Below are positions 1 through 64,000 of a DNA stretch of 64,000 bases, one piece after another. The stretch spans positions 124,001 to 188,000 of the forward strand of contig NZ_AQWP01000009.1 in NCBI RefSeq assembly GCF_000375585.1, in the 5' to 3' direction. The position numbers and the translations under genes are program-made. Position 1 is the stretch's first letter. The number at the start of each line of letters is the position of its first letter. The notes under the pieces are model-generated. The model made no database searches and was not told the DNA's origin. It was given only the letters and a program-made list of their open reading frames with translations. This stretch comes from Sinorhizobium meliloti 4H41 (GTDB lineage: Bacteria; Pseudomonadota; Alphaproteobacteria; Rhizobiales; Rhizobiaceae).

Positions 1-731
1 GCCAAAGTCGGTTGGGTCAGTCCGCCGAATCGGCGCTCGCGGCAGGCATATTGTTCGATCGCCGCAAAGAATGTCTCGCGCGTGAAATCCGGCCAGAGGT
101 CCGGAATGAACAGCAATTCGGAATAGGCGGCCTGCCAAAGGAGAAAGTTGGAGAGACGCTCCTCGCCGCTCGTCCGGATAATGAGATCGGGATCGGGAAT
201 GCCCGCCGTATCGATCGTCGAGGATATCCGTTCCGCGGTAATCTCTTCCGGCCGCAGACGACCGGCGGCCACGTCCCCCGCCAGGCGGCGCATGGCTCTC
301 GCCAGCTCGTCTCTGGCGCCGTAATTGAACGCAATGACCACCGTTATGCCGGTGTTCGCGACCGTCGTCTCCTCCGCTTCGATGAGCAGAGGCAGGATAT
401 CGCCGCTCAGATTTGTTCGGTCCCCGATGACCCGGATGCGGACGTTCTCACGGTGGAGATCGGCGAGATCCCGTCGGATGAAAGCCTTGAGCAGGCCCAT
501 GAGGTCGCTGACCTCGCTTTCCGGCCTGTTCCAGTTCTCCGACGAGAATGCGAACAGTGTCAGGTACCGGATGCCGATCTCCGCAGCCGTCCTTACCGCC
601 CCGCGGACCGCCTCAACGCCCTTGCGGTGGCCCATGGGACGGGGCAGTCCACGCGCATTCGCCCAACGACCGTTGCCGTCCATGATGATGGCGACGTGAG
701 CCGGTACGTTTGCGGGATTGAATTCTTGCAT
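1..731 (-). CDS. uppS: Isoprenyl transferase (undecaprenyl diphosphate synthase), 3' end cut by window edge
   Basis: Makes the C55 isoprenyl diphosphate that carries peptidoglycan and polysaccharide units, by cis-condensation of isopentenyl diphosphate. Reading back from the ATG at 731 gives [20 protein letters not shown], with the family signature DGNGRWA and catalytic Asp18. [10 protein letters not shown] and the typical C-terminal RERRFGG follow. About 243 codons are present and the family is near 247, so only the last few residues and the stop are missing. It lies last in a pyrH-frr-uppS group, 36 bp after frr, as in many bacteria. Soluble, membrane-associated enzyme. Confidence 0.95.
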
Positions 732-767
732 GGGTTGTCCGGACAAAGAGACTCACCTATCCGCAGG

Positions 768-1328
768 TCAGACCTGCATGATTTCCTTTTCCTTCTCCGC
801 GAGCAAGCGGTCGATTTCGGAAATTACGTCATCCGTCATTTTTTGGACGCGTTCGGACTGAGCACGGCTCTCGTCCTGGCCGATCTCGCCGTCCTTTTCG
901 GCTTTTTTCAGGTCGTCCATACCGTCACGGCGAACGTGGCGGACGGCGACCTTGCTTTTTTCGGCATAGTCGTGGGCGACCTTGACCAGCGATTTGCGGC
1001 GCTCCTCGTTCAGTTCCGGCAACGGAATGCGCAGGTTCTGCCCGTCGACGATCGGGTTGAGCCCCAGATTGGACTCCCGGATTGCCCGCTCCACGGCACC
1101 GACCATGGACTTGTCCCACACCGAAACCGAGAGCATGCGCGACTCTGGAACCGTGATGTTTGCCACCTGGTTCAGCGGCATGCGAGAACCGTAGGCTTCG
1201 ACGGTCACCGGATCGAGTACGTTCGCCGAAGCGCGGCCGGTCCGCAGCGACGCGATGTCGTGCTTGAAAGCAGCGATCGCCCCGTCCATCCGACGCTTGA
1301 GTTCCTTCAGATCCACACCTTCACTCAT
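768..1328 (-). CDS. frr: Ribosome recycling factor
   Basis: 186 residues, the normal length for RRF, which with EF-G splits post-termination ribosomes. The start [20 protein letters not shown], followed by SLRTGRAS and [14 protein letters not shown], is characteristic. The C-terminal half is rich in Lys/Glu and helical, matching the three-helix-bundle domain I of the family. It sits between pyrH and uppS on the same strand, 51 bp from pyrH. Confidence 0.97.
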
Positions 1329-1379
1329 GGTTCAAGACTCCCGTTCTTATCAGCAGCCCTTGCGGGCCCCAGCAGCTTG

Positions 1380-2108
1380 TCAATTATCGGTCACGATGGT
1401 GGCACGGCCGCCACCCGTCAATATCTCCGTGAAGCCGCCCTTCTCGTGGATGGAGAAGACGACGATCGGAATGGCATTCTCCCGCGCAAGCGCCACGGCG
1501 GCAACATCCATGACTGCGAGGCCTTTTTCGAGAACCTCGCTATGGGTCAGGCGGTCGAAGCGGGTCGCCGAGGGGTCCTTCTTCGGATCCGCGGAATAGA
1601 TGCCGTCAACCTGTGTTCCCTTGAAGATCGCCTCGGCGCCCATCTCCGCCGCACGAAGCGCCGCAGCCGAATCCGTCGTGAAGAACGGATTGCCCGTGCC
1701 GCCGGCGAATATCACGACACGCCCGAGCGAAAGATGATAAAGCGTCGCGCGCTGCGAGAAGCTCTCGCAGATTTCCGGCATGGCGATGGCCGACAGGACG
1801 ACGGTGTCGATATCGAGTTTGCGCAGCGACGTCGCCAGCGCAAGCGCATTGATGACCGTCGCCAGCATTCCCATGTGGTCGCCGGTTACACGGTCGCCGC
1901 CCTTGGACGCCACAGCGACACCGCGGAAGATGTTGCCGCCGCCGACGACGACGCCGACTTCGACACCCATCGCTCTCGCTTCCGCGATATCGGAGGCAAT
2001 CCGGTCGGCTACGGCAACATCGATGCCGAACCCCTGGCTTCCCATAAGCGCTTCACCGGAGGCTTTGAGAAGAACGCGCTTGTAGATTGGCTTGGCCGAC
2101 ATCGTCAC
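1380..2108 (-). CDS. pyrH: Uridylate kinase (UMP kinase)
   Basis: Phosphorylates UMP to UDP in pyrimidine synthesis. The 242-residue protein opens with YKRVLLKASGEALMG, the amino-acid-kinase-fold N terminus of bacterial PyrH. It has the glycine-rich VVGGGNIFRG and the FAGGTGNPFFTTDSAAALRA segment typical of the hexameric bacterial enzyme. The ATG at 2108 follows an AGGAG-like site. First gene of the pyrH-frr-uppS run. A 177-bp gap separates it from tsf, so it may have its own promoter. Confidence 0.97.
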   Translation of the reverse strand: MTMSAKPIYKRVLLKASGEALMGSQGFGIDVAVADRIASDIAEARAMGVEVGVVVGGGNIFRGVAVASKGGDRVTGDHMGMLATVINALALATSLRKLDIDTVVLSAIAMPEICESFSQRATLYHLSLGRVVIFAGGTGNPFFTTDSAAALRAAEMGAEAIFKGTQVDGIYSADPKKDPSATRFDRLTHSEVLEKGLAVMDVAAVALARENAIPIVVFSIHEKGGFTEILTGGGRATIVTDN

Positions 2109-2285
2109 TCCTGAAATAGATCAGCGCGCGTGTGCAGGCATCTGGCGCACAGCGGCGTAAAGGCAAATTCCGCTGCGTGGTATCAACCGCTCCGGCGGGT
2201 CCTACGCATCGACTGGAGCCGGATACACGAAGGGCACCGCGTTGTCACGCGATGCCCCCACGTTTTCCCATTCGAGGTGAAGAAA

Positions 2286-3209
2286 TCAACCCTTCGCGGC
2301 GGCTGCCACTTCTGCCGCGAAATCGCTCTCTTCCTTTTCGACGCCTTCGCCGAGCAGGAGACGGGCAATGCCGGCAACTTCGATCGGCGCGCCGACGGAC
2401 TTTTCCGCTTCCTTGATCGCGGCTTCCACCGTCAGATCAGGGTTCATGACGAAAGCCTGCGACAGAAGGGCGACTTCCTCGAAGAACTTGCGCATGCGGC
2501 CATCGACCATCTTCTCGATGATGTTGTCCGGCTTGCCGGAAGCGCGCGACTGCTCGATGAAGACGTTGCGCTCGCGCTCGGCGACCGCCGGGTCGATTTC
2601 GCTCGAACGGACCGCGAGCGGGTTGGTCGCGGCGACGTGCATGGCAACCTGCCGGCCGATCGCGTTCAGAGCTTCCTTGTCGCCGGTCGACTTCAACGCG
2701 ACGAGAACGCCGAGCTTGCCGATGCCTTCGCCTGCGGCATTGTGCACATAGGTCGCGACGACGCCGTCCTCGACCTCGAGCAGTACCGAGCGGCGTAGCG
2801 TCATGTTCTCGCCGATCGTGGCGATGGCGTCCTTGATCGTATCTTCAACGGACTTGCCCGTCGCCGGATAGGTCGCCTGGGAGACGGCTGCAACGCTGCC
2901 GTCGGTGCCGAGGGCGACACTGGCGACACCGCGAACGAGCTCCTGAAAGGCGTCGTTGCGGGCAACGAAGTCGGTCTCGGAGTTGATTTCGACGACGACG
3001 GCCTTGGTGCCGGAGCTGGCAATGCCGATGAGGCCTTCGGCAGCGGTGCGGCCGGACTTCTTGTCAGCCTTGGCGATGCCCTTGGCGCGCAGCCAGTCGA
3101 TGGCGGCTTCCATGTCGCCATTGGTCTCGGCAAGCGCCTTCTTGCAGTCCATCATGCCTGCGCCGGTCTTTTCGCGCAGCTCCTTCACCATTGCGGCGGT
3201 AACAGTCAT
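2286..3209 (-). CDS. tsf: Translation elongation factor Ts
   Basis: Guanine-nucleotide exchange factor for EF-Tu, 307 residues. The N-terminal UBA-like part reads [20 protein letters not shown], and the EF-Tu-contacting TDFVARN motif follows. I chose the ATG at 3209 ([11 protein letters not shown]). The open frame extends 30 codons further, but that stretch (MSHRKAIS...) is not part of the family, and a GAGGCACAAAG ribosome site sits directly upstream of 3209. Downstream partner of rpsB. Confidence 0.97.
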
Positions 3210-3377
3210 CTTTGTGCCTCTTGTCTGTTTGCTGGCGCGCCGACCGGGATTGGCGCAGTGCCAGAAGGTTTGGCAGGAAATGGCCTTTCTGTGTGACATC
3301 GTGATGAAGCCACTTTGCCGATGTTCGCGGGCTCACCGCGCGCGATCGGCCGGGCCATTTCCGGCTGATAAAGAACA

Positions 3378-3409
3378 AGGCCGTTCAGATTCTACATCAC
3401 AAACGGCCT
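3378..3409 (-). terminator. Possible attenuator hairpin between rpsB and tsf
   Basis: On the minus strand AGGCCGTT pairs perfectly with AACGGCCT across a 16-nt loop, followed by TGTTCTTT. It lies about 50 nt after the rpsB stop and 170 nt before tsf. It could terminate part of the rpsB transcripts so that tsf is made at a lower level. The loop is long and the T-run weak, so this is tentative. Confidence 0.4.
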
Positions 3410-3460
3410 CGTCCCGATATTTCATGCGTACGGCAGCGCGTCGTCTGCCGGTCGGGCCGA

Positions 3461-4228
3461 TCAGGCTTCGGACGCTTCCTCGAGAGCCGGCTCGACCGGA
3501 ACCTCTTCGGATGCGCCGAGATCGCGGCCAGAGGCGCCCTGCTGACGGGCGATACCGTCAATGGCGGCGCGGGCGATGAGATCGCAGTAAAGGGCGATAG
3601 CGCGCGATGCGTCGTCGTTGCCCGGGATCGCGTAGTCGATCTGGTCCGGATCGCAATTGGAGTCGATGACGGCAACGACCGGAATGCCAAGACGCTTGGC
3701 TTCGTCGATGGCGATCGATTCCTTGTTGGTGTCGATGATGAACATCAGATCCGGGGTACCGCCCATATCGCGGATACCGCCGAGTGCGCGGTTGAGCTTC
3801 TCGCGCTCGCGCTCGAGGTTCAGGCGCTCCTTCTTCGTGAAGCCGGAAGCTTCCGAAGCCAGGATTTCATCGAGCTTGCGCAGGCGCTGGATCGAGTTGG
3901 AGATCGTCTTCCAGTTCGTCATCATGCCGCCGAGCCAGCGGGCATTGACGTAGTACTGGGCGGAACGCTTCGCAGCGTCCGCGATGATCTCGGACGCCTG
4001 GCGCTTGGTGCCGACGAAAAGCACGCGGCCGCCGCTGGCGACGGTGTCGCTGACGACCTGCAGGGCGCGCGACAGCATCGGTACGGTCTGGGCGAGATCG
4101 ATGATGTGAACGTTGTTACGGTCGCCGAAGATGTACGGCTTCATCTTCGGGTTCCAGCGGTGCGTCTGGTGACCGAAGTGGACGCCCGCCTCGAGAAGCT
4201 GGCGCATAGTGAAATCAGGCAATGCCAT
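3461..4228 (-). CDS. rpsB: 30S ribosomal protein S2
   Basis: 255 residues. The start [20 protein letters not shown] and the following [18 protein letters not shown] are the classic S2 N terminus. [12 protein letters not shown] and [19 protein letters not shown] are also diagnostic. The ATG at 4228 is preceded by AAAAGGAGACAAAGGC. An in-frame upstream extension of 33 codons is not S2 sequence. The acidic C-terminal tail ([15 protein letters not shown]) is longer than in enterobacteria. First gene of rpsB-tsf. Confidence 0.98.
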
Positions 4229-4351
4229 GCCTTTGTCTCCTTTTCCGGTTGAACCTCCGCAAGGCGTCGAGCGCACCGCAATGCGCCCACCGGCGGAACG
4301 ATCCGGATTTCTCCCGGAAAATCCCATGCCTTACGTGTGGAATGGCCAGCC

Positions 4352-4380
4352 CCTTAGCGGTAACCGGCCCGGAAATCAAG
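4352..4380 (-). promoter_or_regulatory. Putative sigma-70 promoter for rpsB-tsf
   Basis: The minus strand reads CTTGAT (4380-4375), exactly 17 nt, then CTAAGG (4357-4352). This resembles the S. meliloti housekeeping consensus CTTGAC-N17-CTATAT. It lies 124 nt upstream of the rpsB start, in the 182-bp gap after the sulfatase gene. The -35 is good and the -10 weak. Confidence 0.45.
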
Positions 4381-4410
4381 CCTTGGGGACGCTTTTTGTA
4401 TCGCGCCGGC

Positions 4411-5967
4411 TCAGGCCGCCTTCGTTCGGCACCGAGCCAGCACCTCGGCGGTGACATGTTCCGGAATGTCGCCGATTTCCGCCATGCGCGCATCGAGCTT
4501 AGCCAGCATTTCCTCGAACACAGCGGAGTAGGCCGGCTCGTTCGCCCGGTTGCGCAGCTCGAACGGGTCCTCCTCGCAATCGAACAGTTCCCATTCCGCA
4601 GCCTCGTCGCCGGAAAAGGCACCAGGCTGGCCGAGCGGATCGTTATACCAGTAGATGAGCTTGTAGCGGGCGTCGCGCACGCCGTAATGCGCGAAGGCAT
4701 TGTGGAACTCGTCCTTGTGCATCCAGTACCGGTGATAGGCGAGACCCTTATCGTCCTCGTCCGCCGTCTGCTCGATAATCGGGCGCATGCTCCTGCCCTG
4801 CATGTAATTGGGGATCGGCAGGCCCGCATAATCGAGAAAGGTCGGCGCGAAATCGACATTGGTCGCGATGTGGCCGGCTTGCGTGCCGGGCCGGATGCCT
4901 TCCGGATAGCGGATCAGGAAAGGCATCTGGAGCGATTCTTCGTACATGAAGCGCTTGTCGAACCAGCCGTGCTCGCCAAGGAAGAACCCCTGGTCGGACG
5001 TATAGATAACGATGGTGTCGTCGCGCAGGCCTTCCGCGTCGAGATAGTCGAGCAGACGGCCGACATTGTCGTCCACGGCGGCAATGGTCTGCAGGTAGCG
5101 CATCATGTAGCGCTGGTACTTGAAGAGGGCGAGTTTCCGCGGATCGGTAAAGAGATAATTCTCACCGGTGGCTCCGTCGATCAATCGCAGTTCCTGACCT
5201 TCCTCGATGTCCGGAACCTTGCGCTGGGTCCAGCCCGGCAGAAGCAGTTCGCCGATCTCGTCGCCGCCTTCGGGCTGGACGAGGCCGAGGTCCCTGTATG
5301 TCATGTCGCAGCGAATGCGCATTTTCGCAGCTGCCGCCGCTGCTGCGCGGTTGGAATAATCGTCGGAGAAAGTTTCCGGGACCGGCAGTTTGCCGTCGGC
5401 ATAGAGGTGCCTGTCGCGCGGGTGCGGCTCGAAGCTGCGATGCGGCGCCTTGTGGTGGCACATCAGGAAGAACGGCCGCTCCGGATCACGCTTGCCGAGG
5501 AAATCGAGGCATTTGTCTGTGATGATGTCGGTGGCGTAGCCTCTCTCCGTTCGCGGTCCGTTGCGGTCGATCATCACTGGATCGAAATATTCGCCCTGCC
5601 CCGGCAGTACCGACCATTCGTCAAATCCCGTCGGCTCGTGCGCCTGGCCCTCGCCCAGGTGCCACTTGCCGAAGATCGCTGTCTGATAGCCGCCCGCGCG
5701 CAGATGTTTGGCCACATTGGGGAGCCGGTTGTCGATATGGGTATCGAGCGTGGTGACCATGTTCACATGGTTGTAGGTGCCGGTCAAAATGGCGGCACGG
5801 CTGGGCGTGCAAATCGAATTGGTGACGTAGCACCGATCGAATCGCATGCCTTCGTCGGCGATGCGGTCGATATTGGGCGTGCTGTTCAGGCCCGCGCCGT
5901 AGGCGGAAATCGCCCGCGCCGCATGGTCGTCCGACATGATGAACAGAATATTGGGCTGCTTTGTCAT
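4411..5967 (-). CDS. Cytoplasmic sulfatase (Cys-type, formylglycine-dependent)
   Basis: 518-residue alkaline-phosphatase-superfamily sulfatase that should hydrolyse a sulfate ester. It starts PNILFIMSDDHAARA, with metal-binding Asp13/Asp14. CTPSR at 53-57 is the modification motif, so Cys53 becomes the catalytic formylglycine. Later motifs are GKWHLGEGQAHEP, TIVIYTSDQGFFLGEHGWFDKR and NVDFAPTFLDYAGLP. There is no signal peptide, so it should act in the cytoplasm on imported ester. It follows the binding-protein gene by 53 bp and is the last gene of the ROK/ABC operon. The substrate cannot be read from sequence. A choline-sulfatase-type substrate is possible, but the context favours an imported sulfated compound, perhaps a sugar. 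Confidence 0.9.
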   Translation of the reverse strand: MTKQPNILFIMSDDHAARAISAYGAGLNSTPNIDRIADEGMRFDRCYVTNSICTPSRAAILTGTYNHVNMVTTLDTHIDNRLPNVAKHLRAGGYQTAIFGKWHLGEGQAHEPTGFDEWSVLPGQGEYFDPVMIDRNGPRTERGYATDIITDKCLDFLGKRDPERPFFLMCHHKAPHRSFEPHPRDRHLYADGKLPVPETFSDDYSNRAAAAAAAKMRIRCDMTYRDLGLVQPEGGDEIGELLLPGWTQRKVPDIEEGQELRLIDGATGENYLFTDPRKLALFKYQRYMMRYLQTIAAVDDNVGRLLDYLDAEGLRDDTIVIYTSDQGFFLGEHGWFDKRFMYEESLQMPFLIRYPEGIRPGTQAGHIATNVDFAPTFLDYAGLPIPNYMQGRSMRPIIEQTADEDDKGLAYHRYWMHKDEFHNAFAHYGVRDARYKLIYWYNDPLGQPGAFSGDEAAEWELFDCEEDPFELRNRANEPAYSAVFEEMLAKLDARMAEIGDIPEHVTAEVLARCRTKAA

Positions 5968-6020
5968 TCTAATCTCGATGGAGAGTGCCGGCGCGACGGA
6001 GCGCGCCGGCGGGTTGGCGT

Positions 6021-7007
6021 TCAGTCGCCTGCGTAGAGGTCGGCGAGATAGTAGTCCTTCGGGTCGAGCGGGTTCTGCATCTTGCCGAAAGCGACGAACT
6101 GGTCGTTGAGACCCTTCAGCCAGTTGGCCACCGTCCCATCCCTGCTGGCAGCAACGAGCTCGGCAGTAGTCAGGAACTTGCCGTTGCGGCTTTCGACTTC
6201 AAGCGGTTCGGCCGGCACTCCGAGGAACTTGGCGGTGATCGCGACCGAGCGCGGCACGTCGGCAACGCGATAGTCGTTGGCCTCTTTCATCGTGGCGATG
6301 AATTTCCTGACCACGTCCACGTCGCCGGCTATCACCTCATTGCGGGCGACGAAGGCCGAAGGGAAAGAGTTCTCGGGATAGAAATCGTCGCTCTTGGCGA
6401 CTTCGACCAGATCCGGGACGGTCTTCTTGATGATGCCCACCAGCGGATACCAGATGCCGGCGCCGTCGATCTGCTTCGATGCAAAAGCCGAAACGACCGT
6501 CGAAGGGTCCATCTTCACCACTTCTATGTCGGAAATCGTCATGCCGGCCTTGGCAAGGCCGAGACGCAACAGCATGTCGCCCGACGTGCCTTCCGGAACG
6601 CCGACCTTCTTGCCCTTGAGGTCCGCGACGGAGTTGATGCCCTTCTGCGCGATGACGCGGTCGGACAGTCCGAGCACATTGATCGCGACGAGTTTGGCCT
6701 TGCCAGTTGCCGGAAGCCAAAGGGCGCCCGGACCGACATACCCGAAATCGAGACTGCCCGCGCCCAACGCCTGGATCTGGATCGGGCCGTTGGTGAAGAT
6801 CTTCAGGTCGGGTTCCAGGCCGTGTTTTGCCCACAGGTTCTGGTCGGTGGCGATCGCCGTCAGGCTCGTGCCGAAATAGTCGGCGATGTAACCGATCCGC
6901 ACGGGCTTCGCCTCTGCGTAAGCGGCTCGCGTGGTGGCGCCCACTATGGGGGCCGCCAGCGCACCGGCAGCGGCAACGCGGATGAAACTGCGTCGGGTAA
7001 AAGTCAC
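6021..7007 (-). CDS. ABC transporter periplasmic binding protein, SsuA/TauA (NMT1) type, Tat signal
   Basis: 328 residues from a GTG start at 7007. That start has a strong AGGAGGAAT site 3 nt upstream and overlaps the ATPase stop (GTGA). An ATG 22 codons upstream lies inside the ATPase gene and would disrupt the export signal. The N terminus [10 protein letters not shown] is a twin-arginine signal followed by a hydrophobic Ala-rich stretch and a cleavage region near AYAEA. The mature part (VRIGYIADYFGTSLTAIATD, QALGAGSLDFGYVGPG, GKKVGVPEGTSGDMLL) fits the sulfonate/sulfate-ester/nitrate-like binding family. With the neighbouring sulfatase, a sulfonate or sulfate ester ligand is likely (inference). 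Confidence 0.88.
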   Translation of the reverse strand: MTFTRRSFIRVAAAGALAAPIVGATTRAAYAEAKPVRIGYIADYFGTSLTAIATDQNLWAKHGLEPDLKIFTNGPIQIQALGAGSLDFGYVGPGALWLPATGKAKLVAINVLGLSDRVIAQKGINSVADLKGKKVGVPEGTSGDMLLRLGLAKAGMTISDIEVVKMDPSTVVSAFASKQIDGAGIWYPLVGIIKKTVPDLVEVAKSDDFYPENSFPSAFVARNEVIAGDVDVVRKFIATMKEANDYRVADVPRSVAITAKFLGVPAEPLEVESRNGKFLTTAELVAASRDGTVANWLKGLNDQFVAFGKMQNPLDPKDYYLADLYAGD

Positions 7008-7831
7008 GGCATTCCTCCTCCTTGTGATGAACTCGAACTGACCTGGGGTTTCTGATGGTAAACGGCGTGCCAAACCCGATTGCGGACCTGCGCGAATTCA
7101 GGCGATAGCCGGATCTCTTCGTTGCGCGGATAGGGCAGGTCCACGGGGATGATCTCGTGCAGGCGGCCCGGCCGCGCGGCCATCACGATGACGCGATTGG
7201 CGAGATAGACCGCCTCATCGACATCATGGGTGATGAAGATCACCGTCCGTCGCTCGCGGCTCCAGGTGTCGAGCAGCTGGTCCTGCATGTTGACGCGGGT
7301 CAATGCGTCGAGCGCGCCGAAAGGCTCGTCCATGAGGAGGATCGTCGGATTGACCGCATAGGCACGGGCGATTGCGCAGCGCTGCTTCATGCCGCCGGAC
7401 AAGGTCTTGGGCAAGGCATCGGCGAAATCCTTCAGCCCGACGAGATCGAGAAAGTGATCGGCGATGCGCCTGCGCTCGGCTGCCGGCATGTTTTTGATGC
7501 GCAGGCCGAATTCGACGTTCTGGCGAACCGTCAGCCACGGAAACAGCGCATATTGCTGGAAGATCACGCCGCGTTCGGGGCCTGGCCCGTCGACCGGCTT
7601 ACCGTCGACCAGAACACGTCCGTCCGACACCTCCGTCAGGCCGGCCGCGATATTCATGGCCGTTGACTTGCCGCAGCCGGACGGCCCGACCACCGTGACG
7701 AATTCACCCTCGCCGATGTCCAGGCTCAGCCTGTCGAGCGCGAGGACCGAGCTCTCGCCTTCGCCGAAACGGCGGGTGACGTTTTGAAATGAAATCTTCG
7801 GGTCGGAGGCCGGGTTCGGAACAGCTGTCAT
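7004..7831 (-). CDS. ABC transporter ATP-binding protein, SsuB/TauB type
   Basis: 275 residues from the ATG at 7831 ([18 protein letters not shown]). The open frame continues upstream across the permease gene, but that part is out-of-frame antisense-like sequence. Walker [10 protein letters not shown] lies near 49-57, Q-loop [11 protein letters not shown], signature LSGGMKQR, and Walker [12 protein letters not shown] with the switch His in ITHDVDEA. The length and NMT1-type partners match the sulfonate/nitrate/taurine importer ATPases. It shares 4 nt with both the permease stop (ATGA) and the binding-protein start (GTGA), indicating translational coupling. Confidence 0.93.
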
Positions 7832-8631
7832 TGCGCGCGCTCCTGCCAGCGGGTCAGACGGCGTTCCGCCGCCTGGACGATGCGATCCATGAGCAGGCCG
7901 AGAATGCCTATCGTGACGAGGCTGACGAAAATGGTGGGAAGGTCGTAATAGAGTTGCGCCTGCTGCATTCGGAAGCCGAGGCCCGATTGCGCTGCGATGA
8001 GCTCGGCTGCGACGACCGTTGCCCAGGCCGAGCCGAGCCCGATCCGGACACCGACCAGAATGAAGGGAATGGAGGCAGGGACGATCACGCGGTAGAACAG
8101 CACGCCGTCGTTGGCCCCAAGCACGCGTGCAGCGCTGATCAACGTACGGTCGACGCCGATGACACCCTGATAGGCGGCGACGACGCAGGAAAGGAACGAG
8201 GCGAGGAAAATGACGAAGACCTTCGGCGCTTCGTCGATGCCCATGGTCACGATCGCGAGCGGTATGACCGCCAGCGGCGGAATCATGCGGAAAAACTGGA
8301 TGTAGGGCTCGATCAGTGCGCGGGCGACGCGGTACCAACCCATCAGGAAGCCGACGGGAATGGCTGCCGCCACGCCGAGCAGGAAGCCGGCCAGCACGCG
8401 GCGAAGACTGGAGACGACGTCCAGCGGCAACTGGCCGTTCGCGATCAGCTCCACTGCGCGCCGGAAAACCTCGGCCGGTCCCGGCAGGATCACCAGCCCC
8501 GCCGCCGTGATGCCCCACCATACCGTGACGGCGAACACCAGGGCGATCAGGTTCAGGACGATGGGCGCCAGCTCCGCCGGCGAAAACCCGTTCCCTGTCG
8601 TTTCCTCGTCTTTGGACGTCAGAGTGCTCAA
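7828..8631 (-). CDS. ABC transporter permease, SsuC/TauC type
   Basis: 267 residues with about six hydrophobic spans. The EAA-type loop [37 protein letters not shown] is typical of BPD_transp_1 permeases of the sulfonate/nitrate/taurine family. The N-terminal 20 residues are polar and cytosolic. Its start overlaps the ROK-gene stop by 4 nt and its stop overlaps the ATPase start by 4 nt. It should form a homodimeric channel with the ATPase and the Tat-exported binding protein. Confidence 0.92.
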
Positions 8632-9743
8632 TACCGGGCTCCCGAATAGAAAAAGTGGTCGAGCGCGACCGCCGCCCCGCCGATCGCGCCCAGTTGCGAG
8701 CCAAAGCCGGTTCGTTCGAACCGAAGGATGTCGCGCATATGAGGCATGACCCGTGGCGGCAGATGTTTTCGCAGATGCGCGAACAGGCTCTCCGGCGCGT
8801 CAGCGAGGTGACCGCCGAAGACGATCAGATCGGGCGTAAGCAGACTGATTGCGATGGCGAGCGAGTCGGTCAGCCGAGCGAGTGTCGGACCCCAGACGTC
8901 CGTGTTCTCCACCTGCATCAGGAGATCGGCCGGAGCAGAGCCTTCCAGCCCCAATGCACGCATCAGGACGCGTTCGTTCACATAGCTTTCGAGACAGCCA
9001 TGGTTGCCGCAACTGCACCGTGGCCCGTTCTGTGAGATCTGGATGTGACCGAGCTCGACTGCGCCATGGCCGCCCGGCCGAAACGGTACGCCGTCGACCA
9101 CCAGCCCTGCCCCGAGACCGGAACGCAGATAGACGTAAAGCAATGCCGGGACCCCGCGGCCGAGACCGAAGCGCGCCTCCGCGACCGCCATTGCCGTAAC
9201 GCTATGCTCCAGCACCACCGTCAGGCCCGTGCGTCGCTCCAGCATGCCCGCCAGAGGCAGGTTGCGCCAGCCGGTATTGATCGAAGCCAGGATGGTGCGC
9301 TGGCCGGCATCGACGGGTCCCGGCACTCCCACTCCGACGCCGAGCAGATGGTCTGTGCGCGCGAGAAGCTTCAGCTTCTCTATTTCGTCCGCGATCCGCG
9401 CCGTCACGGCCTCCGGCGAGGTGTCCGGCAGCGCGAATTCGAACGAAGCGGCCGCTTTCGCCGAACCCAGGAGATCCGTGACCGTCAGTTGGACGAGCCC
9501 GGCACCGATATGCACGCCGGCAACGTGATGAGCGTTCGGCAGGAGCCGGATCGCCAGTCCCGGCCGCCCCACCCCGCTGCTTGCCGCCGGCTCCACCTCG
9601 GCGACGGAGCCGTCGGCGAGGAGCTGCGCCGTCACATGGGTAAGGGTCGTCGCGGACAGCCCGGTGCGGCGCGCAAGGATGGCGCGTGATTGGGGCCCTT
9701 CGTCGCGAAGGATGCGCAGGACCTGGCCGTGATGCACACCCAC
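8628..9743 (-). CDS. ROK-family transcriptional repressor (NagC/XylR type)
   Basis: 371 residues from a GTG start at 9743, with an AAGGGGG site upstream. The N-terminal winged helix-turn-helix spans about residues 5-65 ([27 protein letters not shown]), followed by a sugar-kinase-fold ROK domain. The ROK zinc motif is intact: LGH near 231-233 and [11 protein letters not shown] with Cys243, 245 and 250. The kinase catalytic Asp is gone: the usual E-N-D-x-N becomes E-H-S-V-T (179-183), and the DIG ATP motif reads HIG (78-80). It should be a ligand-sensing regulator, not a kinase. First gene of the sulfatase/ABC operon. Confidence 0.9.
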
Positions 9744-9762
9744 TCTTCGCCCCCCTTGGCCG

Positions 9763-9802
9763 TTTATTTTCTCAACTTTAGAAAATAAATGGATCCTGTC
9801 AA
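9763..9802 (-). promoter_or_regulatory. Promoter and overlapping operator of the ROK-ABC-sulfatase operon
   Basis: On the minus strand TTGACA (9802-9797), a 16-nt spacer and TAAAGT (9780-9775) form a good sigma-70 promoter about 30 nt before the GTG start. A perfect 10-bp inverted repeat, TTTATTTTCT / AGAAAATAAA with a 7-nt centre (9763-9789), covers the -10 box. AT-rich inverted repeats of this shape are known for NagC/XylR-type ROK repressors. Autorepression is inferred. Confidence 0.7.
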
Positions 9803-9847
9803 TAGGAGCAGGTTGCGGTCACTTTCGAAAATCGCTTCTGCGGTTGT

Positions 9848-10666
9848 CTATTTGCACTCTTCGCTATTGAAGACCTCGAGCTTTGCGAGCTTTCCGCTCA
9901 GGACGAAGTCACCGTAGTCCATGGTGAGATCCCGCGTCACGCCGTTCTCGTAGAGCTTGAACGCCATGCGGTAGACGGGCAGCGCGTCGCCGTTCGCTTC
10001 GTCGTTGAAATAGGTGATCGTCACCGGCCAATAGTTCTCGCCCGCAAGCTCTCCGGCCTTGCCGACATCCGCATCGTCAGGAGCGGGCTTGCGCGGCTTG
10101 CCCACGAAGGTCGAGGTAATCAGCGTCTTGTCGCCCGAATCGGAACCATCGAAAATACGCGCCTCGAAAAAGGTCTCTCCTTTTTTCGCACGTTCGATCA
10201 CTTCGAGCATGTGTTCTGTCGGAAACCGGCTGGCCGCAAGCGCCACCTGGCGCTTGTCGGGGGCGGTCAGCTCGACCTTGACGCCGGACTTATCGTCATG
10301 CGCGCTTCCGCGCACCTCCTTGTCCAGCTTCTCATCGGTAAAGGAGCGGGTGAGGAAACGGAAATTGCCGTTCTTCATGTCCTCATAGGTGGTGGTCTGC
10401 TGATCGGTTAGGCGAACCTCGTCACCCGTATCGACCTGGGTGACGAAGCGGAAGCTGACGGTATAGCCTTCGCAGGAGGAGCCGTTGAACTCATAGACCA
10501 TGCGGCCATACATGCCGGAGATGCCGGACCGCTCGGAGGCGTCCTTCAATTCCAGATCGTAGACGGCGCGATGGGGAACGAGAGCAGTCGCCTGTGCCGC
10601 GCCCGCCGTCATGACCACGACACAGACGCTTCCCAGAGTGACGAGACCGAAGCCTTTACGAAACAT
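9848..10666 (-). CDS. eipB: Cell envelope integrity protein, EipB/DUF1849 family
   Basis: 272 residues. The ATG at 10666 follows AACAGGAGGAAACGG; the open frame goes 15 codons further without support. An Sec signal peptide lies at 1-27 (hydrophobic core, cleavage near AQATA). The mature protein opens LVPHRAVYDLEL, and two cysteines remain (Cys65 in NGSSCEGY and Cys271 at the C terminus). This matches the conserved disulfide of Brucella EipB, a periplasmic beta-spiral protein needed for envelope integrity. It faces the ROK operon promoter region downstream and is divergent from ridA. The function is from family knowledge. Confidence 0.87.
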   Translation of the reverse strand: MFRKGFGLVTLGSVCVVVMTAGAAQATALVPHRAVYDLELKDASERSGISGMYGRMVYEFNGSSCEGYTVSFRFVTQVDTGDEVRLTDQQTTTYEDMKNGNFRFLTRSFTDEKLDKEVRGSAHDDKSGVKVELTAPDKRQVALAASRFPTEHMLEVIERAKKGETFFEARIFDGSDSGDKTLITSTFVGKPRKPAPDDADVGKAGELAGENYWPVTITYFNDEANGDALPVYRMAFKLYENGVTRDLTMDYGDFVLSGKLAKLEVFNSEECK

Positions 10667-10806
10667 CCGTTTCCTCCTGTTGGACTCGCCGCCAATGCGA
10701 TAAACAAGCATTCGACAGAAACAAGGCAGATCGGTTCTGGTCCACGCCTGTCACGATCCGCTTTGCATGCCGGATTTTAGCACAAAAGACAACAACGGAG
10801 CCTTCC

Positions 10807-11271
10807 ATGTCCGCAGAGATCGAAACCCGCCTCACCGAACTCGGCATCGTCCTTCCGCAGGCAGTTGCGCCTGTCGCGAACTACGTGCCTTACGTCGTCT
10901 CGGGGTCGATGCTCTACATTTCCGGGCAGTTGCCGATGGAAAACGGCAGGGTCGCCGTAACCGGCCATGTCGGCAAGGATGTCGATGTCGCCGGCGCGCA
11001 AAGAGCCGCCGAACTCTGCGCGATCAACATCCTGGCCCAGGCCAAAGCGGCTCTCGGCGATCTCGGCCGTATCCGCCGCCTCGTCAAGATCAACGGCTTC
11101 GTCGCTTCCACGCCGGACTTCGTCGAACAGCACCTGGTGATCAACGGCGCCTCGAACCTCCTTGCCAATGCGCTCGGCGAAGCGGGCAAACACGCTCGTG
11201 CCGCTGTCGGCATGGCTTCCCTTCCCTTCAACGCGGCTGTCGAGATCGACGCCGTGATCGAAATCGCATGA
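10807..11271 (+). CDS. RidA/YjgF family protein
   Basis: 154 residues. GSMLYISGQLPMENGRVAVTGHVG, INILAQAKAALGDLGRI and VKINGFVASTPDF are typical of the YjgF/YER057c/UK114 fold. This longer form is a subgroup separate from canonical RidA enamine/imine deaminases (about 130 residues). The C-terminal part AARAAVGMASLPFNAAVEIDAVIEI carries the family position usually occupied by R-x-x-V-x-V-x-x-L-P. The exact substrate is unknown. First of a plus-strand group with the GDPD gene 13 bp downstream. Confidence 0.87.
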   Translation: MSAEIETRLTELGIVLPQAVAPVANYVPYVVSGSMLYISGQLPMENGRVAVTGHVGKDVDVAGAQRAAELCAINILAQAKAALGDLGRIRRLVKINGFVASTPDFVEQHLVINGASNLLANALGEAGKHARAAVGMASLPFNAAVEIDAVIEIA

Positions 11272-11284
11272 TCAGGGACGTCCA

Positions 11285-12010
11285 ATGAAGGATCTTTCCT
11301 GGCTCAAGGCCCAGCCGATCGCCCATCGCGGCTTCCACGACATGAATCGGGAGGTTTGGGAAAACACGCTCTCCGCCTTCTCTCGCGCGGTCGAAGCCGG
11401 CTTCGCGATCGAGTGCGACCTTCAATTCGCGGCTGACAGCGTTCCCGTCGTTTTCCACGACCACGACCTGCAACGGCTCTGCGGGATTGCGGGCGACGTG
11501 CGCGCGAAGACGTCCGCCGAGCTGGGGCTTCTGTCAGTCGGCGGCACGGGCGACAAGGTGCCGACGCTGAAGCAGATGCTGCGCCTCGTTGCCGGCCGTG
11601 TCCCACTGATCATCGAGCTCAAGGGGCGACTGGGCGACGACGAAGGCTTTTGCGCGGCCGTGCTCGAGACGCTGGAAGGCTATGAGGGCCAGGTGGCGCT
11701 GATGAGCTTCGACCATTGGCTGCTCAGGGACCTGAAGGAACTCGATGCGCCCTACCCCCTCGGCCTGACTGCCGAGGGTGTCAATCCGGAAACCTTCTTC
11801 GTGCACGAGGAGGCGATGCATCTCGGGCTGGATTTCATCTCCTATCATTACGGCCATCTTCCCAACGCGTTCACGGAAAAGGAGCGCGCGCTCGGCCGAA
11901 CGCTCATCACCTGGACGGTACGCGACAGACAGGCCCAGGAGCATACATTCGCCAATGCCGACCAGATGACCTTCGAGGGTTTCGATCCCCGGGAGAGCAT
12001 GATTTCGTAG
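11285..12010 (+). CDS. Glycerophosphodiester phosphodiesterase family protein
   Basis: 241-residue GDPD-fold protein. Catalytic and metal motifs are visible: AHRGFHD near 13-19, ENTLSAF, and ECDLQFAADSVPVVFHDHDL with the metal-binding Glu/Asp and the second His. Later motifs VPLIIELKGRLGD and LITWTVRD complete the TIM barrel. It should release glycerol-3-phosphate or a related alcohol from glycerophosphodiesters. There is no signal peptide, so cytoplasmic (UgpQ-like). Packed between ridA and the DUF482 gene with gaps of 13 and 4 bp. Confidence 0.9.
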   Translation: MKDLSWLKAQPIAHRGFHDMNREVWENTLSAFSRAVEAGFAIECDLQFAADSVPVVFHDHDLQRLCGIAGDVRAKTSAELGLLSVGGTGDKVPTLKQMLRLVAGRVPLIIELKGRLGDDEGFCAAVLETLEGYEGQVALMSFDHWLLRDLKELDAPYPLGLTAEGVNPETFFVHEEAMHLGLDFISYHYGHLPNAFTEKERALGRTLITWTVRDRQAQEHTFANADQMTFEGFDPRESMIS

Positions 12011-12014
12011 GCGC

Positions 12015-13202
12015 ATGACAGACGCGATCACCCTCCGCATAGAACCTTCGTTCACGTCGATATCGCCGACGAGCTGGGGCAGGCTTGCCGGCGCTTCCAA
12101 AGGGCATGCCGGCACGGCCTACAATCCCTTCGTCTCGCATGCCTATCTGTCGGCACTGGAGGAATCGGGCTCGGCGACGGCGGAGACTGGCTGGCTCGGG
12201 CAGCATCTCCTGATGGAGGACGCGGACGGTTTCCTGCGGGGGGCTCTCGCCTGCTACGTCAAGAGCCACAGCCAGGGGGAATATGTTTTCGACCATGGCT
12301 GGGCGGATGCCTTCGAGCGGGCCGGCGGCCGCTACTATCCGAAGCTGCAATGTTCCGTGCCCTTCACGCCGGCGACGGGGCCAAGGCTGCTGGTGGCCGG
12401 GGGATGCGATCCACGAACCGTGCGCGACGCGCTCGCTGCCGGCCTCAAGGAACTCACGCGCCGCCACCGCCTCTCCTCGGCCCACGTGACCTTCGTCCCG
12501 ACCGACGAAATGCCCATCCTGGAGCAGGCGGGCTTCCTGCATCGGATGGATCAGCAGTTCCACTTCATGAATGAAGGCTATGGATCGCATGACGACTTTC
12601 TCGCCACGCTCACCTCGCGAAAGCGCAAGGCACTCAAGAAAGAACGCCGATCGGCGGTGGAAAACGGGATAACCATCGACTGGCTGACCGGCAGCGACCT
12701 GACGGAAGCTATCTGGGACCAGTTCTTTGCCTTCTACATGGATACCGGCGGACGCAAATGGGGGCGTCCCTATCTGACCCGCGCCTTCTACTCGCTGATC
12801 GGAGAGCGCATGGCCGACGATATCTTGCTGGTCATGGCCAAGCGCGGCGGGCGCTATATCGCCGGAGCGATCAATTTCATCGGGGGCGATGCGCTGTATG
12901 GCCGGCACTGGGGCTGCATCGAGGACCACCCCTTCCTGCATTTCGAAGTCTGTTACCATCAGGCGATCGACTACGCGATCGCGAAGGGATTGAAGCGCGT
13001 CGAAGCCGGCGCGCAAGGCGAGCACAAGCTTGCACGGGGCTACATGCCGGTGACGACTCATTCCGCACATTTCATCAGCCATCCGGGGCTTGCGCGCGCC
13101 GTAGCCGATTATCTGGAACGGGAGCGCCGGGATGTGGAAGAAACCGGCGAGTTTCTTGCGGAACACGGTCCTTTCCGCAAAGGTGAACGCCAGGACGGCT
13201 GA
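12015..13202 (+). CDS. GNAT/FemAB-like acyltransferase, DUF482 family
   Basis: 395 residues. The motif run AYNPFVSHAYLSALEESGS, YVFDHGWADAFERAGGRYYPKLQCSVPFTPATGPRLL and ARGYMPVTTHSAHFI is typical of the peptidogalycan-biosynthesis/DUF482 family, predicted to have a GNAT fold. No specific reaction has been established to my knowledge. It starts 4 bp after the GDPD gene, so the two are probably co-translated, and the hit gene is 35 bp downstream. Confidence 0.8.
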   Translation: MTDAITLRIEPSFTSISPTSWGRLAGASKGHAGTAYNPFVSHAYLSALEESGSATAETGWLGQHLLMEDADGFLRGALACYVKSHSQGEYVFDHGWADAFERAGGRYYPKLQCSVPFTPATGPRLLVAGGCDPRTVRDALAAGLKELTRRHRLSSAHVTFVPTDEMPILEQAGFLHRMDQQFHFMNEGYGSHDDFLATLTSRKRKALKKERRSAVENGITIDWLTGSDLTEAIWDQFFAFYMDTGGRKWGRPYLTRAFYSLIGERMADDILLVMAKRGGRYIAGAINFIGGDALYGRHWGCIEDHPFLHFEVCYHQAIDYAIAKGLKRVEAGAQGEHKLARGYMPVTTHSAHFISHPGLARAVADYLERERRDVEETGEFLAEHGPFRKGERQDG

Positions 13203-13237
13203 GACGCCGCGAACGCCTGCCAGGAAGAGGAAACGAC

Positions 13238-13657
13238 ATGAGCGCATACGACACCAACAATATCTTCGCCAAGATATTGCGCGGCGAGATCCCCTCGCAT
13301 CGCGTCTATGAGGATGAGGCCACCGTCGCGTTCATGGACGTGATGCCTCAGGCCGAAGGGCATGTCCTGGTGTTGCCTAAGGCGCCGTCCCGCAACATTC
13401 TCGATGCGGATCCAGCCACCCTCGCCAGCCTGATCGCGACCGTCCAGAAGATCGCCCTGGCGGCGAAGGCCGCCTTCGCGGCGGACGGCGTCACCATCAT
13501 GCAGTTCAACGAGGCGCCGGCCGGTCAATCCGTTTTCCATCTGCACTTCCACGTGATCCCCAGACGGGAGGGCATTCCGCTGAAGCCGCATTCCGGCAAG
13601 ATGGAAGACGGAGAGGTGCTGGCCGCAAACGCGGAGAAGATCCGCCGAGCGCTTTAG
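13238..13657 (+). CDS. HIT family nucleotide hydrolase (HINT-like)
   Basis: 139 residues with NIFAKILRGEIPSHRVYED at the N terminus and the histidine triad FHLHFHVIPR near 105-114. This family hydrolyses adenosine 5'-phosphoramidates and related nucleotidyl substrates. A GAGGAAACGAC ribosome site precedes the ATG. Last gene of the plus-strand group, with azlD convergent downstream. Confidence 0.92.
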   Translation: MSAYDTNNIFAKILRGEIPSHRVYEDEATVAFMDVMPQAEGHVLVLPKAPSRNILDADPATLASLIATVQKIALAAKAAFAADGVTIMQFNEAPAGQSVFHLHFHVIPRREGIPLKPHSGKMEDGEVLAANAEKIRRAL

Positions 13658-13719
13658 GCTGCCATGTAACGTTTGATTCAACCGCTTACGGAATTTTTCT
13701 ATTATTCCGCTTTAACTCA

Positions 13720-14064
13720 TCAAAACCCCAGCCACCAGAGGCCCGCGGCCAGGGCAGCGATCGCCGTTCCGATCCCGGCGACGGGTTTCTGGCGGGCGAG
13801 GAAGAACGCGATCGCGCCGAGAACGACGGAGCCGAGCCGAAGCCACAGAGGCGACTGGGCCAAAACGCCGGTCGGGTAAAGTACGAGTTTGGCAATGACG
13901 GCCGCCACCAGCGCCGTCGCCACCGCCCTCACCCAGTTCAGTGCCTCCGAATCGTCGCGCAGCCGATTTCCGGCGAGCACTCCGAGCCATCGCCAGATGT
14001 CGGTCGCAAGCCAGCCGGCGATCGCAATGAATGCGTAGGCCCACCATCCGTCCATCCAGCTCAC
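13720..14064 (-). CDS. azlD: AzlD family membrane protein (branched-chain amino acid exporter small subunit)
   Basis: 114 residues with four hydrophobic segments. AYAFIAIAGWLATDIWRWLGV is the AzlD N-terminal pattern. It works with AzlC to export branched-chain amino acids or analogues. Its ATG at 14064 overlaps the azlC stop by 4 nt. The substrate is family-level inference. Confidence 0.85.
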   Translation of the reverse strand: MSWMDGWWAYAFIAIAGWLATDIWRWLGVLAGNRLRDDSEALNWVRAVATALVAAVIAKLVLYPTGVLAQSPLWLRLGSVVLGAIAFFLARQKPVAGIGTAIAALAAGLWWLGF

Positions 14065-14807
14065 GCGCTCGCTTCCTTTCGCCTGCGCCAGAAGCGCTCA
14101 CCAAGCCAGGCGAGCGTTCCTCCGCCGAGGCCGGCGAGCAGAATGTCGAACTCCGGGGCGATCCAGTAGCAGACCGGCCCTGCGGCGAGACCGATCGCGA
14201 GCGCGGCATAGACAACCGGATGACGGGCCGAATTCCAGATCGAGGCGAGGAAATAGACCGGCGTCAGAAAGAAGAGACATCCGGCGACGATCGGCGGGAA
14301 ATCGGCGACAAGGCGATAAACGATCCCGACCAGCGCCATGTTCGTCGCGACCAGCGTGATGCCGAAGCCGGCGAAGAAGGTCGCGCGGTGCCGGCGCGGA
14401 ACCGCATGCACGCGCTCCATCGCGAAGACCCAGGCGGTGATGGCGATGAAATGCGAAAGCAAGAGAAGCAGCCATGTCGGCGTCTTCGGCGTACGGAGTT
14501 CGGGAACGAGTGCGGCGACCATCGGCATCAACCGAACCGACGAAAGCGTGACTGCCAGGAACGCCGTCGCAAGACTGGCGCCGCTGAGGATGGAACTTAC
14601 GAGAATGACCTTTGCCGGCAGGGCCCAGACGATGCCGGTCATGAACACGACTTGCGCCGGTGGGATCCCGGCCTGAACCGTCAGCGAGCAGAAGCCCACG
14701 AAGGAAAGCATGAGGATTATGGCCGGAAGGCTGAATATCCCACGCGCACCCGCCAGAAACCAGCCCAGAGGCGATCGCTCCTCTTCGATACGGTTAGTGG
14801 AATCCAC
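14061..14807 (-). CDS. azlC: AzlC family membrane protein (branched-chain amino acid exporter large subunit)
   Basis: 248 residues with seven to eight hydrophobic segments. The N-terminal cytosolic part is followed by GARGIFSLPAIILMLSFVGF and AGIPPAQVVFMTGIVWALPA, the AzlC pore-domain signature. Paired with azlD through a 4-nt overlap. The start at 14807 is the first Met after the intergenic hairpin region, and no strong ribosome site distinguishes it. Confidence 0.87.
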   Translation of the reverse strand: MDSTNRIEEERSPLGWFLAGARGIFSLPAIILMLSFVGFCSLTVQAGIPPAQVVFMTGIVWALPAKVILVSSILSGASLATAFLAVTLSSVRLMPMVAALVPELRTPKTPTWLLLLLSHFIAITAWVFAMERVHAVPRRHRATFFAGFGITLVATNMALVGIVYRLVADFPPIVAGCLFFLTPVYFLASIWNSARHPVVYAALAIGLAAGPVCYWIAPEFDILLAGLGGGTLAWLGERFWRRRKEASA

Positions 14808-14826
14808 CCGCTATGCTCCACGCTCA

Positions 14827-14857
14827 CAAGAAAGTGCCGGGTAACTCACCCGGCACT
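14827..14857 (-). terminator. Rho-independent terminator after clpA
   Basis: A perfect 10-bp stem, AGTGCCGGGT / ACCCGGCACT, with a 5-nt loop (14833-14857), is followed on the minus strand by TTTCTTGT. It lies 22 nt after the clpA stop. Confidence 0.8.
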
Positions 14858-14879
14858 GTCACGTCCAGTCGCGATCGCG

Positions 14880-17393
<2,514 letters not shown>

Positions 17394-17402
17394 GTTAGTT
17401 CC

Positions 17403-17756
17403 TCATTTCTTTTCCATGACGCATTGCAACGGATGTTGATGCTGCCTGGCGAAATCCATCACCTGCGTCACCTTGGTTTCGGCGACCTCGTAGGTGAAGA
17501 CGCCGCATTCTCCAACGCCGTGGTTGTGGACATGTAGCATTATGACAGTCGCCTCTTCGCGGTTCTTCTGAAAGAAGCGCTCGAGGATGTGAATGACGAA
17601 TTCCATCGGTGTGTAATCGTCATTCAAAAGCAGAACGCGGTACAAACTCGGCTTCTTGGTCTTCGGCTTGGTGCGGGTGATGACGGACGTGCCACGACTG
17701 GGGCCGCCTCCGTCTCCTTCGCTTCCCTGCTGCATCCGGACCGGCATGGCGATCAT
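17403..17756 (-). CDS. clpS: ATP-dependent Clp protease adaptor ClpS
   Basis: 117 residues. It binds N-degron substrates and hands them to ClpA. The core [20 protein letters not shown] contains the conserved N-D-D-x-T-P-M-E-F substrate-binding motif. [20 protein letters not shown] is the ClpA-contacting helix region. An unstructured Gly/Ser-rich N-terminal extension of about 30 residues is present. In-frame Met codons at residues 4 and 8 are alternative starts. It forms an operon with clpA. Confidence 0.95.
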
Positions 17757-17971
17757 TCTTGTTCATTCCTTTACAGCCGCGGATCCATTTGCATTCGACC
17801 ACGACATGCTTGCCTTTATCTAATGGTTCGTTCTTGGATTTTAAGACCGAACCCACGCACTGCAAACATATTCGCACGGCGAAACACAAGATTGATCAAA
17901 TTTCTTCGCCGGCACCTGCAGCCTTCAGGCCCGTCGGCGGTATTGAAGAAGTGCAGAACATGAACGGACGA

Positions 17972-18000
17972 AGGCCGGCCGCGGCATCCGCGACCGGCCT
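17972..18000 (-). terminator. Terminator-like hairpin after the phasin gene
   Basis: AGGCCGGCCGCGG and CCGCGACCGGCCT form a 13-bp stem with one G-T wobble and a 3-nt loop. It begins 27 nt after the phasin stop. The following run is T-poor, so termination may be partial. Confidence 0.6.
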
Positions 18001-18026
18001 GTCTGCAATAGCGATGAAACTGATGG

Positions 18027-18380
18027 TCAGGCGGCAGCGGCCGTTTTGACCGCAGTGCCTGCCTTGGCAACCGGCGCCTCATAGGGCTTGTAGGCGTCCT
18101 TGGCGAGGTCGGCATACATCTCACCGATCTTCGTCGCCTCGGCGAAAAAGCCTTCGTAGCTTGCCTTCAGATAATTCGTCTGAAGCTCGAACGCTGCTTC
18201 GAGGCTTTTGACACTGGTAAGCTTTTCGACATGGGCAACGCCATCCTCGAAGGATTTTTTCGAATAGTCGGCCGCTTCGGTCGCAATAGCCTGGAAACCT
18301 TTGGTCATGGCTGAGTAGCTCTTCACGGCTACGTCGAGCGCTTCCTTGCTCTTCCTGTTCGCATCGTCGAAGTTAAACAT
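18027..18380 (-). CDS. Phasin family protein (PHB granule-associated)
   Basis: 117 residues of amphipathic helix, beginning MFNFDDANRKSKEALDVAVK and containing SYSAMTKGFQAIATEAADYS and FELQTNYLKASYEG. This is the Phasin_2 pattern of small proteins that coat polyhydroxybutyrate granules. The Ala/Lys/Thr C-terminal tail is typical. The promoter region carries two TGCA-type repeats (separate entry), which supports control by the PHB regulator PhaR/AniA. Monocistronic. Confidence 0.9.
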   Translation of the reverse strand: MFNFDDANRKSKEALDVAVKSYSAMTKGFQAIATEAADYSKKSFEDGVAHVEKLTSVKSLEAAFELQTNYLKASYEGFFAEATKIGEMYADLAKDAYKPYEAPVAKAGTAVKTAAAA

Positions 18381-18419
18381 CGGGCGTCTCCTTGTAACGG
18401 CTCGGCTAGGAACGCGGCC

Positions 18420-18464
18420 AGTCTAGGTGCACTGCACAAAAAGTCAAGTTCAGTGTGCATTGCA
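18420..18464 (-). promoter_or_regulatory. Phasin promoter with two TGCA-N-TGCA sites (probable PhaR operators)
   Basis: The minus strand has CTTGAC (18448-18443), exactly 17 nt, then TAGACT (18425-18420), a good sigma-70 promoter 40 nt before the phasin start. TGCACTGCA (18428-18436) fills the spacer, and TGCATTGCA (18456-18464) lies just upstream of the -35. PhaR repressors are known to bind TGC-rich repeats at phasin promoters. The binding here is inferred. Confidence 0.65.
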
Positions 18465-18547
18465 ATAAAATACAGTTTTTGCAACGACTTGATGAAGACG
18501 GACGCCTCCAGTCAATTTCTCCGAAAAGTATGATTTAACAACAGGAA

Positions 18548-18574
18548 ACCCGGCCTGATTGCTCAGCACCGGGT
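18548..18574 (-). terminator. Terminator after the DUF3126 gene
   Basis: On the minus strand ACCCGG pairs with CCGGGT, and CTGA pairs with TCAG inside around a GCAA tetraloop, followed by TTTCCTGTTG. It lies 47 nt after the DUF3126 stop. Confidence 0.6.
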
Positions 18575-18620
18575 CTTGCAACGCGCGATTACCACGGATC
18601 CAGGTGGATTCGTGTTGCTC

Positions 18621-18824
18621 TCAGAGGTCGATGTCGAGGATCGCCATCGAGAAATTATAGGAGAGTTCGCCGTCCTCTTCGTCACGGAAGACGACACCGA
18701 GAAATTCGTCGCCGAGATAGACTTCAGCGGATTCGTCCTTCTTCGGGCGAGCCTTGACGACCATGGACTGGTTGAACGTGCGCTTAAGATAGGCCTCAAG
18801 CTTGCGGATTTCTTCGGGCTTCAA
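18621..18824 (-). CDS. DUF3126 family small protein
   Basis: 67 residues from a TTG start at 18824. KPEEIRKLEAYLKRTFNQSM and AEVYLGDEFLGVVFRDEEDG match the conserved small alphaproteobacterial DUF3126 family. TTG is preferred because family members begin at the KPEEI segment and a GGAG lies 7 nt upstream. The open frame also has an ATG at 18866, which would add 14 residues (MQQARQINRLRRIV). Function unknown. It precedes the phasin gene on the same strand, 179 bp after cysE. Confidence 0.8.
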   Translation of the reverse strand: MKPEEIRKLEAYLKRTFNQSMVVKARPKKDESAEVYLGDEFLGVVFRDEEDGELSYNFSMAILDIDL

Positions 18825-19003
18825 AACTATTCTCCGTAGCCGATTGATTTGCCGCGCTTGTTGCACGGGCCATTGCCAGGTGTAAACCCATCAGAGCGCC
18901 AAGCGTTCGCCGGGAGGCGAAGAAATGCTCGCAACACCTTGAATTGGTGCACTGATTTTTCGCAGCGTCGATGCCCGCCACAGCCGGGCTTCGGGCGCCT
19001 TGA

Positions 19004-19831
19004 TCAGATATCGAACGACGCCAGGATCTGATCCATCTGACGCGACGGCTCGGAACAGCCGGCCTCGCCGACGACCTTCGCCGGCACCCCGGCGACCGTC
19101 GATTTGGGAGGGACCGCCTTCAGCACGACGGATCCGGCGGCCACGCGCGAGCAGTGGCCGATGTGGATATTGCCGAGAATCTTTGCGCCGGCGCCGATCA
19201 GCACCCCGTTGCCGATCTTCGGATGACGGTCGCTGCCTTCCTTGCCGGTGCCGCCAAGCGTCACGCCATGCAAGATAGATACGTTGTCGCCGATGACCGC
19301 GGTTTCGCCGACGACGAGCCCCGTTGCATGATCGAGAAAGATTCCGCGTCCGATGCGGGCGGCCGGATTGATGTCGGTCTGGAAAACGCTGGAGGAGCGG
19401 CTCTGGAGATAGAGCGCAAAGTCTCTCCGGCCGCGGTTCCACAGCCAGTGAGCCAGACGGTGCGTCTGTATGGCATGGAAGCCCTTGAAATAAAGCACCG
19501 GCTCCATGAAGCGCGTGCAGGCGGGATCGCGATCGTAGACCGCCTGGATATCCACGCGCAGGACGGCGCCCCATTCGGGCCAGTCCTCGAGCATTTCGGC
19601 AAAGGTCTGGTGCAGGAGGCTCGCCTGGAGGTCGGGATGGTCCAGCCTCTCGCAAATCCGATAGATAACGCAATCTTCCAGGGAATGCTGATTGACCACC
19701 GTCGAATAGAGAAAGGCCGCCAGCATCGGGTCGCGCTCGGCCGCCAGCCGCGCCTCCTCACGCAGGCTATCCCAGATCGGATCGATCGCTTCGAGCGATT
19801 CCGTATGACGAAGTTCTGTCTTGGCGACCAT
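19004..19831 (-). CDS. cysE: Serine O-acetyltransferase
   Basis: 275 residues. Converts serine and acetyl-CoA to O-acetylserine, the cysteine precursor. The N-terminal helical domain (WDSLREEARLAAERDPMLAAFLYSTVV) is followed by the left-handed beta-helix: DINPAARIGRGIFLDHATGLVVGETAVIGDNVSI and HGVTLGGTGK, with catalytic Asp/His. The C-terminal peptide ends in DI; the family's CysK-binding tail ends in Ile, so a cysteine synthase complex is possible. The ATG at 19831 is preceded by AGGAAGGAGAGCGACC. The open frame extends 42 codons further without family similarity. Confidence 0.95.
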   Translation of the reverse strand: MVAKTELRHTESLEAIDPIWDSLREEARLAAERDPMLAAFLYSTVVNQHSLEDCVIYRICERLDHPDLQASLLHQTFAEMLEDWPEWGAVLRVDIQAVYDRDPACTRFMEPVLYFKGFHAIQTHRLAHWLWNRGRRDFALYLQSRSSSVFQTDINPAARIGRGIFLDHATGLVVGETAVIGDNVSILHGVTLGGTGKEGSDRHPKIGNGVLIGAGAKILGNIHIGHCSRVAAGSVVLKAVPPKSTVAGVPAKVVGEAGCSEPSRQMDQILASFDI

Positions 19832-20024
19832 GGTCGCTCTCCTTCCTGGGCGTTCCTTCAGCGGGGTCGTCTTTGGCCTGCCGGTCTTAGGATGGGTCGT
19901 GTTCGGGCATATATAGGCCAATTTCCCGCCGACATAAATGGCCTGGCCGGATTTCACCTCTCGTTAGTGGCACGGCCGAGAGCAATTCGAGAAAAAATGC
20001 GCAGGGTTTCCGTCTGGATCGGCC

Positions 20025-20804
20025 TCACCCAACCCCGGCAAGGAACTCCAGGACCGCCTTCTTGAACACACGATCGCCGACCGCCAGCATGTGGTCGCGC
20101 CCGGGAATGTCGAGTGCCACGGCATGCTGCATCAGCACGGCAAGCTCCTCAGCCGATCCGGCGATGTCATCCTTCGTCCCGACACCGATCAGCACCGGCA
20201 CGTCTATGCGGCCTACCTCGTCGGCGGTAAGCAGGTCGCGCGATGTCGATATGCATGCGGCAAGCGCCTGACGATCGCTTTTCGTCTGGTCTGCGAAGGC
20301 GCGGAACGTCCGGCCCCGTTCGTGCGTAACGTCCTCCAAAGAAGGTGCAAGCAGCGCGTCGGCGATCGGATCCCACTCCCCCACCCCCGTGATCATGCCT
20401 ATCCCGAGACCGCCGAATACCAGCGAACGGACGCGATCCGGGTGCTGCAAAGCCAGGAATGCCGAGATCCGCGCGCCCATCGAATAACCCATCACATGCG
20501 CCTCGCCGATGCCGAGATGCACCAGAAGTCCCGCCGCATCCCCCGCCATCTGCGGCGGGTGATAGAGCGAGGGATCATAGGGCTTGCTGCTTTGCCCGTG
20601 CCCGCGATTGTCGAGCGCGATGACGCGGTATCCGGCGTCGCCGAGCGTCTTCAGCCACCCGGGAAACACCCAGTTGACATTGGCGCTCGATGCAAAGCCG
20701 TGAATGAGCAGGATCGGGTCGCCCGAGGGGTCACCTTCGTCGAAATAGGCGATTTCCAGTCCGTCATGCGTGAAGCGGGAAAATGGCGGAGGGTTCAAGT
20801 CCAT
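20025..20804 (-). CDS. Alpha/beta hydrolase
   Basis: 259 residues from the ATG at 20804 (CCAGGAAACCCAG upstream). The oxyanion region is DPILLIHGFASSANVNW, the nucleophile elbow GYSMGARISAF carries the catalytic Ser, and Asp (GVGTKDDIAG) and His (GRDHMLAVG) complete the triad. No signal peptide. The substrate is unknown; it resembles haloperoxidase/esterase-like members. It ends 193 bp before the cysE start and is divergent from the zinc-binding gene. Confidence 0.87.
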   Translation of the reverse strand: MDLNPPPFSRFTHDGLEIAYFDEGDPSGDPILLIHGFASSANVNWVFPGWLKTLGDAGYRVIALDNRGHGQSSKPYDPSLYHPPQMAGDAAGLLVHLGIGEAHVMGYSMGARISAFLALQHPDRVRSLVFGGLGIGMITGVGEWDPIADALLAPSLEDVTHERGRTFRAFADQTKSDRQALAACISTSRDLLTADEVGRIDVPVLIGVGTKDDIAGSAEELAVLMQHAVALDIPGRDHMLAVGDRVFKKAVLEFLAGVG

Positions 20805-20994
20805 CTGGGTTTCCTGGTATTGTCCTGTCGGCGCGGACGTTAGTTGGTAAAGCAACGGCCGGAAACCCCAACCGCTTCAAAAACCATAAAGCGCGGCATG
20901 TTTGCCGCTACACATTTTCGCCAAAGCTCACTATGGTGCCGGCAAATTCGACACCTCAATCGACACCTAAGACTTGCATATATCGGAGTACGAC

Positions 20995-21240
20995 ATGGCC
21001 GGCCACAGCATCCCCCATTTTCAGAACGACGGCGGGCACCGGGTCATCGAGATCGGCGTCAAGGAATTCATGTGCACGGGTGCTTCCGTCCCGTTCGACC
21101 ACCCTCACATCTTCGTCGACATGGGCGACGAGAACGAGAAGGTCTGTTCCTATTGCTCGACCCTCTACCGCTACAATCCTTCCCTGAAGGCGACGGAAAC
21201 GATTCCTCCGGGCTGCCTTTTCACGACTAAAGCCGCCTGA
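20995..21240 (+). CDS. Zinc-finger domain protein, zf-CHCC family (NDUFS6-like)
   Basis: 81 residues. Cys27, His36/His38, Cys51 and Cys54 (FMCTG, FDHPHIF, VCSYC) form the zf-CHCC pattern shared with the mitochondrial complex I subunit NDUFS6. I chose the ATG at 20995 because GGAG lies 7 nt upstream; an in-frame ATG 7 codons earlier has no site. The FAD monooxygenase starts 27 bp downstream on the same strand. A role in complex I or in iron-sulfur/zinc assembly is family-level inference. Confidence 0.88.
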   Translation: MAGHSIPHFQNDGGHRVIEIGVKEFMCTGASVPFDHPHIFVDMGDENEKVCSYCSTLYRYNPSLKATETIPPGCLFTTKAA

Positions 21241-21267
21241 TCCTGCGCAGGCGACGGCGCGACATCC

Positions 21268-22431
21268 ATGCAAAAGGCTGATCCGGTTGCGATCGTCGGT
21301 GCCGGCATCGCCGGGATGACCGCCGCGCTCTGCCTTGCACGGCAGGGATTCCGGACGGATATCTTCGAGCAGGCCGATGCATTGGAGGAGGCCGGTGCCG
21401 GGCTTCAGCTTTCGCCGAATGCATCGCGCATCCTCATCGAACTCGGCTTGCTGCCCGCTCTCGAACGCGTCTGGAATGAACCGGAAGCGATCTCGCTTGC
21501 CGACGGCCGCTCGCTGCGGCCGCTTGCCAGCGTGCCTGCCGGCGCACGCGCCCGCGAGCGCTGGGGCGCTCCCTACGGCGTCCTGCATCGCGCCAGCCTG
21601 CAAACGATCCTTCTGGATGCCGTCCGGGCGGAACCGCTTTGCCGTCTTCACCTGGGAACCCGCATCGCGGACGATCCGCGGGCAGTCATCACCGAAGCGA
21701 ACAAGCGATCACCGGCAGTGATCATCGGGGCGGACGGCATCTGGTCGCGGATACGCTCCTCTGTTCCCGGCGCCGGCCCCGTCCGTTTTTCCGGCAATGT
21801 CGCCTGGCGCTTCACGCTGTCACGCACCCGGGCGCCCACCTGCCTGTCGCCTGATCGCGTCACCGCCTTCCTCGCGCCGAAGGCCCATCTCGTCGCCTAT
21901 CCGCTCAGAAAGATCGACGGCTTCAACCTCGTCGCGATCGTTGCCGGAAAGGCGTCGGGCGAAACCTGGACGGGGCACGAATCCGGCGATCGCCGGCGCG
22001 AGTTCGAGGCGGCCTTCAGGGATTGGCATCCCGACCTGCGCGCGCTTCTCGGTCACGCCGGCTCGCCGACCTACTGGCCGCTCTGCACGGTTGAAGACGG
22101 GGCCTGGCACAATGGGCGCGACACCATTCTGATCGGCGATTCTGCCCATGCCATGACGCCATTTGCAGCCCAGGGCGCGGCGATGGCCATCGAGGACGCC
22201 CGTGAACTCGCCCGCTGTATGGCCGACACTCCCGACCTTCCCTCCGTCTTCGCGCGCTATGAAGACGCACGCAGAACCCGAATCGGCCGCGTTCGCAAGC
22301 GCGCCGCGTTCAACAGCTTCGCCTACCACGCAGCAGGTCCGGTGCGGATCGCGCGCGATTTCGTTCTCTCTTTCAGAAAACCCGAAGCGCTCGCAGCCGA
22401 TTTCGACTGGCTTTACGGCTACGGCGCTTAG
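21268..22431 (+). CDS. FAD-dependent monooxygenase, salicylate hydroxylase-like
   Basis: 387 residues of the PHBH/UbiH flavoprotein fold. The FAD dinucleotide motif AIVGAGIAGMTAALCLARQG is near the N terminus. A second region, IIGADGIWSRIRSSVPG, is the DG motif, and the GD motif is ILIGDSAHAMTPFAAQGAAMAIEDA. Position-specific sequence is closest to salicylate-1-hydroxylase-type enzymes. The substrate is not predictable. Likely co-transcribed with the zf-CHCC gene. Confidence 0.87.
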   Translation: MQKADPVAIVGAGIAGMTAALCLARQGFRTDIFEQADALEEAGAGLQLSPNASRILIELGLLPALERVWNEPEAISLADGRSLRPLASVPAGARARERWGAPYGVLHRASLQTILLDAVRAEPLCRLHLGTRIADDPRAVITEANKRSPAVIIGADGIWSRIRSSVPGAGPVRFSGNVAWRFTLSRTRAPTCLSPDRVTAFLAPKAHLVAYPLRKIDGFNLVAIVAGKASGETWTGHESGDRRREFEAAFRDWHPDLRALLGHAGSPTYWPLCTVEDGAWHNGRDTILIGDSAHAMTPFAAQGAAMAIEDARELARCMADTPDLPSVFARYEDARRTRIGRVRKRAAFNSFAYHAAGPVRIARDFVLSFRKPEALAADFDWLYGYGA

Positions 22432-22444
22432 TTGGAACGCGATG

Positions 22445-22466
22445 AGGGAGGCCTATTCGCCTCCCT
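22445..22466. terminator. Bidirectional terminator hairpin between the monooxygenase and metC
   Basis: AGGGAGGC / GCCTCCCT forms an 8-bp stem with a 6-nt loop, in the 45-bp gap between two convergent genes. The symmetric stem can end transcription from both sides, though T-runs are short. Confidence 0.55.
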
Positions 22467-22476
22467 GTCGCTCCGT

Positions 22477-23664
22477 TCAGACGGCGTTTGCGGCGGCGAG
22501 GCCCGCCTCGATATCCCGGCGGATGTCCGGTACATCCTCGAGGCCGATCTGCAGCCGGATGACCGGCCCCTCGGACGGGGCCTTCGCGACCTTGCGGTCG
22601 GAGAGGTTCACGTGAACGGCGAGGCTTTCGAAGCCGCCCCAGGAGTAACCGAGCCCGAACAGCGAGAGCGCATCCAGGAAGGCATGCGCCTTTGCCTTGC
22701 CGTCTTCCGGTTCAGCCCTGAGCACGAAGGAGAATATCCCGCTCGCGCCGCCGAAGTCGCGCTTCCACAATTCGTGTCCGGGAAAGCTCGGCAGTGCCGG
22801 ATGCAGCACGCGCGCCACCTCGTCACGGCTCTCGAGCCATTCAGCGATCGCCAGCGCGCTTGCCTGATGGCGCTCCAGCCGAACGCCCATCGTGCGCAGA
22901 CCGCGCAGGATTTGATAGCTGTCGTCCGGCGAAACGCAGACGCCGAGCGTAACCATCGCCTCGCTGAGTGCCGGCCAATGGGCCGCATTGGCGGAAACGG
23001 TTCCGAGAAGAACGTCCGAGTGACCGGAGGGGTATTTGGTCGCCGCATGGATCGAAACGTCGACGCCGTGGTCGAGGGGCCGAAAGTAGACCGGGGTCGC
23101 CCAGGTGTTATCCATGGTCACGATACAGCCGTGCCGGTGCGCCGCGGCCGCGATTGCCGGAATATCCTGCATCTCGAACGTATTCGAGCCCGGAGCTTCC
23201 GTATGCACCAGCCGCGTGTTCGGCCTGATCAGGTTTTCGATCCCGGCGCCGATCGTCGGGTCATAATATTCGACAGTGACGCCGAGCCTCGAGAGCATCG
23301 TGTCGCAGAAGTGGCGGGTGGGGAAGTAGACCGAATCGACGATGAGCACATGGTCGCCCGAAGAGAGATAGGCCAGGAACGGCACCGTGACCGCAGCGAG
23401 CCCGGAGGGAACGAGGATCGTGCCCGCTGCGCCCTCCAGCTCGTTCACGGCCTCGCAAAGGGCGTCGGTCGTCGGCGTGCCGCGCGTACCATAGGTATAT
23501 TTCTGCGCCCGCGTCTCCATCGTCCTCGCATTCGGGAACAGCACGGTGGAAGCGTGAACCACCGGCGGATTGACGAAACCATGGAAGTCGGAGGGATTGT
23601 TGCCGGTATGCGCGAGGCGGGTATTGATGCCCTGCTCCGCTCGCCCGCTCGTCTTGTCTGCCAT
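22477..23664 (-). CDS. metC: Cystathionine beta-lyase
   Basis: 395-residue PLP enzyme of the Cys/Met metabolism family, which cleaves cystathionine to homocysteine, pyruvate and ammonia. ATKYPSGHSDVLLGTV contains the PLP lysine (Lys210). TYGTRGTPTTDALCEAVNELEGA and VPSGLAAVTVP are typical of alphaproteobacterial MetC. I chose the ATG at 23664 (MADKTSG); another ATG 12 codons upstream (MSRQGKS) is possible, and neither has a clear ribosome site. Divergent from the aap operon. Confidence 0.9.
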   Translation of the reverse strand: MADKTSGRAEQGINTRLAHTGNNPSDFHGFVNPPVVHASTVLFPNARTMETRAQKYTYGTRGTPTTDALCEAVNELEGAAGTILVPSGLAAVTVPFLAYLSSGDHVLIVDSVYFPTRHFCDTMLSRLGVTVEYYDPTIGAGIENLIRPNTRLVHTEAPGSNTFEMQDIPAIAAAAHRHGCIVTMDNTWATPVYFRPLDHGVDVSIHAATKYPSGHSDVLLGTVSANAAHWPALSEAMVTLGVCVSPDDSYQILRGLRTMGVRLERHQASALAIAEWLESRDEVARVLHPALPSFPGHELWKRDFGGASGIFSFVLRAEPEDGKAKAHAFLDALSLFGLGYSWGGFESLAVHVNLSDRKVAKAPSEGPVIRLQIGLEDVPDIRRDIEAGLAAANAV

Positions 23665-23874
23665 TGAAACATCCGCTGTTGATTTTCCCTGCCGACTCAT
23701 CGAACGGGCTACGGGCCGGGTCAAGGAAAAATTCGAGCCGGCCGACTGTGAATCACCAAGGAGGCGCAACTGGCGGTTTTTTATCCATGTCGGGCGATTC
23801 CGTCGCGGGACCTGCCTAAACTTCTGGCGAGCTTCACGTTTTTCACATGGAAGATCACAAAATCGGCCACGTCT

Positions 23875-23904
23875 CTTGACCCTTCCAGATTTTGAGCATG
23901 AGAT
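23875..23904 (+). promoter_or_regulatory. Possible sigma-70 promoter for aapJQMP
   Basis: CTTGAC (23875-23880), 18 nt, then TGAGAT, in the 337-bp gap between divergent metC and aapJ, about 100 nt upstream of aapJ. The -35 matches the rhizobial consensus; the -10 is weak. No sigma-54 -24/-12 pair was seen in the gap. The rest of the gap shows no gene. Confidence 0.35.
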
Positions 23905-24001
23905 AGTTTTTACTCAGGCCAGGAGGGTGGCTGAGGCTGCACGCGCCAAGAGAGCGCTACCGTGCAGACGCGAAAAACGACAACCGAAAAGGTTCGAAAA
24001 A

Positions 24002-25027
24002 ATGGCAAGAAGAATTCTGACAGCTCTCGTTGGCGCTGCTGTCGTGGGGATTGGCACACATGCGGCATCCGCCGCGACGCTCGACGACGTGAAGGCCAAA
24101 GGCTTCGTCCAGTGCGGCGTGAATACCGGCCTCGCCGGTTTCGCAGCCCCTGACGCCTCGGGCAATTGGAGCGGTTTCGACGTCGACTACTGCAAGGCGA
24201 TTGCGGCTGCGATCTTCGCCGATGGCAGCAAGGTCAAGTATACGCCGCTCTCCGCCAAGGAACGCTTTCCGGCGCTGCAATCCGGCGAAGTCGACGTGCT
24301 TGCGCGCAACACGACCTGGTCGATCAACCGCGACACCGCGCTTGGCTTCAACTTCCGTCCCGTCAACTACTACGACGGCCAAGGCTTCATGGTTCGCAAG
24401 GAACTCGACGTGAAGTCCGCCCTCGAGCTTTCCGGCGCCGCCGTCTGCGTTCAGACCGGCACGACGACCGAGCTCAACCTTGCCGACTACTTCAAGGCGA
24501 ACAATCTGCAGTACAATCCGGTCGTCTTCGAGAAACTCGAGGAAGTGAACGCTGCCTACGACGCCGGCCGTTGCGATGTCTATACGACCGACCAGTCCGG
24601 CCTCTATTCGCTGCGCCTCACCCTCTCGAAGCCCGATGACCACATCGTTCTGCCGGAGATCATCTCCAAAGAGCCGCTCGCACCGGCGGTCCGCCAGGGT
24701 GACGATCAGTGGTTCGACATCGTCAGCTGGGTTCATTACGCCCTGGTCCAGGCCGAAGAGTTCGGCATTACCCAGGCCAATATCGAAGAAATGAAGAAGT
24801 CGACGAACCCCGACGTTCAACGCTTCCTTGGCGTCGAGGCCGACAGCAAGATCGGCACGGACCTCGGCCTCACCAACGAATGGGCGGTCAATATCGTCAA
24901 GGCAGTCGGAAACTACGGCGAAGTGTTCGACCGCAACATCGGCGCAGGCAGCCCGCTGAAGATCGAGCGCGGCCTCAACGCCCTCTGGAACAAGGGCGGT
25001 CTCCAGTACGCGCCGCCGGTCCGCTGA
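24002..25027 (+). CDS. aapJ: General L-amino acid ABC transporter, periplasmic binding protein
   Basis: 341 residues. Signal peptide at 1-25 (MARRILTALVGAAVVGIG, cleavage near ASAA). The mature start TLDDVKAKGFVQCGVNTGLAGF, plus DVDYCKAIAAAIFADGSKV and LSAKERFPALQSGEVDVLARN, is the AapJ signature of rhizobia. It binds many L-amino acids for broad-range uptake. The ATG at 24002 is preceded by AAAGG. First gene of the aapJQMP operon. Confidence 0.95.
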   Translation: MARRILTALVGAAVVGIGTHAASAATLDDVKAKGFVQCGVNTGLAGFAAPDASGNWSGFDVDYCKAIAAAIFADGSKVKYTPLSAKERFPALQSGEVDVLARNTTWSINRDTALGFNFRPVNYYDGQGFMVRKELDVKSALELSGAAVCVQTGTTTELNLADYFKANNLQYNPVVFEKLEEVNAAYDAGRCDVYTTDQSGLYSLRLTLSKPDDHIVLPEIISKEPLAPAVRQGDDQWFDIVSWVHYALVQAEEFGITQANIEEMKKSTNPDVQRFLGVEADSKIGTDLGLTNEWAVNIVKAVGNYGEVFDRNIGAGSPLKIERGLNALWNKGGLQYAPPVR

Positions 25028-25133
25028 TCGGACGCGGATGTCGGGGGGATGGCCGCGGCCGTTCCCCCGATCAACGATAAAAACCCGATAACGGGAACAT
25101 CCGTAAGGATGGATTAGGGGAAAGAGGCATTGC

Positions 25134-26327
25134 ATGGCCATTGGCGTCACCAACGCGCCTGAACGAAGCACGTCCTCGGGATCGATCATCAACGATCCTC
25201 AGGTGCGCGGGATATTCTATCAGGCAATCACCATCATCATCCTCGCAGCGCTCATCTACTGGATCGTCGATAACACCGTCGACAACCTGAGACGCGCGAA
25301 CATCGCATCCGGCTACGACTTCGTTAGAAGCCGCGCCGGCTTCGATGTCGGACAATCGCTGATTTCATTTACCAGCGATTCCACCTATGGCCGCGCCTTG
25401 CTGGTCGGCTTCGTCAACACGTTGCTCGTCGCAATTACCGGAATCATCACGGCGACGATCATCGGTTTTATCGTCGGCATCGGACGCCTTTCGCATAACT
25501 GGATCATCGCCAAGCTCTCGCTGGCCTATGTCGAGGTGTTCCGCAACATCCCGCCGCTGCTCGTCATATTCTTCTGGTACAGTGGGGTGCTTTCGATATT
25601 GCCGCAGGCACGAGATGCGCTTGCCCTGCCCTTCGATATCTTTCTGAGCAATCGCGGTGTCGCCTTTCCGAGGCCGATTGCCGAAGAGGGTGCAGGATAC
25701 ACGCTCCTCGCCTTTGTTATCGCCGTCGCCGCAAGTGTGTTCTTTGCCCGTTACGCGCGCCAACGGCAGTTGGCGACCGGCGAGCGCCTTCCCGTCCTGT
25801 GGACCGTGCTCGGACTGATCATCGGCCTGCCGCTGGTCACTTTTCTCGTGACCGGTGCGCCGATCACCTTCGACATTCCCGTGGCGGGCAAGTTCAACCT
25901 CACGGGCGGTTCGGTCGTCGGACCGGAGTTCATGTCGCTGTTCCTCGCGCTTTCCTTCTACACGGCAGCCTTCATCGCCGAAATCGTCCGGGCCGGTATC
26001 CGCGGCGTTTCCAAGGGGCAGACGGAGGCGGCGCATGCGCTCGGCATACGCCCGGCGCTGACGACGCGCCTCGTGGTCGTGCCGCAGGCGATGCGCATCA
26101 TCATTCCGCCGCTGACCAGTCAATATCTCAACCTCACCAAGAACTCATCGCTGGCGGTTGCCATCGGTTATGCCGACCTCGTCGCCGTCGGCGGCACCAT
26201 CCTCAACCAGACCGGACAGTCGATCGAGATCGTAAGCATCTGGCTCATCGTCTATCTCAGCCTGAGCCTCGCGACGTCGCTGTTCATGAACTGGTACAAC
26301 GCCCGAATGGCGCTGGTGGAGAGGTGA
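25134..26327 (+). CDS. aapQ: General L-amino acid ABC transporter permease AapQ
   Basis: 397 residues, long for a polar-amino-acid permease because of an extra N-terminal and mid-region insert, as in rhizobial AapQ. The HisM-type conserved part is [19 protein letters not shown], and the EAA loop is [47 protein letters not shown]. About eight membrane spans. The gap to aapM is 4 bp. Confidence 0.94.
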
Positions 26328-26331
26328 GATC

Positions 26332-27486
26332 ATGAGCACGAATCAGGCCTCTTTCGTTCGCGCTTCGATGATCGAAGCTTCGCCTGCCCCGTCGCTGGAA
26401 AGCGGTGTCGTCTCCTGGCTGCGAAAAAATCTGTTCGCCACGCCCAAGGACACGGCCCTGACGATCATCAGCCTGCTCATCCTGGCATGGCTGGTGCCGC
26501 CGGCAATCCAGTGGCTCTTCATCGATGCCGCCTGGACCGGGGGCGGCCGCGGCGTCTGTGCCACGCTCTCGCAAGGCGGCACGCAGCCGGAAGGCTGGAG
26601 CGGCGCCTGCTGGGCCTTCGTCAACGCGAAATTCGCCCAGTTCCTTTTTGGCCGCTACCCGCTCGATGAGCGCTGGCGTCCGGCGCTCGTCGGCATCCTT
26701 TTCGTCTTGCTGCTGGTGCCGATGCTGATACCGAGAATCCCATACAAGGGATTGAACGCGCTTCTGCTGCTGGTCGCCCTGCCTATCCTTGCGGCGATCC
26801 TCCTGCCCGGCGGCTGGTTCGGCCTCACCTATGTCGAAACGCCGCTCTGGGGCGGCCTGATGGTCACCCTGGTCCTCTCCTTCGTCGGCATCGCAGTTTC
26901 GCTGCCGCTCGGCATCCTGCTGGCGCTTGGACGCCGGTCGAACATGCCGGTGATCAAGATGCTGTGCACCGTCTTCATCGAAGTCATCCGCGGCGTTCCA
27001 TTGATCACGGTGCTGTTCATGGCCAGCGTCATGCTGCCGCTGTTCCTGCCGCAGGGCGTCACTTTCGACAAGTTCCTGCGCGCCCTGATCGGTGTGTCGC
27101 TCTTTGCCTCCGCCTATATGGCGGAAGTCGTACGCGGCGGTCTGCAGGCAATTCCGAAGGGCCAGTATGAGGGCGCCGATTCGCTGGGGCTCAGCTATTG
27201 GCAGAAAATGGGCTTCATCGTCCTGCCGCAGGCCCTGAAGCTGGTCATTCCCGGTATCGTCAACACATTCATAGGCCTATTCAAGGACACATCGCTCGTG
27301 TCGATCATCGGCATGTTCGACCTGCTCGGCATCGTTCGCCTGAACTTCAGCGATACGAACTGGGCCAGCGCCGTCACGCCGCTGACCGGTCTTATCTTCG
27401 CGGGCTTCGTCTTTTGGCTTTTCTGCTTCGGCATGTCACGCTATTCAGGCTTCATGGAACGCCTGCTCGACAGAAGCCAGCGGTAA
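26332..27486 (+). CDS. aapM: General L-amino acid ABC transporter permease AapM
   Basis: 384 residues. Second permease of the heterodimer, also with an extended N-terminal half. [20 protein letters not shown] is the conserved permease motif and [51 protein letters not shown] the EAA region. An AGGTGAGATC site precedes the ATG. It is 17 bp upstream of aapP. Confidence 0.94.
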
Positions 27487-27503
27487 AAAAAGGGGAAAAG
27501 AAA

Positions 27504-28280
27504 ATGGCAAATACCGCCACTGCACCGAACTTGGCCGTCTCGACGACGGATGTCGCGATCGAAATCACCAACATGAACAAATGGTACGGTGATTTCCACG
27601 TGCTGCGCGACATCAATCTCAGGGTCATGCGCGGCGAGCGCATCGTCGTCGCTGGCCCGTCGGGCTCCGGCAAGTCGACGATGATTCGCTGCATCAATCG
27701 GCTCGAGGAACACCAGAAGGGCAAGATCGTCGTCGACGGCATCGAACTCACCAACGACCTGAAGAAGATCGACGAAGTGCGCCGGGAAGTCGGCATGGTC
27801 TTCCAGCACTTCAACCTCTTCCCGCATCTCACGATCCTGGAAAACTGCACGCTGGCGCCGATCTGGGTCCGCAAGATGCCGAAAAAGGAAGCCGAGCAGG
27901 TGGCGATGCACTTCCTGGAGCGCGTGAAGATTCCGGAGCAGGCGCTCAAATATCCAGGCCAGCTTTCGGGCGGTCAGCAGCAGCGCGTCGCCATCGCCCG
28001 CTCGCTTTGCATGCGGCCGAAAATCCTTCTCTTCGACGAGCCTACCTCTGCGCTCGACCCGGAAATGGTCAAGGAAGTGCTCGACACCATGGTGGGACTC
28101 GCCGAGGAAGGCATGACCATGATCTGCGTCACCCACGAAATGGGCTTCGCCCGCCAGGTCGCCAACCGCGTGATCTTCATGGATCAGGGCCAGATCGTCG
28201 AACAGAACTCGCCGGCCGAGTTCTTCGACAATCCGCAGCACGAGCGGACCAAGCTGTTCCTCAGCCAGATCCTGCACTGA
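27504..28280 (+). CDS. aapP: General L-amino acid ABC transporter ATP-binding protein AapP
   Basis: 258 residues. Walker [15 protein letters not shown]-loop [12 protein letters not shown], signature [13 protein letters not shown], Walker [15 protein letters not shown] and switch [11 protein letters not shown]. This is the polar amino acid ATPase pattern (GlnQ/HisP-like). I chose the ATG at 27504 (MANTATAPN) after AAGGGGAAAAGAA. A long upstream open frame runs antisense-like through aapM and is not coding. It energises AapQM. Confidence 0.96.
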
Positions 28281-28304
28281 TCCTCCAACCGCTCGAAATG
28301 ACTG

Positions 28305-28335
28305 CGGCCCGCTTTTACGGCGGGCCGTTTCGTTT
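28305..28335 (+). terminator. Rho-independent terminator of the aap operon
   Basis: CGGCCCGC / GCGGGCCG forms an 8-bp stem with a 7-nt loop, followed by TTTCGTTT, 25 nt after the aapP stop. Confidence 0.8.
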
Positions 28336-28518
28336 GAACTGCAGGCCGAGACCTCGCAGAAGCCTGCCGTTCTAGGCCGAAATATCAGCCCTGGTTCGTT
28401 TTGTCTCGCCGGCAAAGAGGGCGAGCCCGGGATCTGATCTACGGACTCCAGGTTGCTAAAACGCACCAATTATGGTACTGAAAAAGGTTCCACCAACGGT
28501 CTTGAGTAAGAGGGCATT

Positions 28519-28764
28519 ATGCAGCGTGTAGAAGCCTCTGTAGCCGTGAGCGTTTCCGACTTGAAGAAGAGTCCCACGGCGGTAATGGGCGAGGCCCAAG
28601 GCGAAGCCGTGGCCGTGCTGAACCACAATCGCGTCATGGCCTATCTGGTGCCTGCCGAGGTCTACGAATCCATGCTTGAGCGGCTGGACGATCTCTATCT
28701 TGCCGAGCTCGTGAAAGAGCGAGCGGAGGAAAAGGGCGAGCCGGTCGATATCGATGCCCTATAG
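28519..28764 (+). CDS. Antitoxin, Phd/YefM (StbD-like) family
   Basis: 81 residues. VSVSDLKKSPTAVMGEAQGEAVAVLNHNRVMAYLVPAEVYESMLERLDD is the Phd/YefM DNA-binding and dimerization domain, here with the StbD-type motif. The short acidic C terminus overlaps the toxin start by 11 nt (28754-28764). It should neutralise and co-repress the toxin. GAGGGCATT serves as ribosome site. Lies between aap and fpr. Confidence 0.87.
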   Translation: MQRVEASVAVSVSDLKKSPTAVMGEAQGEAVAVLNHNRVMAYLVPAEVYESMLERLDDLYLAELVKERAEEKGEPVDIDAL

Positions 28765-29041
28765 CCTCGAATTCCTGCCGTCTGCTCGAAAGGAATGGGA
28801 CAAGTTAGGCGCGACGATCCGGCAGCAGTTTGTAAAGAAGCTGCGTGAGCGATTGGAGCGTCCCCGCATTCCGAGCGCCGCGCTAAGCGGAATGCCCGAC
28901 CACTACAAAATCAAACTGAGACAGCTTGGCTACCGTCTCGTCTACAGGGTCGATGATGGCACTGTCATTGTGTTGGTCGTGGCAGTCGGGAAGCGAGAAC
29001 GGGGGGACGTCTACAACACAATGCGAGCACGCGGGCGTTAG
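28754..29041 (+). CDS. Toxin, RelE/ParE (StbE-like) family
   Basis: 95 residues. YSLEFLPSARKEWDKLGATIRQQFVKKLRERLERPR and HYKIKLRQLGYRLVYRVDDGTVIVLVVAVGKRERGDVY match RelE/StbE toxins, which are small ribosome-dependent mRNases. The conserved C-terminal basic cluster and Arg residues (KIKLRQLGYRLVYRV) are present. The gene overlaps the antitoxin and is translated in a different frame. Activity is inferred from family. Confidence 0.87.
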   Translation: MPYSLEFLPSARKEWDKLGATIRQQFVKKLRERLERPRIPSAALSGMPDHYKIKLRQLGYRLVYRVDDGTVIVLVVAVGKRERGDVYNTMRARGR

Positions 29042-29132
29042 ATCGCCGGACCTCGCATCATAGGCCAACTAAGCGCTCCCATCTTTTGAAACTACGTACT
29101 TCCGGACGCAGCCGGAACGCCCGCCACGAATC

Positions 29133-29181
29133 CCTTCGCCCCGCTTGCGGGGAGAAGGTGCCGGCAGGCGGATGAGGGGCG
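29133..29181 (+). repeat. Palindromic intergenic repeat, copy 1 (CCTTCGCCCCGC type)
   Basis: CCTTCGCCCCGC pairs with GCGGGGAGAAGG with one mismatch, followed by TGCCGGCAGGCGGATGAGGG. The same sequence recurs at 50608-50658 with slight changes. Such palindromes are widespread in rhizobial intergenic regions. Confidence 0.75.
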
Positions 29182-29206
29182 AAATTTCTTTAGAGCACCT
29201 CCAGAT

Positions 29207-29247
29207 TAGAGCATTTCAGTGTTTCTATGAAACTTTGAAATGCTCTA
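29207..29247. repeat. RIME-like palindrome
   Basis: TAGAGCATTTCA and TGAAATGCTCTA are perfect 12-bp arms, with an inner GTTTC-TAT-GAAAC stem. The same palindrome is at 40669-40709. It resembles the right-hand end of the rhizobial RIME1 element. It sits between the toxin and fpr. Confidence 0.75.
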
Positions 29248-29276
29248 GGGCGACGCTATGCCCTCGGCGGCAGGGA

Positions 29277-30089
29277 TCAGCCGACGAACGCACGTTCGAT
29301 GACGAACTCTGCCGGCTTGTTGTTGGCGCCTTCCGTCAGGCCGGCGGCTTCGAGGATTTCCTTGGTGTCCTTCAGCATGGCAGTGGAGCCGCAAATCATG
29401 CCGCGGTCGATCGCGGGATCGAGCGGCGGGAGGCCAAGGTCGGCGAAGAACTTGCCGTTGGTCATCAGGTCGGTGATCCGGCCCTTGAAAGGATATTCCT
29501 CACGCGTCACCGTCGCGTAGTGCCGGAGCTTGTCGCCGACGATCTCGTTCAGGAATTCGTGGTTGCGGATTTCCTCGACAAGGTCGAAGCCATATTTCAG
29601 CTCCGCCACGTCGCGGCACGTGTGGGTGAGGATGACCTCCTCAAACTTCTCGAAGGTCTCCGGGTCGCGGATGAGGCTCGCAAAAGGCGCGATACCCGTG
29701 CCCGTCGAAAACATATAGAGCCTGCGGCCAGGCACGAGCGCATCCAGCACCAGCGTGCCCGTCGGCTTTTTGCGCATCAGCACCTGGTCCCCGGGCTTGA
29801 TCCCCTGCAGATGCGACGTCAGCGGTCCGTCAGGCACCTTGATCGAGAAGAATTCCAGTTCCTCGTCCCAGGCCGGGCTCGCGATCGAATAGGCACGATA
29901 AACGGGCTTGTCGCCAACCATCAGGCCGATCATCGCAAATTCGCCCGAGCGGAAGCGGAACTCCTGCGGGCGCGTCATGCGGAAGCGGAAGAGCCGGTCG
30001 GTGTAGTGTTCGACGCTCGTCACCGTTTCAGCGAAGACGCCTGCCGGAGCCTGTACCGCGAAATCTTCTTTTTTTGCCGGAGCATTCAT
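29277..30089 (-). CDS. fpr: Ferredoxin-NADP+ reductase
   Basis: 270 residues. FAD-binding motif RAYSIASPAWD, NADP-binding GTGIAPFASLIRDPE, and a C-terminal GSTAMLKDTKEIL and aromatic-poor end matching bacterial type-I FPR (AvFpr/RcFpr class). I chose the ATG at 30089 (MNAPAKKEDF). It transfers electrons between NADPH and ferredoxin or flavodoxin. It lies downstream of the cysG-cysI-DUF934 operon, 144 bp from DUF934, so it may supply electrons for sulfite reduction (inference). Confidence 0.93.
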   Translation of the reverse strand: MNAPAKKEDFAVQAPAGVFAETVTSVEHYTDRLFRFRMTRPQEFRFRSGEFAMIGLMVGDKPVYRAYSIASPAWDEELEFFSIKVPDGPLTSHLQGIKPGDQVLMRKKPTGTLVLDALVPGRRLYMFSTGTGIAPFASLIRDPETFEKFEEVILTHTCRDVAELKYGFDLVEEIRNHEFLNEIVGDKLRHYATVTREEYPFKGRITDLMTNGKFFADLGLPPLDPAIDRGMICGSTAMLKDTKEILEAAGLTEGANNKPAEFVIERAFVG

Positions 30090-30233
30090 CGTGACCACAG
30101 TCCTATAAATGGTGACGCTGTTTATCAACTACAAGCGGATATTCCAACCCATGCCGAATTGAAAGGAAATCCCTTCCAAATATAGTCGCTTTCGAGGATT
30201 TCGGCTTGCTTCACACTGTCGCGGCCGCGCCGC

Positions 30234-30734
30234 TCACGAGACGCGGCGCCAGCTGTAGGAATTGGCGTTGACGGACGGCTTTGCCGTCGGCTGGTAGTGG
30301 TTGGAAATGCCCGGCAGCCGGCCCTCCGAAAGCCGCTTGATCGCCGTGGCGTTGGTTACGGCGAAGCTGTCGACGCCGCAACGCAGCATAAGCGGGATCG
30401 GGTCGATCAGCACGTCGCCGACGGCGCGAATTTCGCCCTGGTAGCCGAGCCGCGAACGCAGCAGCGAAGCATGGCTGAAGGACCGGCCGTCGCTGAAAGC
30501 CGGAAATGCCACCGCCACCAGCGCTATCCTTTCGAGATAGGGCTGAAGACGCATCACGTCGTCTGCGGGGTTGATCAGAACGCCAAGCTCCGAGGCATCG
30601 CTCTCCGCAACCGCAGCCAGGAAGGCGTCGATGTTCAGGATCGCCTTTTCGTTCGACCCGGCTTTGGTCTCGTCGGTTTCGATCACCCAGGGATCGTCGT
30701 TCACGAAGCCCGTTTCTTTCCAGATTTTCGTCAT
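30234..30734 (-). CDS. DUF934 family protein
   Basis: 166 residues from the ATG at 30734 (MTKIWKETGFV), after AAAGGACAGCATAAG. LGVLINPADDVMRLQPYLERIALVAVAFPAFSDGRSFSHASLLRSRLGYQGEIRAVGDVLIDP is the DUF934 core. Usually adjacent to cysI in Proteobacteria, so it probably acts in or with sulfite reductase. Biochemical role unknown. It starts 17 bp after the cysI stop. Confidence 0.88.
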   Translation of the reverse strand: MTKIWKETGFVNDDPWVIETDETKAGSNEKAILNIDAFLAAVAESDASELGVLINPADDVMRLQPYLERIALVAVAFPAFSDGRSFSHASLLRSRLGYQGEIRAVGDVLIDPIPLMLRCGVDSFAVTNATAIKRLSEGRLPGISNHYQPTAKPSVNANSYSWRRVS

Positions 30735-30751
30735 CTTATGCTGTCCTTTGA

Positions 30752-32425
30752 TCACGCCGCCGCCTGAGCACCGCCGCCATAGAGCGCGTCCTTGAAGGGC
30801 TGCGGCCCCACCCGGCGATAGGCTTCGAGGAAGGTCTCGGACTTGTCTCGGCGCAAGCCGAGATAGGTGTCGACGATCGTCTCCACCGCGTCGGTCACTC
30901 TTTCCGGCTCGAAGCCGCGGCCGATGATCTCTCCGATCGATGTATGTTCATCACCGGAGCCGCCGAGCGTGATCTGATAGAGCTCCGCGCCCTTCTTCTC
31001 GACGCCCAGAAGACCGATATGGCCGACGTGATGATGGCCGCAGGCATTGATGCAGCCGGAGATCTTGATCTTGAGCTCGCCGATTTCGGCCTGCCGCTCG
31101 GGCGAGCCGAAACGGTTCGAAATCTCCTGCGCGACCGGAATCGAGCGTGCATTGGCAAGCGCACAGTAGTCGAGCCCGGGACAGGCAATGATGTCGGTGA
31201 TCAGCCCCGCATTGGCGGTGGCGAGGCCGGCGGCGACCAGGGCGCGATAGACCGGCTCGAGGTCCGCCAGCGCCACATGCGGCAGGATCAGGTTCTGCTC
31301 ATGGCTGACGCGTATCTCGTCGAAGGCATATTCCTCGGCGATATCGGCGACCGCATCCATCTGTTCGTGGCTCGCGTCGCCCGGAATGCCGCCGATCGGC
31401 TTCAGCGAGATCGTTACCATGCCGTAATCGGGATGCTTGTGCGGCTGAACGTTCTGGTGCACCCAGCGGGCAAATTCCGGATCGGCCTTCTTCCAGTGGG
31501 CGAGACTGCCCCAGCCCTCGGGCCGATTCGGCAGCATCGCCGGCGCAAAATAAGCAGCAATCGCCTGGATATCCGCATCCGGCAGCTTCAGTTCCGTGTC
31601 CTTCAGATTGGCGAATTCGACCTCCACCTGACGGGCCAGTTCCTCGGCACCGGTCTCATGAACCAGGATCTTGATGCGCGCCTTGTACTTGTTGTCGCGG
31701 CGACCATGAAGGTTGTAAACGCGCATGATCGCGGTCGTGTAGGAAAGCAGATCCTCTTCCGGCAGGAAGTCACGGATCTTTTTGGCGATCAGCGGCGTGC
31801 GGCCCTGCCCGCCGCCGACATAGACGGCAAAGCCAAGCTTGCCATTCTCGTCCTTCTTCAGGTGCAGGCCGATGTCATGCACCTGAATGGCTGCGCGGTC
31901 GCGCTCGGCGCCGGTCACCGCGATCTTGAACTTGCGCGGCAGGAACGAGAACTCCGGATGGACGCTCGACCATTGCCTGAGGATTTCGGCATAGGGGCGC
32001 GGATCGGCGACTTCGTCCGCAGCGGCACCGGCGAAATGGTCCGCCGTCACATTGCGAATGCAGTTGCCGGAGGTCTGCAGCGCGTGCATCTCCACGCTCG
32101 CCAGCTCCTGGAGGATATCAGGCGTATCGGAAAGGCGCGGCCAGTTGTACTGGATGTTCTGGCGGGTGGTGAAATGTCCGTAGCCGCGGTCATATTTGCG
32201 GGCGATATGGGCGAGCATCCGCATCTGCCGGCTCGAGAGCGTACCATAGGGTATGGCGACGCGGAGCATATAGGCATGGAGCTGCAGATAGACGCCGTTC
32301 ATCAGGCGCAGCGGCTTGAACGCATCCTCCGCGAGTTCACCGGACAACCGCCGCTGGACCTGGTCCCGGAACTGCTCGACGCGTGCGGAAACGAAGGCGT
32401 GGTCGAATTCGTCGTAACGATACAT
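30752..32425 (-). CDS. cysI: Nitrite/sulfite reductase, CysI hemoprotein type
   Basis: 557 residues. Siroheme- and [4Fe-4S]-containing enzyme that reduces sulfite to sulfide. The cluster/siroheme cysteines are in ACPGLDYC and GCINACGHH near residues 430-470. An N-terminal ferredoxin-like half carries NWPRLSDTPDIL and NCIRNVTADHF. No cysJ flavoprotein is adjacent; a ferredoxin-NADP reductase is. Between DUF2849 (14 bp upstream) and DUF934. The product is sulfide for cysteine synthesis. Confidence 0.9.
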   Translation of the reverse strand: MYRYDEFDHAFVSARVEQFRDQVQRRLSGELAEDAFKPLRLMNGVYLQLHAYMLRVAIPYGTLSSRQMRMLAHIARKYDRGYGHFTTRQNIQYNWPRLSDTPDILQELASVEMHALQTSGNCIRNVTADHFAGAAADEVADPRPYAEILRQWSSVHPEFSFLPRKFKIAVTGAERDRAAIQVHDIGLHLKKDENGKLGFAVYVGGGQGRTPLIAKKIRDFLPEEDLLSYTTAIMRVYNLHGRRDNKYKARIKILVHETGAEELARQVEVEFANLKDTELKLPDADIQAIAAYFAPAMLPNRPEGWGSLAHWKKADPEFARWVHQNVQPHKHPDYGMVTISLKPIGGIPGDASHEQMDAVADIAEEYAFDEIRVSHEQNLILPHVALADLEPVYRALVAAGLATANAGLITDIIACPGLDYCALANARSIPVAQEISNRFGSPERQAEIGELKIKISGCINACGHHHVGHIGLLGVEKKGAELYQITLGGSGDEHTSIGEIIGRGFEPERVTDAVETIVDTYLGLRRDKSETFLEAYRRVGPQPFKDALYGGGAQAAA

Positions 32426-32439
32426 GGCTTCTCAGGTCC

Positions 32440-32757
32440 TCAGGCAGCAACATTCTTTGGGCCTGCAAGCCCACTATATCCGGGAGCGTAGGGGATCGAC
32501 GGCCCTTCGGCGCGGATCCGCTCACGCATGCGCAACGGCCGCAGCGTACCGTCGACTTCCTCGACGTCGACAACGTTGACGTCTACCACTTTATTCTCGT
32601 CGAACGAGCGCTTTCCGGTCGCCTCCAGGGCCGCGACGGCCTCCGCATGGCGAGCGACGAAGGCATCCTGCAACGACTCCACCCAGTTGCCGGAAGCGTC
32701 GAGCCAGACGGAAATGCCATCCGCCAGACGGTTTGCCGTCAGAACCTTTTCCACCAT
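32440..32757 (-). CDS. DUF2849 family protein
   Basis: 105 residues from the ATG at 32757 (MVEKVLTANRLADG) after GAGGACGCG. LADGISVWLDASGNWVESLQDAFVARHAEAVAALEATGKR matches DUF2849, a small protein linked to alphaproteobacterial cysI. It ends 14 bp before cysI and starts 10 bp after cysG. No catalytic motif is visible; a small accessory or electron-transfer subunit is possible but unproven. Confidence 0.85.
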   Translation of the reverse strand: MVEKVLTANRLADGISVWLDASGNWVESLQDAFVARHAEAVAALEATGKRSFDENKVVDVNVVDVEEVDGTLRPLRMRERIRAEGPSIPYAPGYSGLAGPKNVAA

Positions 32758-32767
32758 CGCGTCGTCC

Positions 32768-34225
32768 TCAGTTCCAAATCTGTTCGGTGCGTTTCGCTGA
32801 AACTTTGCCGGCACCGCTATACTTGATGCGGCCGGCCGTAAGCGGCTCGGAGCGTTCGAAATTCGCGCCCGCGACCGCTTCGCCGATGATCACCATGACC
32901 GGCCCGTCCAATTCCGTGCGGGCCTCGAGGTCCGGCAGATCGCGGAGCGTTCCGTGCAGGAGACGGCGCTCGGCACGGCTCGCATTCTCGATGACAGCGA
33001 CGGTCGTGTCCTGCGGCAGACCGGCCTGCATGAGCCGCGAGGCGACGGAAGCCGCAACGGTACGGCCCATATAGACCGCAATCGTCGCGCCGGAAACGGC
33101 CAGTCGCGCCCAATCGGGAAGAACGCTGCCTGTCAAATCGTGGCCCGTCGTGAAAACCAGCGACGACGCCACGCCGCGCAGCGTCAGCGGCAGTTCGAAG
33201 TCGGCGGCCGCTGCAAAGGCCGATGTGATCCCCGGCACCACCTCGTAGCTGATGCCGGCGTCACGCAGCGCCGCCATTTCCTCGCCTGCCCGGCCGTAGA
33301 CCAGAGGGTCGCCGGATTTCAGCCGGACGACGCGCTTGCCTTCGCCGGCAAGCTTCACCAGCAACTGATTGATCTCGTCCTGCGACTTGGAATGGCATCC
33401 CTTGCGCTTGCCGACCGAAAGCCGCTCGGCGTCGCGGCGGCCCATGTCAACGATCGCTTGCGGCACCAGCGCGTCATAGACGATGGCGTCCGCTTCCATC
33501 ATCACACGCTGCGCCCGGAGCGTCAGCAGGTCTTCGGCGCCCGGCCCGGCGCCGACCAGCCACACATGGCCGGCCACGCCGCCCGCGGCATCCAGAAGCT
33601 TCGAGGCCTCCCGGCGTGCGGATGCAAGATCGCCGACCGCGACGTGATCCGCCACGGGCCCCGAGAAGAAGCGGCGCCAGAAAACACGCCGAGCGACGCC
33701 GCGCGGCACGAGGCGGTCGACGGCGTCGCGATAGTTGGCTGCCAGAGAGGCAACGATACCCAGCGACGGCGACAGCAATTGATCGATCTGCGCGCGGATC
33801 ATCTGAGCCAGAACCGGCCCTGCCCCTTCTGTGCCGATCGCAACTGCGACGGGCGCCCGGTTGACGAGTGCCGGCGTCAGGAAATCGCAATAGTCCGGCT
33901 GGTCCACGGCATTTGCGGGGATTTTCCGCTCACGCGCCGCAGTCACGACAACGCGGTCGAGCGCCGCATCGCCGGTTGCGGCAAAGACGAGGACGGCGCC
34001 TTCCACCTGATGAGCCCCAAAGGGTTCGCGCACGGTCTCGATATTGTTGGCATCCAGAAAAGCCTCGAATGCCGGTTCCGGCCGATCCGCATAGGCGACG
34101 ATGCGCGCCTCGGTGTTCAGCAGCAACCGCACCTTGGCGAAGGCCTCGTCCCCATTGCCGAACACCGCCACGCTTTTCTGCGCGACGCGAAAGAATGCCG
34201 GAAAGACGGACAATTTCTGCGACAT
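32768..34225 (-). CDS. cysG: Siroheme synthase (multifunctional CysG)
   Basis: 485 residues. The N-terminal Rossmann domain (about 1-150) has precorrin-2 dehydrogenase/ferrochelatase features. The C-terminal SUMT domain (about 215-470) carries VWLVGAGPGAEDLLTLRAQR, VRLKSGDPLVYGRAGEEMAAL and VVPGITSAFAAAA. It makes siroheme from uroporphyrinogen III for CysI. First gene of the cysG-DUF2849-cysI-DUF934 operon, divergent from the deaminase gene across 221 bp in which I found no other feature. Confidence 0.95.
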   Translation of the reverse strand: MSQKLSVFPAFFRVAQKSVAVFGNGDEAFAKVRLLLNTEARIVAYADRPEPAFEAFLDANNIETVREPFGAHQVEGAVLVFAATGDAALDRVVVTAARERKIPANAVDQPDYCDFLTPALVNRAPVAVAIGTEGAGPVLAQMIRAQIDQLLSPSLGIVASLAANYRDAVDRLVPRGVARRVFWRRFFSGPVADHVAVGDLASARREASKLLDAAGGVAGHVWLVGAGPGAEDLLTLRAQRVMMEADAIVYDALVPQAIVDMGRRDAERLSVGKRKGCHSKSQDEINQLLVKLAGEGKRVVRLKSGDPLVYGRAGEEMAALRDAGISYEVVPGITSAFAAAADFELPLTLRGVASSLVFTTGHDLTGSVLPDWARLAVSGATIAVYMGRTVAASVASRLMQAGLPQDTTVAVIENASRAERRLLHGTLRDLPDLEARTELDGPVMVIIGEAVAGANFERSEPLTAGRIKYSGAGKVSAKRTEQIWN

Positions 34226-34446
34226 GACGAGGGGACGGCTCCTTTTGCAGGCTGCGGCGAATATCCCCTATAGGCCGCAACAATTGAAGGAACAGAAATT
34301 TCAATGCTTTTCCGGTCACGTATTGTTTTGCTCGACAGCCGATCTTTTTGAGCAAATATCTCCGGAGCCCTGAACCACCGGTGGTTCGGCCATTGCGCCG
34401 GGTGGTCGACCTCCGTTAAATGCCGGCTCAAGCAGGAGACCGAGAC

Positions 34447-35034
34447 ATGAGACAAACCCAACTGGCAGAGCGCCTGTTGACCGTCATCGAAGAGGACATA
34501 CTGCCGCTCACCGAGAAGGGCGTAGCCGACGGCAACAAGGTGTTCGGCGCCGCTATCCTGCGCAAGTCCGATCTGTCGCTGGTACTGGCCGAAACCAATA
34601 ACGAGACCGAGAATCCGCTGTGGCATGGCGAGGTGCACACGCTCAAGCGCTTCTACGAGATGGCCGAGACGCCGGACACGCGCGAGCTGATCTTCCTGTC
34701 GACGCATGAGCCCTGCTCCATGTGTCTCTCGGCGATCACCTGGGCAGGTTTCGATAACTTCTACTACTTCTTCAGCCACGAGGATTCGCGCGACAGCTTC
34801 GCTATCCCGCATGACCTGAAAATCCTGAAGGAGGTCTTCCGCCTCGAACCGGGCGGCTACGCCCGGCAGAATGCATTCTGGAAATCGGCGTCCATCGCGA
34901 CACTGATGCAGGAGACCGATCCGGAAACGCGGCAGCGGCTCACCGGCCATGACGCCCGCATCCGGGCACGCTACGATCGTCTGTCCGATACCTATCAGGC
35001 GAGCAAAGACACCAACGCCATACCGCTGAACTGA
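34447..35034 (+). CDS. Nucleoside/cytidine deaminase family protein
   Basis: 195 residues from the ATG at 34447 with AGGAG 8 nt upstream. Zinc and proton-shuttle motifs are visible: HGEVH (His60, Glu62) and EPCSMC (Cys90, Cys93), the H-x-E...P-C-x-x-C pattern of CDA/TadA-type deaminases. The rest (YYFFSHEDSRDSF) does not match TadA closely, so it is not the tRNA adenosine deaminase. Substrate unknown. mazG starts 3 bp after it. Confidence 0.85.
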   Translation: MRQTQLAERLLTVIEEDILPLTEKGVADGNKVFGAAILRKSDLSLVLAETNNETENPLWHGEVHTLKRFYEMAETPDTRELIFLSTHEPCSMCLSAITWAGFDNFYYFFSHEDSRDSFAIPHDLKILKEVFRLEPGGYARQNAFWKSASIATLMQETDPETRQRLTGHDARIRARYDRLSDTYQASKDTNAIPLN

Positions 35035-35037
35035 GCC

Positions 35038-35871
35038 ATGGAAGCCTCCCGCGACATTCAACGCCTGCTCGACATCATGGCCGCGCTCCGCGATCCGGAG
35101 ACAGGCTGCCCTTGGGACGTCGTGCAGACGTTCGATACGATCCGGCCGTACACGATCGAAGAGGCCTACGAGGTCGCAGACGCGATCGAGCGTCATGATA
35201 TGGACGACCTGTGCGACGAACTCGGGGACCTTTTGCTGCAGGTGGTGTTTCACGCACGCATGGCCGAGGAAGCCGGCGCGTTTTCCTTCGGCGACGTCGT
35301 CGAAGCCATCACGCGGAAGATGATCCGCCGCCATCCGCATGTTTTCGCCCGCTCCGACGCCGACACCGCCGAGGCGGTGAAGCTGCAATGGGACGAGATC
35401 AAGCAGGCCGAGAAAGCCGACCGGCGACAACGGCGCCTGCAGCGCGGCGCGTCGCAAGAGGAGCATGCCGGCCATCTCGGCTCGATCCAGCGCAGTTTTC
35501 CCGCGTTGGTCGAAGCGCTGAAGCTGCAGGAACGGGCGGCAAAAGTCGGCTTCGACTGGTCCGAGCCTGAGCCGATCCTCGACAAGGTCGAGGAGGAGAT
35601 CGGCGAGCTGCGGCAGGCACTGAAAGACGGTGACCGGGGGAAGGTCGCGGACGAGCTCGGCGACCTGATCTTCGCGCTCGTCAATATCGGCCGCCATGTC
35701 GGCACCGATCCGGAAATGGCGCTGCGCGGCACCAATACCAAGTTCCGGCGCCGTTTCGGACACATCGAAAAGGAACTGGAAGCCGGAGGCGAAACGCTCG
35801 ACGCGGCATCGCTGGAGCGCATGGAAGAACTCTGGCAGGCGGCGAAGGCTATCGAAAGGCAGCTGACCTAG
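35038..35871 (+). CDS. mazG: Nucleoside triphosphate pyrophosphohydrolase MazG
   Basis: 277 residues with two MazG-type all-alpha modules. Metal-binding glutamates appear in EEAYEVADAIERHDMDDLCDELGDLLLQVVFHARMAEE and repeat in EEEIGELRQAL and ADELGDLIFALVNIGRH. It hydrolyses dNTPs/NTPs, including damaged ones. The start is 3 bp after the deaminase gene, so the two nucleotide-handling genes are probably co-translated. Confidence 0.95.
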   Translation: MEASRDIQRLLDIMAALRDPETGCPWDVVQTFDTIRPYTIEEAYEVADAIERHDMDDLCDELGDLLLQVVFHARMAEEAGAFSFGDVVEAITRKMIRRHPHVFARSDADTAEAVKLQWDEIKQAEKADRRQRRLQRGASQEEHAGHLGSIQRSFPALVEALKLQERAAKVGFDWSEPEPILDKVEEEIGELRQALKDGDRGKVADELGDLIFALVNIGRHVGTDPEMALRGTNTKFRRRFGHIEKELEAGGETLDAASLERMEELWQAAKAIERQLT

Positions 35872-35910
35872 GCTTGTGCCCGCTGCGTCATTGCCGTTCC
35901 TTGTATCTGC

Positions 35911-35999
35911 CTGTCACGGGAATCCAGCTGGAAAGACTCTTCCGCGCCGCAGACGCGGCGCTGCTGGATCCCTGTGACGAGCACAGGGATGAGGGTGGA
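35911..35999 (-). repeat. Palindromic repeat copy A flanking the GIY-YIG gene
   Basis: About 89 bp ending in GAGGGTGGA. It contains two perfect hairpins: GCGCCGC-AGAC-GCGGCGC (35944-35961) and ATCCCTGTG-ACGAG-CACAGGGAT (35968-35990). It matches copy B at 36396-36504 over most of its length. Confidence 0.85.
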
Positions 36000-36022
36000 G
36001 AGGGTGCGGCCCTCGGCGCGTT

Positions 36023-36313
36023 TCATAAACCGTGAAGATAGTGAGAGATATCTTCCCATTCCGGGTTCAATTCTTCTATCAACTGAAGCTTCCACTTCCT
36101 CGGCCATTTCTTCATCGTCTTCTCCCGCATGATGGCGGAAGTCAGCAGGTCGAACTCCTCAAACCACACCAAGGTCTTCACGCCGTATCTGGACGTGAAC
36201 CCAGGTGTCAGATCGTTCTGGTGCTCCAGGAGGCGGCGCGGCAGGTCCCGGGTTACGCCCGTGTACAGCGTCCTGTTTCGCTTCGATGCGAGAATGTAGA
36301 CGTAACCTTTCAT
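36023..36313 (-). CDS. GIY-YIG nuclease domain protein (UPF0213-like)
   Basis: 96 residues from the ATG at 36313. KGYVYILASKRNRTLYTGVTRDLPRRLLEHQN contains the GIY-YIG-type core (Y-V-Y...Y-T-G-V) with the conserved Arg of helix 1. It continues with FTSRYGVKTLVWFEEF and MREKTMKKWPRKWK. The catalytic Glu appears in REKTMKKW. It is a small free-standing form like YhbQ. It is bracketed by two copies of a palindromic repeat (A at 35911, B at 36396), suggesting a mobile unit. Biological role unknown. Confidence 0.85.
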   Translation of the reverse strand: MKGYVYILASKRNRTLYTGVTRDLPRRLLEHQNDLTPGFTSRYGVKTLVWFEEFDLLTSAIMREKTMKKWPRKWKLQLIEELNPEWEDISHYLHGL

Positions 36314-36395
36314 TTGCGTGAAAGGTTGACCATTCTCTCGCATATTCGCAAGCAGAAGTTGTAGCGCCCAGACCTCCCCGGCCCTCATTCCTGTG

Positions 36396-36504
36396 CTTGT
36401 CACAGGAATCCAGCCAGGCCAAGTCATTGGACTGGAAAGACTCTTTCGCGCCGCAGACGCGGCGCTGCTCTCATCCCTGTGACGAGCAGAGGGATGAGGG
36501 TGGA
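36396..36504 (-). repeat. Palindromic repeat copy B flanking the GIY-YIG gene
   Basis: About 109 bp. It is the same sequence as copy A with an 18-bp insertion after AATCCAG. It has the same GCGCCGC hairpin and the CATCCCT...AGGGATG stem in a slightly diverged form (GCAGAGGG instead of GCACAGGG). A CCTGTG-CTTGT-CACAGG hairpin is at its 5' side. Confidence 0.85.
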
Positions 36505-36568
36505 AGGCCCTCGGAAAACTTCTCATGGCCGTGCGGGAAATCAGGGAATGGCGCAATACGCCAGGATG

Positions 36569-37966
36569 CTACCAATCCTCTTGGACGGCCTTCGGGCCGT
36601 TGCCCAGCCGTCTCTCGAGCTCCGTGGCCTCTCCCTCCGTCAGACGGAGATCCAGGCTCACGCGCCCATCTTCGAGATCTTCGCGGCCGTCGACGATCGC
36701 ATGCTGGTAAACCCAAGGCAGCAACTGTAGCTGATCGAGACCCAGAACGACGGTGCACTCGGTCATGACGCCCGAAAGACGCCGGCCTATTTCAGCGAGA
36801 AGATCGTCCACACCTTCGCCGGTCATGGCCGAAACCGCGACCGTGTTGTCGGCGCTCGCGGCCTTCTTCACCAGCGCTTCGCGCACTTCCGGCTCGACCT
36901 TGTCGATCTTGTTCCAAACCTCGACAATGCGCTCGGCCCCCTCCTTCTCGTCAATGCCGAGATCGGCCAGGATACGCAGCACGTCGCTTGCCTGCGCCTG
37001 ATTATCCGGATCGGACAGATCGCGCACATGCAGGACCAGGTCGGCCTCGAGTACCTCTTCCAGCGTCGCCCGGAAGGCGGCGACCAGATGCGTCGGCAGA
37101 TCGGAAATGAAGCCGACGGTGTCGGAGAGGATGACCATACGCCCATGCGGCAGTTTCAGCCGCCTCAGAGTCGGATCCAGTGTGGCGAAGAGCATGTCCT
37201 CGGCGAGCACACCGGCCCCGGTCATCCGATTGAAAAGCGTCGATTTGCCCGCGTTCGTATAGCCTACCAGCGCGACGATCGGATGCGGCACCTTCTTGCG
37301 CTTCGACCGATGAAGCTGGCGCGTGCGCCGCACCTGCTCCAACTCGCGCTCCAGTTTGACGATCCTGTCCTGCAGCAGCCGGCGGTCGGCCTCGATCTGC
37401 GTTTCGCCGGGCCCGCCCATGAAACCCGCGCCGCCACGCTGCCGTTCGAGGTGCGTCCAGCTGCGGACCAGGCGACCCTTCTGATAATTGAGATGTGCGA
37501 GATCGACCTGCAGCGTGCCCTCCCTGGTGGAGGCGCGCCGGCCGAAGATCTCCAGAATGAGGCCGGTGCGGTCGATGACCTTGGCGTTCCATTCCTTCTC
37601 GAGATTGCGCTGCTGGACGGGCGTCAGCGGGTGATCGACGATCACCAGCCCCGCATCCTTCTCGCTCAGAACGTGGCCGATCTCCTCGATCTTGCCGGTG
37701 CCGAGCAGCGTGCCCGGTTTCGGCTGGGCGACGGGAACGATCATGCCGTGAACGACGTCGAGGTCGATGGCGAGCGCCAGGCCCGTCGCCTCCTCCAGCC
37801 GGCTTTCGTCCGAACGCGTGGCGGGCTGCGCAACGATGTCGGCAGACGCCTTCCCGGTTTTTTTCAGGATCGGAACGACGACGACGGCACGCGAGTCATC
37901 ACGGAGCGTCTCGAGCTCCGGAATGATCGACGACGATTTTGAATCACGCTTGGTAATGTTCCTCAC
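36569..37966 (-). CDS. hflX: GTPase HflX
   Basis: 465 residues. The N-terminal HflX domain (about 25-210) carries GTGKIEEIG, VDHPLTPVQQRNLEKEW and the Gly-rich GGAGFMGGPGETQIE. The G domain has ALVGYTNAGKSTLFN (G1), LSDTVGFISDLP (G3) and NKIDK (G4). HflX splits stalled or 70S ribosomes. The C-terminal part is longer than in E. coli. It follows hfq by 6 bp, and the hfq-hflX order is shared with Proteobacteria generally. Confidence 0.95.
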   Translation of the reverse strand: MRNITKRDSKSSSIIPELETLRDDSRAVVVVPILKKTGKASADIVAQPATRSDESRLEEATGLALAIDLDVVHGMIVPVAQPKPGTLLGTGKIEEIGHVLSEKDAGLVIVDHPLTPVQQRNLEKEWNAKVIDRTGLILEIFGRRASTREGTLQVDLAHLNYQKGRLVRSWTHLERQRGGAGFMGGPGETQIEADRRLLQDRIVKLERELEQVRRTRQLHRSKRKKVPHPIVALVGYTNAGKSTLFNRMTGAGVLAEDMLFATLDPTLRRLKLPHGRMVILSDTVGFISDLPTHLVAAFRATLEEVLEADLVLHVRDLSDPDNQAQASDVLRILADLGIDEKEGAERIVEVWNKIDKVEPEVREALVKKAASADNTVAVSAMTGEGVDDLLAEIGRRLSGVMTECTVVLGLDQLQLLPWVYQHAIVDGREDLEDGRVSLDLRLTEGEATELERRLGNGPKAVQEDW

Positions 37967-37972
37967 ACCCCG

Positions 37973-38215
37973 TCAGGAGGCAGCTTCCTCATTCTCGAAC
38001 ATCTGCAACGGCTGGCCCGGCATGATCGTCGAGATGGCGTGCTTGTAGACGAGCTGAGAATGACCGTCGCGGCGCAACAGCACACAGAAATTGTCAAACG
38101 ATGTTACGACACCCGTCAGCTTGACGCCGTTGATGAGGAAAATGGTCAAAGAAATCTTTTGCTTGCGGACCGTGTTGAGAAAGAGATCCTGCAAGTTTTG
38201 AGAACGTTCCGCCAT
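37973..38215 (-). CDS. hfq: RNA chaperone Hfq
   Basis: 80 residues. Sm1 motif [41 protein letters not shown] and Sm2 motif [13 protein letters not shown] are intact. Members form a hexameric ring that pairs small RNAs with mRNAs. The C-terminal tail is short (NEEAAS), as usual in rhizobia. The ATG at 38215 has a good GAAGCGGC-type upstream region. It sits upstream of hflX. Confidence 0.97.
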
Positions 38216-38315
38216 CGCGCCGCTTCTTTCTTATTTGCCGGCGTTCTTGCGCCGGTGCATTTTGTTAATTCTTAAGGTGTCACGTACGATCCCGGCACCT
38301 CCGCAGGGTTTGGTA

Positions 38316-39179
38316 TCAAATCACCGTCTTTTCCGCAATGTCGAAAAAGGCCTCGCGAATATTCTGTGCTATGCTTCCCGGATGACCGTTGCCGATCGTC
38401 TTTCCGTCCACGGAAACGACGGGAAAGCAGATGCTGGTAGCAGCGGTGATGAAGACCTCCCGCGCCGCGAGCATTTCTTCCACGGAGAAGGCCTTTTCCT
38501 CGATCTTGAGGCCCAGCGGCTTGGCTACGTCCATCAGGGTGGTGCGGGTCACGCCGCGCAGAATGCCGTTCTCCGCCGGGCGGGTGCGTAACGTCCCTTC
38601 ACGGTCCACGATCCATACATTCGTCGCCGCCCCCTCTTTGACCGTGCCGTCCACGTCGACGAAGATCGCCTCCTGCGCGCCCGCTTCCTTCGCCCGCTGA
38701 CGGGCAAGCACATTCGGGAGAAGGCCGACGCTCTTGATGTCGACGCGGTCCCACCGGTTCTCCGGCACCGTTATGGCAGATATGCCCTCGGCATTCTTCC
38801 GGGCGATCGCGCCGGGGTCCGTGCGCTTGGCGGTGACGACGATCGACGGCGGCGTGTCCGCATCAGGGAAAACATGATCCCGCCGCCCGACGCCGCGGGT
38901 CACCTGCAGATAGAAGAGCCCGTTGCGGACCCTGTTTCGGCGCAGCACCTCCCGGATGACATGGATCAGCGCCGCACGGCTCATCGGCCAGCCTATCCTG
39001 AGCTCGCCCAGGGATCGCCCAAGGCGATCGAGGTGCCGGGTCAGGTCGATGATGAAGCCGTGGCGCACCTCGCAGACCTCGTAGACGCCGTCGGCAAACT
39101 GGTAACCGCGGTCCTCGACGTGAATGGCGGCTTCGGCGTGCTGGACGTAAGTGCCGTTGACATAGGCGATTCTCGGCAT
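38316..39179 (-). CDS. dat: D-amino-acid transaminase
   Basis: 287 residues of the fold-type IV PLP aminotransferase family. YVNGTYVQHAEAAIHVEDRGYQFADGVYE is the D-amino acid transaminase N terminus. The PLP lysine is Lys149 (DIKSVGLLPNVLA). Phosphate-binding EGAATNVWIV and ILRGVTRTTL are present. It interconverts D-alanine and D-glutamate via 2-oxo acids for peptidoglycan. A BCAT-like role is less likely given the N terminus. It is 11 bp from trkA. Confidence 0.88.
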   Translation of the reverse strand: MPRIAYVNGTYVQHAEAAIHVEDRGYQFADGVYEVCEVRHGFIIDLTRHLDRLGRSLGELRIGWPMSRAALIHVIREVLRRNRVRNGLFYLQVTRGVGRRDHVFPDADTPPSIVVTAKRTDPGAIARKNAEGISAITVPENRWDRVDIKSVGLLPNVLARQRAKEAGAQEAIFVDVDGTVKEGAATNVWIVDREGTLRTRPAENGILRGVTRTTLMDVAKPLGLKIEEKAFSVEEMLAAREVFITAATSICFPVVSVDGKTIGNGHPGSIAQNIREAFFDIAEKTVI

Positions 39180-39190
39180 GGCTGAGGCCC

Positions 39191-40567
39191 TCAGAAATAT
39201 TGAATGCTGACGCGGAAGAGCTGTTCGACATCGCGGACGGTCTCGGCGGCCGCGAGGAGGACCACGCGGTCCTTCGCCTTGATCCGCGTGTTGCCGTCCG
39301 GGCGCACATAGGCCTTGTCGCGATAGAGCGCGCCAATGCGGATGCCCTCCGGCAATTCGAGCTCGCGCAGCGCCTTGCCGACCAGCGGAGAGGTTTCGAG
39401 CGCCTCGGCCTCGATCACCTCTGCCATGCCGTTCTGCACTGCATAGACCGACCGGATGCGGCCTTTTCGCACGTGCTGCAGCACACGCGAGATGGTGACG
39501 GCGCGCGGATTGATATAGGCATCGACACCGGCGGCGCCGGCGAAGTCCTGATAGGCGGGTTCGTTGATCAGCACGAGGGTCGACTTCGCTCCCAGCCTCC
39601 TGGCAAGCATGCTTCCGAGGATGTTGATCTGATCGTTATTCGTCAGCGCGACGACGAGATCCGCCTCCTGGACATCCGCCTGCGCCAGGATCCGCTGGTC
39701 CATGGCCGAGCCGTGGAGGACCACCGTGCTGTTGAGCTTGTCGGCGACGAGCACGGCGCGGTCACGGTCGTTTTCGACGAGTTTCACCCGCATGCGCGGC
39801 TGCTGTTCCTCGATCGTTCGGGCGACGAAATAGCCGATATTGCCGGCGCCGAGGATGATGATCCGCCGCGCCTCCTGTTCCTCATGGCCGAAGAGCGCCA
39901 GCGTGCGGCGGGCATGGTCGCGGTCGCAGACCACATAGGCGAGATCGCCGGTCTTCAACTGGTCGGAGGAATGCGGAACTATCAGCTTGCCATCCCGGAA
40001 GATACCGGTGACGGTCGCGTGAAGATCGGGAAAGAGCTCGCTCAATTGCTGCAGCGGCGTGTCGACGACGGGGCAGTCTTCCATACATTCGATCGCAACC
40101 ATCGCGATCCGATCATCCGCGAAGCGCACCACGTCGGTGGCACCGGGAAAGGAAATACGCCGAAGCACGAGCCGCCCTACCTCGATTTCCGGAGAGATCG
40201 TCACGTCGATCGGGACGTTCTCGCGCGAAAAGAGGTCGGAATATTCGGGCGCCAGATAGCTCTGCGCGCGAATGCGGGCGACCTTGGTCGGTACGTTGAA
40301 TATCGCATGCGCTACTTCGCAGGCGACGATGTTGACCTCATCGTACAGCGTTACCGCGATGAGCATGTCGGCCTGATCGGCGCCCGCCCTCGCCAGTACA
40401 TCCGGATGCGCCCCGTGGCCGACGTAACCCCGCACGTCCAGCGTCTCGGTTATGTAGGCAATCAGCGCGGCCGACGTATCGATCACCGAAACGTCGTTAT
40501 TCTCGCGCGACAGCCGCTCGGCGATGCCGTAGCCGACCTGCCCTGCCCCGCATATGATCACCTTCAT
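39191..40567 (-). CDS. trkA: Trk system potassium transporter regulatory subunit TrkA
   Basis: 458 residues with two RCK modules. The first NAD-binding motif is IICGAGQVGYGIAERLSREN, the second IILGAGNIGYFVARTIEEQQ, each followed by a TrkA_C part. The peripheral protein controls TrkH/G potassium uptake by nucleotide binding. In rhizobia trkA follows ntrX, as it does here. Confidence 0.95.
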   Translation of the reverse strand: MKVIICGAGQVGYGIAERLSRENNDVSVIDTSAALIAYITETLDVRGYVGHGAHPDVLARAGADQADMLIAVTLYDEVNIVACEVAHAIFNVPTKVARIRAQSYLAPEYSDLFSRENVPIDVTISPEIEVGRLVLRRISFPGATDVVRFADDRIAMVAIECMEDCPVVDTPLQQLSELFPDLHATVTGIFRDGKLIVPHSSDQLKTGDLAYVVCDRDHARRTLALFGHEEQEARRIIILGAGNIGYFVARTIEEQQPRMRVKLVENDRDRAVLVADKLNSTVVLHGSAMDQRILAQADVQEADLVVALTNNDQINILGSMLARRLGAKSTLVLINEPAYQDFAGAAGVDAYINPRAVTISRVLQHVRKGRIRSVYAVQNGMAEVIEAEALETSPLVGKALRELELPEGIRIGALYRDKAYVRPDGNTRIKAKDRVVLLAAAETVRDVEQLFRVSIQYF

Positions 40568-40603
40568 TGCTGTTCCTTACCTCTGGGACGGATCTGCAGT
40601 GGC

Positions 40604-40709
40604 TCTAGAGCATTTCCAGGAAAAGTGTGTAACGGTTTTCCGTCCGGAAGTGCGTTGGACCAAAGGGTTGGAGCATTTCAGTGTTTTCATGAAACATTGA
40701 AATGCTCCA
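40604..40709. repeat. RIME1-like element between ntrX and trkA
   Basis: The element has a left part (CTAGAGCATTTCCAGGAAAAGTGTG...GGTTTTCCGTCCGGA) and a right palindrome TGGAGCATTTCA...TGAAATGCTCCA (40669-40709). That layout matches the Rhizobium-specific intergenic mosaic element RIME1. It fills most of the 174-bp gap. The RIME1 identification is from recalled sequence, not a search. Confidence 0.75.
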
Positions 40710-40741
40710 GATGGGGCGAAATACGCCCCGTCCGTTTTCAA

Positions 40742-42106
40742 TTACACGCCCAACGACTTCAGCTTGCGATGAAGGGCGGAGCGCTCCATTCCCACGAATT
40801 CCGCGGTGCGCGAGATATTGCCGCCGAAGCGGTTGATCTGGGCGATCAGATAGTCGCGTTCGAACATCTCGCGAGCCTCCCGCAGCGGTAAGGTCATGAT
40901 GTGCTGATCGCTCTGCGCCGAAATCTTCGGCAGGGTGTCCCCCACCTCGTTCGGCAGCATGTCGGCGGTGATCGGCGTATCGGGACCGTCGCTGCGCGCG
41001 AGAATCATCAGGCGCTCGATGTTGTTGCGCAGCTGGCGGATATTGCCGGGCCAATCATGCGCCTGCAGCACGGCCAGCGCATCCTCGCCTATCTTGCGGG
41101 GGCGGATGCCGGCCTGTTCGCTTACCTGTCGCATGAACATGTCGACCAGGAAAGGGATGTCCTCGCGCCGCTCCGCAAGAGCGGGAACGCGCACCGGAAT
41201 GACGGCGAGCCGGTGATACAGGTCCTCGCGGAAAAGGCCCTCGGTGATCATGTTCTCGAGATTGTAGGCGGTCGAGGAGATGATGCGGACATCGACCTTG
41301 ACGCGCTTGGAGCCGCCGACCCGCTCGAACTGCTGATCGACGAGGACGCGCAGGATCTTGTTCTGCGTTTCGCGCGGCATTTCGCCGACCTCGTCCAGGT
41401 AGAGGATGCCCCCATGGGCCTCCTCGAGCGCACCGGTGCGCCGCGGCTGCCCCGCGGTTCCTTCGGTACCGAAAAGCGCGATCTCCATTCTGTCGGGCGT
41501 GATCGCAGCCGCATTGAGAGCCACGAAAGGACCGTTGGCACGCGCGGACTTACGATGGATCATCCGCGCGACCAGTTCCTTGCCGGAGCCGGACGGTCCC
41601 TGGATCATGATGCGGCTGTTGGTCGGCGCCACTTTCTCGATCATCTGGCGCAGCTGCGACACTGCAACCGAGGTTCCGATCAGCTCCACCGGATCGCCCG
41701 ACTTCCTTTTCAGCTCGGAGACTTCGCGCTTGAGCTTGGAATTCTCGAGCGCCCGCTCGGCGATCAGGATCAGCCGGTCGGCCTTGAACGGCTTCTCGAT
41801 GAAATCATAGGCTCCGCGCTTGATCGCGGAGACGGCGGTTTCGATGTTGCCGTGACCCGAGATCATCACCACCGGCAAGTCGGGGTGGCGGTTCTTGATC
41901 TCGTCGAGCAGTGCCAAACCGTCGAGCTTGCTTCCCTGCATCCAGATGTCCAGGAAGATCAGGCGCGGCACACGGTCGTTGATGGCCGCGAGCGCGCTCT
42001 CGCTGTCGAAAGCGGTCCGCGTTTCATGGCCCTCGTCCGACAGGATTCCCGAGACGATCTCGCGAATATCCTCCTCGTCATCCACAACCAGAATATCAGC
42101 CGCCAT
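40742..42106 (-). CDS. ntrX: Nitrogen regulation response regulator NtrX
   Basis: 454 residues. Receiver domain with phospho-acceptor Asp53 (LDIWMQ), then an AAA+ domain with Walker A GPSGSGKE (170-177), and a C-terminal Fis HTH (LIAQINRFGGNISRTAEFVGMERSALHRKLKSLG). The sigma-54 loop is missing: where NtrC has GAFTGA, it reads ALFGTEG then TAGQPRRTG (217-225). It overlaps ntrY by 11 nt. NtrX pairs with NtrY to control nitrogen, redox and cell envelope functions in alphaproteobacteria. Confidence 0.95.
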   Translation of the reverse strand: MAADILVVDDEEDIREIVSGILSDEGHETRTAFDSESALAAINDRVPRLIFLDIWMQGSKLDGLALLDEIKNRHPDLPVVMISGHGNIETAVSAIKRGAYDFIEKPFKADRLILIAERALENSKLKREVSELKRKSGDPVELIGTSVAVSQLRQMIEKVAPTNSRIMIQGPSGSGKELVARMIHRKSARANGPFVALNAAAITPDRMEIALFGTEGTAGQPRRTGALEEAHGGILYLDEVGEMPRETQNKILRVLVDQQFERVGGSKRVKVDVRIISSTAYNLENMITEGLFREDLYHRLAVIPVRVPALAERREDIPFLVDMFMRQVSEQAGIRPRKIGEDALAVLQAHDWPGNIRQLRNNIERLMILARSDGPDTPITADMLPNEVGDTLPKISAQSDQHIMTLPLREAREMFERDYLIAQINRFGGNISRTAEFVGMERSALHRKLKSLGV

Positions 42107-44369
42107 TGGTATTACCCTTATCCTTTAAATTATCTTCGCCCCCGGTCTCGCCGGCAGGCGGCAGAACCACCCGGATCATCGCCCCGGCGCCGCCGTCGAA
42201 GTCCGGCGGTGCGTCGTGCAGTTCCAGTTGCCCGCCGTGGTCCTCGATGATCTTCTTGACGATAGCGAGGCCGAGACCGGTGCCCTTATCCCGCATCGTC
42301 ATGTACGGCTCCAGAATCCGGTGCCGGTTCTCGGTCGGAAGCCCCTTGCCGTTGTCGATGACGTCGACCACGAACCGGCCGGTGGTATCATCGCGACGGG
42401 ATCGGATGAGGACCTTCGGCGCGCCTCGCGACGTTCCCGCGGGCACGGCTTCGATCGCCTCCACCGCGTTCTTGACGAGATTGCCGAACGCCTGACCCAG
42501 CATGCGGCCGTCGAACTGCCCCTCGAGCGGTTCGTCGCCGAAATCGCGGACGAAGTTGATGTGGGTGTTGCCCATCTCGCGCAGGAATACGGCGTCCTTC
42601 AGGATAGCCCGCAGGTCGGACTTCTCCTTCGTCGGCTTCGGCATGCGCGCAAAGGCGGAGAATTCGTCGACCATCCGGCCGATGTCCTCGACCTGGCGCA
42701 CGATCGTTTCGGTGCACTGGTCGAAGACCGCACGATCCTCCTGATCGATCTGCCTGCCGTAGCGGCGTTTCAGCCTCTCGGCCGAGAGCTGGATCGGCGT
42801 CAGCGGGTTCTTGATCTCGTGCGCAATGCGGCGAGCGACGTCCGCCCAGGCGGTGGAGCGCTGCGCGATTACCAGATCCGTGATGTCGTCGACGGTGATG
42901 ACATAGGAGCCATGCGATTCGTCGCCCTCCTCCCGCGTCACCTGAACATTCATCGTGCGCTCGGTGCCGCCGCGCATGATGTTGATCTGCTTGCGGTAAT
43001 CGTTGCGGTAGCGGCTCTCGGCCTCAACCAGAACCGCTTCGATTTCCGGGGCCACGTCGCTCAGATTCGCGCCGATGAGCTCCGGCGCCGCCTTTTTCAA
43101 CATGCCTTCCGAAGACGGATTGAAGATGGTGATCCGTCGATCCCTACCGACGCCGATGACGGCTGCCGTCACGCCGGAGAGCACCGCCTCGATAAAGCGG
43201 CGGCGTTGGTCGACCTCGTCCTTCGCCACCAGGATCTGATCCTGCTGGGTCCGAATTTCGCTCACCATTTTGTTGAACGTGCGCGACAGGTTGCCGACGT
43301 CGCCGTCGACGGCGCGCACGGGAACGACGACGTCGAGATTGCCTGAGGCGACGCTGTCGGCCGCACCGATCAGCTGCCGGATCGGCCGGACGATGCGGTC
43401 GGCGACCGCAATGGCCGTCCAGATCGCCGCCAGCAGCACGATCAGGGCAAAACCGATGTAAAGGACGCCGAAGGCGATCTGCAGGGAGGTACGCCCGGCC
43501 TCGAGCGTCTTGTATTCCGCAGTGTTCTCTTCCATCAGCCGCATCGATCGCATGACTTCCGGATCGACGTTTCTGACGGTGTAGAGATAGGTGCCGGGAA
43601 TGTTTTCGAGCGGAATGACCGCCCCCACCAGATTGGTCACGCCCGGAGGGATAAGCGTCGGCTGGCCGGCAATGGTGCTTTTCAGTGCGTCCTGCGGGAT
43701 CGCCGGCAGCGGACGATCGGTCGAAATATTGGCTTGGAGTATGGCGCTGCCGTCGGCGCGCACGAGGAATGCGCCGAGCATGCCGCGCCCCCTCGCCTGC
43801 CGTGTCATCAGCTCGACGAAGCCGGTACGGTCGAGGCTATAGAGTTGGCGATTGCGCTCCAGGTCGTTGGCCATCGACACCGTCTGACCCTGAAGGTAGC
43901 TGGCATTCTCGAGGACATAGGCCTGCGCGACGTTCAGGGAGGAACGGACGATCGCCTGCGTACGCAGCGAGAACCAGCGGTCGAGGCCGACATCGAGGGT
44001 AATGCTGGCGAAGATCGCGACGAGGATCGCCGGCGTGATCGCGACGATCGAGAAGAGCGCGACGATGCGCACGTGCAGACGCGCTGCGGCTCTTCCCTTG
44101 CTGCGCGCCCTGAGCAGCCTGAAGATCTCGCGTGCGATGAGATAGATCAGGCCCACGACGAAGAGGCCGTTGATGCCGGCGCAGGCGATCACGATGTTTC
44201 TCTCGGGACGGATCGGCGTCAGGCCGAGAAGAACGAGCAGCGACAAGGTGGCGCAGATCAGGGCGCCGGTGGCGAGCATAAGCCCCGGCAAGGCAAAAGA
44301 GGCTCGCCGATCCTGGGCAGCAGTGACTCCGTCCTCCGTGCCCAATGGCAAGGCCATTCCATCCACCAT
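42096..44369 (-). CDS. ntrY: Nitrogen regulation sensor histidine kinase NtrY
   Basis: 757 residues from the ATG at 44369 (MVDGMALPLGTEDG), with GGGGGT 11 nt upstream. Longer in-frame starts at 44411 and 44474 are possible but lack a site. Membrane spans lie near 27-50, 57-79 and 102-124, then a periplasmic stretch and another span. HAMP and PAS domains follow. The kinase core has the H-box [20 protein letters not shown] and N-box FGNLVKNAVEAI. Downstream partner of ntrC across a 221-bp gap that I could not assign. Confidence 0.92.
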   Translation of the reverse strand: MVDGMALPLGTEDGVTAAQDRRASFALPGLMLATGALICATLSLLVLLGLTPIRPERNIVIACAGINGLFVVGLIYLIAREIFRLLRARSKGRAAARLHVRIVALFSIVAITPAILVAIFASITLDVGLDRWFSLRTQAIVRSSLNVAQAYVLENASYLQGQTVSMANDLERNRQLYSLDRTGFVELMTRQARGRGMLGAFLVRADGSAILQANISTDRPLPAIPQDALKSTIAGQPTLIPPGVTNLVGAVIPLENIPGTYLYTVRNVDPEVMRSMRLMEENTAEYKTLEAGRTSLQIAFGVLYIGFALIVLLAAIWTAIAVADRIVRPIRQLIGAADSVASGNLDVVVPVRAVDGDVGNLSRTFNKMVSEIRTQQDQILVAKDEVDQRRRFIEAVLSGVTAAVIGVGRDRRITIFNPSSEGMLKKAAPELIGANLSDVAPEIEAVLVEAESRYRNDYRKQINIMRGGTERTMNVQVTREEGDESHGSYVITVDDITDLVIAQRSTAWADVARRIAHEIKNPLTPIQLSAERLKRRYGRQIDQEDRAVFDQCTETIVRQVEDIGRMVDEFSAFARMPKPTKEKSDLRAILKDAVFLREMGNTHINFVRDFGDEPLEGQFDGRMLGQAFGNLVKNAVEAIEAVPAGTSRGAPKVLIRSRRDDTTGRFVVDVIDNGKGLPTENRHRILEPYMTMRDKGTGLGLAIVKKIIEDHGGQLELHDAPPDFDGGAGAMIRVVLPPAGETGGEDNLKDKGNTNGG

Positions 44370-44590
44370 GAAAAGTGCTACCCCCAACCGGCGTACCGAC
44401 GACACCGGCATACGCCTGCGTCCCGGACCGAGACATTGAACCTTACAGCGCCGCGTCTCCTTTCGGACACGCAAAGCTCCCCGCCCGCACCGGTCTGATC
44501 GACGGGCTGCGACCGAGCGCCGGCGAATCGGCGCTTATGCGAGGTTCAAGCAACGCATTGTGGCGAAAATGCAACGGTGTTGCATCTCAG

Positions 44591-46045
44591 TCAAGCGCTA
44601 CGCGAGCTGCGGTACACCGAGACCCCGAGTTCGCGGATCTTCTTGCGCAGCGTATTGCGGTTGAGACCCAGGAGGTCCGCCGCCTTGATCTGGTTGCCGC
44701 GGGTCGCCGTCAGAGCCGCGAGAATCAGAGGATATTCCATTTCCGCAAGGACGCGGTCGTAAAGGCCGGAGGGCGGTAAGGCATCACCAAAGCTCGCGAA
44801 ATACTGCCGCATGTTCTCCTCGACCGCCTGCGATATCGACAGCGAGCCCGAGCGCGCCGAAGCCTTCTCGATCGGGCTGTCCGGTATCTCCGAGCGCAGT
44901 TCGTTCTCGATGATTTCGCGGGTAATGACATCCTGTGGATAAAGTGCCGTCAGACGGCGAACGAGGTTCTCGAGTTCGCGCACATTGCCCGGCCAGGGAT
45001 GCGCCTTCATCAGCTCCAGAGCCTCCTGATCGAAGCGCTTGACGTCGAGCCCTTCCTTTTCGGCCTGCTGGACGAAATGACGGACAAGGTCCGGGATGTC
45101 TTCGGCTCGGTCTCTCAGGGGCGGCAGACGCAGCGGCACGACATTCAGGCGATAGTAGAGGTCCTCGCGGAAAAGGCCCTGATTGATCGATTGCTTCAGG
45201 TCCTTGTTGGTGGCGGCGACGATGCGGACATCCGAGCGGATCGGCGTGCGTCCGCCGACGGTCGTATATTCGCCCTGCTGCAGCACGCGCAGGAGACGCG
45301 TCTGCGCATCCATCGGCATGTCGCCGATTTCGTCCAGGAAGAGCGTCCCCCCCTCGGCCTGCTCGAAACGACCGGTGGAGCGCGTCTGGGCGCCGGTGAA
45401 AGCCCCCTTCTCATGACCGAACAGTTCCGACTCAATGAGGTCGCGCGGGATCGCCGCCATGTTGATGGCGACAAAGGGGCCGTTTCTCCGCTTGCCATAA
45501 TCGTGCAATGCACGGGCAACGAGTTCCTTGCCGGTGCCGGACTCGCCGGTGATCATCAGCGTGAGGTCGGTCTGCATCAGCCGGGCAAGCACACGGTAGA
45601 TTTCCTGCATCGCGGCGGAACGGCCGACGAGCGGCATCCCGTCCTGCGAATCGTCCTCGAGCTTCGAGGGCCGCCGCTTGGGTTCGGCGAGCGCCCGGCC
45701 GATGATGCCGATCAGCTCCGTCAGATCGAAGGGCTTCGGCAGATAGTCGTAAGCGCCCTTCTCCGAAGCCTTGATGGCCGTCATGAAGGTATTTTGCGCG
45801 CTCATCACGAGAACCGGCAGATCCGGCCGCGCCTTCTTGATCCGCGGCAGGAGATCGAAGGCGTTTTCATCCGGCATGACGACATCGGTCACGACCAGGT
45901 CGCCGTCGCCGGCCGCTATCCAGCGCCAGAGGGTTGCAGCATTGGAGGTGATGCGCACATCGTATCCGGCACGGCTGAGCGCCTGGTTCAGCACGGTGCG
46001 AATGGCAGCGTCGTCATCCGCGACGAGGATCGTTGCGCCCGTCAT
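44591..46045 (-). CDS. ntrC: Nitrogen regulation response regulator NtrC
   Basis: 484 residues. Receiver domain with Asp54 (VVTDVVMPD), sigma-54 AAA+ domain with Walker [11 protein letters not shown], the GAFTGA loop at 214-219 and Walker [12 protein letters not shown]. The C-terminal Fis HTH is [26 protein letters not shown]. It activates sigma-54 promoters of ammonia-limited genes. The start overlaps the ntrB stop by 4 nt. Confidence 0.97.
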
Positions 46046-47190
46046 CCATCGGTTCCTTTTGTCATCGGAGTTTCGTCATCGGCCGCCAACCCCTTGGATG
46101 CCGGCATGAGAACGCGGAAGGTCGTGCGGCTATGCTGGCTGTCGCATTCGACGATGCCGCCGTGGCCGCCGATGATCTTGGCCACAAGCGCCAGGCCGAG
46201 ACCGGACCCGTTCGTCTTGGTGGTGATGAACGGGTCGAAAAGATGCGGCAGCAGATCGGGGGGGACGCCTGGACCGTTGTCATGCACGCAGAATTCCAAC
46301 GGCAGCGAAATCTTTTCGCGCGTTCCGGCGACCGACAGGCGAATGCCCGGCCGATAGGCCGTCGTCAGCAGAATCTCGCCGTCCGACCTGTCGCCGATCG
46401 CCTCGGCCGCATTCTTGATCAGATTAAGGAAGACCTGAACCAACTGGTCGCGGTTTGCGAAAACCGGGGGAAGCGACGGATCGTAATGTTCCGAGATCTT
46501 GATTCTCCGGGCAAAGCCGGCCTTGGCGATCGCCTTGACGTGGTCGAGCACCGCATGGATGTTGAGCGGCAAGCGGTCGACCGGGCGCTCGTCAGAGAAG
46601 ACCTCCATCCGGTCTACGAGCGAGACGATGCGGTCGGTTTCGTCGCAGATCAGTCTCGTCAGGGCGCGATCCTCGTCATTGACGGAGGTTTCCAGGAGCT
46701 GCGCGGCGCCGCGAATGCCCGAAAGCGGATTCTTGATCTCGTGGGCGAGCATGGAAGCAAGGCCGGTGACGGACCGCGCTGCGGCACGGTGGGTGAGCTG
46801 GCGGTCGATCTTGTCCGCCATGGACCGCTCCTGGAAGACGATCACCACCGATCCGGGTTGCGACAGTACCGGGGCCACATAAAGGTCGACGAGCTTGTCG
46901 GCTCCAAGGCGCGGAGAGCTGAGGTCCACCCGGTACTCGTTGACCGCCGCCCGCCGCTCACGAACCTGCTCGATCAGCGTCAGGAGCGGGCTGCCGAACG
47001 GAATGAAGGCGCTGATATCGTGCCGCGCAAGATGGTTGGCGCTGGCCCCGAAGAAGGATTCGGCCTCCCAGTTCGCAAAGGCGACGAAGCCATTCTCGTC
47101 CACCAGGATGACCGGATTCTGGATCGCGTTCAGCACGGCCATGGAAAGATCGTTGGCGCCTTCCACCGGTGCCGTTGCCTTCTCCGTCAT
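46042..47190 (-). CDS. ntrB: Nitrogen regulation sensor kinase/phosphatase NtrB
   Basis: 382 residues from the ATG at 47190, which overlaps the dusB stop by 4 nt; the frame continues upstream without coding signs. A cytosolic PAS domain (about 15-75) is followed by the H-box [20 protein letters not shown] (His150) and N/G boxes ([34 protein letters not shown]). No membrane spans, as usual for NtrB (NRII). It phosphorylates NtrC. Confidence 0.95.
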
Positions 47191-48215
47191 GCCGCAATCT
47201 CCTCCCTCGCCGCCGCATCGCCGGAGCGAGCAATGGCGGCTACCACGCTGTCGCGTACGAAAGCCGTATCGGTCGATGTCAGGATCGCGGCCTTCTCCGA
47301 AGCGGGAAGCTCGGGCGCGAAACGATCGAGATACCAGCCCGCGTGTTTGCGGGCGGTCCGCAGCCCGACCTCCACGCCGTAGAATTCGAGCATCATCTCG
47401 TAATGCTCCGCAAATATGCAGGCGACGCCCGACGCATCCGGGTGAGCGGCAGCGCCGGCGAGAACGCCGGCATGCCACGGCCGCCCCTGGCACGATCGAC
47501 CGACCATGACGGCGTCCGCACCCGACCGGCGCAGGATCTCGTGCGCGTCGGCAACCGAACCCACATCGCCATTGGCAATCAGCGGGACGGAGACCACCTC
47601 GCGGACGGCCCGAATCGCGTCCCAATCGGCCTTGCCGTTGTAGAATTGCATCCGTGTGCGTCCATGAATGGTGATCGCCTTCACGCCTGCCTCCTCGGCC
47701 CTGCGGGCAATCAGCGGCGCATTGATCGAATTCTCGTCCCAGCCGAGGCGCATCTTGAGCGTTACCGGGACCGTGGCTGCGTTGACCGTCGCTTCGATCA
47801 GCGAAAGCGCGTGATCCGGATCGCGCATCAGCGCAGATCCGGAATAGCCGCCTGTGACCTTCTTCGCAGGGCAGCCCATGTTGATGTCGATGATATCGGC
47901 GCCATTGGCCTCGACGATCCTCGCCGCCTCGGCCATCCAATGCGCCTCACGCCCGGCGAGTTGCACGATGTGAGGATCGATGCCGGAATTCTTCAGCCGC
48001 GCCCAGGATTCGGCGGCATTACCGACCAGTTCGCGGCTCGCCACCATCTCGGTCACGACGAACCCGGCCCCGAAACGCCAAGCAAGGGTCCGAAAGGGCA
48101 GATCCGTCACGCCGGACATCGGCGCGAGCGCTACGCGATTGCGGATTTCGACATTCCCGATCAGAAGCGAGGGTGAAAAAGCCGTCGAGGGCAAATGCAT
48201 ATCTTTCAGGCACAT
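47187..48215 (-). CDS. dusB: tRNA-dihydrouridine synthase (NifR3/DusB)
   Basis: 342 residues. [22 protein letters not shown] is the FMN TIM-barrel start. The catalytic Cys is in [29 protein letters not shown] and the HYE-like tail motif ([13 protein letters not shown]) support the assignment. It reduces uridines in tRNA with FMN/NADPH. The classic nifR3-ntrB-ntrC operon order is kept. The ATG at 48215 is kept; an ATG five codons later (48200) is equally plausible. Confidence 0.93.
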
Positions 48216-48363
48216 GAAAATCTTGCACTATTTTTAGACATTGTTCTTCTGCTTGCCAAGCCTTTTCGACGCGCGGGACAAAATTCCTCGCATGGCTGGC
48301 CATGGCAGGACCTTCGCGGTACATCACGGCGAATATTGGCGAATGCGGGACCACATACAGAAG

Positions 48364-49596
48364 ATGCAAGGCGAAGAACAGTTCTCCTGCGGCGTCGTGA
48401 TCGTTGCGGCCGGCCGCGGCGAGCGCGCCGGCCAGTCGGCCGAGGGACCGAAGCAATACCGCACGATCGGTGATCGCCCCGTTATCGCCCATACGCTTGA
48501 CATTTTCGCGACATGGCCCGGAACGGGACCTGTCGTCGTCGTGATCCACCCGGACGATGAAGAACTGTTCGCGGCGGCCCGCCGGCGGATGGCGGCAACT
48601 TCGGAGCTGACAGTGGTCCACGGCGGAGCGACACGCCAGCTTTCGGTGCTCGCCGGTCTGGAAGCGGTCGCCGCGACAGGCGTGGAATACGTGATGATCC
48701 ACGACGCGGTGCGACCCTTTTTCGATCACGCACTGCTCGATCGCTGCGGTGCGGCGCTTCGTGGCGGCGCCCAGGCCCTCCTGCCGGCAATTGCAGTCGC
48801 CGACACGCTGAAGCGTACGACGGCGGCCGGCCTCGTCGCTGAGACCGTTCCGCGAACCGATCTCTATGCCGCACAGACGCCGCAGTGCTTCCGCCTCGAG
48901 CCTATTCTCTCTGCTCACCGGCAAGCGGCGGCAAGCGGCAGGTCCGACTTTACGGACGACGCCTCGATCGCCGAATGGGCCGGCATCCCCGTCCTTCTGG
49001 TGGAAGGAACCGTGGACAATTTCAAGTTGACGCTCCGGAGGGACCTTTCGATGGCAGACGAGAAACTGACCCGCATGGCCATTCCCGATGTGCGCACCGG
49101 CAACGGCTATGACGTGCATCAACTCGTGGACGGCGACGGCGTAACCCTCTGTGGCGTCTTCATCCCCCACGACCGCAAACTCTCCGGCCATTCCGACGCG
49201 GACGTAGCCCTGCATGCCTTGACGGACGCCCTGCTCGCCACTTGCGGTGCCGGCGATATCGGCGACCACTTCCCGCCATCCGACCCGCAGTGGAAGGGCG
49301 CGGCTTCGCGCATCTTTCTCGAACACGCTGCGCGGATCGTCCGCGAGCGCGGCGGCACTGTTACAAATGCCGACATATCGCTGATCGCAGAGGCGCCCAA
49401 GGTCGGGCCGCACCGTCAGCAGATGCGAGAAAACCTTGCAGCGATACTCGGCATTTCGCTCGACCGCTGTTCGATCAAGGCGACGACCAACGAGAAACTC
49501 GGCTTTGTCGGGCGGAATGAAGGAATTGCGGCGATCGCCACCGCGACCGTCGTCTATGCATCACGGAGCAAGCCCGATGTGGACGACCGATACTGA
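48364..49596 (+). CDS. ispDF: Bifunctional 2-C-methyl-D-erythritol 4-phosphate cytidylyltransferase / 2,4-cyclodiphosphate synthase
   Basis: 410 residues from the ATG at 48364 ([10 protein letters not shown]). IspD half (about 1-225): [25 protein letters not shown] and IHDAVRPFF. IspF half (about 240-405): [10 protein letters not shown] with metal Asp/His, [18 protein letters not shown] and [17 protein letters not shown]. It carries out steps 3 and 5 of the MEP isoprenoid pathway, a fusion common in Alphaproteobacteria. Upstream in-frame Met codons exist but read non-family sequence. cinA overlaps its end by 20 nt. Confidence 0.95.
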
Positions 49597-50074
49597 AGAG
49601 AAAGCGCGGGCTATAATCCGGGATCTCACCTCCCTCGGACTGAAGCTGGCGACGGCGGAGTCCTGCACCGGCGGCCTGATCGCCGGCGCCTTGACGGAAA
49701 TCGCAGGCTCGTCCTCCGTCGTCGACCGCGGCTTCGTCACCTATTCCAACGAAGCCAAGGTCGAGATGCTCGGCGTTAATCCCGCAACGCTTGCCGCACA
49801 TGGCGCCGTCTCGCGTGAGACGGCCATCGAAATGGCCCGCGGAGCGGTTTCGCACTCAGCCGCCGATATCGCCATAGCCGTCACGGGCATAGCCGGCCCG
49901 GGCGGCGGCTCCGCCGAGAAGCCCGTTGGCCTCGTTCATCTCGCCGCCGCCGCCCGTAACGGCGCGACGGCTCACCGGGAGATGCGTTACGGAGACATCG
50001 GCCGGGCTGCGGTGCGGCTTGCCACCGTGCACACGGCGCTCGATCTGGTCGCAGAACTGGCTCACGCCCCGTAG
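49577..50074 (+). CDS. CinA C-terminal domain protein (nicotinamide-nucleotide amidase, PncC-type)
   Basis: 165 residues. [24 protein letters not shown] carries the active-site Ser/Lys region of Pnc[19 protein letters not shown] and [23 protein letters not shown] are diagnostic. Only the amidase domain is present; the MoaB-like N-terminal domain of full CinA is absent. It recycles NMN to nicotinic acid mononucleotide. The ATG at 49577 lies inside the ispDF end, a 20-nt overlap. Confidence 0.9.
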
Positions 50075-50511
50075 ATCACATCCGCCCGCTTTTCGAATGC
50101 TTCGGAGAACATGCGGAAGGCGCGATCGAACATCGAGCCCATGAGCGCGCCCAGAAGGCGGCTCTTGAATTCATAGTCGATGCAGAAATGCACGATCGAT
50201 TGGTTATCGTTCACGGGCTCGAAACGCCAGACATTGTCGAGGTACTTGAACGGACCCTCGATATAATTGACGTCGATGATCCGCTCTTCCCTTTTGAGAA
50301 GCACCTGCGTCGTGAATGTTTCCCGGATCGCCTTGTAGCCCACGGTCATGTCGGCAAGCAGCAGCACCTTGCCGTCGCGCTCCTTGCGTGAGCGTACGCT
50401 CAGCGCTTCGCAAAGGGGCAGGAACTCCGGATAGCGCTCGACATCGGCGACGAGAGCGAACATCTGCTCGGCCGAGTGCTTGACGACGTGGTTGGTTTCG
50501 AAATGGGGCAT
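50062..50511 (-). CDS. RatA/Coq10-like ubiquinone-binding START domain protein
   Basis: 149 residues from the ATG at 50511 (MPHFETNHVVKHSAEQMF); the frame extends 30 codons further without support. ADVERYPEFLPLCEA, VNYIEGPFKYLDNVWRF and HFCIDYEFKSRLLGALMG are the RatA/Coq10 START fold. Members bind ubiquinone or its precursors. The E. coli RatA toxin label is uncertain for alphaproteobacteria, so I keep the general call. It overlaps the cinA end by 13 nt, tail to tail. It lies downstream of lipA. Confidence 0.88.
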   Translation of the reverse strand: MPHFETNHVVKHSAEQMFALVADVERYPEFLPLCEALSVRSRKERDGKVLLLADMTVGYKAIRETFTTQVLLKREERIIDVNYIEGPFKYLDNVWRFEPVNDNQSIVHFCIDYEFKSRLLGALMGSMFDRAFRMFSEAFEKRADVIYGA

Positions 50512-50607
50512 GGATTGTGAGTTAAGGCTGCAGCGCGAGAAGATCAAGGAGGCGGCGCATTTGTGCCCGGCTTCTCGCTGGGGGTCGCGGAGTGTTGCCA
50601 CGAGGCT

Positions 50608-50658
50608 CCTTCGCCCCGCCTGCGGGGAGAAGGTGGCCGGCAGGCCGGATGAGGGGCG
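50608..50658 (+). repeat. Palindromic intergenic repeat, copy 2
   Basis: CCTTCGCCCCGCCTGCGGGGAGAAGG is a near-perfect hairpin, followed by TGGCCGGCAGGCCGGATGAGG. It matches the copy at 29133-29181. It fills most of the ratA-lipA gap. Confidence 0.75.
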
Positions 50659-50670
50659 GAAGCAGGCGGA

Positions 50671-51642
50671 CTACTCCGCCGCAGCCGCCAGCTTCTTCTC
50701 GCGTGCCGCCTTGAGCCGGGCGAAGTCGTCCCCGGCATGGTGGGACGAGCGGGTCAGCGGGCTCGAGGACACCATCAGGAAGCCCTTGGTGTAGGCCACC
50801 GTCTCGTAGGACTTGAATTCTTCCGGAGTGACGAATTTCTCGACCTTGTGATGCTTGCGGCTCGGCTGCAGATATTGGCCGATCGTCAGGAAATCGACAT
50901 CGGCGGTACGCAGGTCGTCCATCAGCTGCAGCACTTCGTTGCGCTCCTCGCCGAGGCCGACCATGATGCCCGACTTGGTGAACATGGTGGGATCGAGTTC
51001 CTTCACGCGCTGCAGAAGCCGGATCGAGTGGAAATAGCGCGCGCCCGGTCTGACCGTCAGGTAGTTGGACGGAACCGTTTCGAGATTGTGGTTGAAAACG
51101 TCCGGCTTGGCGGCCACGACACGCTCCAGCGCGCCGGGCTTGCGCAGGAAATCGGGCGTCAGGATTTCGATCGTGGTTTCCGGCGAGGCTTCCCGGATCG
51201 CGAAGATGACCTTCTCGAAATGCTCGGCGCCGCCATCGTCGAGGTCGTCGCGATCGACGGAGGTGATGACGACATGGCTCAGGCCCATCTGCTTCACCGC
51301 CTTGGCGACATTTGCGGGCTCGTCCAGATCGAGGGCATTGGGCTTGCCCGTCGCGACATTGCAGAAGGCACAGGCACGCGTGCAGATCTCGCCCATGATC
51401 ATGAACGTCGCGTGCTTCTTGTCCCAGCACTCGCCGATGTTCGGGCACCCGGCTTCCTCGCAGACCGTAACGAGCTTATGGCTCTTCACGATCGAACGGG
51501 TCTCCTGATACCCCTTGGAGGTCGGTGCCTTCACACGGATCCAGTCCGGCTTGCGCAGGACCTCGGTGTCTGGCCGGTGGGCCTTTTCCGGGTGACGAAC
51601 ACGCTGCGCCCGATCCGAGACGGCGTCGAAAACCGTTACCAT
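50671..51642 (-). CDS. lipA: Lipoyl synthase
   Basis: 323 residues. Radical-SAM enzyme that inserts two sulfurs into protein-bound octanoate. The auxiliary cluster motif is [12 protein letters not shown] (Cys61, 66, 72) and the SAM cluster CTRACAFC (Cys87, 91, 94). The start [10 protein letters not shown] at 51642 follows AAGGAAG. It serves the lipoyl domains of the PDH subunits encoded nearby on the same strand. Confidence 0.97.
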
Positions 51643-51720
51643 GTGTCTTCCTTCATAGTGACGGGCGAGCGGCAACAAGGCCGCCCGCACCTTGTCGCCT
51701 TATATAAACAGCCGGACATG

Positions 51721-51754
51721 AAAAGTCAGGCCACCATTTGCATGGCAGCCTGAC
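51721..51754 (-). terminator. Terminator after the GlsB-like gene
   Basis: On the minus strand GTCAGGC pairs with GCCTGAC and an inner CCAT pairs with ATGG around a GCAA loop, followed by TTTTC. It lies 23 nt after the gene's stop. Confidence 0.65.
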
Positions 51755-51776
51755 GGCAAGCGATGGGTGAATGGCC

Positions 51777-52028
51777 CTACCCTCGGACGGCGCGGCCAGC
51801 TGCGATCAACAGGCAGGCACCGATGAATCCGATGATGAGATAGGCGATCCAGCCGCTGTAAGCCATGCCGAGCGCCGCTAGAATGAAATTCAACACCACG
51901 GCGCCGATAATGCCGAGAATGATGTTGGCGAACAGCCCCATCTGGCTGTTCATGAATTTTTCCGCCAGCCAGCCGGCAAGCCCGCCGATGATGATCGCCG
52001 CCAGGATACCTACGCCATTCAAGCTCAT
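51777..52028 (-). CDS. GlsB/YeaQ/YmgE family stress membrane protein
   Basis: 83 residues with three hydrophobic segments. GILAAIIIGGLAGWLAEKFM and FANIILGIIGAVVLNFILAALGM are the Transgly_assoc pattern; YSGWIAYLIIGFIGACLLI follows. A small inner-membrane protein often induced by stress. The ATG at 52028 has GGGGAGGTTCTC upstream. It has its own terminator. Confidence 0.9.
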   Translation of the reverse strand: MSLNGVGILAAIIIGGLAGWLAEKFMNSQMGLFANIILGIIGAVVLNFILAALGMAYSGWIAYLIIGFIGACLLIAAGRAVRG

Positions 52029-52103
52029 GAGAACCTCCCCGCATTGTAGATGTCATGCAATCAATGCGTGAAAAAGCCGAAAGTTCCGGACGGCCGCGCG
52101 TCA

Positions 52104-53549
52104 TCAGGCGTTCAATACTCTGCCGTAGGCATCGAGCACGCTTTCCTTCATCATCTCCGAGAGGGTCGGGTGCGGGAACACCGTGTGCATCAGTTCCTCT
52201 TCGGTCGTCTCCAGGTTCATGGCGACGACGAAGCCCTGGATGAGTTCCGTCACTTCGGCGCCTACCATATGGGCGCCGATGAGTTCGCCGGTCTTCTTGT
52301 CGAAGATGGTCTTGATCAGGCCCTGGTCTTCGCCGAGCGCGATCGCCTTGCCGTTTGCGCCGAAGCTGTATCGGCCGACGCGGATGTCGCGGCCGAGTTC
52401 CTTGGCCTTTGCTTCCGTAAGGCCCACGGAGGCGACCTGCGGGTCGCAATAGGTGCAGCCCGGGATCTTGCCCTTGTCGAGTGCGTGCACGCCGGGAACC
52501 CTGGCAATCTTCTCGATGCAGATGACGCCCTCATGCTCGGCCTTGTGGGCCAGCATCGGCGGCCCGGCGACGTCGCCGATCGCATAGATGCCCGCGACAT
52601 TGGTCTTGCCGTAGCCATCGGTGACGATGCAGCCGCGGTCGGTCTTCACGCCGAGAGCCTCGAGGCCGAGATTCTCGATGTTGCCCTGAACGCCGACGGC
52701 GGAGATCAGACGGTCCGCCTTGATCGGCGTGACCTTGCCGTCCTTCGTCTCCACATGCGCCGTGACGTCGTTCGCGCCCTTCTCGACCTTCGTCACCTTG
52801 GCATCGGTGATGATTTTCAGGCCGCGCTTTTCGAGCTGCTTACGGGCCAAGGCGGAAATTTCCGCATCCTCGACCGGCATGATCTGCGGCAGCAGTTCGA
52901 CGACCGTCACGTCGACGCCCATCGAGCGGTAGAAGCTCGCGAATTCGATGCCGATCGCGCCGGAGCCCATGACGAGCAGCGACTTCGGGAACTCCTCCGG
53001 CTTCATCGCCTCGAAATAGGTCCAGATCAGCTTGCCGTCCGGCTCGATGCCGGGGAGCGCTCGCGGGCGCGCGCCGGTCGCGACGATGATGTGCTTGGCC
53101 GTATAGGTCCCCTCTCCCTTGACGCCCTTCGGAACCGGGTTCTGCGGCTGGACGGCCGGCTTGGACGGCGCGCCGACGACGATCTCGCCGGGTTTGGTGA
53201 GCTTCGCCTCGCCCCAGATCACGTCCACCTTGTTCTTCTTCATCAGGAAGGCGACGCCGCCGTTCAGCCGCGCAGAGACGCCGCGCGAGCGGGCGACGAC
53301 ATCCTTGACGTTGGCGGTCATCTTGCCTTCGAGGGTCAGCCCGTAGTTCTTGGCATGGTTGGCATGGTCGAGAATTTCGGCGGAGCGCAACAGCGCCTTG
53401 GTCGGAATGCAGCCCCAGTTGAGGCAGATCCCGCCCAAATGCTCCCGCTCGACGATCGCCGTCTTCAAGCCCAGCTGCGCCGAACGAATGGCGGTCACGT
53501 ATCCGCCCGGACCCGAACCGACAACGATCACGTCGTAATTCTCAGCCAT
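52104..53549 (-). CDS. lpdA: Dihydrolipoyl dehydrogenase (E3)
   Basis: 481 residues from the ATG at 53549 after GTAGGAAAAAC. FAD motif DVIVVGSGPGGYVTAIRSAQLG, redox disulfide GGICLNWGCIPTKALL (Cys42/Cys47), NAD motif LLVMGSGAIGIEFASFYRSMG, and interface His (HTVFPHPTLSE). It reoxidises the lipoyl groups of the pyruvate dehydrogenase complex; pdhABC lies about 1.3 kb upstream on the same strand, so it is likely the PDH E3. Confidence 0.96.
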   Translation of the reverse strand: MAENYDVIVVGSGPGGYVTAIRSAQLGLKTAIVEREHLGGICLNWGCIPTKALLRSAEILDHANHAKNYGLTLEGKMTANVKDVVARSRGVSARLNGGVAFLMKKNKVDVIWGEAKLTKPGEIVVGAPSKPAVQPQNPVPKGVKGEGTYTAKHIIVATGARPRALPGIEPDGKLIWTYFEAMKPEEFPKSLLVMGSGAIGIEFASFYRSMGVDVTVVELLPQIMPVEDAEISALARKQLEKRGLKIITDAKVTKVEKGANDVTAHVETKDGKVTPIKADRLISAVGVQGNIENLGLEALGVKTDRGCIVTDGYGKTNVAGIYAIGDVAGPPMLAHKAEHEGVICIEKIARVPGVHALDKGKIPGCTYCDPQVASVGLTEAKAKELGRDIRVGRYSFGANGKAIALGEDQGLIKTIFDKKTGELIGAHMVGAEVTELIQGFVVAMNLETTEEELMHTVFPHPTLSEMMKESVLDAYGRVLNA

Positions 53550-53566
53550 GTTTTTCCTACCTTTGG

Positions 53567-54148
53567 TCAAGCGGCGTTGCGGGTGAAAAGCACCCAGTCG
53601 TGTTTTCTGCTGTCTTCGAAGAGCGGCACGGCCTCCGCCCGCGCCACCTCCTCGAAGCCGTTCATCCTGTAGAGCGCCTGCGCCGTTTCATTGTGGCTTT
53701 CGGTGATCAGGCTCACCGGCCCCTGCCCAGCGCGGGAAATCTCGTTCTCGAGCAGAGCGCGGCCAATGCCTTTACCACGGTGATGGCGGTAAACGCCGAG
53801 GCTATCGATGAACCAGTGGCCGACCACCTGCTTCTGCAGGAAAAGCAAGGGCGCAAGCACGGGATGTTTCGGCTCGATCTCGAGAATCGATGCATCGATG
53901 CCGTAGGAAACCGACATGCCGACGATCTCGTCTCCGATTTCGGCCACCACCGCATCGCGCCAGGCACCCGGCCCGGTATCCCGACGCAGCACGTTGCGGC
54001 CATGCTCGAAGGCGGTTTCCGCGGATTTGCTCAGAACGCCGCCGTACCAGAGCCATGAGGCAAAGCCGTGTGAGGCGATGTCGATCAGGATCGCAAGTTC
54101 CGCTGCCTCGCTTCGATTCGCAGGCCTGAGGGTCGCGCCAGCCGTCAT
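53567..54148 (-). CDS. GNAT family N-acetyltransferase
   Basis: 193 residues from the ATG at 54148 (MTAGATLRPANRSEAAELA). The acetyl-CoA motif is VYRHHRGKGIGRALLENEI and the second motif HNETAQALYRMNGFEE. It is 2 bp downstream of the SGNH gene, and the frame upstream (about 150 codons) is non-coding antisense. Substrate unknown. It sits between pdhC and lpdA. Confidence 0.88.
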   Translation of the reverse strand: MTAGATLRPANRSEAAELAILIDIASHGFASWLWYGGVLSKSAETAFEHGRNVLRRDTGPGAWRDAVVAEIGDEIVGMSVSYGIDASILEIEPKHPVLAPLLFLQKQVVGHWFIDSLGVYRHHRGKGIGRALLENEISRAGQGPVSLITESHNETAQALYRMNGFEEVARAEAVPLFEDSRKHDWVLFTRNAA

Positions 54149-54150
54149 CG

Positions 54151-54792
54151 TCAAAGCCCGAGCATCATCCGCACGACAGGCTCCAAACCTCTGCCGACCG
54201 CCCGGGTGTTCTCCGCGTCGAGGTGGACACCGTCGATCGGCGTCGTCCTGGCCACTGATCCGCCGTCGAAGAAGCCGCAGTCGAGCTCGTCGGCGAGATC
54301 GCGATAAAGCGGCGCCAGCATTGCGGATTGCTCGACCCCACCCGCGAACATGGCGGCAAAAGCGCTGTTTGCCGTCTCGCAGAGCGGCGGCGGCGAGACG
54401 ATGAGGATTTCGGGCCCCTCCTCCGTTTCCGTCGGCCAGTCGTGCCTGCGCACCAGATTGACGAGGCGCTCGATACCCTTCACCGCACCGAAAGCGGTGC
54501 CGTGAATGATCGGCTTCATATCGTTCGAGCCGAGCATGAGGAGGATGAGATCGATTGGCGCGTGGGTGTGCAGGAGCGTCGGAAGGACACGCGCCCCGTT
54601 CCGGTCGCAATCGGCGAGATGGTCGTCATAGGCGGTCGTCCGCCCGTTCAGCCCTTCGGCGACGACATGCACATTCGAACCGAGCGCATTCTGCAGCACG
54701 CTCGGCCAGCGGTCCTCCAGCGCATGCCGGCCGGAACCGCTTGCATCGTATCCCCAGGTCAGACTGTCACCGTAGCAAAGGACTGTCTTCAT
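54151..54792 (-). CDS. SGNH/GDSL-family esterase
   Basis: 213 residues. Block I CYGDSLTWGYD carries catalytic Ser10, block II has the GLNGRTT Gly/Asn, block III LMLGSNDMK, and block V DGVHLDAEN the catalytic Asp/His. Similar to arylesterase/lysophospholipase-type SGNH hydrolases. No signal peptide. It is the first gene after the pdhC terminator and is followed directly by the GNAT gene. Physiological ester unknown. Confidence 0.9.
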   Translation of the reverse strand: MKTVLCYGDSLTWGYDASGSGRHALEDRWPSVLQNALGSNVHVVAEGLNGRTTAYDDHLADCDRNGARVLPTLLHTHAPIDLILLMLGSNDMKPIIHGTAFGAVKGIERLVNLVRRHDWPTETEEGPEILIVSPPPLCETANSAFAAMFAGGVEQSAMLAPLYRDLADELDCGFFDGGSVARTTPIDGVHLDAENTRAVGRGLEPVVRMMLGL

Positions 54793-54812
54793 CTGCCTAC
54801 TCGCTTTTCATG

Positions 54813-54842
54813 GGGAAAGGACCGGCTGGAAAGCCGGTCCGG
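54813..54842 (-). terminator. Terminator after pdhC
   Basis: GGACCGGCT / AGCCGGTCC forms a 9-bp stem with a 4-nt loop, followed on the minus strand by TTTCCCC, 9 nt after the pdhC stop. Confidence 0.65.
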
Positions 54843-54848
54843 ATCGCA

Positions 54849-56195
54849 TCAGACGAGCATGCCCATCGGGTTTTCGATGTAGCGCTTGAAGGCGGCGAGC
54901 AACTCGGCGCCGAGCGCGCCATCGACGCAGCGATGGTCGGTCGAAAGCGTGACGGTCATCACATTGGCGATGACCATCTCCTTGTTCTTGACGACGACAC
55001 GGTCCTCGCCGGCGCCGACCGCGAGGATCGTCGCGTGGGGCGGATTGACGACGGCGGCGAAGTCCTTCACGCCCATCATGCCCATATTCGAAACGGCCGT
55101 GGTGCCGCCCTGATATTCTTCCGGCTTCAGCTTGCGCTCCTTGGCGCGCTTGCCGAGATCCTTCATCTCGTTGGAGATCGCCGAGAGGCTTTTCAACTCC
55201 GCCTGGCGGACGATCGGCGTGATCAGGCCGCCGGGGATGGAAACAGCGACGCCGACGTCCGCGTGCTTGTGCTTGACCATGTTCTGATCGGTCCAGGACA
55301 CATTCGCATCCGGAACGTCGCGCAATGCCAGAGCAAGCGCCTTGATCACCATGTCATTCACGGAAAGCTTGTAGACCGGCTTACCATCCTTTTCAGGTGC
55401 TGCGGCGTTCAGCTGGGCGCGCAGCGCCAGAAGCGCGTCGAGCTCGCAATCGACCGAAACATAGAAGTGCGGGATCGTCTGCTTCGATTCGACAAGGCGT
55501 TTGGCGATCGTCTTGCGCATGCCGTCATGCGGCACGAGTTCGTAGGAGCCCGGCTCGAAGAGCTTGAGGACGGCATCCTCCGACATGCCCTTTGCGAGCG
55601 TCGCCGGGGCCGGAGCTGCTGCCGGCGCGGCGGCGGGCTTGGCTGCGCCGCCGGAAACGGCTGCCTCGACGTCCTTCTTGACGACGCGGCCATGCGGTCC
55701 GGAACCGGCGATCGCCGAAAGGTCGATGCCTGCCTCCTTAGCGATGCGGCGGGCCAGCGGCGACGAAAAGATCCGCTTGCCTTCGCCGTCGGCGGCGGGT
55801 GCAGGAGAAGCCGGAGCAGCAGCCTGCGGTGCCGGCGCGGCGGCGGGTGCCGGCGCGGCGGCCGGTGCCGTTTCGCCTGTTTCCTGCGGCTTCGGTGCCG
55901 GGGCTGCTCCCGCTGCACCGTTGCCGCCCTTGGCGGCAGTCGCGATGTCTTCGCCCTCGCCGGCGAGAACCGCGATCAGCGCATTGACCTTGACGCCTTC
56001 AGTGCCGGCGGGAACGACGATCTTGGCGACCGTGCCCTCGTCGACGGCTTCCACTTCCATCGTCGCCTTGTCGGTCTCGATCTCGGCGATCACATCGCCG
56101 GACTTGACCTTGTCGCCTTCCTTGACCAGCCATTTGGCCAGATTGCCTTCTTCCATGGTCGGAGAGAGGGCCGGCATGGTGATGTTGATTGGCAT
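54849..56195 (-). CDS. pdhC: Pyruvate dehydrogenase complex dihydrolipoamide acetyltransferase (E2)
   Basis: 448 residues. Lipoyl domain with [16 protein letters not shown] and [13 protein letters not shown] (lipoyl Lys43), an Ala/Pro-rich linker (about 85-140), the E1/E3-binding domain ([26 protein letters not shown], about 140-180), and the catalytic domain ending with [20 protein letters not shown], whose His/Asp are the acetyltransferase motif. It is the core of PDH and sits 13 bp after pdhB. Confidence 0.96.
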
Positions 56196-56208
56196 CGAAC
56201 GACCCCCT

Positions 56209-57588
56209 TTATTTGTAGCAGACGGCTTTCACCGCATCGACGACTTCCGCGACATTCGGCAGAGCAAGCTTTTCAAGGTTGGCCGCATAAGGCATCGGCA
56301 CGTCCTTGCCGGCGATCGTCAGGATCGGCGCATCGAGATAGTCGAAGGCCTGCTGCATGACGCGGGTGGCGATCTCGGTGCCGACGGAGGATTGAGGATA
56401 GCCTTCCTCGACGGTAACCAGGCGGCCGGTCTTCTTGACGGATTCGATGACGGTCGGCAGGTCCATCGGACGGATCGTGCGAAGGTCGATGATCTCGACG
56501 TCGATACCCTGCGCCTCGAGCTCCGCCGCGGCCTTGATCGCATAGGTCATGCCGATGCCGAAGGAGACGAGCGTCGCGTCCTTGCCGACACGATGAATGC
56601 GGGCCTTACCGATCGGCAGCACGAAATCGTCGAGCTTCGGCACTTCGAAGGACTGGCCGTAAAGGATCTCGTTTTCGAGGAAGATCACCGGGTTCGGATC
56701 GCGGATGGCTGCCTTGAGCAGCCCCTTCGCGTCTGCCGCCGTATAGGGCATGACGACCTTCAGGCCCGGAATGTGGCTGTACCAGGCGGCATAGCATTGG
56801 GAGTGCTGCGCGGCGACGCGGGCAGCAGCACCGCTCGGCCCGCGGAAGACGATCGGCGCGCCCATCTGGCCGCCGGACATATAGAGCGTCTTGGCGGCCG
56901 AGTTGATGATCTGGTCTATCGCCTGCATGGCGAAGTTGAAGGTCATGAACTCGACGATCGGGCGCAGACCCGTCATCGCCGCGCCGACGCCGACGCCGGC
57001 AAAGCCATGTTCCGTGATCGGCGTGTCGACCACGCGGCGCGCACCGAATTCCTGCAACAGGCCCTGCGTGACCTTGTAGGCGCCCTGGTATTCGGCGACC
57101 TCTTCGCCCATGACGAAGACGTCCTCATTGGCGCGCATCTCTTCGGCCATCGCGTCGCGAAGCGCTTCGCGGACGGTCATCGTCACCATTTCGGTTCCGG
57201 CCGGAATAGCCGGGTCGGAAGGAACCGCCTTGGGCTGCGCCGCGACGGGCGCCGCGGAAGCAGCCGGCGCTTCCGCCTCGGCCGGCTTCGGTGCTTCCGC
57301 TTTCGGGGCTTCGGCCTTCATGGAATCGATGTCGCTTGCGGCTTCGCCATCCTGCAACAGCACGGCGATCGGCGTGTTCACCTTCACACCCTCGGTGCCG
57401 GCTTCAATCAGCAGCTTGCCGATCGTGCCTTCGTCTACCGCTTCCACTTCCATCGTGGCCTTGTCGGTTTCGATTTCTGCGATGACGTCGCCGGAGGACA
57501 CCTTGTCCCCCTCGTTCTTCAGCCACTTGGAGAGCGTGCCTTCCTCCATTGTCGGGGAAAGGGCAGGCATAAGGATTTCTACAGGCAT
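56209..57588 (-). CDS. pdhB: Pyruvate dehydrogenase E1 beta subunit with N-terminal lipoyl domain
   Basis: 459 residues from the ATG at 57588 after GGAGGGACAAAT. Unlike most E1-beta, it carries a lipoyl domain at 1-80 ([28 protein letters not shown] with Lys43), almost identical to that of pdhC. An Ala/Pro/Glu linker follows, and the transketolase-like part starts at about 135 ([42 protein letters not shown]). 17 bp after pdhA. Confidence 0.96.
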
Positions 57589-57605
57589 ATTTGTCCCTCC
57601 CCGGA

Positions 57606-58652
57606 TCAAAGCAGGATATCGGTGTAGAGCTCGGAGACATCCGGCTCCGGATCAGACTGGGCGAAATCGGCACTGTCCGCCACGATGTCGCGAACCTCCT
57701 TGTCGATCTGCTTCAGTTCGTCCTCGGTGGCCCAGCCTTTATCCGTCAGACGGGCCTTCACCTGCTCGATCGGATCATGCTCCGAACGCATCTTCTGCAC
57801 TTCGTCCTTCGAGCGATACTTCGCCGGATCGGACATCGAATGGCCGCGATAGCGGTAGGTCAGCATTTCGAGGATGATCGGGCCCTTGCCGGAACGGCAA
57901 TGTTCGACCGCCTCGTCGGCAGCGGCCTTGACGGCGCGGACATCCATGCCGTCGACCTGATAGCCGGGAATGCCGAAGGAAGCGCCGCGCTGGGAGAAAT
58001 CGGTCTGCGCCGATGCCCGCGACACGGAGGTACCCATGGCATAACGGTTGTTCTCGACGATGTAGATCACCGGCAGCTTCCAGAGAGCGGCCATGTTGAA
58101 GCTCTCATAGACCTGACCCTGGTTCGCCGCACCGTCGCCGAAATAGGCGAGGCTTACATTGTCGTTGCCGCGATACCTGTTGGCGAAAGCGAGGCCGGTC
58201 CCGAGCGAGACCTGTGCACCGACGATGCCGTGGCCGCCGTAGAAGTGCTTCTCCTTGGAGAACATGTGCATCGAGCCGCCCTTCCCCTTGGAAAGGCCGC
58301 CACGGCGACCGGTGAGCTCCGCCATCACGCCGCGCGCACTCATGCCGCAGGCGAGCATGTGGCCATGGTCGCGATAGCCGGTGATGACCTGGTCGCCCTC
58401 TTTCAGCGCCAGCTGCATCCCGACGACGACGGCTTCCTGGCCGATATAGAGGTGACAGAAACCACCGATGAATCCCATGCCGTAAAGCTGGCCGGCCTTT
58501 TCCTCGAAACGCCGGATCAACAGCATTTCGCGGTAGGCCTTGAGATCGTCTTCCTTGGAGAATTCGGCGATCGTGCCGCCGGCAAAATCTTTCTTGGCCG
58601 GCTTGGCAGCGGTCTTGCGGCTGGAAACGGACGCGGATTTTCGCGGAGCCAT
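57606..58652 (-). CDS. pdhA: Pyruvate dehydrogenase E1 alpha subunit
   Basis: 348 residues. [30 protein letters not shown] and the TPP motif [33 protein letters not shown] are the E1-alpha hallmarks. The regulatory loop reads [14 protein letters not shown]. With E1-beta it decarboxylates pyruvate onto the lipoyl groups. First gene of the pdhABC operon; a strong promoter lies upstream. Confidence 0.97.
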
Positions 58653-58716
58653 TCGTTCCTCCCAATGGTTAGCCTTTGGCGGCTACCATAGGGAAAGAAA
58701 AGCGCGGCAGCAATGC

Positions 58717-58767
58717 TATATTTGCATGGCTATTATTCGCGTCAACACGTTGATATATAACGCGAAT
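58717..58767 (-). promoter_or_regulatory. pdh operon promoter with overlapping inverted repeats
   Basis: TTGACG (58745-58740), exactly 17 nt, then AATATA (58722-58717), about 65 nt upstream of pdhA. An 8-bp inverted repeat, ATTCGCGT (58735-58742) and ACGCGAAT (58760-58767), covers the -35, with an inner TCAAC-AC-GTTGA palindrome. A regulator site is likely but unidentified. Confidence 0.6.
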
Positions 58768-58788
58768 TTTAGATTAACCCATTTCAGG

Positions 58789-59109
58789 TTAATCCTCAGA
58801 ATGGTGGAAAATAACGATCTCGTCGCTGCGCGACATGTTGAGCGCGAGGCGAGCCTTCTCATCCAGCATGTCTCTCTCGAGCGAACCGTCGCTCATCAGC
58901 TCGACTTCCTTTTCCAGGATTTTTCGCGTCTGAGTGAGCTCGTCCAGCCGTGCCTGCCGCTCGGCAATCTGACGGTCAAACTCCTTCGTCGCCTCCAGAC
59001 CATAACCGCCATGGATCGAATGATAGCCGAAATAGGAAAGGAAGGCGACCGCCAGCAACGGCACCACCAATCGCCCCAGTCTCCGCTTCTTATGATGCCG
59101 TGTCCACAT
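58789..59109 (-). CDS. Septum formation initiator (FtsB/DivIC family)
   Basis: 106 residues. A basic N terminus (MWTRHHKKRRLG), one membrane span near 13-30 (LVVPLLAVAFLSYFGYHSI), then a coiled coil (KEFDRQIAERQARLDELTQTRKILEKEVELM), the FtsB/DivIC layout. It acts in the FtsBLQ division complex. Between eno and pdhA on the same strand, a common alphaproteobacterial order. Confidence 0.88.
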   Translation of the reverse strand: MWTRHHKKRRLGRLVVPLLAVAFLSYFGYHSIHGGYGLEATKEFDRQIAERQARLDELTQTRKILEKEVELMSDGSLERDMLDEKARLALNMSRSDEIVIFHHSED

Positions 59110-59289
59110 CGCTCATGCCCTGAATTGAGTTGGCGCGGGCTGCAGGAGATACTGCAAACCATTGTCCCGCGCCCGCTCCAATACGCAGTACGGAGATGAA
59201 GACTAGCGTCGAGTGATTAACCGACGGTTGACCATAAGCAATTTGCGAATGGAAAGAGAACTCGGAGGACGGAGCGGTCGGCTCGCAAG

Positions 59290-59435
59290 CGGGGCGAAGG
59301 AGACTCGTAGCGCCGCCGCTTTTCCCTTCTCCCCGTCAAACCGCCAGGGCTGCTCCTCTGGCGGAACCGTTGCTACGGAGAGAAACCGACTGGTCAGGCC
59401 GCTTGTCGTCTCCCCCCACAAGGGGGGAGAACCCG
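59290..59435. repeat. Intergenic palindrome cluster between divIC and eno
   Basis: The 414-bp gap between divIC (starting 59109) and eno (ending 59525) contains no supported gene. It holds CCGCCAG...CTGGCGG and a perfect TCTCCCCCC-ACAA-GGGGGGAGA hairpin at 59409-59430, plus degenerate GCGGGGCGAAGG and CTTCTCCCCG pieces related to the repeat at 29133. Probably an eroded repeat mosaic. Confidence 0.55.
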
Positions 59436-59524
59436 TAGCAGTTTTGGGCATGCGAAGGTCAAACGTTTATCGTCTGCCCCAGGGCAATCGTCCCGCGAGA
59501 GGATCAGATGCCCCCGCCTTTCAA

Positions 59525-60844
<1,320 letters not shown>

Positions 60845-60934
60845 TCACGGCCCCGAAATTACAATGGCGCCGGGATTGCAAAATCCGGCCGCCGGCCCGC
60901 TTCATGAAAAATTCACGAAGCGGGAAGCCGGGGC

Positions 60935-61780
60935 TCACGCTTTCGCAACGGCGTCGAAGGCCAGCAGCTTTTCAAGCAGCCGCGGCATGTCCTTCAGCGG
61001 CACCATGTTCGGACCGTCGGAAGGCGCGTTGTCGGGATCCTCGTGGGTCTCTACGAAGACGCCGGCGACACCGACGGCGACGGCCGCGCGCGCCAATGTC
61101 TCGACGAACTCACGCTGGCCGCCCGTGGAGCCTCCCTGACCGCCCGGCTGCTGCACGGAATGGGTCGCATCGAAGACCACCGGAGCGCCGAGTGCCGCCA
61201 TGATCGGCAGCGAGCGCATGTCGGAGACCAGCGTATTATAGCCGAAGGAAGCGCCGCGCTCGCAGAGGAGCACGTTCGGGTTGCCGCTCTCGGTGAACTT
61301 GGCAAGGACATTTTTCATGTCCCAAGGGGCGAGGAACTGGCCCTTCTTGACGTTGATCGCCCGCCCCGTCTTCGCCGCGGCGACGAGCAGATCCGTCTGC
61401 CGTGACAGAAAGGCCGGGATCTGCAGGATGTCGACGATCTCGGCCACGGCAGCGCATTGCTCTTCCGTATGGATGTCCGTCAGGACCGGAAAACCGAACT
61501 CCCGCTTGAGGTCGGCGAAGACCTCCATCGCCTTGTCGAGCCCGATGCCGCGCTTGCCGGAGAGCGAGGTGCGGTTCGCCTTGTCGAAAGAAGATTTATA
61601 AACGAGTCCGAGCCCGAGCGATTTGCAGAGCTCGACGAGCTCCCCCGCAATCGTGAAGGCGTGTTCGCGGCTCTCCATCTGACACGGTCCGGCGATCAGT
61701 GTCAGCCGTTCCTTCTGCGAGAACACCACCTGGCCGGCACCTTCGCCGACGACGACTCTTGAATTGGTTTCCATCATCAT
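60935..61780 (-). CDS. kdsA: 3-deoxy-D-manno-octulosonate 8-phosphate synthase
   Basis: 281 residues. Condenses arabinose 5-phosphate and PEP for LPS Kdo. [51 protein letters not shown]-type segments and [11 protein letters not shown] are diagnostic. Three consecutive ATG codons occur at the start (61780, 61777, 61774) after GGAGG; the outermost one overlaps the VOC stop as ATGA and the third has the best spacing. The metal residue set cannot be classed as metal-dependent or not here. Confidence 0.95.
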
Positions 61781-62667
61781 CCTCCAAAGGCGAAGATTAC
61801 ACCCTGCCCCGGCGCTTCCGGAACGATGAGGCGTCCGCCCATTTCTGCGAATTCGATATCGTTCTGCGCAAACAGCGCCCGCGTAGCCTCCAGATCGCTC
61901 ACGCGGAAGACCACGGCGCGACCCCGCAAGCCGCGCTCTGCCCCCTCGATTGAGCGACCGAAGAATGCCTGCACGCCGGCCGGGGTCAGGACGCTGATTT
62001 TGGCACTGCCCGCCTGGATGTCCATGCCGAAGGAATGGGCCGAGACCTCGCGCTCGTCCACGGCTTCCTGCAGAAGATACTGGAAGTCCGTCGGGTTCTG
62101 CTCCGAAAGCACGACCTCGGCAATGCCGAGCACGCCGTTTCCATGGCGGTGAAGCGAGCTGCTGTCGACCGGCAGCGCACGCAGGCGCTGACAGGCAAAA
62201 AGGAAAAAGTCCGGCGAACGCAGATCCGCTGCAAAGGAAAGCCGGAAGGAACCGAGCCCTTCGCGCCCGTCGGGCAGCCGCATAGGCCGTGAGAATTCGA
62301 GCATTTCGCCGCCGGAAATGCCGCGGGAGCGGAACCGGATGTGATCTTCGGCAGCGTCCGGCGTCCCGAGCACGACGGCCGACAGACCCTCGGCCCCCTG
62401 GCGAAAGCGAAAAGCCTGGTCACGCGCCACGAAGGCGTTGCCCTCAAGCGCGGCTGCCTCGCACTCTTCCCGCGAAGCGACGGCGAGCGGCTCCAGATAG
62501 GTGTTATCCGAGAAGAAGACGCAGGCATTTGCGGTGCCGAACGGGTGGCGTGCCTCATCGGCAACCGTGAAGCCGAGCGCCGCCAGGCGCTGCCTCGTCC
62601 GCGCGAGATCGGCCACCGGCAGCACGAGATGATCGAGCGGGCGGGCGGTTCGCTTGGATTGGCTCAT
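61777..62667 (-). CDS. VOC-superfamily protein (glyoxalase-like domain)
   Basis: 296 residues. [53 protein letters not shown] is the glyoxalase-like beta-alpha-beta unit; a second related half follows ([19 protein letters not shown]..., [40 protein letters not shown]). The His in LDHLVLPV could bind metal. Its stop overlaps the kdsA start. It lies between pyrG and kdsA. The reaction is unknown; a dioxygenase or glyoxalase role cannot be chosen. Confidence 0.83.
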
Positions 62668-62754
62668 GGCGGATTCCCTGATGACCGGTTTGCCGCTGTT
62701 TGCAACTTTTGACCGCCGATTGCAAGCGCGGCGGCGGGCGCCAGGAACCGTGAC

Positions 62755-62790
62755 CGGAAATGCGAACGGCCGCCTCTTGCAGGCGGCCGC
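62755..62790 (-). terminator. Rho-independent-type hairpin after pyrG
   Basis: CGGCCGCCT / AGGCGGCCG forms a 9-bp stem with a 5-nt loop (62767-62789). It begins 29 nt after the pyrG stop on the minus strand. The following bases (TTCGCATTTCC) are T-containing. Confidence 0.65.
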
Positions 62791-62818
62791 AGAAGTGATT
62801 GCCCGTTCGGCGACCCGG

Positions 62819-64000
62819 CTACACGAGCCGGGACTGTTCGAGCGCTGCCTCGATGAAGCTCGAAAAGAGCGGGTGCGGATCGAGCGGACGCGACTTCAGT
62901 TCCGGATGGTACTGAACGCCGATGAACCAGGGATGGTCGGGATACTCGATCGTCTCCGGCAGAACGCCATCCGGGGACATGCCGGAGAAGATCAGGCCGC
63001 AGGATTCCAGGCGGCTCTTATAATCTACATTGACCTCGTAGCGGTGGCGATGACGCTCGGAAATATCGGGCGACCCATAGATCGCGGCGATCTTGGTGTC
63101 GGGCTTCAAGGCCGCGCGATAGGCGCCGAGGCGCATGGTGCCGCCGAGATCGCCCGCGGCCGACCGCTTCTCGAGTTCATTGCCCTTCACCCACTCGGTC
63201 ATCAGGCCGACGACCGGCTCCTTGGTCGGGCCGAACTCCGTCGAGGACGCCTTTTCGATACCGGCGAGATTGCGCGCCGCTTCTACGACGGCCATCTGCA
63301 TGCCGAAGCAGATGCCGAAATAGGGCACCTTACGCTCGCGGGCGAAGCGCGCCGCATTGATCTTGCCTTCCGAGCCGCGTTCGCCGAAGCCGCCCGGAAC
63401 GAGAATGCCGTGGACCTTTTCCAGATAAGGCGCCGGGTCCTCCTTTTCGAAGACCTCCGACTCGATCCATTCGAGCTTGACCTTGACGCGATTGGCGATG
63501 CCGCCATGGTAGAGCGCCTCGATCAGCGACTTATAGGCATCCTTCAGGCCGGTATATTTTCCGACGATCGCGATCGTCACCTCGCCTTCCGGGGTGCGGA
63601 TCCGGTGCGCCACGTCTTCCCAGGCTTCCATGCGCGGCTTCGGCGCCGGCTCGATGCCGAAGGCGGCAAGCACTTCGTTGTCGAGCCCTTCCTTGTGATA
63701 GGCGATCGGCACGTCATAGATCGAAGCGACGTCGAGCGCCTGGATGACCGCGGACTGGCGGACATTGCAGAAGAGCGACAGCTTGCGGCGTTCCGCTTCC
63801 GGAATTTCGCGGTCGGCGCGCACGAGCAGGATATCCGGGTGAATGCCGAGCGCCTGCAGTTCTTTCACGGAATGCTGGGTCGGCTTCGTCTTCAGCTCGC
63901 CCGCGGCCGGAATGTAGGGCATCAGCGTCAAATGGACGTAGACGGCGGTCCCGCGCGGCAGGTCGTTGCCGAGCTGGCGGATCGCCTCCATGAAAGGCAT
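62819..64000 (-). CDS. pyrG: CTP synthase, C-terminal part (5' end outside the window)
   Basis: About 393 residues of a protein near 545. The reading starts inside the synthetase domain ([17 protein letters not shown] is internal; the Met at the edge is not the start). The glutaminase half carries [18 protein letters not shown], the nucleophile in [12 protein letters not shown] and the His/Glu in [14 protein letters not shown]. It aminates UTP to CTP. The N-terminal ATP-binding part is cut by the edge. Confidence 0.97.

Follow-up and report, generated by a model that had tools for sequence, protein, structure and literature searches.

What does a transporter built like a sulfonate importer carry when its genes lie between those for a ROK repressor and a sulfatase? 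The question is raised by a five-gene islet (Table 1) in the window, the 64,000-nt stretch of Sinorhizobium meliloti 4H41 DNA analyzed here. We read the islet as a self-contained uptake operon under ROK control, through which a sulfated sugar or small glycoside (most likely with a 6-O-sulfate and of the gluco-type) would be imported intact and desulfated in the cytoplasm. This reading is drawn from sequence, and we give it a probability of about 0.7. A Tat-exported SsuA-type binding protein would capture the sulfate ester in the periplasm, an SsuBC-type ABC transporter would bring it in intact, and a cytoplasmic formylglycine-dependent S1_11-type sulfatase would take off the sulfate. The ROK protein, a putative sugar sensor without the kinase Asp, would bind a palindrome overlapping the promoter and repress the operon; binding of the imported sugar, either sulfated or freed, would lift the repression. 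The sugar would be used for carbon and not for sulfur. A stem-loop ahead of the sulfatase gene probably keeps the binding protein and transporter above the level of the sulfatase, either because it protects the mRNA upstream or because it acts as a partial attenuator.

Table 1. Features of the islet (positions in the window)
Feature	Position	Strand	Details
Whole islet between rpsB and eipB (edges approximate)	4384..9843		DNA similarity to same-genus genomes
-35-like box TTGACA of operon promoter	9797..9802	-	scan, 10/12 matches, 16-nt spacer
-10-like TAAAGT, inside operator	9780-9775	-	promoter scan
Probable ROK operator, perfect inverted repeat TTTATTTTCT-7-AGAAAATAAA	9763..9789	-	palindrome search
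ROK repressor, without kinase Asp, ExGH and CxCGxxGC kept	8628..9743	-	start GTG; PF00480 158.7 bits
SsuC/TauC-like permease	7828..8631	-	start TTG; BPD_transp_1 PF00528 93.8 bits
SsuB/TauB-like ATPase	7004..7831	-	start ATG; ABC_tran PF00005 110.7 bits
SsuA-family substrate-binding protein, twin-arginine signal	6021..7007	-	start GTG; NMT1 61.7 bits; TIGR01728 237.2 bits
GC-rich stem-loop, 9-bp perfect stem, 6-nt loop	5987..6010	-	RNA folding, in 53-bp gap
Predicted cytoplasmic Cys-type sulfatase, S1_11-like	4411..5967	-	start ATG; PF00884 183.8, PF16347 154.4 bits

Layout, spread and control of the cassette

The five genes form one unit on the minus strand, in the order ROK repressor, permease, ATPase, Tat-type binding protein and formylglycine-type sulfatase. 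The first three junctions are 4-nt overlaps (TTGA, ATGA and GTGA), and a 53-bp gap separates the binding-protein gene from the sulfatase gene. The gene coordinates thus confirm the tight same-strand packing described in the first-pass annotation, with one correction: the ROK gene starts at 9743 and not at 9802, and positions 9744-9802 hold the promoter and operator. The Pfam scores for ROK, BPD_transp_1, ABC_tran, NMT1 and Sulfatase are each above their own cut-offs. The same scan found no sugar-catabolic gene in the window's cassette and no monooxygenase among its five genes. The parts are of known kinds. Their assembly into one unit was not found described among the matches listed in a literature search (titles and abstract openings, mostly outside subscription journals), in agreement with the earlier statement that no described system with this exact make-up was known.

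In comparison with 10 same-genus genomes, DNA similarity ends at 4380-4383 and begins again at 9836-9848; eipB and rpsB directly adjoin in 10/10 same-genus genomes where eipB was found. The cassette behaves as an islet that is absent from most sampled close relatives. It also occurs in other Rhizobiales and in Rhodobacterales, and its presence as one unit is patchy. A class-wide search with the binding protein at E 1e-60 matched only its own genome among 385, so that the clade of this protein is rare in that sample.

The ligands of ROK proteins are, for the most part, sugars. The nearest solved chains of the window protein, 3bp8 and 1z6r, are Mlc/NagC-like. The ExGH and CxCGxxGC zinc motifs that mark ROK repressors are present in 24 of 25 aligned rows. 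The catalytic Asp of the ROK kinases is found in 0/25 rows of the motif alignment: it is replaced by Ser181 in the window protein, which was rightly called kinase-dead, and by Asn in the other 24. The Pfam HTH_24 match (20.1 bits) is just under its cut-off of 21.9, and the HTH region aligns with Mlc from residue 5.

The palindrome that overlaps the promoter, perfect in its 10-7-10 layout, is probably a local ROK operator. It is the sole match in the window even with 3 mismatches allowed, none arose in 100 shuffles, and its arms show compensatory changes in relatives. The promoter match alone is weak, as the scan found 2 sites where 1.2 were expected for the region covered. The core pattern has its only perfect site in the genome here. 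A genome-wide regulon was considered and is not claimed. At up to 2 mismatches the core gave three places: the second (C29, 1 mismatch) is inside a called ORF by coordinate, and the third (C12, 2 mismatches) is upstream of another ROK-like gene.

The gap before the sulfatase gene folds with a z-score of -3.14 in the window. Scores below -2 were obtained for 14 of 24 cassette gaps, a rough count, since five gaps (L106, L107, L108, L112 and L113) extend into the frame called as sulfatase and longer gaps were truncated to 100 nt. The 24 were taken from 28 cassette rows, leaving out L025, L080, L084 and L088. An intrinsic terminator at the hairpin was rejected, because the window hairpin lacks a T run. 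The terminator scan returned 4 terminator-like sites against 4.8 in shuffles, and none in the gap between binding-protein and sulfatase genes.

The sulfatase and the linked transporter

The sulfatase is of the formylglycine-dependent S1 type, with CTPSR in 81/81 rows besides its PF00884 match. The protein starts with MTKQPNILF, which leaves no room for a signal peptide, as had been noted. In two relatives (L041 and L031), the frame holds a moderately hydrophobic stretch ahead of the conserved start (12-residue mean 1.97 and 1.78, respectively), and their sulfatases may possibly be exported. The own genome has one FGE gene. The best solved match is the N-acetylglucosamine-6-sulfatase 5g2v (E 4.1e-123). 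A presumed sugar-recognition triad, D337, R339 and H422, is invariant in all 81 rows and aligns with D361, R363 and H447 of the S1_11 enzyme BT4656, where, according to the accessible part of the source, D361/R363 serve O4 and H447 serves O3 (PMC6994673). By alignment to this numbering, the window sulfatase has the S1_11 triad and would be S1_11-like and of the sugar type. The mean pLDDT of its predicted model is 82.6, and no geometry was drawn from it because residues 329-345, which include two triad residues, are below 50. Choline sulfate, named in the first-pass annotation as a substrate that would speak against its reading, is not favored, as the enzyme scores far under the choline-sulfatase cut-off (TIGR03417, 153.7 against 433.45 bits).

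By the curated scores, the transporter is not an aliphatic sulfonate SsuABC proper. The permease is below the curated NCBIfam cut-offs of both SsuC (124.5 against 347 bits) and TauC, and the NCBIfam matches shown for the ATPase are all below theirs (sulfonate ATPase, 187.5 against 395 bits). The binding protein does belong to the SsuA family, well above the TIGR01728 SsuA_fam cut-off of 163.5 bits. Its AlphaFold model (pLDDT 88.9) matches solved SsuA and TauA best, ahead of thiamine-precursor and nitrate binders, so that neither of these ligands, suggested earlier as possible refutations, is favored. The fold is of the sulfonate/NMT1 type and outside the sugar-binding families, which counts against a sugar ligand. 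Tat export, as first annotated, fits the N-terminus of the window protein by eye. It is not general in the clade, since only 13 of 21 aligned relatives have RR at the Tat position and the other 8 have KR.

A sulfatase lies within 5 kb of 9/9 binding proteins of the window clade, compared with 1/47 of the remaining SsuA-family matches that score 60 bits or more (2/47 at 10 kb). G000 and G064, two of the nine genomes involved, had been chosen on other grounds than the binding protein; for the remaining seven the linkage is 7/7 against 0/34 (Fisher 4.4e-8). In all 8 genomes that were picked by the binding protein alone, a sulfatase is close to it. Among the 8 further loci found in this way, 5 have the cassette with a window-type sulfatase; the other 3 carry different sulfatases (24-32 percent identity, one with a choline-sulfatase C-terminal domain); the binding-protein clade may thus accept other sulfate esters. 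In the neighborhood search proposed earlier for ROK, NMT1-type ABC transporter and sulfatase together, 19 of the 80 named loci have relatives of the ROK protein, the permease and the binding protein at most 6 kb from the sulfatase, and their order was seen as well. Some genes were hidden under spurious frames in the ORF lists, which lack the ATPase of L112 and the permease of L113, although the gaps leave room for both.

Importer types around the sulfatase relatives were assigned by blastp to representatives; Pfam scans covered the representatives used. A carbohydrate-type SBP_bac_1 binding protein is near the sulfatase in 22/80 loci, all without the SsuABC type. Neither type is present within 6 kb in 36/80, a few of which have Opp-type or MalK-type importers. 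GH3, GH1 or GH13 relatives occur in 8 of the 80 loci. Genes for a 2-hydroxyacid dehydrogenase and a Gfo/Idh/MocA protein separate binding protein and sulfatase in L084, and the same pair is present in L080 and L091. FGE relatives are near the sulfatase in 14/80 loci; in L112 and L113, FGE and TauE come after the sulfatase. TauE-type anion exporters, also near the sulfatase in L039 and L065 and absent from the window's cassette, suggest a surplus sulfur anion.

Substrate and alternative readings

Intact import and cytoplasmic desulfation of a sulfate ester, as first proposed, are supported by the linkage of the transporter clade to sulfatases, the missing signal peptide, and the neighbors of the sulfatase relatives, which include sugar importers and, at some loci, glycoside hydrolases. 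The sugar part of the proposal appears supported by the conserved S1_11 triad and by the ROK protein with its own putative operator. The main rival, unlikely in our estimate, is scavenging of sulfur from broad sulfate esters (aryl or alkyl), functionally of the ats type, with a ROK ligand that merely reports the glycone or aglycone. The invariant triad, the sugar importers adjoining relatives of the sulfatase and the local ROK-type palindrome argue against it, although the transporter is of an SsuA-type family, three of its relatives are linked to other sulfatases, and the Pseudomonas ats systems pair a similar transporter with sulfatases. The TauE-type exporters of four loci also speak against scavenging, with the reservation that the window's cassette has none.

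It is much less probable that transporter and sulfatase are merely co-operonic and handle different molecules, the transporter ligand being a sulfonate or other NMT1-type compound. The clade is linked to sulfatases, though the sulfatase type varies, and a monooxygenase is missing from the five genes; the fold matches to SsuA and TauA and the gap with a stem-loop between the two parts would fit separate roles. Least credible of all is an operon for phosphorus, in which the enzyme, within its superfamily, would hydrolyze phosphonate monoesters or phosphodiesters. Weak overlap with Phosphodiest (PF01663) and the PehA model speaks for it; against it, the PehA score is 146.6 bits at a cut-off of 900, and the eight best solved matches are all named sulfatases.

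Returning to the import of a sulfated sugar, a wider version can be put forward tentatively, at somewhat less than even odds. The islet may be a module that moves horizontally. Its importer, of the SsuABC type that serves sulfonates elsewhere, would have become specialized for 6-O-sulfated sugars, used for carbon rather than sulfur, with internal desulfation and ROK sugar sensing. Some lineages would have added their own FGE and a TauE-type exporter disposing of the surplus sulfur anion, and SsuABC-, sugar- and oligopeptide-type importers would have been swapped around one sulfatase.

Comparison with known systems

Sulfated sugars are mostly regarded as losing their sulfate extracellularly or in the periplasm. 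This is described for gut Bacteroidetes in the accessible part of PMC10154612, and sulfate esters are one major form of soil organic sulfur, according to the part of PMC4267179 available to us. With a compact cytoplasmic route, rhizobia and marine Alphaproteobacteria would have a direct and testable means of using sulfated sugars, and the cassette offers genes, a candidate operator and a binding protein that are open to assay at once. If the reading is true, some transporters annotated as sulfonate or nitrate carriers need renaming.

The window ROK protein shares the HTH, ExGH and zinc motif with the Mlc/NagC repressors, whose operator, an A/T-rich palindrome, is a further likeness. It differs from them in the Ser or Asn that its clade has for the kinase Asp (25/25 rows), and in the one perfect operator site in its genome. 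The E. coli SsuABC and TauABC importers are built from a binding protein, a permease and an ATPase of the same families, with the same binding-protein fold, but are linked to sulfonate oxygenases, whereas the window transporter is linked to sulfatases and scores under the SsuC and TauC cut-offs. The sulfatase shares its sequence family and D/R/H triad with the S1_11 GlcNAc-6-O-sulfatases BT4656 and BT3177 and the exo-L-galactose-6-sulfatase 7lha. It has Cys53 where BT4656 has Ser77, as given in the accessible part of PMC7897442. According to the accessible text of PMC10154612, BT3177 carries a lipoprotein signal, and the S1 enzymes of the heparin pathway are located in the periplasm. In contrast, the window sulfatase is predicted to be cytoplasmic and fed by an ABC importer. 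A close parallel is Pseudomonas atsRBC with the arylsulfatase AtsA, an SsuABC-like sulfate-ester importer linked to a cytoplasmic Cys-type sulfatase. Compared by description rather than by sequence, the two have the pairing of importer and sulfatase in common; the window cassette differs in its ROK repressor with a local palindrome, its carbohydrate-type, S1_11-like sulfatase and its location in an alphaproteobacterial islet.

The gene unit and its control region

A single minus-strand unit (9743-4411) holds five genes, for a ROK repressor, a permease, an ATPase, an SsuA-family binding protein and a sulfatase. The first four are joined by three 4-nt overlaps, and a 53-bp gap separates the sulfatase gene from that of the binding protein. 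The first-pass annotation had described the same unit, and its gene content stands, but its interval (4411-9802) does not, because the ROK gene starts at 9743. The 60 bp upstream of this start contain control elements that were absent from the annotation. Its proposal, that an intact sulfated sugar or glycoside would be imported and desulfated inside the cell under sugar-type control, is supported and can be made more precise.

Features of the cassette and of extended cassettes in two relatives (L112 and L113)
Feature	Position	Remarks
TTGACA box	9802-9797	upstream of the inverted repeat
Perfect inverted repeat TTTATTTTCT-7-AGAAAATAAA, putative ROK operator	9763-9789	covers a -10-like hexamer
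GC stem-loop, 9-bp stem	5987-6010	inside the 53-bp gap; -23.3 kcal/mol, z -3.14
Extended cassette, L112	L112:683-4307	sulfatase, then formylglycine-generating enzyme (FGE), then TauE-type exporter
Extended cassette, L113	L113:5107-8652	sulfatase, then FGE, then TauE-type exporter

The inverted repeat is unique in the window at up to 3 mismatches, and 100 shuffles gave 0 matches. The genome as a whole has one perfect site for the repeat core and two places with 1 and 2 mismatches, and no site for the reversed control pattern. In relatives, the arms co-vary (TTATTTTC/GAAAATAA in L014, TTAATTTC/GAAATTAA in L016-L019, TTACTTTC/GAAAGTAA in L024). By eye, a window-type palindrome is present in 12 of 25 upstream regions (imperfect in L020 and L090); the remaining 13 are mixed, with other A/T-rich near-palindromes in several (e.g. 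L038, L075, L106, L107, L108). The automated repeat search of upstream regions returned nothing in L023, L025, L037, L060 and L090. The pattern of the putative operator is as expected for a local ROK repressor that would govern its own operon. A second ROK-like gene of the same genome is also preceded by such a palindrome, here with 2 mismatches (G000:C12:27127-27151; L096, L115).

The ROK protein had been called kinase-dead, and the alignment of 25 ROK proteins agrees: the position of the kinase Asp is taken by Asn in 24 of them and by Ser in the window protein. All but one (L088) retain ExGH and the CxCGxxGC zinc motif; the roles given to these residues and to the kinase Asp are those of the ROK family. 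The closest solved relatives are Mlc/NagC-like repressors.

For the stem-loop survey, 24 gaps between the binding-protein and sulfatase genes were folded out of 28 cassette rows, five rows overlapping the called sulfatase frame. A stem-loop appears in the folds of all 24; GC-rich and alike in location, these differ in sequence between lineages, and z is below -2 in 14 (median -2.9). Since the window stem-loop is not accompanied by a T run, it more likely shields the upstream message or attenuates partly than acts as a full terminator.

Linkage, apparent importer exchange and probable gain of the cassette

At E 1e-70, the binding protein matches 9 of 397 order genomes, including its own, and a sulfatase is close by in all eight other genomes found with this query alone. 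At five of these loci (L106, L107, L108, L112, L113) it is of the same kind and in cassette order; the ORF caller did not pick the ATPase of L112 or the permease of L113. At the other three (L109, L110, L111), the transporter stands with different sulfatases (24-32 percent identity); L109 and L110 also have LacI-type regulators and L111 an FGE. These transporters are possible further sulfate-ester importers. One of these three sulfatases has a choline-sulfatase C-terminal domain. The control drew on nine genomes (G532 left out) and on those of their SsuA-family matches that score 60 bits or more (56 of 120). A sulfatase lies within 5 kb of 9/9 members of the window binding-protein clade versus 1/47 other matches (2/47 at 10 kb). 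Without G000 and G064, genomes chosen otherwise than by the binding protein, the counts are 7/7 versus 0/34 (Fisher 4.4e-8). The predicted model of the window binding protein best matches SsuA and TauA.

Of the 95 relatives found by a sulfatase query against genome contigs, 80 were retained, and neighbours were counted within 6 kb. This neighbourhood search, proposed in the first-pass annotation, found ROK, permease and binding-protein relatives together at 19/80 loci. An SsuABC-type transporter is near the sulfatase at 22 loci, a carbohydrate-type (SBP_bac_1) binding protein at another 22, and neither at 36, among them a few with importers of the Opp or MalK type. Mapped on a tree of 81 sulfatases, presence of the SsuABC type requires 8 changes, and well-supported branches force no fewer than 7 of them (shuffled-label mean 20.2). 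Judging from these changes, importers seem to have been exchanged around one sulfatase on more than one occasion, although some changes may be losses. In the marine relatives L062 and L071, a MalK-type importer precedes the sulfatase and glycosidases of GH13 and GH1 stand alongside, an arrangement that looks like a sulfated-glycoside operon.

An eipB query matched 10 of 11 same-genus genomes; the eleventh is only 70 percent complete. Each of the 10 has eipB directly adjoining rpsB. DNA similarity to same-genus genomes ends at 4380-4383 and restarts at 9836-9848, so that the extra unit consists of the five genes, their promoter and little else; gain as an islet is the simplest reading. Sinorhizobium medicae USDA1037 (L014) carries the cassette at the corresponding position; DNA identity is 83 percent over the cassette, versus 91 and 88 percent for the flanking DNA. 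At E 1e-60, the sulfatase is present in 6 of 199 family genomes, its own included, and missing from both other same-genus genomes of this sample. The islet shares its strand with an eipB-like gene on one side and rpsB-tsf-pyrH-frr on the other. The terminator scan found no minus-strand terminator-like site between sulfatase and rpsB (4200-4411), and read-through into rpsB is therefore possible.

Probable site of desulfation and likely substrate

In 51 of 81 rows, the conserved sulfatase start has no more than 8 residues ahead of it (L089, among these, is cut by a contig end), too few for a signal peptide. The open frame is longer in the other 30 rows, where, judged by eye, a start codon usually lies near the conserved stretch. 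In the upstream frames of these rows, the highest 12-residue hydropathy is 1.97 in L041 and 1.78 in L031 (below 1.3 in the rest), and these two sulfatases may be exported. The single FGE gene of the genome is enough for conversion of Cys to formylglycine.

The best solved match of the window sulfatase is 5g2v, an S1_11 GlcNAc-6-sulfatase that we take to be BT4656, an identity that fits Ser77 and the residue numbering. In the alignment, Ser77 of BT4656 corresponds to C53 (excerpts of PMC7897442), and D337, R339 and H422, invariant in 81/81 rows, align with D361, R363 and H447 (excerpts of PMC6994673), which contact sugar O4 and O3 according to the same excerpts of both papers. Parts of PMC10154612 also describe this triad. 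GH3, GH1 and GH13 relatives occur near the sulfatase at 8/80 loci, and L084 has 2-hydroxyacid dehydrogenase and Gfo/Idh/MocA genes as neighbours. Together, triad, best solved match and neighbours point to a sugar or glycoside of gluco type with a 6-O-sulfate as the probable substrate. Besides L112 and L113, TauE relatives, which Pfam names sulfite exporters, are close to the sulfatase in L039 and L065 (2/80 loci), and none is present in the window cassette. Beside a sulfatase, TauE may dispose of surplus sulfur anion, no more than a hint that the ester is used as carbon.

Among the matches listed in a literature search, the combination of parts was described nowhere; the parts themselves are of known kinds. 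By eye, two features of the window enzyme, RYWMH and a longer post-YND loop, recur in the exo-L-galactose-6-sulfatase 7lha but not in BT4656, so that an N-acetyl group on the substrate is not assured.
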